Positions 1 through 35,462 of a stretch of 35,462 bases of DNA are shown here, piece by piece. Each line of letters begins with the position of its first letter. The first letter of the stretch is position 1. The stretch comes from Crystallibacter permensis (GTDB lineage: Bacteria; Actinomycetota; Actinomycetes; Actinomycetales; Micrococcaceae), in NCBI RefSeq assembly GCF_025960875.1, contig NZ_JAODLR010000031.1, positions 1 through 35,462 on the forward strand, written 5' to 3'. Position numbers and translations under genes: made by a program. Under the pieces are notes generated by a model. That model was not told where the DNA came from. It saw only the letters and a list, made by a program, of their open reading frames with translations, and made no database searches.

Positions 1-78
1 GAAGTCCTGGAGGGCGGCGTGCACGGAAGCGAGGAAGCCCGCGGGCTCCTGATGCGCTTCGAACGGTGCGATTGCCAT
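1..78 (-). CDS. Partial hypothetical protein (N-terminus only)
   Basis: The ATG read on the minus strand at 78 opens a frame that continues off the left edge for 26 codons (MAIAPFEAHQEPAG...). A GAGG-type ribosome binding site lies just upstream of the start. Too little protein is visible to assign a family. The start and open frame are seen directly; that it is a real gene is inference from the RBS and the lack of stops. Confidence 0.5.
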   Translation of the reverse strand, partial: MAIAPFEAHQEPAGFLASVHAALQDF

Positions 79-204
79 ACCTCAACGCTATAGAACACGT
101 CTTCGAATAGCGCGGAAAAAGCGCCAATGTGGAGGACTAGTGGCCTGTGCAGGAAGGAAGCGCGGGTCCGGCCGCCTGTGAAGGCGGCGTGGAGCGGGCC
201 TTGG

Positions 205-232
205 CCTAGGCGGAAGTTGCATTCAGCCTAGG
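205..232. terminator. Inverted repeat downstream of the 245-547 gene
   Basis: CCTAGGC (205-211) and GCCTAGG (226-232) form a perfect 7-bp stem with a 14-nt loop, just beyond the stop codon of the minus-strand gene at 245-547. There is no strong T tract, so the terminator assignment is tentative. A second small GC hairpin, GCCGCC and GGCGGC around a 6-nt loop, lies at about 170-190. Confidence 0.35.
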
Positions 233-244
233 ACCCAGCTTCGG

Positions 245-547
245 TCAGGCCCGGCGGCGGCCGAACACCAGAGAGGCTACCGCAGTTCCTGCGGCGACCG
301 TGTAGACGGCAGGCCAGGCACCCATCTTCTTCGCCAGCGGGTGGGAGGCGCCAAACGCAGCCAGGTATAGGCCGGTCAAAGCAGCAGCGGTCCCCGTGCC
401 GGCGTCGCGCTTCCACAAAACGAAAGCTGCCGCACCTGCGGCGGCGAGCACGGCGCCGCCGAGCGGACGGTTCTTGGTGGCGCGGGCGGTTTGGAAGCCG
501 CCGATCAATCCCGCGCTCGTGACCAGCGGGGTCAGCAGGGAACTCAT
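245..547 (-). CDS. Small multi-pass membrane protein, function unknown
   Basis: This 100-residue protein starts at an ATG preceded by a good AAGGAGA ribosome binding site. It is rich in Ala, Gly and Leu, with three or four short hydrophobic segments (about residues 8-20, 29-45, 52-68 and 77-93) separated by Arg/Lys-rich turns (ATKNR, WKRD, KK), and it ends in FGRRRA. That pattern suggests a small integral membrane protein of the inner membrane. I recognise no named domain. It stands alone: the neighbour on the right (636-911) is divergent and the partial gene on the left is co-directional after a hairpin. Confidence 0.75.
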   Translation of the reverse strand: MSSLLTPLVTSAGLIGGFQTARATKNRPLGGAVLAAAGAAAFVLWKRDAGTGTAAALTGLYLAAFGASHPLAKKMGAWPAVYTVAAGTAVASLVFGRRRA

Positions 548-635
548 GGAATCTCCTTAGTCTGGGGCGATGCCCTCTAGCCTATCTGGAGCATAGACTG
601 CCCCTATCTAACGGAACTTTCCAAAGGACCCGATT

Positions 636-911
636 ATGGGAACCGTCAGGCGCCTGGCCGCAGACCTGAGGCTCACCGACCTCGGCCGCGCCGTGAGTAT
701 CGTCGGCTTTAACCACGACGTCCATGCCGGAACGTTGTCCGGCTTCATTGTCCGCCGGACCAGGGATGTTGTGGATATTCATCTGGACGGCATCCCTGAG
801 ACGGTTGCCGTGTCTCATGATGCGATAGTCCTGATCCTGGAGCCGGACAGGGAGAAGGGAACCGGACTCGGCGAGGAGCAGGAAGCGGGCACCGGCGTGG
901 AGCAAGGCTAG
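636..911 (+). CDS. Small soluble protein, function unknown
   Basis: A 91-residue protein beginning at ATG 636 with an AAAGGA ribosome binding site about 9 nt upstream. The first 70 residues look like a small beta-rich fold, with alternating hydrophobic residues in VSIVGFNH, GTLSGFIVRR, VVDIHLDGI and AIVLILEPD. The last 20 residues are an acidic Gly/Glu tail that is probably disordered. I do not recognise the family. The gene converges on the DUF6328 gene, with only 11 bp between the stop codons and no obvious terminator. Confidence 0.7.
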   Translation: MGTVRRLAADLRLTDLGRAVSIVGFNHDVHAGTLSGFIVRRTRDVVDIHLDGIPETVAVSHDAIVLILEPDREKGTGLGEEQEAGTGVEQG

Positions 912-922
912 CGGACGAAGGG

Positions 923-1483
923 TTAGTCGACCGCTTCGCTGTTCTTGCCGGCGTCGTTGTTCTTGTCGCCGTACTGATGCTTCGCGTCCTCGGGGTTCAC
1001 AGCGCGTTTGAGCAGGGCGGGGATCACCCATAGCAGCGCGAGCATGACCAGCACCACGCCGCCGCCCACGTAGATCGCCACCTGGTCGCCCGCCACGACG
1101 TCGAGAATGAAGGCGACGCAGCCGGTGGCCATCAGCCCGATGCCGAGCACTGCGGACTTCACGATGCGGTGGCCGTGCGCCACGGTGGAGTCTTTCACAT
1201 GCAGGCCGAAAAGCTTGCGGTGGATAGCCACGGGCGTGATGATGACGCAGGTCAACAGGCCGGAAAAAGTCAGCAGCGCAACGTAGAGGCCAACCTGATA
1301 AGGCGCCAGGTCCTCGAACCGCGCCTGGAACGGCAGCGTCATGAGGAAGGCGGTGATGATCTGTGCGCCGGTCTGCATAACGCGCAGTTCCTGCAGCAGG
1401 TCGTTCCAGTTGCGGTCGAGTTTCTCCTCGAACGTCTCCCGACGGCCCACCGAATCTTCGTAAACCTGATCGTCCGTAGCCAT
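923..1483 (-). CDS. DUF6328-type membrane protein
   Basis: This 186-residue protein has a soluble N-terminus of about 35 residues (MATDDQVYEDSVGRRETFEEKLDRNWNDLL...) followed by four predicted membrane helices near residues 37-55, 66-84, 110-128 and 135-158, and a charged, Asn/Asp-rich C-terminus. The N-terminal stretch running into LRVMQTGAQIITAFLMTLPF matches what I know of the DUF6328 family in actinobacteria. That family has no established function. The ATG start is 67 bp from the start of the divergent MarR regulator, so the two genes share a promoter region that carries repeated ACTTACC/GGTAAGT elements. Confidence 0.8.
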   Translation of the reverse strand: MATDDQVYEDSVGRRETFEEKLDRNWNDLLQELRVMQTGAQIITAFLMTLPFQARFEDLAPYQVGLYVALLTFSGLLTCVIITPVAIHRKLFGLHVKDSTVAHGHRIVKSAVLGIGLMATGCVAFILDVVAGDQVAIYVGGGVVLVMLALLWVIPALLKRAVNPEDAKHQYGDKNNDAGKNSEAVD

Positions 1484-1490
1484 CTCTCAA

Positions 1491-1550
1491 ACTTACCGCC
1501 AAAGTACGACGCCGGGAGGGTAAGTTCCAGCGAGGCTTACCATTGGCGTT
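1491..1550. promoter_or_regulatory. Divergent promoter with ACTTACC/GGTAAGT repeats; candidate MarR operator
   Basis: Three copies of one short element lie between the DUF6328 and MarR genes: ACTTACC at 1491-1497, GGTAAGT at 1519-1525 (inverted) and CTTACC at 1536-1541. The last overlaps a TACCAT -10 candidate (1538-1543) that is 7 nt from the MarR ATG, so the MarR mRNA may be leaderless. This arrangement fits autoregulation by a MarR dimer. The repeats are seen; the regulator is inferred. Confidence 0.45.
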
Positions 1551-2165
1551 ATGCCAAGTTCTGATTCCGACGGTTCGTCCATGCCTGCAGGTTCCCCAGC
1601 CTCCGCCGGGGAGCCAGCCTCCGCCGCGGACGCCGCGAAACCCGTGCAGCCTGTTGCCGAGTTCAAAGCCGGGCAGGTGCCTCCCGGCGCCGACTACCCC
1701 GGGCGGGAGCTCATGCTGCTGTTGCAGAGCTTCACCACGGAGACCGACCGCTACATCGATACCATGGGCCGCCGTTACGGCATGCACCGGACGGACCTGA
1801 ATGCGCTGACTGCGGTGATTGATGCCCAGCGGGAGGGCCGGACGATCACGCCAGGGGTCCTTGGCGCGAAACTGTCACTGAGTTCCGCCGCGACGACGGC
1901 GTTGGTGGACCGGCTGGGCAAGGTGGGCCACATGGTCCGCGAACGCAGTGGAACCGACCGCAGGCAGGTGCAGCTGGAAATCACGGAGAGCGCCCGCACC
2001 ACCGGGGCCGAGATCTTTTCACCCATGGTTGAAGAACTCATCAAGGTGGTTGCGCGGCATTCGGCCGAGGAAGTTGAACTGCTCTCCACGTTCATGGCCG
2101 AGCTGCGGGATGCGATGATCCGCGCCCGCGAACAAGCAGCGGGTCAGGAGCGGACGGCAGGTTAG
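1551..2165 (+). CDS. MarR-family regulator, candidate carotenoid regulator CrtR
   Basis: A 204-residue protein with a Ser/Pro/Ala-rich N-terminal extension of about 45 residues, then a MarR winged helix. The recognition region is about residues 98-120 (TPGVLGAKLSLSSAATTALVDRLGK), followed by the wing with RERSGTDRRQVQLEIT. No ribosome binding site is visible, but a TACCAT -10 box 7 nt before ATG 1551 allows a leaderless message. ATG 1581 is an alternative start. In Corynebacterium glutamicum the MarR-type CrtR, located beside crtE, represses the crt operon and responds to GGPP. The position here, next to idi and crtE, suggests the same role, but this is inference from context. The gene converges on idi. 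Confidence 0.85.
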   Translation: MPSSDSDGSSMPAGSPASAGEPASAADAAKPVQPVAEFKAGQVPPGADYPGRELMLLLQSFTTETDRYIDTMGRRYGMHRTDLNALTAVIDAQREGRTITPGVLGAKLSLSSAATTALVDRLGKVGHMVRERSGTDRRQVQLEITESARTTGAEIFSPMVEELIKVVARHSAEEVELLSTFMAELRDAMIRAREQAAGQERTAG

Positions 2166-2245
2166 GAGCGGACAGCAGTTCCGGAGCGGAGCGTGGGTCA
2201 GGAGCGGACAGCAGTTCCGGAGCGGAGCGTGGGTCAGGAGCGGAA
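2143..2245. repeat. 18/36-bp tandem repeat between MarR gene and idi
   Basis: A 36-bp unit with core GTCAGGAGCGGACAGCAG and a second half TTCCGGAGCGGAGCGTGG is present twice in full (2161-2196 and 2197-2232) and continues into 2233-2243. A half copy lies 18 bp earlier, at 2143. Each unit is two related 18-bp halves sharing GGAGCGGA. The array spans the end of the MarR gene, the whole convergent gap, and the last codons of idi. It probably arose by slippage; any terminator role is unproven. Confidence 0.8.
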
Positions 2246-2797
2246 CAGCGCCGGTTCGGCAGCAGCAAGCAATGGCAGCTGAAGCACCAGCCAGGGGCTA
2301 AAGGCCCAGGGCGCAGCGTCCACGGCCCGGAACAGGGCCGCCGGATCAGTCCAGCGCCACTCGCAAACCTCTGCAGGCGCCGGCTGCGGATCGGTTTCCA
2401 AGACGGCTGTGTAGACCGGGCAGATTTCGTTCTCCACCACGCCGGAGGCGTCCAGCGCGCGGTAACGGAAGTCGGGCAGGACCGGTCGCAGCCCGGAAAC
2501 TGCGACTCCGAGTTCCTGCGGTGCGCGCCGGATGACGGCTTCCGCCGTGGTCTCGCCCGGGGCGGGATGGCCGCAGAAGGAGTTGGTCCACACACCCGGC
2601 CAAGTCAGTTTTGACAGGGCCCGCCTGGTCACCAGGATTTGCCCGTCCTGATTGAAGAGGTGGCAGGAGAAAGCCAGGTGCAGTGGCGTGGCCGCGGTAT
2701 GGACCTTGGCCTTGTCGGCGGTACCGATGGCGGCGCCGTCGTTGTCCACCAGGACAACATTCTCAATGCTCGAGTCGCTGGAGTGGACGCTGTTCAT
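2234..2797 (-). CDS. idi: Isopentenyl-diphosphate delta-isomerase (type I)
   Basis: This enzyme interconverts IPP and DMAPP and supplies the allylic primer for GGPP. The 187-residue frame beginning MNSVHSSDSSIENV is chosen over a longer upstream frame because the family starts here and an AGGATT ribosome binding site precedes it. Hallmarks are the Nudix-like core with WTNSFCGHP (catalytic Cys), GETTAEAVIRR...ELG, DFRYRALDASGVVENEICPV, and the C-terminal WAFSPW block, all as in E. coli Idi. The gene is divergent from crtE across 58 bp, so supply and use of IPP are probably co-controlled. Its last codons lie inside the tandem repeat at 2143-2245, so the C-terminus (AEPALFRS) may vary between strains. 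Confidence 0.93.
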   Translation of the reverse strand: MNSVHSSDSSIENVVLVDNDGAAIGTADKAKVHTAATPLHLAFSCHLFNQDGQILVTRRALSKLTWPGVWTNSFCGHPAPGETTAEAVIRRAPQELGVAVSGLRPVLPDFRYRALDASGVVENEICPVYTAVLETDPQPAPAEVCEWRWTDPAALFRAVDAAPWAFSPWLVLQLPLLAAAEPALFRS

Positions 2798-2855
2798 AAA
2801 ATCAATCCTGCCATGTTTCTCGATTACCGAGAGATAATCATGTTTACTATTCCCT
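2798..2855. promoter_or_regulatory. idi/crtE divergent promoter and candidate operator
   Basis: The 58-bp gap contains the inverted repeat GATTA (2822-2826) and TAATC (2835-2839) with an 8-nt spacer. It overlaps a second one, TCTCG (2818-2822) and CGAGA (2828-2832). CATGTTT occurs twice in direct orientation, starting at 2812 and 2839. A TACTAT -10 box (2845-2850) ends 5 nt before the crtE ATG and no ribosome binding site is present, so crtE is probably leaderless. The palindrome lies over the expected -35 region, as expected for control by a MarR-type dimer. Confidence 0.55.
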
Positions 2856-3941
2856 ATGACGATCCCGATGGAACGCCAGGCGGCGCCGGCCTCCGGCACT
2901 GAACAGCACCACAATCGCACTGAGCGTGTGCTGGAACAGTACTTCGACGCGGCCCGGCGTAAAGCCGGAGCCATGGGAACAGCTTATGGCGAATTGTGGG
3001 ACGTATTGCGCCGCGGCACCCACGGGGGCAAAAGACTGCGGCCGGAGCTGGTGTTCACCGCCTACAGCGGCCTGGGCGGTACCGACTTTGACGCCGTGAC
3101 ACCGGTGGCAGCGGCCTTCGAGCTGCTGCACACCGGCTTGATCCTGCACGACGACGTGATCGACCGCGACTTCAAGCGCCGCGGCGTGAAGAATCTTGCC
3201 GGCGAATTCCGTGATCGCGCTGCCCGTCATGGGTTTCCTGCGGATCATGCCGAACACCGTGGCCAGTCCGCTGCCATCATCGCCGGTGACCTTGCCCTGA
3301 CCGGAGCCTACCGGCTGATCGCCGGGGCAGAGCTGGCCGGCGAGCTGCGGTTTGAACTGCTGGAAGAACTGGATGCCGCAGTCTTCGCCTCCGCCGGTGG
3401 TGAGTTGCTGGACGTGGAGTTTGCCGGCGCGCCGGAGCTGCCCACGCTGCCGGAGGTGATGACGATGTCGCGGCTGAAGACCGCCGTGTACTCGTTCGAA
3501 GCGCCGCTGCGCACCGGTGCCATCCTGGCCGGCGCTGACCTGCTGGCCGTGGAGACCATCGGCACGGTGGGCCGGTTCATGGGGACGGCTTATCAGCTCG
3601 TGGACGATCTGCTGGGTACCTTCGGCGACGAATCCCTCACGGGCAAGACGACGGTGGGTGATCTCGCTGAGGCCAAGTCCACGCCCCTGATGGTCTACGC
3701 CCGGAACACGCCCGAGTGGCCCCGGATTGCTGCCGCGCAGGACCGGGGGATCCGGAGTCCTGAACAGGCGGATGAGGTCCGCAGACTGTTGGAGAGCTGC
3801 GGTGCCCGTGCCTACGTCGAAGACCTGACGGAGTGCTACACCGCCCGGGCCCGTGCCGCCCTGGAAGATTCACACTTGCCGCCGCAGCTGCTTATCAAGC
3901 TCGACGGCGTCCTCAACCGTGCCGTCCAAAGGAGACGATGA
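2856..3941 (+). CDS. crtE: Geranylgeranyl diphosphate synthase
   Basis: A trans-prenyltransferase of 361 residues that elongates DMAPP/FPP with IPP to GGPP (C20). It shows GKRLRP at residues 58-63, the first Asp-rich motif DDVID at 99-103 and the second Asp-rich region around D250-D251 (QLVDDLLGTFGD). These bind the Mg-diphosphate groups. The start at 2856 has no ribosome binding site but lies 5 nt behind a TACTAT box. ATG 2868 is an alternative. It is the first gene of the carotenoid operon: its stop overlaps the start region of crtB. Control by the nearby MarR protein is likely but inferred. Confidence 0.95.
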   Translation: MTIPMERQAAPASGTEQHHNRTERVLEQYFDAARRKAGAMGTAYGELWDVLRRGTHGGKRLRPELVFTAYSGLGGTDFDAVTPVAAAFELLHTGLILHDDVIDRDFKRRGVKNLAGEFRDRAARHGFPADHAEHRGQSAAIIAGDLALTGAYRLIAGAELAGELRFELLEELDAAVFASAGGELLDVEFAGAPELPTLPEVMTMSRLKTAVYSFEAPLRTGAILAGADLLAVETIGTVGRFMGTAYQLVDDLLGTFGDESLTGKTTVGDLAEAKSTPLMVYARNTPEWPRIAAAQDRGIRSPEQADEVRRLLESCGARAYVEDLTECYTARARAALEDSHLPPQLLIKLDGVLNRAVQRRR

Positions 3942-4873
3942 TGGATAACCAGGCGCAGGCAGGACTGTACGCTTCCGTTGCCCAGGAGGCCGCCGCCGTC
4001 GTTATCCGGCGCTATTCCACCTCATTCTCGCTGGCGACGCGGCTGCTGGAAAGGCCCGTACGCCGCCATGTGGAAAACATCTACGCGCTGGTCCGGATCG
4101 CCGATGAGTGCGTCGACGGGGCCTGCGCGGGATCCGGGTCCGCGCCGGAAGCAGTACGCAGCTGCCTGGACAAGCTCGAGCAGGAAACCTTGGACGCGGT
4201 GGCCGTTTGCTACAGCTCCAACCTGGTGGTCCACGCCTTCTCGATCACTGCGCGCGAAGTGGGAATCGGGGCGGAGCTGATCCGCCCGTTCTTTGCCTCC
4301 ATGCGCGCGGATCTGGAGCAGACCGGGCACACCCGCGACAGCTTCGAAGCGTATATCTACGGCTCGGCCGAGGTAGTGGGACTGATGTGCGTGCGCGCCT
4401 TCCTGCTCGGCCGCCCCGTTGATGCCGAGCATTTGGCAAGGCTCGACGGCGGTGCCCGCCGCTTGGGTGCCGCGTTCCAGAAGGTGAATTTCCTGCGCGA
4501 TCTCTCCGACGATTACCAGGACCTGGGGCGCAGCTACTTCCCCGGTGTCACGGTCGGCGAATTCAGCGACGCCCAGAAGGATGCCTTGCTGGCCGACATC
4601 GAAGCGGACCTGGCAGCTGCCGCAGCGGTCATTCCTCAGCTGCCCGCGGGCAGTCGGACTGCCGTCGCCGCCGTGCACGCATTGTTCGCAGAGTTGGCCA
4701 GGCGGCTGCGCGCCGTCCCGGCCCGGGAACTGCTGGCGCGGCGCGTGCGCGTGCCGGACGCGGTCAAGCTGCGGCTGGTGGCGTCCGCCTGGTACTCACA
4801 GCAAGGACGCTCCGGCGCTTGGAAGCTGCGGCCGGTGCCAGTGCTAGCCGCGCTGCACAGGAGCAGCCGGTGA
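3941..4873 (+). CDS. crtB: Phytoene synthase
   Basis: This squalene/phytoene synthase-family enzyme (310 residues) condenses two GGPP head to head to 15-cis-phytoene. The two Asp-rich motifs are present: DECVD at residues 55-59 and RDLSDDYQD at about 186-194. SFSLATRLL near the N-terminus is also typical. Start choice: AAAGGAG at 3928-3934 gives 6 nt spacing to ATG 3941. ATG 3938 (MM start, overlapping the crtE stop as ATGA) is possible but would leave only 3 nt. Either way translation is coupled to crtE. The stop overlaps the GTG start of crtI. Confidence 0.95.
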   Translation: MDNQAQAGLYASVAQEAAAVVIRRYSTSFSLATRLLERPVRRHVENIYALVRIADECVDGACAGSGSAPEAVRSCLDKLEQETLDAVAVCYSSNLVVHAFSITAREVGIGAELIRPFFASMRADLEQTGHTRDSFEAYIYGSAEVVGLMCVRAFLLGRPVDAEHLARLDGGARRLGAAFQKVNFLRDLSDDYQDLGRSYFPGVTVGEFSDAQKDALLADIEADLAAAAAVIPQLPAGSRTAVAAVHALFAELARRLRAVPARELLARRVRVPDAVKLRLVASAWYSQQGRSGAWKLRPVPVLAALHRSSR

Positions 4874-6576
4874 GCGGCGGGCAACGGAAGCCGCCCGGAG
4901 TATGGAAGCAGCTAGGGGCGCGGAGCCAGCCGGAAAGCCTCGGACGCCGGAAACAGGCAGGACGGGAAGTACCTGAAGGCAGCAGGATCACCGTGATCGG
5001 CGCCGGACTCGCAGGTTTGGCCTCGGCGGCGTTGCTGGCCCGCGACGGATACCGGGTCACCGTCCTCGAGAAACAGCCCGACGTGGGCGGCAGGGCCGGC
5101 ACGTGGGAACAGGACGGTTTCCGGTTCGACACCGGGCCCTCCTGGTACCTGATGCCGGAAGTTTTCGACCACTTCTTCAAGCTGCTCGGCACCTCGTCCG
5201 CGGAACGGCTGGACCTGAGCGTGCTGGACCCCGGCTACCGGGTGTTTTTCGAAGGTCGCGACCAGCCGGTGGACATGCGGCAGGACCGCGGCCTGAACGA
5301 GAAGACGTTCGAACAGCTCGAGCCGGGAGCGGGCAGCAAGCTCGGCGGCTACCTGGACTCCGCCCAAGAGACCTACGAGCTGGCGAAAAAGTACTTCCTC
5401 TACACATCCTTCGCCTCCTTCAGGCCGCTGCTGACCCGCGAAGTCCTGCGCGGCGGGCCGAAGCTGGCCCGGCTGCTGCTGGAACCGCTGGATTCCTTCG
5501 CCGGCCGGTATGTGCAGGACGAGCGGCTTCGCCAGATCCTGGGCTATCCCGCGGTGTTCCTCGGGTCGGCGCCGAAGCTGACGCCCAGCATGTACCACCT
5601 GATGAGCCACCTGGACCTGGACGACGGAGTGCTCTACCCGCAGGGTGGCTTCGGCCGCATCATCGAAGCGGTCCGTGAGCTGGCCGAAGGCGCGGGCGCC
5701 AGCATCCTGACGGGCGCGGAGGTGACGGACATCCTGACTGAAAGCCGTCCGGGCGGAAAGCCACGGGCCTTCGGGATCCGCTATCGGGATCAGCACGGCG
5801 CAACCCACACCTTGGCGACCGACGCCGTGGTTTCCGCAGCGGACCTGCACCACACTGAAACACAACTCCTGCCCCGCGCCCTGCAGACCTACCCGGAACA
5901 GTATTGGCGCCGACGCGTCGCGGGCCCCGGGGCCGTACTGGTCATGCTCGGCGTGGAAGGGAAGCTGCCGCAGCTCGAACACCACTCGCTGCTCTTTACC
6001 AAGGACTGGGACACCAACTTCGGTGCGATCTTCGGCAAGCAGACGAGGGTGCCGGATCCGGCGTCGATCTACGTCTGCAAGCCCAGTGCCACCGACCCGG
6101 GGGTTGCGCCCGAGGGACACGAAAACCTGTTTATCCTGGTGCCGGTGCCACCTGACCCAAGCCTCGGGGCCGGCGGGATCAACGGCGCGGGCGATGAACG
6201 GATCGAGGCCATCGCGGACGCCGTCATCGAGCAGCTCTCCGCTTGGGCCGGAATCGACGATCTCGCCGGACGAATCCGCCTTCGCCGCACGGTGGGCCCG
6301 GCGGATTTCGCAGCCGACTACAACTCCTGGCGCGGCGGCGTGCTGGGCCCGGCGCATGTGCTCAAGCAAAGCGCCTTCCTGCGCGGACGGAACAAGAGCC
6401 GCAAGGTGGGCGGCCTCTACTATGCGGGCGGGACCACCATCCCCGGCATCGGGCTGCCCATGTGCCTGATCAGCGCCGAAATCCTGCTCAAGCGCATCCG
6501 CGGCGATATTACGACGACGGCGCTGGCCGAACCGCTGCTGACTTCCGTTAGCCCGGGGTCGGGAGTCGTGAGTTGA
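4870..6576 (+). CDS. crtI: Phytoene desaturase (lycopene-forming)
   Basis: A FAD-dependent CrtI-type desaturase (568 residues from GTG 4870) that converts phytoene to lycopene. The Rossmann motif ITVIGAGLAGLASAALL lies at about residues 40-56 and the acidic end VLEK follows. The C-terminal carotenoid-desaturase signature GLYYAGGTTIPGIGLPMCL is intact. GTG 4870 overlaps the crtB stop (GTGA) and has AGGAG 7 nt upstream. This gives an unusual basic N-terminal extension of about 38 residues before the FAD fold. An internal GTG start would cut into the nucleotide-binding strand. The gene overlaps the start of crtYe by 4 nt. Confidence 0.95.
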   Translation: MSGGQRKPPGVWKQLGARSQPESLGRRKQAGREVPEGSRITVIGAGLAGLASAALLARDGYRVTVLEKQPDVGGRAGTWEQDGFRFDTGPSWYLMPEVFDHFFKLLGTSSAERLDLSVLDPGYRVFFEGRDQPVDMRQDRGLNEKTFEQLEPGAGSKLGGYLDSAQETYELAKKYFLYTSFASFRPLLTREVLRGGPKLARLLLEPLDSFAGRYVQDERLRQILGYPAVFLGSAPKLTPSMYHLMSHLDLDDGVLYPQGGFGRIIEAVRELAEGAGASILTGAEVTDILTESRPGGKPRAFGIRYRDQHGATHTLATDAVVSAADLHHTETQLLPRALQTYPEQYWRRRVAGPGAVLVMLGVEGKLPQLEHHSLLFTKDWDTNFGAIFGKQTRVPDPASIYVCKPSATDPGVAPEGHENLFILVPVPPDPSLGAGGINGAGDERIEAIADAVIEQLSAWAGIDDLAGRIRLRRTVGPADFAADYNSWRGGVLGPAHVLKQSAFLRGRNKSRKVGGLYYAGGTTIPGIGLPMCLISAEILLKRIRGDITTTALAEPLLTSVSPGSGVVS

Positions 6577-6980
6577 CCGGTTTTATCTATCTGGGCGCGC
6601 TGCTGTTCTCGCTGGCCGGCATGGTCATTTTGGACTGGCGGCTGAAATTGTTCGTGCGGATTGCCCCGCTGCGGGCTGCCCTGGTGCTGCTGGCCGGGCT
6701 CGTGTTTTTCCTGGCGTGGGATCTCAGCGGCATTGCGCTGGGCATCTTCTACCGGGGACAAACGCAGATCATGTCCGGCATTCTGCTGGCGCCCGAACTG
6801 CCGCTGGAGGAAGGATTCTTCCTGCTGTTCCTGTGCTACCTGACCATGAATCTGTTCCTGCTGTTCAGCCGGAGACTCCGGACCGGCTCGTTCCTGCCGG
6901 CGGGACAAGCGGTCCGGCGTGGGGAATCCCATGGGGAAACCAATGGGGAAACGCGTGGCGAAAAGGCAGGCTCCCGATGA
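6573..6980 (+). CDS. crtYe: C50 carotenoid cyclase subunit, CrtYe/CrtYg type
   Basis: A 135-residue membrane protein with three hydrophobic helices (about residues 3-20, 33-50 and 77-98), one half of the heterodimeric C50 cyclases that act on flavuxanthin. WDLSGIALGIFYRGQTQIMSGILLAPELPLEEGFF contains the polar PLEE block typical of these small lycopene-cyclase-domain proteins. The start is a TTG overlapping the crtI stop (TTGA), with a GGGAG site upstream. The C-terminal tail carries short tandem repeats (HGETNGETRGE). Whether the pair is epsilon-type (decaprenoxanthin, CrtYe/Yf) or gamma-type (sarcinaxanthin, CrtYg/Yh) cannot be told by eye. Confidence 0.88.
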   Translation: MTGFIYLGALLFSLAGMVILDWRLKLFVRIAPLRAALVLLAGLVFFLAWDLSGIALGIFYRGQTQIMSGILLAPELPLEEGFFLLFLCYLTMNLFLLFSRRLRTGSFLPAGQAVRRGESHGETNGETRGEKAGSR

Positions 6981-7369
6981 CGTACCTGCTGCTCAACCTC
7001 GGCTTCCTTGCTCTCGCCGCGGCGGTGGCTCTCGTGGCGGCGCTGGTCCGCCGCCGGCGAGTAGGGGAAAGCCGGCAGGCGAACCAGCCCGCGGCGAACC
7101 AGCACGGGGTGGGCCAGCGTCCGGTTCACCGGCCGCGGAAGGTGGTTGCCGCCGTCGTACTTAGTTTTCTGGCGTTGTGCGTGCTGACCGCGGTGTTCGA
7201 CAACCTGATGATCGCTGCCGGGTTGTTCAAGTACAGTCCGGAGCATACGTCCGGCTGGCGGATCGGGCTCGCGCCGCTGGAGGACTTTGCCTATGTGCTG
7301 GCCGCGGCCGTGCTGCTGCCCGCGGTGTGGAGTCTGCTGCCGGCGGGGAAGAGATCGCGCGATGAATGA
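6977..7369 (+). CDS. crtYf: C50 carotenoid cyclase subunit, CrtYf/CrtYh type
   Basis: The second small cyclase subunit, 130 residues, starts at an ATG that overlaps the crtYe stop (ATGA). It has three hydrophobic segments, near residues 3-22, 55-74 and 92-113, and the family block FDNLMIAAGLFKYSPEHTSGWRIGLAPLEDFAYVLA, which includes the polar PLED motif matching PLEE of the partner. Residues about 26-50 form a Gln/Asn/Pro-rich linker (RQANQPAANQHGVGQ) that looks like a lineage-specific insertion in a cytoplasmic loop. Both subunits together are needed for cyclisation in characterised C50 pathways. It overlaps crtEb by 8 nt. Confidence 0.88.
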   Translation: MTYLLLNLGFLALAAAVALVAALVRRRRVGESRQANQPAANQHGVGQRPVHRPRKVVAAVVLSFLALCVLTAVFDNLMIAAGLFKYSPEHTSGWRIGLAPLEDFAYVLAAAVLLPAVWSLLPAGKRSRDE

Positions 7370-8243
7370 CCTCAAGCCGGCCTCCGTGCTGCGCAACCTG
7401 TTTGTGTCCTCGCGGCCGGTCTCCTGGGTCAACACGGCTTACCCGTTCGCCGCGGCCTACCTGCTCACCGCCCAGACGCTGGAGCTGCCGCTGGTGCTGG
7501 GCACGCTGTTCTTCCTGATCCCGTACAACCTGATGATGTACGGCATCAACGACGTTTTCGATTACGAGTCCGACGTGCTTAATCCGCGCAAGGGCGGGGC
7601 CGAGGGAGCGGTGCTGGATAAGTCCCTGCACCGGATCACGCTGCGTGCGGCCTTGCTGCTGCCGCTGCCGTTCGTGCTGTACCTGCTGGCGGTGGGGACG
7701 TGGCTGTCCGCGCTGGTGCTGGCGCTGAGCCTGTTCGCCGTGGTGGCCTACAGCGCGCCCGGGCTGCGGTTCAAGGAGCGCCCGTTCGTGGACTCGATGA
7801 CCTCCAGCTTCCACTTTGTCAGTCCTGCGCTGTTCGGGCTGGTGCTGGCGAGGGCCGAGTTTACCGGCGGACTCTGGGCGCTGCTGGGCGCGTTCTTCCT
7901 GTGGGGGATGGCGAGCCAGGCTTTCGGCGCTGTGCAGGACATCATCGCGGACCGGCAGGGCGGCGTCGGCTCCGTGGGCACAGTGCTCGGGGCCGCGGCG
8001 ACGGTCAAGTACGCGCTCGCCGCCTACGCGCTGGCCGGCCTGCTGATGCTCTTCACCGGCTGGCCGGGCATGCTCGGGGCGCTGCTGGCCGTGCCGTACC
8101 TGGCCAACATCTGGCCGTTCAGATCGCTGCCGGACAACGACGCCGAACGCAGCAACGCCGGCTGGAAGCGCTTCCTCTGGCTGAACTACGTGACCGGATT
8201 CCTGGTGACCATGCTGCTGCTCTGGTACGCCGCCGCCCGCTGA
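7362..8243 (+). CDS. crtEb: Lycopene elongase (UbiA-type prenyltransferase)
   Basis: This 293-residue UbiA-superfamily enzyme adds two C5 units from DMAPP to lycopene to give the C50 acyclic precursor flavuxanthin. About eight membrane helices are seen. The diphosphate-binding Asp motifs are NDVFDYESD (about residues 60-68, DxxxD type) and DIIADRQGGVGS (about 190-200). The start ATG 7362 overlaps the crtYf stop. It is the last gene of the crt operon. Its final 58 bp are also coding on the opposite strand, for the SDR gene. Confidence 0.93.
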   Translation: MNDLKPASVLRNLFVSSRPVSWVNTAYPFAAAYLLTAQTLELPLVLGTLFFLIPYNLMMYGINDVFDYESDVLNPRKGGAEGAVLDKSLHRITLRAALLLPLPFVLYLLAVGTWLSALVLALSLFAVVAYSAPGLRFKERPFVDSMTSSFHFVSPALFGLVLARAEFTGGLWALLGAFFLWGMASQAFGAVQDIIADRQGGVGSVGTVLGAAATVKYALAAYALAGLLMLFTGWPGMLGALLAVPYLANIWPFRSLPDNDAERSNAGWKRFLWLNYVTGFLVTMLLLWYAAAR

Positions 8244-9688
8244 ATGATCTTGCGCGCCATGGACGGAAAGATCAGCCCGTGGAACGGAAGCACCAGCCAC
8301 CAGTAAAGCTTGCCGGACAGGCCGCGCGGGAAATAGATGGCGCGCTGGAGGTAGGTGGTTCCTGCGCCGTCGGCCAGCGCGGAGAGTTCCAGCCAGGCCT
8401 CGCCCGGCACCCGCATCTCGGCGCGCAGCCGCAGCACCTTGCCCGCGGGCGACTCCTCAATGGCTTCCACCCGCCACCAGTCCACGGCGTCGCCCACCAC
8501 CAGCCGGTCGGCATGCCGCCGTCCACGGTTGTGTCCGGCGCCGCCCACCAATTTGTCCAGCACCCCGCGGATCGCCCAGGCCGCCGGCCAGGAGTACCAG
8601 CCATTGGCCCCACCGATGCCCTCGATCACCCGCCACACGTGCTCCGGCGGCACGTCGGTGCTGCGCGTGCGCTCGTCCACGAAAACCGTCTGCCCGGCCC
8701 ACTCGGGATCGCTGGGCAGCGGGTCCGAGGGCGGGGCCTGCGAGGCGTTGGTCCAGCTGGTCTCCACCTCCCCGCTGGCCATCTTGCCCAGCGCCAGCTG
8801 AACGGCCGAGCGGTAGCCGGTCAGTCCGCCGTCGGGCTTTGGAATGTAGTTGTCGATGTCGTGCTCGGCGGCTACGGCGTCGTGCTGGAGGGATTCCACC
8901 AGCGGCACGGCCATGGAGTGCGGGATCGGCGTGGTCAGCGCCACCCACCAGCCGGCCAGTTTCGGCGCCGGGATGGGCAGCGAATAGACCCGCCGCCGCG
9001 CCAGCCCCGCCTGGTGCGCGTAGCCGTACATGATGCCCGCGTACGTCAGCACCTCGCGCGACCCGATGTCGAAGGTGCGGTTCAGCCCCGCGGGCAGCTG
9101 CGGCGCGTGGACAAGGTAGTGCAGCACGTCGCGGATGGCGATCGGCTCGATCTTCCGCCGCACCCAGCTCGGTGCCGGCATGACGGGCAGGTTCTCCGTG
9201 AGATGGCGGATCATCTCGAAGGACGCGGAGCCGGAACCAATAACGACGCCCGCCTGGAACACCACCGCGGGCACGTCGCCTTCCAGCAGCACACGTCCGA
9301 CGGCGGTGCGCGAGCGCATGTGCCGGGAAAGCTCCACGCCCTCCGGATGCAGCCCGCCCAGGTAAACGATCCGCTCGACCTTGGCGCGCGCAGCCGCCTC
9401 GGCAACCGTCCGGGCCATCTCGAGTTCCTGGCGCTCGAAGCCCTCGCCGGAGCCCATCGAATGGACCAGATAGAAGAAGGTCTGCACGCCGTCGCATGCC
9501 CGCGCCACGGTAGCCGCATCGCCGAGGTCGCCTTCGACGATTTCCACCTGGTCATGCCACGGGACCGCCTTGAGCTTTGCAGGGGAGCGCACCAGCACGC
9601 GGACTTGGTAGCCGGCGTCGAGCAGCCGCGGGACCAGCCGTCCGCCGATATAGCCGGTGGCGCCGGTAACCAGCACGCGTTGTTTCAT
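8186..9688 (-). CDS. SDR-family oxidoreductase with C-terminal DUF2867
   Basis: A 500-residue protein. Residues 1 to about 290 form an atypical SDR (NmrA/epimerase-like) domain with VLVTGATGYIGGRL and the NAD(P) loop GATGYIG at 9-15. Residues about 330-490 are a DUF2867-type domain (SWTN..., VWRVIEGIGGANGWYSWPAAWAIRGVLDKLVGG, YFPRGLSGKLYWWLVLPFH). This two-domain architecture is common in actinobacteria; its substrate is unknown. ATG 9688 is chosen because it has AAGGAG upstream and overlaps the glycosyltransferase stop (ATGA). It is the third gene of the photolyase operon. The 3' end overlaps crtEb by 58 bp in antisense, so there is no room for a terminator between the two operons. Confidence 0.88.
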   Translation of the reverse strand: MKQRVLVTGATGYIGGRLVPRLLDAGYQVRVLVRSPAKLKAVPWHDQVEIVEGDLGDAATVARACDGVQTFFYLVHSMGSGEGFERQELEMARTVAEAAARAKVERIVYLGGLHPEGVELSRHMRSRTAVGRVLLEGDVPAVVFQAGVVIGSGSASFEMIRHLTENLPVMPAPSWVRRKIEPIAIRDVLHYLVHAPQLPAGLNRTFDIGSREVLTYAGIMYGYAHQAGLARRRVYSLPIPAPKLAGWWVALTTPIPHSMAVPLVESLQHDAVAAEHDIDNYIPKPDGGLTGYRSAVQLALGKMASGEVETSWTNASQAPPSDPLPSDPEWAGQTVFVDERTRSTDVPPEHVWRVIEGIGGANGWYSWPAAWAIRGVLDKLVGGAGHNRGRRHADRLVVGDAVDWWRVEAIEESPAGKVLRLRAEMRVPGEAWLELSALADGAGTTYLQRAIYFPRGLSGKLYWWLVLPFHGLIFPSMARKIIQRAAAYQSSSMVTRNPVT

Positions 9689-10431
9689 GCGGAGCGTCTC
9701 CTTCGTGTTGCGGTCAGCCGTGCCCGCCAACGCTGAGCCGGCGGTTGATTTGCCCAGTGTACGGACAGGGTATACAGCGCCCGCCGAAACCGCAGCCTGA
9801 GGCTGGAAGCGCTGGCGATGGCCCGCGGGGACATCCCGGACGTCAGCTGCCGGTCAAAGCGGATCCTTCGCAGCGGCCCAAGGTGGAAGCTCAGGCACAG
9901 ATCGTCGTGGAGCTCACGGTCCTGCCGGTGGACCTGGTCCCTGATTTCCAGCCAGCACTGCCTGCGCAACGCCATGTTGGAACCGAACAGCGGCCAATGG
10001 CCCAGTGCCGCACCGGTGGCCAGGTAGTAGGAGCGCAGATAAAGAAAGGAGAGTACGACGGCGGCGGGGCGGGGGAGCGCGAAGGTTCCGTTTCCGGTCA
10101 GCGCGGCCAATTCAGGCTCATCGGCGAACGCCGCCTCAATGCGCCGGAGCCAGTCCGCCGGGAGGACCGAGTCGGCATCGCACCGGGCGATGATGTCACC
10201 GGTGGCCGCATCGTAGCCGGCCGACGCTGCTGCCGGGATGCCCGGTGTCGGCTCCACGATGACCCGGGCGCCGAAACGCGCGGCGACCTGGGCGCTGTTG
10301 TCGGTGCAGCCGTTGTCGACCACGATGACCTCGTCCGGCGGGTCCAGTTGGCCGGCAAGGGAACGCAGGCACGCCTCAAGCGGCCCGGCGTCATTGAGGC
10401 AGGGGATCACTACCGAGACACTGGAGCCCAT
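9685..10431 (-). CDS. Family 2 glycosyltransferase
   Basis: A 248-residue GT-A-fold enzyme: SVSVVIPCLNDAGPLEACLRSL at the N-terminus, VIVVDNGCTDNSAQVA, then RCDADSVLPADWL carrying the DxD metal motif (about residues 80-95), and an acceptor region with FGSNMALRR and HDDLCLSFHL. No clear membrane anchor is seen apart from a hydrophobic stretch AAVVLSFLYLRSYYLATGAAL. The ATG overlaps the photolyase stop (ATGA) and its own stop overlaps the SDR start. Because it borders a C50 carotenoid cluster, it could glucosylate a carotenoid end group, the role given to CrtX in Micrococcus luteus. This is only inference; cell-envelope sugars are equally possible. Confidence 0.88.
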   Translation of the reverse strand: MGSSVSVVIPCLNDAGPLEACLRSLAGQLDPPDEVIVVDNGCTDNSAQVAARFGARVIVEPTPGIPAAASAGYDAATGDIIARCDADSVLPADWLRRIEAAFADEPELAALTGNGTFALPRPAAVVLSFLYLRSYYLATGAALGHWPLFGSNMALRRQCWLEIRDQVHRQDRELHDDLCLSFHLGPLRRIRFDRQLTSGMSPRAIASASSLRLRFRRALYTLSVHWANQPPAQRWRARLTATRRRRSA

Positions 10432-11903
10432 CAGCCGGCCTTGTCCCGGCGCAGGGCCTGGTATGCCTCGAGCGCCGCCTGCCGGGATTCCTTCACGTCC
10501 ACGATCGGCTCCGGGTAGTCCGGGCCGGCGTATTCCGGCACCCAGCGGGCGACGTAGCGGGCGTCCGGATCGAACTTGGCCTGCTGGGTCAGTGGGTTGA
10601 AAATCCGGAAGAACGGTGCCGCGTCCGCGCCCGAGCCAGCCACCCACTGCCAGCTGGCCGGGTTGTTCGCCGGGTCGGCGTCCACCAGTGTGTCCCAGAA
10701 CCACTGCTCGCCGACCCGCCAGTCGATGCCCAGGTTCTTAACGAGGAAGCTGGCCGAGACCATCCGGACCCGGTTGTGCATCCAGCCGGTGGTCCACAGC
10801 TCGCGCTGGCCGGCGTCCACGAGCGGCACCCCGGTCCTACCGCGCTGCCAGGCGCGGACCCGTGCGGCGGGTGAGGCACCGCCGTCGTTGTTCCGGGCTC
10901 CAGGCGAGGCTCCGCCGTCTTTATTCAAGGCGGCAGGCGAGGCTCCGCCGCCGTCGTTGTTCCGCTTGCGCTGCCCGGGCCGCTGCCAGGGGAAGGCGTC
11001 GAATTCCGGACGCAGGTTCCGCTCCGCCAGCAGCGGCTGGTGGTAGAGCTGGTGCCAGCAGAACTCCCGCCAGCCCAGCTCACCGAGGTAGGTGCGGACG
11101 GCCTCGCCGTTGGTTGCGGTGCGGCGGGCGGCGACCGCGTGCCAAATCTGGAACGGGCTGAGGTGGCCCCAGCGCAGGTAGGGGGAGAGCCGGCTGGTGC
11201 CGTGGGCAGCGGGGCGGTCGCGGCCCTGCGGGTAGGCCGCCAGCGCTTCGTCGATGAACTCCTCCAGCAGTTCGTGTCCCGTCGCCGCTCCCGGGGTCCA
11301 GGTTTCGCGCAGGCCGTCCGCCCAGTCGGGCCGCCGGGGCAGCAGCTCCCAGCTGTCGAGGTCCTCGGACTCCGGCAGGCGACCGCGGAAGCGCTGCCCC
11401 GGATCCGGCGCACAGAGCGGCTTGCGGAAGTCCAGCTCGGCAACCGTCTTCCAGAACGGCGTGAACACCTTGTATGGGTTGCCTTGGCCGGTGCGGATCT
11501 GCCACGGCTCGTGCAGCAGCGAGGCTTGGAAGCTCTCCGCGTGGAGGCCTGCCTCAACGGACTCCTCCTTGATCTCCGCGTCGACCTGGCGCTCGGGGCC
11601 GCCGTAGCGCCGGTTCCAGTAGACGGCTCCGGCGTCCAGTGCCTCCGCGACTTCGCCGACGATCCCGGCAGCCGGTCCCCGGCGCAGCAGCAGGGGAATG
11701 CCGAGCCCGTCCAGCTCGCGGCATAGGTCTTCCAGCGCGTGGTGCAGCCACCAGCGAGCCGCGCCGCCGAGCGGGCGGATGCCTGGGCTCTCCTCGTCCA
11801 GCACATACAGCGCCACCGCCGGCGCGTCCGCCACGGCAGCCAGCAGTGCCGGATTGTCCCGAACGCGCAGATCGTCGCGGAACCAGACCAACGACGTCGT
11901 CAT
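10431..11903 (-). CDS. phr: Deoxyribodipyrimidine photolyase
   Basis: A 490-residue CPD photolyase of the cryptochrome/photolyase family that uses FADH- and blue light to split pyrimidine dimers. It has the antenna alpha/beta domain (LVWFRDDLRVRDNPALLAAV) and the FAD domain (LGELGWREF, RTGVPLVDAGQRELWTTGWMHNRVRM, NNPASWQWVAGSGADAAPFFRIFNP). MHNR and the Met four residues later match active-site positions of CPD photolyases. VDAGQ has Gln where Met is usual. Between FDAFPWQ and RAWQRGRTG there is an in-frame insert of about 40 residues made of three NNDGGASPAAR-like repeats, absent from typical photolyases. It is the first gene of a three-gene operon and divergent from the TspO-like gene. Confidence 0.95.
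   Translation of the reverse strand: MTTSLVWFRDDLRVRDNPALLAAVADAPAVALYVLDEESPGIRPLGGAARWWLHHALEDLCRELDGLGIPLLLRRGPAAGIVGEVAEALDAGAVYWNRRYGGPERQVDAEIKEESVEAGLHAESFQASLLHEPWQIRTGQGNPYKVFTPFWKTVAELDFRKPLCAPDPGQRFRGRLPESEDLDSWELLPRRPDWADGLRETWTPGAATGHELLEEFIDEALAAYPQGRDRPAAHGTSRLSPYLRWGHLSPFQIWHAVAARRTATNGEAVRTYLGELGWREFCWHQLYHQPLLAERNLRPEFDAFPWQRPGQRKRNNDGGGASPAALNKDGGASPGARNNDGGASPAARVRAWQRGRTGVPLVDAGQRELWTTGWMHNRVRMVSASFLVKNLGIDWRVGEQWFWDTLVDADPANNPASWQWVAGSGADAAPFFRIFNPLTQQAKFDPDARYVARWVPEYAGPDYPEPIVDVKESRQAALEAYQALRRDKAG
10868..10966 (-). repeat. Three 33-bp tandem repeats inside phr
   Basis: Read on the minus strand, the unit contains AACAACGACGGCGGAGCC followed by TCGCCTGCCGC. The GAGGC core recurs at 33-bp intervals (10874, 10907, 10940). 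Each unit is 11 codons, so the reading frame is kept and the peptide is NNDGGASPAAR-like. One unit has an extra Gly codon. AACGACGGCGG also occurs in non-coding DNA of this window, near 14452 and 15384. Confidence 0.85.
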
Positions 11904-12037
11904 GGAAAGTCCCTTCCGGAGACCCGTCCCGGCAGAGCCGCGGGACGGGAAGAACAGTGCACTTATCTCTCGATCATCGAAATTGTTATGATCGAGTCAA
12001 GCACACGGGGGAGTAAGCTGCCAAGCGAGGAGAAGCC
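11904..12037. promoter_or_regulatory. phr/TspO divergent promoter with perfect inverted repeat
   Basis: CTCGATCAT (11969-11977) and ATGATCGAG (11988-11996) are a perfect 9-bp inverted repeat with a 10-nt spacer. On the minus strand TTGACT (12000-11995), a 16-bp spacer and GATGAT (11978-11973) form a good promoter for phr. On the plus strand TATGAT (11987-11992) is a -10 candidate for the TspO-like gene. Both promoters are embedded in the repeat, so one dimeric regulator could control both. The half-site CTCGATYA also occurs in the idi/crtE promoter. Confidence 0.6.
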
Positions 12038-12844
12038 ATGGAAACGACAACACGGGGCCAAGCAGGTCCGGCCATTCCGGTGCTGGTACTGATCAGCGGG
12101 ATTGTCGCGATCATCGGCGCCTTTCTGGGCAGCGGCGCGATTGTCGGCACGCCCATTCAGGACGCCGCCGGAGGGTGGCTCTCGGCCGATTCCACGCCGT
12201 TGGCGCCGGCTTCCCCGGCCTTCCGGATCTGGTCCGTGATCTATCTGGGCCTGTTCGCCTATTCCATCTGGCAACTGCTGCCGGCCCAGCGCCGCTCAGA
12301 CCGCCACCGCGTGCTGCGACCATGGGCCGCCGCCGCGATGCTGCTGAATGCGGCGTGGATCTGGGTGGTGCAGGCCGGATGGCTGGCGGCGAGCCTGTTG
12401 GTGATCGTGGTCCTGCTGGCGGTCCTGATCCGCATTCTGTTCATCCTGATGCGCAGCAGGGCGGAGAATGCTGCGGACACAATCATTACCGACGGCACCT
12501 TTGGCCTCTATCTGGGCTGGGTCACCGTCGCGACGATAGCGAACACTTCGGCGGTGCTCGGCGCGGCTGGCTTCTCCGGCTTCGGTCTGTCCGTACCTTT
12601 GCTGGCTTCCGTTGTCCTCGCGGTAGCTGCGGTTATCGGTATCGCGCAGGCTTGGCGGACCGGCGGCAGGATTGCCCCGGCACTTGCCCTCGCCTGGGGC
12701 CTGGCCTGGATCGCCGTCGGCAGGGTGGACGGGGGATTGGAATCCACCGGCACGGCCATCGCCGCCGCGATCTGCTCGGCCGCAGTACTGCTGGCCGCCG
12801 TCGTGCTTTGGCTAAAGTTCCGGCGCGCGGAGCGAACGGCCTGA
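12038..12844 (+). CDS. TspO/MBR-like tryptophan-rich membrane protein
   Basis: A 268-residue integral membrane protein with about seven hydrophobic helices. RIWSVIYLGLFAYSIWQLLPAQR and LLNAAWIWVVQAGWL resemble the WxxIYxxL and NxxW patterns of TspO/MBR proteins, which bind tetrapyrroles. Canonical TspO has five helices and about 160 residues; this long form is usual for actinobacterial members annotated as tryptophan-rich sensory proteins. An AGCGAGGAGAAGCC ribosome binding site precedes the ATG. In Rhodobacter the TspO gene lies in the carotenoid cluster (formerly crtK) and affects pigment gene expression. Here it sits beside the crt locus and is divergent from photolyase, so a light or redox role is plausible but unproven. 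Confidence 0.75.
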   Translation: METTTRGQAGPAIPVLVLISGIVAIIGAFLGSGAIVGTPIQDAAGGWLSADSTPLAPASPAFRIWSVIYLGLFAYSIWQLLPAQRRSDRHRVLRPWAAAAMLLNAAWIWVVQAGWLAASLLVIVVLLAVLIRILFILMRSRAENAADTIITDGTFGLYLGWVTVATIANTSAVLGAAGFSGFGLSVPLLASVVLAVAAVIGIAQAWRTGGRIAPALALAWGLAWIAVGRVDGGLESTGTAIAAAICSAAVLLAAVVLWLKFRRAERTA

Positions 12845-12890
12845 GAATCCGCCAGCATTCCGACGGGGAGGACTAGTCCGGTAGGCCAGT

Positions 12891-13052
12891 TCAGACGCCC
12901 GGATCCTTGGCGGCCTCAGTGTCCTGGATGCGGCGGGAAACGGATTCCAGCTCTTCGCTCAGCGCGGCAAGCTGTTGGGTGGAATTCTCGACGGCGAGCC
13001 GGCGCACCAGTTCTTCCTGGCGGGAGCGGAGGTGGGCAATTGAATCGGTCAT
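12891..13052 (-). CDS. Small coiled-coil protein, function unknown
   Basis: A protein of 53 residues if it starts at ATG 13052 (MTDSIAHLRSRQEELVRRLAVENS...). Almost the whole length is a charged amphipathic helix with heptad-like Leu/Val spacing, so it probably forms a coiled coil. The Shine-Dalgarno (GGGGAG) is unusually close to the ATG. GTG 13079 or TTG 13082 would add about ten residues. No family is recognised. It stands between the TspO-like gene and the antiporter, convergent with the former and divergent from the latter. Confidence 0.55.
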   Translation of the reverse strand: MTDSIAHLRSRQEELVRRLAVENSTQQLAALSEELESVSRRIQDTEAAKDPGV

Positions 13053-13143
13053 CTCCCCAGTATGGCTGACCGCCCACACCAAGCGCTAAGCTTGCTGACT
13101 AGTTCCGGACAGTTGGCCGGGCGAGGCAGAAAGAAGCCCAACC

Positions 13144-14445
13144 GTGTTCGAAGCCCCCAGCATTCTGTTCTTCGAGGCAGGCCTCGCGGTCTTCGCCGCG
13201 GCGATCCTGCCCAAACTCCTGCGCAACATGCCGCTCTCCATGCCGATGGTCTTCCTCGGTGCCGGCATTCTCGCTTTCACCGTGCTCCGGAACCTGCCGG
13301 ACCCGGACCCGGTCAAGTACGCCGAGTTCACCACGCATCTGACCGAAATCTGCGTCATCATCTCGCTCATGGGAGCCGGGCTGGCGCTGGACCGGCCGTT
13401 CCGCTGGCGGGAATGGTCCACTACGTGGCGCATGCTCGGGATCGTCATGCCGCTGTGCATCCTGGTGATGACGCTGCTGGGACTCTGGGTGCTGGGCCTC
13501 GGGCTGGCCGGGGCCATCCTTATTGCGGCTGCGCTCGCGCCCACCGATCCGGTGCTGGCCTCCGAGGTGCAGGTGGGGGAGCCTGCCGATGCCGAAACGG
13601 ACGCCAACGAGGATGAGGTCCGCTTCGGCCTGACCTCGGAAGCGGGCCTCAATGACGGGCTCGCCTTCCCCTTCGTCTATCTGGCCATCGTGATGAGCCT
13701 GGTCGGAACGGCTCCGGAAGCCTGGTTCCCGCAATGGTTCGCCGTCGACGTCGTGTGGCGGATCGGCGTCGGCGTGCTGCTCGGGTTCGGCACGGGCAAA
13801 CTCCTGAGCCGGATCTTCTTCGCGGCCCGGTACAAGAGCCTGCGGCTGTCGGATCATTCCGAGGGTTTCGTGGCGCTGGCTGCCACCTTCCTGGCTTACG
13901 GCGTGGCCGAGATGGTGGAGGGCTACGGCTTCATCGCGGTGTTCGTCTGCGCCGTCACCATCCGTTCTGCCGAGCACACCCACGGGTACCACAAGGTGCT
14001 GCACAGCTACGTGGAACAGCTCGAACGGTTGATGACGGTGGTCATCCTGGTGCTCCTCGGCGGCGCCATCGCCCGCGGCCTGCTGGCAGGAATCGGCTGG
14101 ATCGAGGTGCTGGTGGCGCTCGCGTTCCTGCTGCTGGTCCGTCCGCTGGCCGGGTGGCTGGGGCTGATCGGCGGCAGGCCCGGGCCGCGCGAACGCCTTG
14201 CCATCGCCTACTTCGGAATCCGCGGGATCGGCTCCCTCTACTACCTTGGGTATGCCCTCAGTCATGGCGAGTTCGACGCCGAAGCGCGCGAGCTGTGGGC
14301 CGTCGTCGGGCTGGTGGTGGCGATGTCCATCGTCCTGCACGGCGCCACCACCGCGCCCCTGATGAACCGGCTGGATGCCCTGCGAAAGAAGGAAGCCCTC
14401 CGGCAGTTCGGCGATGAAAACCAAGCCCCCAACACCACGGTGTGA
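13144..14445 (+). CDS. CPA1-type Na+/H+ (cation/proton) antiporter
   Basis: A 433-residue membrane protein with 11-13 predicted helices. The hallmark is LIAAALAPTDPVLASEVQVG (about residues 123-142) followed by RFGLTSEAGLNDGLAFPFVYLAI, with the ND pair of CPA1 exchangers (NhaP/NhaK group) that bind the transported cation. The start is a GTG behind a weak purine-rich AGAAAG site. The role is Na+ or K+ export in exchange for protons at the cytoplasmic membrane, giving pH and salt tolerance. It appears to be transcribed alone. The 210 bp after it contain only direct repeats of CGCCTCGCGTC type. Confidence 0.9.
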   Translation: MFEAPSILFFEAGLAVFAAAILPKLLRNMPLSMPMVFLGAGILAFTVLRNLPDPDPVKYAEFTTHLTEICVIISLMGAGLALDRPFRWREWSTTWRMLGIVMPLCILVMTLLGLWVLGLGLAGAILIAAALAPTDPVLASEVQVGEPADAETDANEDEVRFGLTSEAGLNDGLAFPFVYLAIVMSLVGTAPEAWFPQWFAVDVVWRIGVGVLLGFGTGKLLSRIFFAARYKSLRLSDHSEGFVALAATFLAYGVAEMVEGYGFIAVFVCAVTIRSAEHTHGYHKVLHSYVEQLERLMTVVILVLLGGAIARGLLAGIGWIEVLVALAFLLLVRPLAGWLGLIGGRPGPRERLAIAYFGIRGIGSLYYLGYALSHGEFDAEARELWAVVGLVVAMSIVLHGATTAPLMNRLDALRKKEALRQFGDENQAPNTTV

Positions 14446-14655
14446 CAAATAACGACGGCGGCAATCACCTTGCGCGCTCGCGTCGCCTCGCGTCATTCTC
14501 GCGCCGCCTCGCGTCTCCTCAACCCCGGAATACTAAGCATGCTGAATTTCGCGCTGAGCTAAGTCAACCGTATTCCGTGGACGGCCAGCGCCGTGGTGGC
14601 TAGGTTGGAGGAAGTGGCGTGCCGATACGCGGCGCACCGAGTAAGGAGGTTTTTG
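14446..14655. other. Intergenic region with short direct repeats
   Basis: The segment 14467-14520 contains several copies of GCCTCGCGTC-like words (CGCGTCGCCTCGCGTC, CGCCGCCTCGCGTCTCC). It also carries TAACGACGGCGGCAA at 14452, which matches the repeat core found in the photolyase insert. The right part holds the Dps promoter region and a strong AAGGAGG ribosome binding site at 14643-14649. No gene is visible. Confidence 0.5.
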
Positions 14656-15231
14656 ATGGCTGCAAAGGACCGATCGAAGGCAGGCTTTACCGTACCGGGA
14701 CTCCAGCTCGAGGATGGCTACAAGGTGGGCGAAACGCTGCAGATGCGGCTGCACGCCCTGAACGACCTGCAGCTGACCCTCAAGCACGCACACTGGAATG
14801 TGGTGGGCCGCGATTTCATCGGTGTCCACGAGATGCTGGACCCGCAGATCGAGCAGGTCCGCGCCATGATCGACGCGGTTGCCGAACGCATGGCCACCCT
14901 GGGTGTTTCGCCCAACGGCCTGCCCGGCGCCCTGGTCAACGCCCGTAGCTGGGACGACTACTCCATCAACCGCGCCGGAACCACCGAGCATCTGGCCGCG
15001 CTGAACGTCGTCTACAACGGCGTGGTGGAGGATCACCGCAAGGCCATTGAAACGGTAGGCGAGCTCGATCCCATCACGGAGGACATGCTGATCGGCCAGA
15101 CGGCGGAGCTTGAACTCTTCCAGTGGTTCATGCGCGCCCACCTCGAGAACGCCGGCGGCGAACTCTCCACCGCGGGCACCAAGACGGAGAAGGACGCGGC
15201 AGCGAAGAGCAAGGGCTCCAAGTCCAAGTAA
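14656..15231 (+). CDS. dps: Dps-family DNA-binding ferritin-like protein
   Basis: A 191-residue Dps/starvation-inducible ferritin-like protein. It forms a dodecameric shell that stores iron by oxidising Fe(II) with hydrogen peroxide and protects DNA. The dimer-interface ferroxidase site is visible: LKHAHWNVVGRDFIGVHEMLD (about residues 42-62) carries the conserved His, Asp and Glu ligands. The four-helix core runs to about residue 165, with FQWFMRAHLEN at its end. The C-terminal tail is Lys/Ser/Ala-rich (TKTEKDAAAKSKGSKSK), suited to DNA binding as in mycobacterial Dps. ATG 14656 is chosen for the AAGGAGG ribosome binding site. The gene is monocistronic and ends at the hairpin at 15300. Confidence 0.95.
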   Translation: MAAKDRSKAGFTVPGLQLEDGYKVGETLQMRLHALNDLQLTLKHAHWNVVGRDFIGVHEMLDPQIEQVRAMIDAVAERMATLGVSPNGLPGALVNARSWDDYSINRAGTTEHLAALNVVYNGVVEDHRKAIETVGELDPITEDMLIGQTAELELFQWFMRAHLENAGGELSTAGTKTEKDAAAKSKGSKSK

Positions 15232-15233
15232 CG

Positions 15234-15289
15234 CGCAGAACACTGACCGCAGAACGTTGACGGCAGCACGCTGACCGCAGAACACTGAC
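15234..15289. repeat. Four 14-bp tandem repeats after dps
   Basis: Units at 15234, 15248, 15262 and 15276 have the consensus CGCAGAACACTGAC. The first and fourth are identical and the middle two carry a few changes. The array starts 2 bp after the dps stop and ends just before the terminator, so it is transcribed as part of the dps 3' UTR. Confidence 0.8.
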
Positions 15290-15299
15290 GGCAGGAGCC

Positions 15300-15345
15300 A
15301 GGCCCGGGGGCCCTCTGGACATTCCGGACGGCCACCGGGCCTTTT
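15300..15345 (+). terminator. Rho-independent terminator of dps
   Basis: AGGCCCGG (15300-15307) and CCGGGCCT (15335-15342) form a perfect 8-bp GC-rich stem around a 27-nt loop that can itself fold (CCTCTGG...CCGGACGG). The stem runs into a short T tract ending at 15345. Confidence 0.6.
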
Positions 15346-15459
15346 GCCTGTCCGCCCCGCAGGCCCTCGGCCAGGATCCAAACAACGACGGCGGCGCCCG
15401 CCTTCCGGCGTATAGGTACAGTCAGCGGGTGAATACAGCGTTCGATGTACTATGGCGTT

Positions 15460-15789
15460 ATGGAAACCATCGTTCATTCTTCGGTGTTGTCCCGGTTCGG
15501 CTATGCACTGTCGGACCCGACGCGCGCATGGATACTGCTGGCCCTGCATGATGCTCCGACCTATCCGAGCGATCTGGCGGAACTGATCGGCGTCAGCCGA
15601 CAGAGCCTGTCGAACCACTTGGCGTGCCTGCGCGGCTGCGGACTGGTGGTCTCCGTTCCGGAAGGCCGCCGTGCACGGTACGAACTGGCGGACCCGAAGC
15701 TGGGCCATGCACTGACAGACCTGCTCGACGTTGTGCTGGCTGTCGATCCGGCCTGCTGCAACGAAAGCGTTGAGAAAGGCTGCTGCTGA
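15460..15789 (+). CDS. ArsR/SmtB metal-sensing repressor, CmtR-like
   Basis: A 109-residue winged-helix repressor. The recognition helix is around SRQSLSNHLACLRGCG (residues 46-61). Cys56 and Cys60 match the C57/C61 pair that binds Cd/Pb in Mycobacterium tuberculosis CmtR, whose third ligand is C102; here Cys99-Cys100 and Cys108-Cys109 lie in the tail (DPACCNESVEKGCC). A longer frame begins at ATG 15445, but TACTAT at 15448-15453 looks like the -10 box of a leaderless message starting at ATG 15460, and homologues start there. The gene abuts the transporter gene with no gap, so metal binding probably derepresses both. The metal is inferred. Confidence 0.9.
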   Translation: METIVHSSVLSRFGYALSDPTRAWILLALHDAPTYPSDLAELIGVSRQSLSNHLACLRGCGLVVSVPEGRRARYELADPKLGHALTDLLDVVLAVDPACCNESVEKGCC

Positions 15790-16428
15790 ATGGCTGCTCC
15801 CGCAAGCAACACCACTGCTCCTTCACCAATCCGCCGCGCCGTCCTTTCGCGCCGGATCAAATTCTTCGTTGCGGCAACGATTACTTACAACATCATCGAA
15901 GCGACAGTCGCGCTGACCGCCGGTTCGCTGGCCTCGTCCAGCGCGCTCATCGGCTTCGGCCTGGACTCGCTCATCGAGGTCTCTTCCGCCGCAGCAATCG
16001 CCTGGCAGTTCGCCGGCCGCGACCCGGAAGCGCGGGAGAAAAAGGCACTGCGCTTCATCGCGTTCTCGTTCTTCGCCCTGGCCGCCTTCGTGACTGTCGA
16101 TGCGCTCCGTTCCCTCCTCGGCGGACGCGAAGCCGACCACTCGACCGCGGGCATCGTGCTGGCGGCCGTCAGCCTGGCCATCATGCCCCTGTTGTCCTGG
16201 GCCCAGCGCCGGGCAGGACGGGAACTGGGCTCGCGCTCGGCAGTCGCGGACTCCAAGCAAACCCTGCTCTGTACCTACCTCTCGGGGGTGCTGCTCGTCG
16301 GCCTGGTGCTGAACAGCACGCTTGGCTGGTCCTGGGCCGACCCGGTGGCAGCGTTGGTCATCGCGGGTGTCGCCCTCAAAGAAGGCCGGGAAGCCTGGAA
16401 AGGCGATGCCTGCTGTAGCCACGGCTAG
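15790..16428 (+). CDS. Cation diffusion facilitator-type metal transporter
   Basis: A 212-residue, six-helix membrane protein of the CDF superfamily that exports divalent metal in exchange for protons. The metal-site helices show ALIGFGLDSLIEVSSA (about residues 51-66) and WADPVAALVIAGVALKEG (about 183-200), with the Asp pairs of the CDF transport site. The cytoplasmic C-terminal domain of full-length CDF proteins is absent. The protein ends with DACCSHG, a Cys-Cys-x-His tail that may bind metal. The ATG follows the repressor stop directly, so the two are translationally coupled. Co-transcription with the CmtR-like sensor suggests Cd, Pb or Zn efflux. Confidence 0.88.
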   Translation: MAAPASNTTAPSPIRRAVLSRRIKFFVAATITYNIIEATVALTAGSLASSSALIGFGLDSLIEVSSAAAIAWQFAGRDPEAREKKALRFIAFSFFALAAFVTVDALRSLLGGREADHSTAGIVLAAVSLAIMPLLSWAQRRAGRELGSRSAVADSKQTLLCTYLSGVLLVGLVLNSTLGWSWADPVAALVIAGVALKEGREAWKGDACCSHG

Positions 16429-16470
16429 AATCAACCCGAGAAGCTCGCGCAACTTAAAGGAACAACCCTC

Positions 16471-17139
16471 GTGACAGCCAAGTCCTCCATCAGCCTGCCC
16501 AACAAGATCGCCATCGGTATCATCGTCGCCACCGTGGTGGTGGTTATCGGCATCGTGGCCCTCATCAACACGAAGGACACGGCTACTCAGGCAGCCCCGA
16601 CGGAGGCTACAGAGGTAGTGCGGGCCGACAGCCACCGGTTAGCCGCCGCCGAGGACGAAAAGGCGGTCCTGGTCGAGTTCCTGGACTTCGAATGTGAATC
16701 CTGCCTCGCCGCCTACCCGTTCATTGAGGATCTGAGTAACAAATATGAGGGCGAGCTGACCATCGTCAGCCGCTACTTCCCCTTGGCCGGCCATCCGAAC
16801 TCCATGAACGCGGCCCTTGCCGTTGAAGCAGCCGCCCAGCAGGGCAAATTCGAGGACATGTACCACCGGATGTTCGAAACCCAGGCCGAGTGGTCCCACT
16901 CCGCAGAATCCCGTGCAGCCACGTTCCGCGGTTACGCCGAGGACCTCGGCCTCGATCTGGCAGCTTACGACGACGCCGTCGCGGATCCGGCTACGGCCGC
17001 CCGCATCGAGCAGGACAAGCAGGACGGCACAGCCCTCGGCGTTTCCGGCACCCCGACCTTCTTCCTCGACGGCAAGCTCATCGAGCCATCCAGCCTTGAA
17101 GAATTCGAACAACTCGTGAAAGACGCCATCGCGAGATAG
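16471..17139 (+). CDS. Membrane-anchored DsbA-like thioredoxin-fold protein
   Basis: A 222-residue protein with an N-terminal membrane anchor (about residues 13-32) and an extracytoplasmic DsbA/Thioredoxin_4 domain. The active-site motif is FECESC (Cys75, Cys78), where CPxC is more usual, so Pro is replaced by Glu. The cis-Pro loop is VSGTPTFFLDG near residue 190. The start is a GTG with AAAGGA 9 nt upstream. It lies 42 bp after the metal transporter in the same orientation and may be co-transcribed. DsbA-like proteins accompany ArsR/CDF genes in other actinobacteria, where they may repair or form disulfides under metal stress. The exact role is unknown. Confidence 0.88.
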   Translation: MTAKSSISLPNKIAIGIIVATVVVVIGIVALINTKDTATQAAPTEATEVVRADSHRLAAAEDEKAVLVEFLDFECESCLAAYPFIEDLSNKYEGELTIVSRYFPLAGHPNSMNAALAVEAAAQQGKFEDMYHRMFETQAEWSHSAESRAATFRGYAEDLGLDLAAYDDAVADPATAARIEQDKQDGTALGVSGTPTFFLDGKLIEPSSLEEFEQLVKDAIAR

Positions 17140-17170
17140 CCCGGCGGCATAACCAAGGCGGTCGTTCTCT

Positions 17171-17226
17171 GCACCGGAATGTGGACCGGTGCCCGGCTGT
17201 CGTTGGGGGATACGGCCGGGCACCGG
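17171..17226 (+). terminator. Two mutually exclusive hairpins after the metal operon
   Basis: GCACCGG (17171-17177) can pair with CCGGTGC (17186-17192). Alternatively CCGGTGCCCGGC (17186-17197) can pair with GCCGGGCACCGG (17215-17226), a perfect 12-bp stem. The middle segment takes part in both, the logic of an attenuator or a processed terminator. No T run follows directly. It could end the ArsR-CDF-DsbA transcript or act in a leader of the downstream gene. Confidence 0.5.
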
Positions 17227-17411
17227 AGCTTGATCGTTGGCCAAGGGTCATCATCCCCCCCGGTCAAGACAGACAAAGTCTTACCGGCCCGGCTTGTAAA
17301 AACCCGAACACTCAAATGGAGGGGTTTTCAATCCCCAAAACACCCCAAAAATGAGGGGTGAACACAAAGGGCTAGGGCTGCGAGCGGGGGCCGGCCTGCA
17401 ACGATAGGGCA
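17227..17411. other. Intergenic region before the ABM gene
   Basis: It contains a run of seven C near 17254 and an A/T-richer patch (17297-17362) with GGGGTTTTCAATCCCC and CACCCC...GGGGTG small hairpins around a stretch of A residues. These may shape the promoter of the GTG-started gene at 17412. No ORF is convincing. Confidence 0.35.
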
Positions 17412-17711
17412 GTGATTACAGAACACGCGCTGCTGCAGGTCCGCCCCGGCCAAGACACGGCTTTCGAAGCGGCTTTCCGGGAAGCATCCGCCATCATTTC
17501 CGCCATGCGCGGCTTTGGCAAGCTCTCACTGTCCCGCTGCATCGAGCATGACCGCAAGTACTTGCTGCTGGTCGAATGGGACCGGCTCGAAGACCATACC
17601 GAGGGCTTCCGCGGATCCGCCGATTACCAGCAGTGGAAGAAACTGCTGCACCACTTTTACGAGCCGTTCCCCACCGTGGAGCACTACTCCCAGATCGTTA
17701 CGGCTACTTAG
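17412..17711 (+). CDS. Antibiotic biosynthesis monooxygenase (ABM) domain protein
   Basis: A 99-residue protein made of a single dimeric ferredoxin-like alpha/beta-barrel ABM domain: ITEHALLQVRPGQDTAFEAAFREA as first strand and helix, then KLSLSRCIEHDRKYLLLVEWDRLEDHTEGFRGSADYQQWKKLLHHFYEPFPTVEHYSQI, the typical strand-helix pattern with the EWDRLEDHTEGFR block. Members include small quinol-type monooxygenases and heme-degrading enzymes, but most are uncharacterised. The start is a GTG. It converges on the cupin gene and overlaps it by 8 bp at the 3' ends. Confidence 0.88.
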   Translation: MITEHALLQVRPGQDTAFEAAFREASAIISAMRGFGKLSLSRCIEHDRKYLLLVEWDRLEDHTEGFRGSADYQQWKKLLHHFYEPFPTVEHYSQIVTAT

Positions 17712-17985
17712 CTTCGATCTCCACGAAGACGAATTCGCCCGGCCCCGGGTTGACCACGTTGTGTTCGCTGCCGGCTGCCCTCGTGTAGGACTGCCCTGCG
17801 GTCAGCTGGTTCACGGATTCGCCGTCGTTAGTTTGAAGCTGTAGCTCGCCGGTGGTCATAGGCACGACGACGTAGTCCAGCTCGTGGCGGTGCCAGCCCG
17901 TCTCGGTGCCGGGCGGGAACCTCCACTCGGTGACCCGGAACTGCTCGTTGTCGATCTGGACCGTGGCGGTGGCCTTGATGTGCAA
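17704..17985 (-). CDS. Small cupin-domain protein
   Basis: A single-domain cupin of 93 residues with the first cupin motif FPPGTETGWHRHELDYVVVPMTTGEL (metal-binding His-x-His and Glu/Asp) and the second region AGSEHNVVNPGPGEFVFVEIE. The start chosen is TTG 17985, because GGAGGA sits 4 nt upstream and no ATG is available. A TTG at 18018 would add 11 residues without a ribosome binding site. Small cupins of this type bind a divalent metal; no substrate can be named. It is divergent from the crotonase-family gene. Confidence 0.82.
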   Translation of the reverse strand: MHIKATATVQIDNEQFRVTEWRFPPGTETGWHRHELDYVVVPMTTGELQLQTNDGESVNQLTAGQSYTRAAGSEHNVVNPGPGEFVFVEIEAK

Positions 17986-18013
17986 TCTGTCCTCCAAATT
18001 TTCCCGTGCAACT

Positions 18014-18062
18014 TCCAACCTAGCCGGACTACATCCAACCTATTCCCATTAGGCTGTGGTTG
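18014..18062. promoter_or_regulatory. Divergent promoter region with TCCAACCTA direct repeats
   Basis: TCCAACCTA occurs at 18014-18022 and 18034-18042, exactly 20 bp (about two helical turns) apart. A TAGGCT -10 candidate (18050-18055) lies 7 nt from ATG 18063 and no ribosome binding site is visible, so the crotonase-family gene is probably leaderless. The direct repeats sit where an activator or repressor would bind. Confidence 0.4.
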
Positions 18063-19133
18063 ATGGACACCAATGAGATTCTGCTGCAGCGTACCGGACG
18101 CCTCGGGCACATCATCCTGAACCGGCCCAAGGCCATCAACGCGCTCAATGACACCATGATCACCGCGATCACGGCCGCGCTGCAGGAGTGGGCAACGGAC
18201 GACGGCGTCGAAACAGTCCTGCTCTCGGGTGCGGGTGAGCGCGGGCTCTGCGCCGGCGGGGACATCGTCGCGATCTACCGGCACATCCAGGCCGGTGCCG
18301 ACAAGGAAGTGTTCTGGGAAGACGAGTACCGGATGAACTCGCTGATCTCGCGCTACCCCAAGCCGATCGTCGCGCTGATGGACGGCGTGGTACTCGGCGG
18401 CGGCATCGGCCTCTCCGCCCACGCCTCGCACCGCGTGGTGACCGAGCGGACCATGGTTGGCATGCCGGAAACGCGTATTGGTTTCATTCCCGACGTCGGG
18501 GGCTGCTTCCTGTACTCGAGGGCGCCGGGCGAGCTGGGCACGCATTTGGCCCTTACGGCCGGAACCGGTGACGGGGCGGACGCGATCCTGCTGGGCCTGG
18601 CCGACTACTTCATCGACAGCGCCGACCTGCCCGAGCTGGCCGCAGCGCTCGCCGACACTCCTGCGGAAGAAGCCATCGCGAGGTGCGCGCACAAGGAGGT
18701 GCCGCCGTCGGGCCTTGAAAAGGAACGGCTCTGGATCGACGCCTGCTATGCGTATGACGACGCCGAGGAGATCCTCGCCGTGCTGGAGGAATCCGGTGAA
18801 CCCAACGCCCGGGACGCGGCCGCGGAACTCGCCGCCAAGTCGCCGACCTCCGTGAAGCTCACGCTCGAAGCCCTGCGCCGGGCCCGCAAGATGGAGACGC
18901 TTGAGGAAGTGCTGGACCAGGACTACCGCCTGGGCATCCGCCTGCTTGCGGCGCCGGACTTCGCCGAAGGGGTTCGGGCGCAAGTCATCGACAAGGACCG
19001 CAACCCCAAGTGGAAGCCGGCCACCCTGGCCGAGGTGGACCGCGCGACGGTGGAGTCCTACTTCGCTGGCCTCGGCGAGGACGAACTCGGACTCGCTTCC
19101 GCAAACATGCCGGTCGGTCGAACAAAGGCCTGA
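18063..19133 (+). CDS. Enoyl-CoA hydratase/isomerase family, 3-hydroxyisobutyryl-CoA hydrolase-like
   Basis: A 356-residue crotonase-fold protein. The N-terminal half has the CoA/oxyanion loop GLCAGGDIVAIY (about residues 61-72) and GVVLGGGIGLSAHASHRVVTERTMVGMPETRIGFIPDVGG (about 108-150). The latter carries the MPETxIGFxPDVGG signature of 3-hydroxyisobutyryl-CoA hydrolases, which act in valine degradation. The long C-terminal domain (SPTSVKLTLEALRRARKM, LDQDYRLGIRLLAAPDFAEGVRAQVIDKDRNPKWKP) is also typical of this subgroup. Length and motifs support the assignment, but a hydratase activity cannot be excluded. ATG 18063 is used; TTG 18060 is in frame. Confidence 0.88.
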   Translation: MDTNEILLQRTGRLGHIILNRPKAINALNDTMITAITAALQEWATDDGVETVLLSGAGERGLCAGGDIVAIYRHIQAGADKEVFWEDEYRMNSLISRYPKPIVALMDGVVLGGGIGLSAHASHRVVTERTMVGMPETRIGFIPDVGGCFLYSRAPGELGTHLALTAGTGDGADAILLGLADYFIDSADLPELAAALADTPAEEAIARCAHKEVPPSGLEKERLWIDACYAYDDAEEILAVLEESGEPNARDAAAELAAKSPTSVKLTLEALRRARKMETLEEVLDQDYRLGIRLLAAPDFAEGVRAQVIDKDRNPKWKPATLAEVDRATVESYFAGLGEDELGLASANMPVGRTKA

Positions 19134-19238
19134 TCAGCGTTCGACGGTAGCCAGGCGTTCGCCGTCGTTATCAAAACGTGATCTAGTATGGGAGGCGGTC
19201 GGGACTCAGTCCGCTGCCGAAGAGGAACGGAGTACCTT

Positions 19239-19472
19239 TTGTCCAATCGTACCGTACTGACACGTGCAATCGCCGCCACGACCGTCGCCGCCGGAATCGC
19301 CGCCCTGGGTGCTACTGCGGCCAATGCGGCCGGCATGAACTACGTGTATTGGGAGCCCACCTACGTCCACTGCGAATGGAAGCAATGGACCGTGCTGAAC
19401 GAAGAAGGCACCTCGCTCATGCGGGACTGTACCGAATCGAACGGCCAGTGGTACTTCACCACAGTGGAGTAA
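19239..19472 (+). CDS. Small secreted two-cysteine protein, function unknown
   Basis: A precursor of 77 residues starting at TTG 19239, with GGAG 6 nt upstream. MSNRTVLTRAIAATTVAAGIAALGATAANA is a clear Sec signal peptide with an ANA cleavage site. The mature part is about 46 residues, very aromatic (YVYWEP, CEWKQWTV, QWYFTTVE) with exactly two Cys placed to form one disulfide (HCEW...RDCTE). The pattern of Cys, then Gly, then Cys and GxW is common in tiny secreted actinobacterial proteins of unknown function. TAGTAT about 50 bp upstream is a -10 candidate. No immunity or processing gene is next to it. Confidence 0.7.
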   Translation: MSNRTVLTRAIAATTVAAGIAALGATAANAAGMNYVYWEPTYVHCEWKQWTVLNEEGTSLMRDCTESNGQWYFTTVE

Positions 19473-19553
19473 GCGACAACGCCATCGTCGTCGGCATGCC
19501 AGGCCGAGTGATGTGTTCACTCTTAGCCGCCGAGGTGGGCTGGACATAGCCCC

Positions 19554-19583
19554 TTGTCTTCAAGTACTTGAAGTTCCTATCGT
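19554..19583 (+). promoter_or_regulatory. MerR-type promoter with perfect 16-bp palindrome
   Basis: CTTCAAGTACTTGAAG (19558-19573) is a perfect palindrome lying between a TTGTCT -35 box (19554-19559) and a TATCGT -10 box (19578-19583), an 18-bp spacing. Operators in overlong spacers are the hallmark of MerR-family control. The -10 box ends 7 nt from the GTG of the MerR gene, which implies autoregulation and a nearly leaderless message. Confidence 0.65.
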
Positions 19584-19590
19584 TGATGTA

Positions 19591-20052
19591 GTGAGCGCAC
19601 CAATCATCCGGCACACCTACTCGATCAAGGAGGCAGCGGCACTGACCGGGCTGCCGGCCAGCACGCTGCGCTACTACGAATCCATCGGCGTCATCACCCC
19701 GATCCGTCGCGGCGCGAGCAGCAAGCACCGCGTCTACACGGACGAAGACCTGGACCTTTTGATCTGGGTGTCGTGCCTAAGCGCGACGGGCATGTCGGTC
19801 GCCGACATGCGCCGCTACCTCGCGAACGGAGCCTTAGGGCCGGCCGCTGCCCCGGAGCAGATCGCGTTGTTGAAAGCGCAGCAGGAGCAGTTGGAGGACG
19901 AAGCGAGGTCCATCGCCCTGCGCAAACGGTACGTCGCGCTGAAAATCGACTACTGGCAGGCCGTCCACGCCGGTGACGGCGCCAGGGCCGAGAGGCTCTC
20001 GGACGAGGCACGCACGCTGGCCGAAGACCTCAAGAAAACCAGGAAACAGTAA
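19591..20052 (+). CDS. MerR-family transcriptional regulator
   Basis: A 153-residue MerR protein beginning at GTG 19591. The N-terminal winged helix has the family signature [31 protein letters not shown] (about residues 9-39), followed by [33 protein letters not shown], and then a long dimerisation helix ([34 protein letters not shown]). No conserved cysteine set for metals is present (the single Cys is in the helix after the wing), so it resembles AdhR/NmlR-type MerR proteins that sense aldehydes or redox signals. The palindrome before it and the alcohol dehydrogenase after it support control of that gene. Confidence 0.9.
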
Positions 20053-20174
20053 ACAACATGCCCATCAATTCGCGGACCCAATGGTCCGCCGGTCCGGCGT
20101 GCCCAAAGACAGGCTGGAGTACGACCGGCCCACAACAGCGACCAACTGACCAGCCCCCTAGAAGGAGAAAACAC

Positions 20175-21221
20175 ATGACCACCATTGCCCACGCTTACGC
20201 TGCCCCTTCTGCCACCGAGGACCTCGTTCCCACGACCATCGAACGCCGCGACGCCGGACCGCACGACGTCCTGATTGAGATCAAGTACGCCGGCATCTGC
20301 CACTCCGACATCCACACCGTGCGCGGCGAGTGGGGGCCGCAGGCCTACCCGCTGGTTCCCGGCCATGAGATCGCCGGCATCGTCAGCGAGGTCGGAACCG
20401 AGGTGACAAAGCACGCCGTCGGCGACCGGGTCGGCGTCGGCTGCATGGTCAACTCCTGCGGCGAGTGCAAGAACTGCAAGGCCGGCGATGAGCAGTACTG
20501 CCTCAACGGCATGGTGGGAACCTACGGCGTGACCGACCGCGACGGGACCATCACGCAGGGCGGATACTCCACCCATGTAGTCGTTACCGAGGACTTCGTG
20601 CTCCGCATTCCGGACGGCATCGATCTCGACGTCGCCGCCCCGCTGCTCTGCGCGGGCATCACGACCTACTCGCCGCTGAACCGCTGGGGCGCCGGCCCAG
20701 GCAAGAAGGTCGCCGTCGTCGGCCTTGGGGGACTCGGCCACATGGCCGTCCAACTCGCCCACGCCATGGGCGCGGAAGTAACTGTCCTCTCGCAGTCCCT
20801 CAAGAAGCAGGAAGACGGACTCCGCCTCGGCGCGGACCGCTACTACGCGACGAGCGACGAGACCACCTTCACCGAACTGGCAGGCTACTTCGACCTCATC
20901 ATCAACACCGTCAGCGCGTCGATCGACGTCAGCGCTTTCCTGGGGCTGCTCACCGTGGACGGTGCCATGGTCAACGTCGGCGCGCCCGCGGAGCCGCTGC
21001 CGGTCAACGCCATGGCGCTCATCGGCGGACGCAGGTCGTTCGCCGGCTCCATGATCGGCGGCATCCCCGAAACCCAGGAAATGCTCGACTTCTGCGCCGC
21101 ACACGGCATCGGGGCCGAGATCGAAATCATCTCCGCCGACAAGATCAACGAAGCCTACGAGCGCGTCCTCTCCTCGGACGTGCGCTACCGCTTTGTCATC
21201 GACACCGCCACCCTCGTATAA
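20175..21221 (+). CDS. NAD(P)-dependent zinc alcohol dehydrogenase, YahK/AdhC type
   Basis: A 348-residue medium-chain zinc alcohol/aldehyde reductase. Catalytic zinc ligands Cys42, His64-Glu65 and Cys159 are visible, and the structural zinc cysteines are C95, C98, C101 and C109. The cofactor loop is GLGGLG at 183-188. [15 protein letters not shown] and [10 protein letters not shown] are characteristic of the cinnamyl-alcohol-dehydrogenase/YahK group, which reduces aldehydes with NADPH. ATG 20175 has AAGGAG upstream. It lies 122 bp after the MerR gene, probably under its control, in detoxification of reactive aldehydes (inference). A strong hairpin follows at 21237. Confidence 0.93.
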
Positions 21222-21236
21222 CGCAGCGGCCAACCG

Positions 21237-21271
21237 GGAGCGTGGCGATCCTAACTGGGTCGCCACGCTCC
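21237..21271. terminator. Bidirectional terminator hairpin
   Basis: GGAGCGTGGCGA (21237-21248) and TCGCCACGCTCC (21260-21271) form a perfect 12-bp stem with an 11-nt loop, placed exactly between the convergent stop codons of the alcohol dehydrogenase and the SRPBCC gene. Confidence 0.75.
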
Positions 21272-21283
21272 TCAAGGTTCCGT

Positions 21284-21756
21284 TTACCGGTCTTGCTGCA
21301 ACTCCAGGTATCCCGCCAGGTTCGCCAGCGACGAGGCCAGGCCGGCCGCATGGTCTTCAGCGGAAATGCCGGCAGGGACATTGTCGGCGCGGATTTCCAC
21401 CCGCATTCCGGCGGTCACCGGCGCGACTTCCCACGTCATTGTCATCGTGCCCGCATAAGCCGGATCATCTGATACGAAGTCGACCGCTTGCACAACCCGG
21501 ACGCCTGGAACAATCTCGACGAAGCGTGCCTCGACGACGTCCGTGTCACTCGTGGCCTTGCCTGCTGCCGTCGATTTGTCCGTATAGGTGAGGACCAAAC
21601 GGTAGGAGCCACCCGGCCGGGCGTCAAAGTGCTCGAAGTTGCCGCTCATGCCCTCCGGTGCAGCCAGGCTGCGAGCGAATCTGGATCGACGAGAGCAGAG
21701 AAGACTCGTTCACGCGGCGCCGCAACTATCCGGGAGGCCCTGTCAGTTCGTGACAT
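21284..21756 (-). pseudogene. SRPBCC/AHSA1-family gene broken by a single-base frameshift
   Basis: The minus-strand frame from ATG 21756 reads MSRTDRASRIVAAPRERVFSALVDPDSLAAWLHRRA and then stops. The next frame (21649 to 21284, 121 residues) continues as MSGNFEHFDARPGGSYRLVLTY...YLELQQDR. In intact AHSA1/SRPBCC proteins the junction reads AAWLPPEGMSG. Restoring one C near 21660 gives exactly WLPPEGMSG, so a single base is missing. The two parts together make the usual length of about 158 residues. TACGAT 6 nt before ATG 21756 suggests a leaderless promoter. It may be a real pseudogene, a phase-variable copy or a sequencing error. The family binds small hydrophobic ligands. Confidence 0.85.
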
Positions 21757-21844
21757 TGTTCCATCGTAAAGCCCCGCTGCCTGCTGGGACCGGGGCGGGT
21801 CGGTCCGGGTTTGAGGCCGGGCGGGGCCGAGACGTTTGGCTGCG

Positions 21845-23029
21845 CTAGGGGTGCTTGCGCTTCCAGACGGCGTGGCCCCAGCAGGCGGCCGCCACCAGGA
21901 CGATACTGACGATCAAACCGAGGCTGAAGATGGTGCCGTAGCGCCTCTCGTCCGCCAGACCGGCGGTGAGAAAGGTGCCTACCGAGCTGCCCAGGAACAG
22001 CGAGAAGGCAAACAGTGACACGCTCGTGGCACGGGCCTGCGGGGCGACGTCGGTGGCCCAGCCCTGCATGGAGGAGTGCAGTATGGCGTTGGAAGCGCCA
22101 ACCAACAGCGCGGTCGCGGTCAGCGCCGCGGGCAGCTGCGACAAGGAAGAGGTCAGGTAGGCGACGACGAGGACCAGCCCGCCGAGGGCCATGAGCCGAG
22201 TGCGGGTGAAGTGACGGACCAGGCGCCGCATCAGGCGGGCACCGAGGATGACGCCGATGCCGTAGCCCGCCGCCAGGACGCCGGCCAAGGTGACTCCGAT
22301 GCCGGCGTTCTGCAGCGCCGGGACGAAGTAGGTCAGGATGCCCATCAGCACCGCGCCCTCCAAGGCTGCCAGACCATAAACGCCCAGGGCGGAGCCGGAA
22401 AACGCCAGGCGGAAGTTTGCGCCACCGCGGTGGGCCGACCCATCGCCCGCCACGCCGCGCAGCCAGATCAACAGGACAAGGCACCCAAGGGCCGGCAGCG
22501 CGAAGACCAACCGCCAATCGAGCACCGCGGCCAACGTTCCCGCCGCGAGGGTGGCGATGGTGGTTCCCAGCGACGAGTAGATCTGCAGGTCGGATAGGCC
22601 GCGGGCTCGCTCAATCCCGGTGCGGGTGTCACCCAGGATGGTCAGCAGGGTGGGATACAACGCCCCGGCCATGAGACCGGTGAAAGCCCTGGCCAGAAGC
22701 AGCGGGAGGTAGGCGCTGAACAGGGTGCTGGCCAACGCACCGACCAGGACACCCACCAGCGCAGTGCGCAGTACGGCCATGCGGCCAAACCTGTCGCTGA
22801 AGAAACCCCACACCGGCTGCCCTACGGCATAGAGCAAGGCGTAGGCAGCCACCAGTTGGACGGCCTGGCCGAGGGACATCTCTGTCCGCTCGGCCAGCAC
22901 AACCAGCATGGGCGGAGTGGCAAAGCGGTCGAAGAACGAGAGGAAGCCAATGGAGCGCAGGACCGAGTCTGGCACGCGTGCCCGCGGCTTGCCCGACTCT
23001 CCCACGGAACCGGATGCGTGCGCCATCAT
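21845..23029 (-). CDS. MFS transporter
   Basis: A 394-residue major facilitator protein with 12 predicted helices. The loop between helices 2 and 3 has GFFSDRFGRMAVLR (about residues 75-88), the MFS motif A, and a weaker repeat (GARLMRRLVRHFTRTR) follows in the second half. The N-terminus is soluble and positively charged. It is a drug/metabolite exporter by family; no substrate can be inferred. It begins MM at 23029 and lies 54 bp behind the HTH regulator gene in the same orientation, so they probably form an operon. This suggests that the regulator controls the efflux pump. Confidence 0.9.
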   Translation of the reverse strand: MMAHASGSVGESGKPRARVPDSVLRSIGFLSFFDRFATPPMLVVLAERTEMSLGQAVQLVAAYALLYAVGQPVWGFFSDRFGRMAVLRTALVGVLVGALASTLFSAYLPLLLARAFTGLMAGALYPTLLTILGDTRTGIERARGLSDLQIYSSLGTTIATLAAGTLAAVLDWRLVFALPALGCLVLLIWLRGVAGDGSAHRGGANFRLAFSGSALGVYGLAALEGAVLMGILTYFVPALQNAGIGVTLAGVLAAGYGIGVILGARLMRRLVRHFTRTRLMALGGLVLVVAYLTSSLSQLPAALTATALLVGASNAILHSSMQGWATDVAPQARATSVSLFAFSLFLGSSVGTFLTAGLADERRYGTIFSLGLIVSIVLVAAACWGHAVWKRKHP

Positions 23030-23083
23030 CTGTTTACTGGTTCCTTGTCGTCGGGCCTGCTCCGGTAGCTGAGACTAACAGGA

Positions 23084-23644
23084 CTATTCCTCCACGGCTG
23101 AGTCGGACGGAATGACGACGGTGGACAGCACGCGTCGTTTCCGCCCCTTGCCCGGAGTATTCGCCGAATATTTCTGCACCACGTCCCGCATCTCCCCGGC
23201 GAACTCAGCGAACTCGCTGTCGCTCAACCATAAGGCAGTCTGCCGGTAACCTACGCCGTCGCGGACCAGATCCACCTTGCCGCGGTCCACTGCGCCGTCG
23301 ATGTAGCGGTCGAAGAGTGCCAGCAGTCCGGCGGCAAATCCCATGAAGGCCTTCCGGTGGTCCTCGGGCGACATCGACGCCACGGCATCTGCGGAGAGCT
23401 CGGTGGCCGCGAGATCCAGCGCATAGGTCCGCTCCGTAGTACCCCTGACCTGGCGTTCCTCGACTACGGATAGGACACCGGCCTCGGCGAGCGTTCGGAT
23501 GTGGCGGTAGAGCGTCGCGGGCGGCACATCGGGCAGCTGCGAAGCCATGCCGGCAGTGGTCAACGAGCGACCGCCCAAGAGTGTCTGGCAGATCCGCAGC
23601 CGCACCGGATGAAGGACAAGGTCTGCGCTGGTTCGGTTAGCCAT
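23084..23644 (-). CDS. Winged-helix (ArsR-like) transcriptional regulator
   Basis: A 186-residue protein whose first 75 residues are an ArsR/HTH_20-like winged helix (RLRICQTLLGGRSLTTAGMASQLPDVPPATLYRHIRTLAEAGVLSVVEERQVRGTTERTYAL). A helical C-terminal domain of about 100 residues follows, probably for dimerisation or ligand binding, and is not one I can name. It has no metal-binding cysteine cluster. It is the first gene of an operon with the MFS transporter and divergent from the hydrolase fusion gene. The shared 87-bp gap contains A/T-rich inverted TTGACAAT/ATTGATAAT elements, so it may repress both directions. Confidence 0.88.
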   Translation of the reverse strand: MANRTSADLVLHPVRLRICQTLLGGRSLTTAGMASQLPDVPPATLYRHIRTLAEAGVLSVVEERQVRGTTERTYALDLAATELSADAVASMSPEDHRKAFMGFAAGLLALFDRYIDGAVDRGKVDLVRDGVGYRQTALWLSDSEFAEFAGEMRDVVQKYSANTPGKGRKRRVLSTVVIPSDSAVEE

Positions 23645-23731
23645 GGAGCCATGTTCTCACTATTGACAATGTTATCGCAATTGATAATGATGGTCCTGTA
23701 CGCACCGGTTACGAGAGTTGGGGAGAGGTAA
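23645..23731. promoter_or_regulatory. Divergent promoter region of regulator and hydrolase
   Basis: A consensus TTGACA (23663-23668) is followed after 16 bp by TAATGA (23685-23690), a plausible promoter toward the hydrolase gene. TATTGACAATG and CAATTGATAAT form an imperfect inverted repeat over it, and the region is markedly A/T-rich for this genome. A purine-rich GGGGAGAGG ribosome binding site precedes ATG 23732. Confidence 0.5.
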
Positions 23732-25030
23732 ATGGCACGGTTGGTTGTCGGCGATGGAGCTGTCCGCGTGGAGCTGAGTAAAGGGGAGAAGATCGCCGGC
23801 CTGCTGCCGGATCTCAACATGCCCGCCACCGCCGTTGAGGATGTGCAGGTCCTGAAGGACGGCTTCACGGGAGTCACGGGTATGCGTGCGCCGGGCCTGG
23901 CACTTCCTGGCCGCGTGCGCATGGGCACCTGGCGCGGATCCCGAGGGAACACCTTCGCCGTCGTCCATCAGGGAAAGCCGGCCGTGCAGCTGACGCTGAA
24001 GGACCAGAAGTACCGCCGCGTCGTGGTCGAGGTCGCGAATGTCGAAGACGCAGCCCGGCAGGTGCGGGAAGCCGCCGGCCTGGATGAGAGCGCCGCACCG
24101 GTGCTCGAAGATGCCTGCTTCCAATCGGACGGCCTGACCCTTGCCGGAACCTGGACCTTGCCCGCAGCCGGACCCGTGAAGGGCCTCGCCCTGCTGCTGC
24201 CCGGATCAGGCGAGGTGGACCGCAACTCAGACCACCGCCGGATGCCGCTGGGTGTCACCCGCGATCTTGCCGAGGCACTGGCGCTGGAGGGCATCGCTTC
24301 TTTCGGCTACGACAAGCGGGGCGTCGGCGCGTCCGAGGGATCATTCCTCGCCGCGGGCTTCCAACATAATTACGACGACGCCGCGGCGGCCCTCGAGATG
24401 GTCGCCCGGCGCTCGCCGGAGCTGCCGGTCTTCGTGGTGGGCCACAGCGAGGGCGCCTTCCACGCCACGGCCCTGGCGGCGCACGAGCGGGAGCGCGTTG
24501 CCGGCGTCGTCCTGTTGTCCGCATCGGCGCACAGCGGCGAGGAAACTTCGCAATGGCAGACCGGGCAGATCGCCGGCGCGCTGCCTGCCTTCCCGCGGGT
24601 GGTGCTGAAGCTGCTGCGCACGGATCTGGCCAAGCAGCAGCGGAAGTCCATGGAGAAACTGCACGCCTCGGACCAGGATGTGCTGCGGATGCAGGGTCGG
24701 CGGATGAACGCGCGTTGGATACGCGAGTTCCTCCAGTTCGATCCGTTGCCTTTCCTTGAGCAACTGGACATGCCGGTACTGGCCATCAGCGGCGGAAAGG
24801 ATCTGCAGGTCAACCCCGCCGATCTGGAAATCATCGCCCGAACGGTTCCGGGGCCTGTGGAGACCAAGTGCATTCCGGATATGACCCACCTGCTCCGCCG
24901 GGATCCGCGGACGCCGATGCTCACCGACTACAAGCGGCAGATCCGCGAGCGCACCGATGCCGAGGTGCTGGGGACGGTGGCCGGCTGGGTGCGTTGCCAG
25001 GTGCTGGCCGCCCGTCCGCCCGTGGTCTAA
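23732..25030 (+). CDS. PH-like domain fused to an alpha/beta hydrolase
   Basis: A 432-residue protein with two parts. Residues 1 to about 118 (MARLVVGDGAVRVELSKGEKIAGLLPDLNMPATAVEDVQVL...GMRAPGLALPGRVRMGTWRG...) resemble the small free-standing PH-like proteins of actinobacteria. Residues about 130-430 are an alpha/beta hydrolase of the peptidase S9/YqiA type: LLLPGSGEVDRNSDHRR, FGYDKRGVGASEG, the nucleophile elbow GHSEGA with Ser239, and the late ISGGKDLQVNPAD (Asp) and DMTHLLRRDP (His). There is no signal peptide. Divergent regulator and promoter suggest induction by a small molecule. Substrate unknown. Confidence 0.85.
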   Translation: MARLVVGDGAVRVELSKGEKIAGLLPDLNMPATAVEDVQVLKDGFTGVTGMRAPGLALPGRVRMGTWRGSRGNTFAVVHQGKPAVQLTLKDQKYRRVVVEVANVEDAARQVREAAGLDESAAPVLEDACFQSDGLTLAGTWTLPAAGPVKGLALLLPGSGEVDRNSDHRRMPLGVTRDLAEALALEGIASFGYDKRGVGASEGSFLAAGFQHNYDDAAAALEMVARRSPELPVFVVGHSEGAFHATALAAHERERVAGVVLLSASAHSGEETSQWQTGQIAGALPAFPRVVLKLLRTDLAKQQRKSMEKLHASDQDVLRMQGRRMNARWIREFLQFDPLPFLEQLDMPVLAISGGKDLQVNPADLEIIARTVPGPVETKCIPDMTHLLRRDPRTPMLTDYKRQIRERTDAEVLGTVAGWVRCQVLAARPPVV

Positions 25031-25042
25031 GTCCGTCTGACT

Positions 25043-25070
25043 GGCACCGCCGCTATGTAACGGCGGTGCC
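25043..25070 (+). terminator. Terminator hairpin of the hydrolase gene
   Basis: GGCACCGCCG (25043-25052) and CGGCGGTGCC (25061-25070) form a perfect 10-bp stem with an 8-nt loop, 12 bp after the hydrolase stop codon. The following GCTCATTAATCTCTGTCTCT is only partly T-rich. Confidence 0.7.
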
Positions 25071-25312
25071 GCTCATTAATCTCTGTCTCTATGCTGGACT
25101 GCTCTCTTACGGAAGGAGTAGAGTCACCGACACCTGTTTCTGATTCGGTGGGGGAGCACGCGAGAGGCTGCGGGGTAAACACCGCCAACAGTGCAAATGC
25201 GACAGCTCGCTTTCAGAACGAGTCTCCGTGAATGGGGAGGGACTTATCGCTTCGCCGACGTAGGTGTCAGACTGAAGCCACCAGTGCTTTCTACAGGGTG
25301 AGGAGCCTGAAG
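25071..25312 (+). other. Long non-coding leader before the DedA gene
   Basis: This 242-bp segment has no convincing ORF. CACCGA (25125-25130) pairs with TCGGTG (25145-25150), and purine-rich conserved-looking patches follow (GGTGGGGGAGCACGCGAGAGG, GTGAATGGGGAGGGAC). The density of potential stems suggests a structured 5' UTR. I could not match it to a known riboswitch class. Confidence 0.3.
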
Positions 25313-25963
25313 GTGATTTCTTTGGCGGCTTCCGGTTCTGTGCAGGAGATGACCGGGCTCGTGGGTTTCGCTGCCCGTGCCATTGAATCCCTGGGTGCAT
25401 GGGGAGTCGGATTATTCACGCTTATTGAAACCGTGTTTCCGCCGATTCCCAGTGAAGTTATTTTGCCCCTGGCCGGGTTTCTTACCCGCCAGGGATCCAT
25501 GAACATCATCCTTGTCATCATCACAAGTACTCTGGGCGCCTACCTAGGCGCCCTGCTTTTGTACGGCATCGCTGCACGTCTGGGGCTGGAACGCTCCATC
25601 CGGTTGCTATCGAAACTGCCCCTCGTGGACCGGGAAGACTTTGAAAAATCGGCCGACTGGTTCGAACGCCACGGCAAATCAGCCATATTCTTCGGCCGAC
25701 TGTTCCCCGGGGTCCGTAGCCTCATCTCGCTTCCGGCCGGCGCGGAAAGAATGAACCTGGCCACTTTCAGCATCTTCACAATTGCCGGGAGCGGTCTCTG
25801 GAACTCACTGTTGATTGGTCTGGGTGCCCTGCTCGGAACCCAGCACGCGCTCGTCGAACAGTACTCGCGCTACCTGAACTACGCCGTCTATGCAGCAGTC
25901 GCAGCCGTCATCGTATGGCTGATAGTCAGAAGCATCAGAAGACGTAGAAACACGACAGATTAA
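25313..25963 (+). CDS. DedA-family membrane protein
   Basis: A 216-residue DedA/SNARE-associated (VTT-domain) protein. The hallmark is LIETVFPPIPSEVILPLAGFL at about residues 37-57, then GAYLGALLLYGIAARLG and FFGRLFPGVRSLISLPAGAERMNLATF with the conserved Arg and Pro, and further membrane helices. DedA proteins act in the cytoplasmic membrane; members are linked to undecaprenyl phosphate or phospholipid flipping and to pH and drug tolerance. The GTG at 25313 is chosen for AGGAG at 25301-25305; GTG 25337 and ATG 25349 are alternatives. Its stop overlaps the end of the opposite-strand hydrolase remnant by a few bases. Confidence 0.9.
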   Translation: MISLAASGSVQEMTGLVGFAARAIESLGAWGVGLFTLIETVFPPIPSEVILPLAGFLTRQGSMNIILVIITSTLGAYLGALLLYGIAARLGLERSIRLLSKLPLVDREDFEKSADWFERHGKSAIFFGRLFPGVRSLISLPAGAERMNLATFSIFTIAGSGLWNSLLIGLGALLGTQHALVEQYSRYLNYAVYAAVAAVIVWLIVRSIRRRRNTTD

Positions 25964-26145
25964 GAGTTTTTCGGGACAACCAAGTCATGCTGGTGCACCT
26001 TGGACTCCTGCTCGCCGAGGATGACACCGGCACGCTTTAGGGTGTCGCCCTCCTGGAGGTAGGGGAAGCGTCCAGTCATGGCAACGCCTTCCGGAGTGCC
26101 GGTGTTGAGACGGTCGCCGGGCTCCAAAACCACGTGCTGGAGAAG
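25960..26145 (-). pseudogene. C-terminal remnant of a fumarylacetoacetate hydrolase-family gene
   Basis: The minus strand encodes LLQHVVLEPGDRLNTGTPEGVAMTGRFPYLQEGDTLKRAGVILGEQESKVHQHDLV before a stop. LEPGDxxxTGTPxGV is the late signature of the FAH superfamily. No N-terminal or metal-binding part of the fold can be found upstream: the frame continues to 26322 with low-complexity sequence lacking homology. About 60 of the usual 210-280 residues remain, so this is a decayed fragment. Of the rest of the interval, 26146-26360, I see nothing functional. Confidence 0.6.
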
Positions 26146-26360
26146 CCATAAACATATCGCGGAACCGGAGCCCCAGGATCCTACCAAGGTGGTTCGTTTG
26201 GTTGCAGCGGCCTCTGGAGCGCGGGATGGTGAACGACCGGGCGAGACCTCCGGGGATACGGAGCTGACCATCACGCCAAGGTGACCTCCCCGGGCTGCGA
26301 TGGCCGATGATGATCCGCTCACTTTGGAGCAATACTTCGCCAGCCGCCGCTGTACTCTCT

Positions 26361-27059
26361 CTAGGTCGAGCGTCCGCGGGACGTCCAGCCTTGCTCATGC
26401 AGGCGTTCGAATCCGTCCAACAGCAGGTCCAGCGCAAACTCGAACTCGAACTGATCGTCGCAGCCCTGGCCGACGACCGATTCGTCGTCGTGGTCCGCCC
26501 TCATCGCGATCTCCATGACATGCGGATACTTCTCGGCCATCGCGTGGAGCATGGCCGGCGGGATTTCCGCCGCGGCACCCGCGGAGTCGTCGAACACTTC
26601 CTGGGTGAAGCCCCACATCCGGCTGCCCATGGCATGCATGACGTGATGGGTCAGATCCACCGAAAGACCGCCGGCCCGGAACATTCCGATCATCGCGTCC
26701 ATATACTCCAGCACCACCGCCGACTTGTTGGTCCGCGACTCGATCACATGGCGGGCCCACGGATGCCGGAGCAAGATCTGCCGCGCGGCGAGGACCCGCT
26801 GCCGGACGGCGCTCTTCCAGTCGTCGCCGCTGGCCCCGGTGTCGATCTCGCCAACGATGACGTCGACCATGCCGTCCAACAGCTCTTCCTTGTTCGCGAC
26901 GTGCTTGTACAGCGCCATCGGCACCACGCCCAGCTGCTGGGCAAGCTTGCGCATGCTCAGCGACTCGACTCCTGACTCGTCCGCAAGAACGACGGCGGCA
27001 CTCAGCACACGTTCCCGGCTCAGGGGAGTGCGGCGCACCGTTTCCGTCTGCTGGGCCAT
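26361..27059 (-). CDS. TetR-family transcriptional regulator
   Basis: A 232-residue TetR-like repressor. The N-terminal DNA-binding domain is LSRERVLSAAVVLADESGVESLSMRKLAQQLGVVPMALYKHVANKEELLDGMVDVIVGEI (about residues 13-72), of the TetR class with a TetR_C_1-type ligand domain (RQILLRHPWARHVIESR, EYMDAMIGMFRAGGLSVDLTHHVMHAMGSRMWGF). The ATG start at 27059 has a purine-rich AAAGAAGGGGG stretch upstream. It is divergent from the DUF2306 gene, and two palindromes lie between them, the usual layout for a repressor acting on itself and its neighbour. The ligand is unknown. Confidence 0.92.
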   Translation of the reverse strand: MAQQTETVRRTPLSRERVLSAAVVLADESGVESLSMRKLAQQLGVVPMALYKHVANKEELLDGMVDVIVGEIDTGASGDDWKSAVRQRVLAARQILLRHPWARHVIESRTNKSAVVLEYMDAMIGMFRAGGLSVDLTHHVMHAMGSRMWGFTQEVFDDSAGAAAEIPPAMLHAMAEKYPHVMEIAMRADHDDESVVGQGCDDQFEFEFALDLLLDGFERLHEQGWTSRGRST

Positions 27060-27092
27060 CTGGTGCCCCCTTCTTTAGGTAGCCGATTTCTA

Positions 27093-27148
27093 TTGACAAG
27101 TGTACGCCGTACACCTACCTTTAGTTGCATCAGGTGTACACCGTACAC
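27093..27148. promoter_or_regulatory. Promoter with two TetR-type operators
   Basis: GTGTACGCCGTACAC (27100-27114) is a perfect 15-bp palindrome and GTGTACACCGTACAC (27134-27148) is a second copy with one mismatch; their centres are 34 bp apart. The first lies in the 17-bp spacer between TTGACA (27093-27098) and TACCTT (27116-27121), a strong promoter toward the DUF2306 gene, so repressor binding would block it directly. Confidence 0.75.
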
Positions 27149-27199
27149 CAAAGGCACAATCGGACCGCTTCTCCCGGCCCATCCAGCGAAGGACTCGAA

Positions 27200-27970
27200 A
27201 TGAACGCCAGCAGAAAGACTGCAACTGTGGTGATGGGGACGGAAACAAAGGAAAGTCCCCGCGGCCGTCGAGGCGGTGGAGGCCAGTGGCTCGTGCCCGC
27301 CGCATTGATCTTCGTCAGCCTTATCCCGGTGTTCTTCGGGACGGCCCGGCTGGCTGAACTGATGGAAGGCGCCGAGGTAACGCCGGCCAACCACAGGTTC
27401 TTCGACTCACCTATCCCGGTGCTGATCCACATTCCCGCCGCCATCGTGTACTCCCTAGTCGGGGCCTTCCAATTCGTTCCCTCGCTCCGTCGCGGCAAGC
27501 GCGGCAAGCGCGGCAAGCGCAGTTGGCACCGGGTGGCCGGGAAGGTCTTGATCCCCGCCGGCCTGCTTGTTGCCCTGTCCGGCCTGTGGATGGCGGTCTT
27601 CTACGATCTTCCCCCCAGCGACGGCGAGCTGCTACTCGTGTTTCGGCTGGTCTTCGGCTCGGCAATGGTGGCCAGCATCGTCATGGGCATTCTCGCGATC
27701 CGGCGCCGGGACTTCGCCGCACACGGCGCGTGGATGGCACGCGGCTACGCCATCGGCATTGCCGCGGGAACCCAGGCACTCGTCAGCATCCCCTGGCTTC
27801 TCCTCGTCGGCCCGGCCGACGTGCTGACCCGCGCACTGCTCCTCGGTTCAGCATGGGTAATCAACCTAGCGGTCGCCGAGTACTTCATCCACCGCCGCAC
27901 CCGTCGGCCCGCGCGAACGAACCATCCATCCGGCTCCCTTGCCAGGCCGGCGGCAACAGCTTCCCTCTGA
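27200..27970 (+). CDS. DUF2306 membrane protein
   Basis: A 256-residue protein with six or seven hydrophobic helices. FFDSPIPVLIHIPAAIVYSLVGAFQFVPSLRR, SWHRVAGKVLIPAGLLVALSGLWMAVFY and AAHGAWMARGYAIGIAAGTQ match the DUF2306 family, whose conserved His and Trp residues in helices (HRVAGK, AHGAWMARGYA) resemble heme-binding membrane proteins; no function is established. ATG 27200 is used because AAGGA lies 6 nt upstream. Residues about 98-108 (RGKRGKRGKR) come from a 9-bp tandem repeat at about 27491-27520 in a cytoplasmic loop. It is the likely target of the divergent TetR protein. Confidence 0.85.
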   Translation: MNASRKTATVVMGTETKESPRGRRGGGGQWLVPAALIFVSLIPVFFGTARLAELMEGAEVTPANHRFFDSPIPVLIHIPAAIVYSLVGAFQFVPSLRRGKRGKRGKRSWHRVAGKVLIPAGLLVALSGLWMAVFYDLPPSDGELLLVFRLVFGSAMVASIVMGILAIRRRDFAAHGAWMARGYAIGIAAGTQALVSIPWLLLVGPADVLTRALLLGSAWVINLAVAEYFIHRRTRRPARTNHPSGSLARPAATASL

Positions 27971-27986
27971 TCGCTTGCTTCGATCA
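27968..27986 (+). terminator. Small hairpin at the end of the DUF2306 gene
   Basis: TGATCG (27968-27973) and CGATCA (27981-27986) form a 6-bp stem with a 7-nt loop, starting at the stop codon. There is no T tract, so the termination role is uncertain. Confidence 0.35.
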
Positions 27987-28094
27987 GCGCTATCCAACTA
28001 CAAGACGATATCGGTGATCTTGCTGAAATCAGCCTCGGTATTCCCGGGGCAACAGATGGCAACTGCTTTCCACCGTATCCAGACACCCCAAGAC

Positions 28095-28150
28095 TAGGGT
28101 GATGCCCGGGACACGCCCGGGTATCGACGACTGCGATCAGGTCGTCGATA
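28095..28150 (+). promoter_or_regulatory. GH3 gene leader with two inverted repeats
   Basis: CCCGGG occurs at 28105-28110 and 28116-28121. TATCGACGAC (28122-28131) and GTCGTCGATA (28141-28150) are a perfect 10-bp inverted repeat with a 9-nt spacer. TAGGGT (28095-28100) is a -10 candidate just upstream, so the repeats would lie at the start of the transcript, as an operator or as a stable 5' hairpin. The rest of 27987-28209 shows no gene. Confidence 0.5.
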
Positions 28151-28209
28151 GATCGTGGGGAGCGCGCCGCAGTGGACGCCTCTCCCAGTCCGTTCAAAGG
28201 AGAACTTCG

Positions 28210-30546
28210 TTGATCACAGCCAATTCGAGCGTGAGACGACGGCGAGCCATGGTGGGCCTCGCCGTTGCGCTGCCGCTGACCTTCATCCTGGGCGCCGGCG
28301 CCGTAGCCGCTGCGCCCCAGTCGACGAATGAGGGCAATCACGGAAAGCCCGCTGCGCTGGAGACGCGTGCCAAGAAGATCATCACGGTCAAGGGGCGCCA
28401 GTTCAAGGATCTGAATGGCAACGGCAAGCTTGACGTCTACGAGGACTGGCGAAAGCCGGTCGAGGCTCGAGTTGCAGATCTCGTCGGGCAGATGACCCTT
28501 GAGGAGAAGGCCGGGCTCATGCTCATCGATACGGTGAACGCCTCGTGCGACCCGGAGACTGGCAAGTTCGGCACCGTACCCGACACGGCCGTCGACTACA
28601 TCGACACCCAGCAGATGCACCGGTTCATCTTCCGCAACCTCGTCGACAGCGGCGAGCGCGGTGCCTGCCAGCCCAGCGGCGGCGGCTTCGGGACCAACGT
28701 GCGCGTCACCCCGGGCGAAGCTGCGACGTTCATGAACGAGATCCAGCAGCTGAGCGAGGCCACGCGCCTCGGCATCCCCGTACTGTACAAGTCGAACGCC
28801 CGCAACCACATCGACCCCCAGGCCAGGGCCGGCATCAACGAGGCATCCGGCGCATTCTCTGCGTTCCCCAAGGAAGCAGGCATCGCTGCCGCTGCCCTCG
28901 GCGAGCAGGCGAAGACCACCGGCGAGGCGACCGATGGCGACATGTCCGTCGTCGAGGAGTTCGCCGAAGTCATGGGCGAGGAATGGTCCTCCATCGGCCT
29001 GCGCGGCATGTACGGCTACATGGCCGACCTGTCGACCGAGCCGCGCTGGTACCGTACGCACGAGACGTTCACAGAGGACGCCGACCTGGGCGCGAACATC
29101 ATGGGTGAGCTCGTGGAGTCGCTCCAGGGTGAGGTCGGCAAGGACGGCAACTCCCTGAGCGCAGAGACCGACGTCGCGCTCACCATGAAGCACTTCCCGG
29201 GCGGCGGCCCGCAGGAGCTCGGCCTCGACCCGCACTACGCCTTCGGCAAGGCGCAGGTCTACCCCGGGGATGCCTTCGGCTACCACCTCAAGCCCTTCGA
29301 GGCCGCCATCGAGGCCGGAGTCTCGTCGATCATGCCGTACTACGGTGTGCCGGTCGACGTGACGTACGAGGGTGTGGACTACGACGAGGTCGGCATGGCC
29401 TTCTCCGACCAGATCGTCAACGGCCTGCTGCGCGACCAGATGGGCTTCGACGGCTACGTCAACTCCGATACCGGCATCATCAACGACCGTGCCTGGGGCC
29501 TCGAGGACGCTACCGTTCCTGAGCGCGTCGCCGCAGCCATCAACGGTGGCACGGACACCCTCTCGGGGTTCAACGAGGTGCAGACGATCATCGACCTCGT
29601 CAACACCGGCCTTGTGACCGAAGACCGCGTGGACCTCGCCGCAGAGCGCCTTCTGGCCCCGATGTTCGAGATGGGCCTGTTCGAGGACCCGTACGTCGAC
29701 CCGTCGATCGCCGACTCGACCGTCGGCAGCGACGAGAACCGTGAGGTCGCTCTCGATCTGCAGCGCAAGTCCACCGTGCTCCTGCAGAACCGGGAGATCG
29801 ACAGCGACTCCGTGCTCCCGCTCGACGGCGGCGAGACCGTGTACGTGCTCGGCAACGTCGACGCCGAGGAAGTTGCGGCCTCCGGCCATGACGTCATCGA
29901 TGGCAACGACCCGGCCGAGCAGCGCACTGCTGCGGACGCCGACGTCGCGCTCATCTCGATGACCGCGCGGAACGTCAACACCGGCAGCTACGTCAGCAAC
30001 GACCCGGCCACGGGCCTCAACCCCGAGCACATCAATCCGAGCGCCATCGAGGGCCTCGAAGGCCTCGACGGGAAGAGCCCGTACGGCGCGGCGGACGCAT
30101 GCGTGGTCAACGGCGGTGGCGCGTGCACCGACGACGGGCTGCGCTTCGGCGGCTCCTTCCCGTGGGAGTCGAGCACGCTCGACTTCACCGGCATGAAGGA
30201 CGCCGAGTCGTGGGAGGTCACCCCGTCGCTCGACGCGGTGCAGCAGGTGATGACCGAGGTCGGCACCGAGAACACTGTCCTCGACATCTACTTCCGCCAG
30301 CCGTTCGTGCTCGACGAGGCCAGCGGCCTGCGCGACGCCGGTGCGATCCTCGCCAACTTCGGCAACTCCACCGCGGCGCTCATGGACATCGTCTCGGGCG
30401 AGTTCAACCCGCAGGGCCGCATGCCCTTCGCGTTGGCCGGAACCCGTGAGGCGATTCTCCAGCAGAACAGCGACACTCCGGGCTATGACGAGACCGACGA
30501 CGGGGCGCTCTTCCCCTACGGTTTCGGCCTCAGCTACAAGGAGTAA
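28210..30546 (+). CDS. Secreted glycoside hydrolase family 3 beta-glucosidase-like protein
   Basis: A 778-residue GH3 enzyme starting at TTG 28210 with AAGGAG 7 nt upstream. RRRRAMVGLAVALPLTFILGAGAVAAAPQ is a signal peptide. DLNGNGKLDVYEDWR (about residues 70-85) is an EF-hand-like calcium loop typical of one GH3 branch. The TIM barrel follows, with KHFPGGGPQ and the nucleophile region GFDGYVNSDTG (Asp420), then the GH3 C-terminal alpha/beta sandwich (VALDLQRKSTVLLQN) to FPYGFGLSYKE. It should release terminal glucose or a similar sugar outside the cell. It is monocistronic. Its codon use seems more uniformly GTC/CTC/GAC than its neighbours, a possible sign of transfer. Confidence 0.93.
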   Translation: MITANSSVRRRRAMVGLAVALPLTFILGAGAVAAAPQSTNEGNHGKPAALETRAKKIITVKGRQFKDLNGNGKLDVYEDWRKPVEARVADLVGQMTLEEKAGLMLIDTVNASCDPETGKFGTVPDTAVDYIDTQQMHRFIFRNLVDSGERGACQPSGGGFGTNVRVTPGEAATFMNEIQQLSEATRLGIPVLYKSNARNHIDPQARAGINEASGAFSAFPKEAGIAAAALGEQAKTTGEATDGDMSVVEEFAEVMGEEWSSIGLRGMYGYMADLSTEPRWYRTHETFTEDADLGANIMGELVESLQGEVGKDGNSLSAETDVALTMKHFPGGGPQELGLDPHYAFGKAQVYPGDAFGYHLKPFEAAIEAGVSSIMPYYGVPVDVTYEGVDYDEVGMAFSDQIVNGLLRDQMGFDGYVNSDTGIINDRAWGLEDATVPERVAAAINGGTDTLSGFNEVQTIIDLVNTGLVTEDRVDLAAERLLAPMFEMGLFEDPYVDPSIADSTVGSDENREVALDLQRKSTVLLQNREIDSDSVLPLDGGETVYVLGNVDAEEVAASGHDVIDGNDPAEQRTAADADVALISMTARNVNTGSYVSNDPATGLNPEHINPSAIEGLEGLDGKSPYGAADACVVNGGGACTDDGLRFGGSFPWESSTLDFTGMKDAESWEVTPSLDAVQQVMTEVGTENTVLDIYFRQPFVLDEASGLRDAGAILANFGNSTAALMDIVSGEFNPQGRMPFALAGTREAILQQNSDTPGYDETDDGALFPYGFGLSYKE

Positions 30547-30561
30547 CGCTTTCTCTTCCAC

Positions 30562-30600
30562 TGAAGCGGCGGGCCACCAGAACGGTGGCCCGCCGCTTCA
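30562..30600 (+). terminator. Strong terminator hairpin of the GH3 gene
   Basis: A perfect 17-bp stem: TGAAGCGGCGGGCCACC (30562-30578) pairs with the complementary arm at 30584-30600, with a 5-nt loop AGAAC. It begins 16 bp after the stop codon. Confidence 0.85.
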
Positions 30601-30602
30601 CT

Positions 30603-30738
30603 ATCACCATTGGGTCCGGGCACATGCGTCGACAAGCGCCCCGTGCGCGAAGTTGAGGAATCGAGTCGGCGGACAGATGTCCGGTAAGTGCCTTGGCACT
30701 TTAACTGTGGTGGTACCGAGCGCGCCTATACTTGGGAC
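30603..30738 (+). promoter_or_regulatory. Promoter region of the LAL regulator gene
   Basis: TATACT (30727-30732) ends 6 nt before ATG 30739 and there is no ribosome binding site, indicating a leaderless transcript. ATCACCAT at 30603, followed by GCGTC and ACAAGCGC, weakly resembles the element conserved upstream of the two downstream membrane-protein genes and is at a similar distance from the start (136 bp). The promoter is well supported; the operator copy is tentative. Confidence 0.4.
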
Positions 30739-33438
30739 ATGCCGACGCCGGTGCTGGCTACAAAACTCCATGTTCCCGCATCCCGCCCTCAGATCGTTCC
30801 GCGGCCCCGGCTGCTTGAGCGCCTGAACGAGGGACTGGACTCGGGCCGCAAGCTCACGCTTGCTTGCGCCCCCGCAGGCTTCGGCAAGACCACACTGCTC
30901 AGCGAATGGATCGCTCACAGCAGGCGACGCAACCCGGAAGTACGAGTCGCCTGGCTGTCCCTGGATGAAGGGGACAAGGATCCATCCCGCTTCCTGACGT
31001 ATGTTGTTGCGGCGCTGCAGGGTATCGACGCGGACATTGGTCCAGAGACGATGAGCCTTTTGCCCAATCCCCAGGTGCTGCCGGTTGAGCCGGCCCTGAC
31101 CGCTCTCATCAACGACGTGTCGCGGGTGGGCAGAGAGATCATCCTCGTACTCGATGACTACCATGCGATCCGCGCGCGGCCGATCCATGAGGCCCTCAAT
31201 TTTCTGCTCGACCATCTCCCGCCGCAGTTGCATCTGGCAGTTGCCAGCCGTTCCGATCCGCCTCTCTCCCTGGCCCGCCTGCGAAGCCGGGGCGAACTGA
31301 CCGAACTGCGCGCCGCCGACCTGCGCTTCACTGCCGACGAAGCCGCGGACTTCCTCAACCGGGTCATGGGCCTGGGCCTTTCGACCGATGACATCGCTGC
31401 CCTTGAAACCCGCACCGAGGGCTGGATCGCCGGCTTACAACTGGCCGCCCTCTCCATGCGTGATCACAAAGACATAGCTGGTTTCATCCGCGCGTTCACC
31501 GGCAGCCACCGCTTCGTCATCGACTACCTGATGGAGGAGGTGTTGCAGCACCAGGCCGCTGATGTCCGCAGCTTTCTGCTGAACACCTCCGTTCTCGACC
31601 GCCTGACAGGTCCCCTGTGTGAAGCCGTCACCGGGTTGGACGGCGGAAGCGGAATGCTGGAGAACCTGGAGCGCGACAACCTGTTCGTCGTGCCACTGGA
31701 CGACCGGCGGCAGTGGTATCGCTATCATCACCTCTTCGCCGACGTGCTCCGGTCTCGCATCCTAAAGGAGCAGCCCGACCGGGTACCAGCGCTGCATCAC
31801 ATCGCCAGCGAGTGGTACGAGCGAAATGACCTGCCGGAAGATGCGGTGAAGCACGCGCTGGCTGCCGAGGACTTCGGACGGGCGGCGGACTTAATGGAAT
31901 GGGCCTTGCCGGCAATCCGACGTACCCGACAGGATGCGGTGCTGCTCGGCTGGTTGAAGACGCTCCCGGACGAAGTGGTCCGACGCAGGCCGGTGCTCAG
32001 CGTCTTCTGCGCCTGGATGCTCCTAGTCTCCGGCGACCTCGAAGCGGTCGAGTCCCGGCTGCGGGACGCCGAAAGGAGGCTGGCTTCCGGGGCCGGCACG
32101 TCGGTCAACGGAGAAGAGTTTCGAACGTTACCGGTAACCATCGCCATCTACCGGGCGTCGCTGGCTCAGGCGCTGGGTGATGCGGCAGGCACCGCGGAAC
32201 ATGCCCGGCAGGCGCTTGAGCTGGCTCAGCCAGGCGACTATCTCTCCCACGGCGCGGCGGCCGGATTCCTGGGACTGGCATCGTGGGCTAGCGGAGACCT
32301 CGAGACAGCCCAGCGAACTTTTTCAGATGCCGTGACGAGCCTGCACGCGGCCGGCAACATAGCCGACGAACTGGGCAGCACGATTGTGCTGTCGGACATG
32401 TGGATTGTGCGAGGCCGACTGCACGAGGCACGTCGGATCTACGAGCGGGCCCTGCAGTTGGCGACAGCACAGGGTGAACCGGTTCCACAGTCACTGGCCG
32501 ACCTGCACGTGGGGATCGGTGAGCTTCAGTGCGAGCTCGGCGATCTGGAAGCCGCCAAGCAACATTTGAAGACCAGCACGGCGCTGGGGGCACGTGCTTC
32601 GCTGACGGAAAACCGGTACCGGTGGTTCGTTGCAATGGCTCGGGTCAGCGAGATCGAAGGAGACCCAGACGGCGCGATTGAGTTGCTGGGACAAGCCGAG
32701 CGCCTATACCTGCGGGGATTCCTGCCGGAGGTGCGCCCGATTAGTGCGTTAAAGGCACGGATCTGGATCGCTCAGGGAAGGTTTGCTGAAGCAGAGCGGT
32801 GGGCGAACGAGCACCGCCTGACCGCTGGGGATGACGTCAGGTACCTGCTCGAATTCGGGCACATCACCCTGGCGAGACTGCGCATCGCCCAGTACAAGGT
32901 CAACCGGCAGGGAAGCGAGCTCCATGAGGCCGTGGAGTTGCTGGGCCGCATGCTGGAAGCGGCAGAGGCGGGGGGACGCACTGGAAGCGTGAACGAGATC
33001 CTGGTCTTGCAGGCCCTCGCTCACGAGGCGCAGGGGCAGATGCGGCGGGCTCTGGTGCCGTTGAAACGCGTTTTGGCCTTGGCCGAGCCGGAAGGTTATG
33101 TCCGCCTTTTTATTGATGGAGGTACCCCCATGGCGGTATTGCTGGATGAGGCCGCGCGACAGGGAATCTTCACGGACTATGTTCGTCGTCTACGCCGCGC
33201 CTTCGCGAAATCTCAAGGCGAAAGTCCCAACATTCAGCCTATCGCGGAACCATTGAGCGAACGCGAACTGCAAGTGCTCAAGCTGCTGATTACGGGGTTG
33301 AGCGGGCCGGAGATTGCGCGCCAACTTTTCGTTTCGGTGAACACCTTGCGCACGCACACCAAGCACATCTTTGCAAAGCTCGAAGTGAATAGCCGTGCCG
33401 CGGCCGTCCGCCGCGCAGAAGAGCAGGGCTTGGTGTAG
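30739..33438 (+). CDS. LuxR-family ATP-binding regulator, MalT-like (LAL type)
   Basis: A large (899-residue) STAND-type transcriptional regulator. The N-terminal NTPase has the Walker A APAGFGKTT (residues 44-52) and Walker B LVLDDYH (136-142). The middle (about 390-800) is helical and TPR/MalT-like (ASEWYERNDLPEDAVKHALAAEDFGRAADLME, repeated Ala/Leu helices). The C-terminal LuxR HTH is LSERELQVLKLLITGLSGPEIARQLFVSVNTLRTHTKHIFAKLEVNSRAAAVRRAEEQGLV (about 838-899). Such proteins bind an inducer and ATP, oligomerise and activate transcription. Starts at ATG 30739, leaderless. The two membrane-protein genes downstream carry a shared upstream element and are its likeliest targets (inference). 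Confidence 0.93.
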   Translation: MPTPVLATKLHVPASRPQIVPRPRLLERLNEGLDSGRKLTLACAPAGFGKTTLLSEWIAHSRRRNPEVRVAWLSLDEGDKDPSRFLTYVVAALQGIDADIGPETMSLLPNPQVLPVEPALTALINDVSRVGREIILVLDDYHAIRARPIHEALNFLLDHLPPQLHLAVASRSDPPLSLARLRSRGELTELRAADLRFTADEAADFLNRVMGLGLSTDDIAALETRTEGWIAGLQLAALSMRDHKDIAGFIRAFTGSHRFVIDYLMEEVLQHQAADVRSFLLNTSVLDRLTGPLCEAVTGLDGGSGMLENLERDNLFVVPLDDRRQWYRYHHLFADVLRSRILKEQPDRVPALHHIASEWYERNDLPEDAVKHALAAEDFGRAADLMEWALPAIRRTRQDAVLLGWLKTLPDEVVRRRPVLSVFCAWMLLVSGDLEAVESRLRDAERRLASGAGTSVNGEEFRTLPVTIAIYRASLAQALGDAAGTAEHARQALELAQPGDYLSHGAAAGFLGLASWASGDLETAQRTFSDAVTSLHAAGNIADELGSTIVLSDMWIVRGRLHEARRIYERALQLATAQGEPVPQSLADLHVGIGELQCELGDLEAAKQHLKTSTALGARASLTENRYRWFVAMARVSEIEGDPDGAIELLGQAERLYLRGFLPEVRPISALKARIWIAQGRFAEAERWANEHRLTAGDDVRYLLEFGHITLARLRIAQYKVNRQGSELHEAVELLGRMLEAAEAGGRTGSVNEILVLQALAHEAQGQMRRALVPLKRVLALAEPEGYVRLFIDGGTPMAVLLDEAARQGIFTDYVRRLRRAFAKSQGESPNIQPIAEPLSERELQVLKLLITGLSGPEIARQLFVSVNTLRTHTKHIFAKLEVNSRAAAVRRAEEQGLV

Positions 33439-33467
33439 CGACCCAACAATCGTCGGTCACCCCGTGT

Positions 33468-33522
33468 ATCACCACGGGTGGTGATGACGCGTCACCACAC
33501 GCTTCCGTAGATTCTAGTTGTC
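33468..33522 (+). promoter_or_regulatory. Conserved 55-bp element, copy A, with perfect inverted repeat
   Basis: ATCACCAC (33468-33475) and GTGGTGAT (33478-33485) form a perfect 8-bp inverted repeat with a 2-bp centre, followed by GTCACCACAC (33491-33500) and GCTTCCGTAGATTCT. The block aligns without gaps to 34480-34534 (40 of 55 positions identical by hand count). It lies 133 bp upstream of the membrane-protein gene at 33601. Confidence 0.7.
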
Positions 33523-33600
33523 TTCGGCACCAGCGATGGGCCGTGACGCTTGTTATAGCACTCGTTATTTCGAGCCTTACCCAATAGACAAGAGCCTCAG

Positions 33601-34239
33601 ATGCCGTCCCGAACCCAGATATTTTTACCTGCAGTACTCGTCAAGATCTTTGCCGTTGCCGGATTTCTCTCCGCAGCCATATTGCTGGTGAATGCCGCTA
33701 AGCGGGCCGGACTCATCCCTACGTCGCCTTTCACCCAGCTAGTTGCACCCGTTGCCCAACTCGCCGCTATCGGTCTGGTGATCGGAATCTATATGGTGAT
33801 CTCCAGGAAAGCTGGCTTGCTGGGAGCCTTAGGTGCGATGCTCTCCGTAATGTCGCTGGCCGGCCTCGTCGGGGTCGAATTCGTCCTGAACCTTGTCTTT
33901 CCTTACATTGATTCGGGTGTGATTGCAGCGCTGCGTACTGGCCCGCTTGGTATCGCCCTGACAGTGGTCTCGATGCTGTTCCTCCTCGGTACCGTCGTCT
34001 TCATGTCGGCGCTGTGGCGAACCTCCGGGGTACCTAAGGGCGCGGTCGTCCTCTACACCGCGAGTGCCATTCCCATCGCAATGCGTGTTGTCTTTCCGGA
34101 AACTGTTCTGCAGTTGGGTCTAGTCTGCCTGGCCGTTGCGATCATTTGGCTTTCCACGTGGTTGCTTCAGAACGTCCCTCGCGAGACCGCCGACCGGACA
34201 TCGGTTCGAAATCCGGCCACAGGGGCGATTGCCGGTTAA
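33601..34239 (+). CDS. Multi-pass membrane protein, function unknown
   Basis: A 212-residue protein with about six hydrophobic helices (near residues 8-30, 45-65, 72-98, 112-135, 145-162 and 165-185). I do not recognise a named domain with confidence; the layout recalls DUF4386-like proteins. It resembles the product of the gene at 34579: both have a GxxxGIYxxxxxxxGLLGxxGxxL block after helix 2 and a GPxxxxL..VxxxLxLG block in the second half, so the two are probably distant paralogues. The start lacks a clear ribosome binding site (AGAGCCTC). It follows the LAL regulator by 162 bp and carries element A upstream. Confidence 0.75.
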   Translation: MPSRTQIFLPAVLVKIFAVAGFLSAAILLVNAAKRAGLIPTSPFTQLVAPVAQLAAIGLVIGIYMVISRKAGLLGALGAMLSVMSLAGLVGVEFVLNLVFPYIDSGVIAALRTGPLGIALTVVSMLFLLGTVVFMSALWRTSGVPKGAVVLYTASAIPIAMRVVFPETVLQLGLVCLAVAIIWLSTWLLQNVPRETADRTSVRNPATGAIAG

Positions 34240-34361
34240 CGCCATAGTCAGGAGTTGTGGTGCGGCAGAGCGCCCTTGCTCGGCAGTTTTCCAGATGACC
34301 TGCAGCGGAGAGGAGACGTCCCACGGTTGCGGTTAGGGAATTGGGTGAGGGTAACAAGGTA

Positions 34362-34396
34362 GCCGGTTACGGAAGAAGACCCCTCCCGTAACCGGC
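34362..34396 (+). terminator. Hairpin after the first membrane-protein gene
   Basis: GCCGGTTACGG (34362-34372) and CCGTAACCGGC (34386-34396) are a perfect 11-bp inverted repeat with a 13-nt loop, 123 bp after the stop codon. AGGGTTGTG follows rather than a T tract. Confidence 0.55.
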
Positions 34397-34479
34397 AGGG
34401 TTGTGATCCGCGGTTGTTCTAGCCCGTCCTCCGCGCGCCGGGGACGAGTCTGTTCCAGCGGACGTCCATCACCACATCA

Positions 34480-34534
34480 ATCACCACATGTGGGGACGCC
34501 GTGTCATCACATGCCTCTGTAGCTTCTGAGTATC
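34480..34534 (+). promoter_or_regulatory. Conserved 55-bp element, copy B
   Basis: It starts ATCACCACATGTGG and continues through GTGTCATCACATGCC and TCTGTAGCTTCTG. It aligns without gaps to copy A at 33468-33522. An additional ATCACCAC lies 12 bp upstream (34468-34475). The element is 99 bp upstream of ATG 34579. Conservation across two intergenic regions, stronger than expected for unconstrained DNA, points to a regulator-binding site plus promoter. Confidence 0.7.
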
Positions 34535-34578
34535 CCCTGGCATCCGTCTTGGGCCGATTCAGAACAAGGAGAGCAACC

Positions 34579-35277
34579 ATGAACATCACAACCTCCAAGC
34601 TCACCCGGGCCGCCGGTCTGTGCGCCATGCTGGCAGGGCTGATTTACATCATCAGGCAACCCCTTCATCCGTTGTTCGACGTTTCCGCCGTCAACGGCAG
34701 CAACTGGGCGATTATGGGTTACCTGACCCTAGGCATGTCAGTACTGGGGCTGGCGGGCGTGACCGGAATCTACCTCCGGCAGGTCAAAGAAACCGGTTTG
34801 CTCGGCCTGATCGGGTATCTGCTGTTCGGTTCATGGTTTGTGCTCCTGACGGCTGTCATCTTCGCGCAAACCCTCATCATGCCGCCATTGGCCGCCGAGT
34901 CGCCGCAGTTCGTCAACAGTTTCCTGGTGATTTTCGGCGGCTCCGGCGGCACGGGCGGCAACGTTGATCTGGGGGTCCTAGGGACGATGGGTCCGGTGTC
35001 ATTCGTGCTCTATGTGCTTGGCGGCCTGCTGCTGGGTATTGCAATCTTTCGTGCCGGCATCCTTTCGCGCTGGGCCGCTGCCCTCTTGGTCGTCGGGATG
35101 GTCTTAACCCCTCTGGCCTCGGTATTTCCACAGACGCGCGGCAGTATTTTCGCCGTACCTGTCGGACTGGCTCTTGTCTGGCTGGGATACTCGCTCTGGT
35201 CCGAACAGCGACGGAATGCAGCGCGTCCCGCGACCGGCATGCAAAGCCCCAAGCTCAACCAAACCCTGGCCGTTTGA
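34579..35277 (+). CDS. Multi-pass membrane protein, paralogue-like to the 33601 product
   Basis: A 232-residue protein with six or seven hydrophobic helices (about residues 8-25, 46-66, 74-102, 133-152, 160-178 and 190-205). ATG 34579 is selected because AAGGAG lies 7 nt upstream. LAGVTGIYLRQVKETGLLGLIGYLLFGSWFVLLTAVIFAQTLIMPPLAA parallels the corresponding segment of the preceding gene, and GPVSFVLYVLGGLLLGIAIFRAG parallels its second half. A Gly-rich loop (FGGSGGTGGNVDLG, about 120-133) is specific to this copy. No function is established. Element B upstream suggests that it is co-regulated with the 33601 gene. Confidence 0.78.
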   Translation: MNITTSKLTRAAGLCAMLAGLIYIIRQPLHPLFDVSAVNGSNWAIMGYLTLGMSVLGLAGVTGIYLRQVKETGLLGLIGYLLFGSWFVLLTAVIFAQTLIMPPLAAESPQFVNSFLVIFGGSGGTGGNVDLGVLGTMGPVSFVLYVLGGLLLGIAIFRAGILSRWAAALLVVGMVLTPLASVFPQTRGSIFAVPVGLALVWLGYSLWSEQRRNAARPATGMQSPKLNQTLAV

Positions 35278-35297
35278 AGGCCCGAAGGGGAGCCGTC

Positions 35298-35462
35298 GTG
35301 GATAAGCGGCGTTTCAACGAGGCAGTGAAACCTGACCCTGATGAAAACCCAGCGGTGGCAAGGGCGACTAGGAGGGCGCTGAACAAGGGGCAATTTTGGG
35401 CCGTGGGGTTCGCTTTCGTGCCCTTTCCGGGGCCTTGGGCGGCGCGCTGGGGGGTCTCCATT
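35298..35462 (+). CDS. Partial hypothetical protein (N-terminus only)
   Basis: A GTG at 35298, with GGGGAG 5 nt upstream, opens a frame of 55 codons that leaves the window: a basic/acidic N-terminus (MDKRRFNEAVKPDPDENPAVAR...) followed by a possible membrane segment starting FWAVGFAFVPFPGPWAARWG. It lies 20 bp after the preceding gene and may be co-transcribed. The protein is not recognised, and an opposite-strand frame also exists here, so the call is tentative. Confidence 0.45.
   Translation, partial: MDKRRFNEAVKPDPDENPAVARATRRALNKGQFWAVGFAFVPFPGPWAARWGVSI

Follow-up and report, generated by a model that had tools for sequence, protein, structure and literature searches.

A four-heptamer element before membrane-protein genes as the candidate operator-promoter of a MalT-like LAL regulator in Crystallibacter permensis and its relatives

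Introduction

In Crystallibacter permensis two genes for predicted membrane proteins, here called memA and memB, lie behind the gene of a LAL (MalT-like, large ATP-binding LuxR-family) regulator and each is preceded by a similar stretch of DNA, which raises the question of what this stretch is, which protein recognises it and why it stands before both genes. A sequence-only reading of the window (the whole contig NZ_JAODLR010000031.1, 35,462 nucleotides, forward strand) had proposed that a promoter-plus-gene unit was duplicated, with the operator kept while the proteins diverged, and that the adjacent regulator binds the operator.

LAL regulators are described as poorly studied in the part of the literature drawn on here (PMC3282765). 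The operators reported for them in excerpted sources are direct repeats (MalT), direct together with inverted repeats (TpdR) and a palindrome (Actinoplanes; SCO6993) (PMC7567727, PMC6099782, PMC9628970), and for the LAL SCO6993 the excerpt states that a consensus site could not be provided (PMC9628970). In PimR, which has no LuxR HTH, the available text has the heptamers bound by the SARP part (PMC5930380).

Results

Sequence and geometry of the element

The 55-bp stretches at 33468-33522 and 34480-34534 align without gaps and are identical at 40 of 55 positions, as had been counted by hand; in 2,000 dinucleotide shuffles of both intergenic regions the best 55-mer match was 33 (mean 26.7), against 40 for the real pair. 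The perfect ATCACCAC/GTGGTGAT inverted repeat of copy A and the extra upstream ATCACCAC of copy B are both present as first described, and the upstream site also occurs in copy A, as GTCACCCC at 33456-33463, in the same register as in copy B. The full unit measures 62 bp in both copies, with identical 12- and 23-bp spacings. TCACCAC-like heptamers stand at element positions 2, 14 and 37, an inverted heptamer at positions 23-29 completes a 7-2-7 palindrome, and a TAGNTT -10-like box occupies positions 53-58 at equal distance in both copies.

Copy A (33456..33517, plus strand) is composed of heptamer 1, TCACCCC (33457..33463, plus strand), heptamers 2 and 3 as the palindrome TCACCAC-GG-GTGGTGA (33469..33484), heptamer 4, TCACCAC (33492..33498, plus strand), and the -10-like box TAGATT (33508..33513, plus strand). 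The corresponding parts of copy B (34468..34529, plus strand) are TCACCAC (34469..34475, plus strand), TCACCAC-AT-GTGGGGA (34481..34496), TCATCAC (34504..34510, plus strand) and TAGCTT (34520..34525, plus strand). With R1, a sequence-only model of the element trained on the window and 15 loci of the family, copies A and B score 48.4 and 51.6 bits, both being members of the training set. No third copy was found in the 4.95-Mb own genome, either with a pattern allowing up to 2 mismatches or with R1 at E<=0.01, and the element region contains no full sigma-70 consensus promoter. Columns 53, 54 and 58 of the element (T, A and T) are invariant among the letters of the 88 elements described below.

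The regulator and the membrane-protein genes

The regulator gene (30739..33438, plus strand, ATG at 30739) encodes 899 amino acids, within the LAL size of about 800-950, and its product matches Pfam TPR_MalT (1.6e-62) and a C-terminal GerE/LuxR HTH (1.5e-16), which bears out its earlier assignment to the LAL group. A Walker A-like APAGFGKTT, as an N-terminal NTPase should have, can be read in the sequence; the matches of Pfam AAA models all fell below their cut-offs. The best PDB relative is MalT (8bob, 6.7e-58 over LAL residues 10-426) and a related HTH structure is 1je8; with the NCBIfam MalT model NF003420 the protein reaches 435 bits against a cut-off of 537, that is, below the level of a MalT equivalog. 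PADLOC matches were confined to the HTH end. The LAL queries comprised 30727-33435, their N end being four residues longer than the 899-residue gene product.

The gene memA (33601..34239, plus strand) encodes 212 and memB (34579..35277, plus strand; start kept in relatives) 232 amino acids, both predicted helical membrane proteins. Neither matched a Pfam or NCBIfam family above cut-off, memA giving one sub-threshold Pfam match (E=0.077). AlphaFold2 models (mean pLDDT 77.5 for memA and 78.6 for memB) are helical bundles in both cases, with six long helices predicted for memB and five for memA, one of which (43-99) would be long enough for two membrane passes. The models gave no PDB match at E<=0.001, the profiles of memB and of the small-ORF protein described below no PDB relative at E<=1, and no memB relative was confirmed in viral contigs. 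Since the window is the whole contig and ends 185 bp past memB (35278-35462), further genes of the module may be out of view. A search for the small ORF in the own genome with A8, run without a positive control, gave no match.

A DUF2306 membrane gene (27125-27970) with a divergent TetR-type regulator gene (26361-27059) lies 3-4 kb before the LAL gene in the window, and R1 found no element at it. A GH3 glycoside hydrolase gene (28099-30546) stands between DUF2306 and LAL; in locus L073 DUF2306 comes directly before the LAL, with no GH3 gene between.

Conservation within the family

Of 197 family genomes, 16 have a memB relative and four a memA relative, the own genome being counted in both. 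As the sequence-only reading required, the element is conserved in relatives that keep these genes: all 15 loci examined (L028-L042) have an upstream LAL (49-61% identity), and the element is found in the gap behind it. The earlier choice of the adjacent LAL as the likeliest protein to bind the element is supported. Within the 15 loci inspected, the 300 bp ahead of the LAL gene held no such element. The 17 elements of the family loci and the window could be aligned over 62 positions, four rows having single-base gaps. In a separate comparison, of 17 elements from 9 sequences, the mean pairwise identity is 0.70 within the element, compared with 0.29 and 0.32 in the 58-bp flanks. Heptamer 4 is lost in L037, and in L029 and L030 the element is followed by the small ORF, a DUF4386 gene and memA, in this order. 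Two distant memB matches (L043, L044) had no LAL within the 13 kb examined, and their genomes (G179, G168) gave neither an R1 match nor a LAL at E<=1e-150.

R1 yields 19 strong sites (E<=6.6e-9) in 17 of the 197 genomes, a count that is not independent because 16 of these 17 genomes, the own included, supplied its training sequences; weak partial matches in G103 (E 0.009) and at a second site of G031 (E 0.0017) were left uncounted. A LAL at E<=1e-150 is present in 16 of the 197, all of them among the 17 element genomes, and in the seventeenth, G113, the LAL is split over two frames (L040). Independent of the training are G181, where the LAL and a small-ORF/DUF4386 pair without memA or memB flank the element, and the second site of G171, which precedes a memA broken by an insertion with integrase-core ORFs. 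In L028 (11342-14749) memA is broken by about 2.9 kb with integrase-core (transposase-like) ORFs, and the middle and 3' parts of the element remain.

The palindrome might also act as a transcribed RNA hairpin, an attenuator or leader, which we regard as highly improbable. Some paired changes occur in the palindrome, and the covariation score of 0.270 exceeds the shuffled mean of 0.098; against this, one inner pair is unpaired in 8 of 17 sequences, a hairpin gives no reason for the direct repeats formed by heptamers 1 and 4, and the palindrome lies upstream of the conserved -10-like box. On these three grounds the hairpin was disfavoured as an account of the element.

Genes preceded by the element

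For a wider view 88 elements were collected from 78 sources, namely the window, L028-L042, L068 and 61 of 80 memB loci, and they derive from 72 of these. The set omits L095, L106 and L129, whose genomes are already represented by L031, L032 and L034; L085, which appears to be nearly a duplicate of L087; and 15 loci with no R1 match. In 84 of the 88 cases the element precedes, in sense orientation, memB (67), the small ORF (9) or memA (8); for memB, the distance to the start has a median of 51 bp and lies within 44-60 bp in 62 of 67 cases. The remaining four precede a DUF2306 gene (L077) and three alike genes (L076, L078, L087), of which the one examined, in L076, is a DUF805 gene (Pfam 3.7e-19). 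L077 has three separate elements, before memA, DUF2306 and memB, while L072 has one before memA and none before memB. The LAL is in tandem upstream of 67 elements and divergent from seven, which lie between LAL and target gene; for 14 of the 88 no LAL was seen upstream in the locus.

The small-ORF protein recurs in many module loci (for example L030:7021-7278 and L068:6151-6414) with the core YEIRxxGHLDxRWxxWFDG...DGTT...DQAALHGLLxKVRDLG, and the members examined had no Pfam, NCBIfam or PDB match. In L128 and L138 the elements of memA and memB differ within the locus, that of memB being of another sub-type (TCACATC/GGGTGA), and memB is followed by a partial match to a second LuxR-type HTH; these loci perhaps contain two sub-regulons.

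The variety of targets bears on how the element came to stand before both memA and memB. From sequence the two proteins may be distant relatives, as the sequence-only reading had it: their profiles match collinearly (E=1.9e-4, probability 48%) and BLASTP gives E=0.006 over 47 residues, so their paralogy is weakly supported and stays unproven. The proposed copying of a whole promoter-plus-membrane-gene unit, with the operator kept and the proteins diverging, could draw on this collinear match and on the predicted structures, both helical bundles of about six helices and similar length. Nevertheless the match probability is low, memA and memB form separately conserved families, and the same element precedes DUF2306, DUF805 and small-ORF/DUF4386 genes, the DUF4386 profile being without significant similarity to memB or memA. 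Moreover, the window copies (0.72 identical) are no closer than copies across genomes and genes, which range from 0.55 to 1.00. Common control by one regulator suffices for a shared element, and thus the duplication is unnecessary; we consider it unlikely and, in view of the varied target genes and the identity range, rejected it as the source of the shared element.

Co-occurrence of element and LAL beyond the family

A motif search had been expected to place the element before homologous membrane genes near LAL regulators in the own and related genomes, and it is found again ahead of a limited number of membrane-protein genes in bacteria with such a LAL. In 396 Actinomycetota genomes R1 found 13 sites in 11 genomes at E<=1e-4, two being those of the window, one from a training genome and 10 from outside the family. 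Each of these 10 directly follows a LAL (40-66% identity) at a distance of 16-231 bp, two of the LALs being cut short in the contigs examined; eight of the sites precede the small ORF and two memB.

Among the best 80 of 174 memB profile relatives, 61 loci have element and LAL, 13 neither, four a LAL only and one the element only (Fisher p = 1.2e-10, phylogeny ignored); the eightieth, L117, was not searchable and lies outside the four classes. Partial or split LALs (e.g. L084, L103, L131, L140) were counted as LAL, L150 with an HTH match only was counted as without, L090 in the neither class has a partial LAL match, and in three of the 62 element-positive loci (L111, L113, L124) the R1 match is a weak match to the TCCCC form described below. 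With the LAL in the locus itself, 50 of 54 such loci carry the element, and 11 of the 12 element loci without a local LAL have one elsewhere in the genome, at 45-68% identity; in L085 the element is present and no LAL was found in its 3.1-Mb MAG. Conversely, a full LAL match was absent from 14 of the genomes searched, and 13 of these, that of L090 among them, lack the element. Four loci have a LAL and no R1 match at E<=0.01: in L110 and L131 the element is of the TCCCC form, and L080 and L102 show no element of 12/23 geometry. The loci with neither are mostly from Bacillota, L074 (Pseudonocardia) and L150 (Geodermatophilus) being actinobacterial.

These counts speak to a different origin of the association, in which another regulator binds the element, or the element is a special sigma-factor promoter, and the LAL is a neighbour carried along in a mobile module. 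Co-transfer alone could indeed give the adjacency, and a promoter-like -10 box, preceded by conserved bases, forms part of the element. Yet an element lacking a local LAL has one elsewhere in the genome in nearly every case, the element is missing from nearly every genome that lacks a full LAL, LAL and element stay constant while the cargo genes differ, and half-site and recognition helix change together, as described in the next section. We therefore hold this explanation to be quite improbable and retain the LAL as the candidate binding protein.

Half-site and recognition helix

In Chloroflexota loci the same 12/23 geometry is built from TCCCCAC half-sites, and the LALs of those loci have the recognition helix STVRT[HY]TK where most others have NTxRTH. 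In a scan of 89 LALs (threshold 27; 300 shuffles of one 430-bp stretch gave a mean of 21.7 and a maximum of 28) the TCCCC element was found beside six of the seven LALs with an STxRT[HY] helix, two of the seven having been found via that element, and beside none of the 82 others. Of these 82, 54 score as TCACC-like and 28 are below threshold or in no class, some of the 28 having R1 matches in which heptamer 1 is displaced by a single base. In L156, the seventh ST case, what looks like a shortened TCCCC element lies downstream of 4269, seemingly without heptamers 3 and 4; its genome (G210) also has an intact element at L113.

R2, a model of the TCCCC form, was run on 221 Chloroflexota genomes and yielded 5 sites, spread over 3 genomes. 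Two of these belong to the training set; the three new ones, in two genomes, lie beside (two) or a few kb from (one) an ST-helix LAL, and both LALs concerned belong to the seven ST cases already counted. As all ST cases are from Chloroflexota, a single switch, one event in one lineage, is possible. A Paenibacillus LAL (L155, genome of L108; reading frame marked with two stops) has the NT helix and a TCACC element, the one Bacillota case seen.

We think it rather probable that one LAL group, present in Actinomycetota, Chloroflexota and one Bacillota genome, forms a portable module that keeps the four-heptamer 12/23 operator, in which the half-site (TCACC, TCCCC, perhaps others) follows the recognition helix while the cargo genes are exchanged. 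If true, LAL recognition helices and the operators belonging to them would be linked by a readable code.

Downstream of LALs with a VKGH helix (L102 4569-4800 and from 9825; L162 from 4255) AACACTT-type repeats were noticed, an impression by reading; they are possibly a third operator class.

Discussion

For a LAL, genome comparison here yields a sharply defined putative operator of constant geometry, few targets and a possible switch of specificity, and the LAL, its targets, which belong to families without an assigned function, and its signal become directly testable in soil actinobacteria. We propose that the 62-bp element is very probably the operator-promoter of the LAL and that the LAL activates memA and memB from it, a proposal based on sequence comparison. 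In this mechanism the LAL, as a MalT-like STAND ATPase, would be activated by ATP and a signal and would oligomerise, and its C-terminal NarL/GerE-type HTH domains would occupy the four TCACCAC heptamers, laid out as one direct, one 7-2-7 palindrome and one direct near the -10 box. Bound in this way, the LAL could bring RNA polymerase to a promoter that has no -35 consensus and so switch on memA and memB, whose products we infer to serve a response of the membrane or envelope. In genomes other than the own, this pair of regulator and operator would drive memB, memA, DUF2306, DUF805 or small-ORF/DUF4386 genes as a sporadically distributed module.

The sign of the control deserves separate consideration, since the LAL may act at the element as a repressor and not as an activator. 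With heptamer 4 placed between positions -35 and -10, a protein bound there could stand in the way of the polymerase, and a LAL-type repressor, SCO6993, is reported in the excerpted source (PMC9628970). On the other hand, the absence of a sigma-70 consensus promoter suits an activated promoter, and MalT, IniR and TpdR are activators according to the portions cited (PMC7567727, PMC5760070, PMC6099782). The palindrome moreover ends about 35 bp ahead of where the -10-like box would place the transcription start, near the 34.4 nt reported between the 3' end of the palindrome and the start for an Actinoplanes activator (PMC7567727). Repression thus appears to us an unlikely alternative, and activation by the LAL is the reading that we follow below.

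The inverted heptamers of NarL sites have a 2-bp spacing. NarL sites resemble the present element in such inverted heptamers, as given in the text at hand (PMC6099782), and the HTH is related (PDB 1je8); NarL differs in being a two-component response regulator with another recognition sequence. E. coli and Klebsiella MalT share with the LAL the domain order ATPase-TPR-LuxR HTH, and the core GGA[TG]GA of the MalT box, which lies over the -35 region, resembles the half-site found here (PMC7567727, PMC9628970, both in part). MalT acts through direct-repeat boxes on maltose genes, whereas the LAL falls below the NCBIfam MalT cut-off, and in place of direct repeats of GGGGA[TG]GAGG, as described for MalT in the excerpt (PMC7567727), the element has four TCACCAC heptamers, two of them palindromic.

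A further comparison is with the Actinoplanes regulator ACSP50_3915, reported in the sections used here to activate via TCATCC-5nt-GGATGA over the -35 region (PMC7567727). Like the LAL it is actinobacterial and MalT-like, has a similar half-site palindrome and controls genes (a 51-gene region) other than maltose genes, but it combines a single palindrome with a clustered-gene regulon, in contrast to the 12/23 array of four heptamers (PMC7567727). TpdR of Rhodococcus jostii is likewise a LAL activator with direct and 7-nt inverted repeats around -35, and differs, in the same partial source, by its 15-nt repeat TnnAAnnGCGGAnTC and its catabolic target genes (PMC6099782).

The titles and abstracts on TCACCAC or LuxR-family operators or MalT-like regulons that we searched contained none on this module, and no literature joining DUF4386 or DUF2306 with LuxR was found. 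Accordingly, the early view of an uncharacterised regulator/membrane-protein system agrees with the literature searched, in which no description of it was found. The system is of a known kind, a LAL regulon, and what is new is the composite operator together with the uncharacterised membrane targets.

The IniR-iniBAC system of mycobacteria, examined by mutants, reporter and ChIP-seq according to the excerpt (PMC5760070), offers a further parallel, IniR being a MalT-like activator with one dedicated envelope-related target operon. Its target proteins are others (PMC5760070, in part): iniB/iniA/iniC-type genes stand there, whereas memA and memB match no Pfam or NCBIfam family. In L069, from a genome of the family, a partial element (4739-4772, 20 bits, second half and -10 box) precedes a gene that looks iniB-like by reading; downstream of it lies a dynamin-family gene, and LuxR-HTH and Hsp70-like genes are found on the upstream side.
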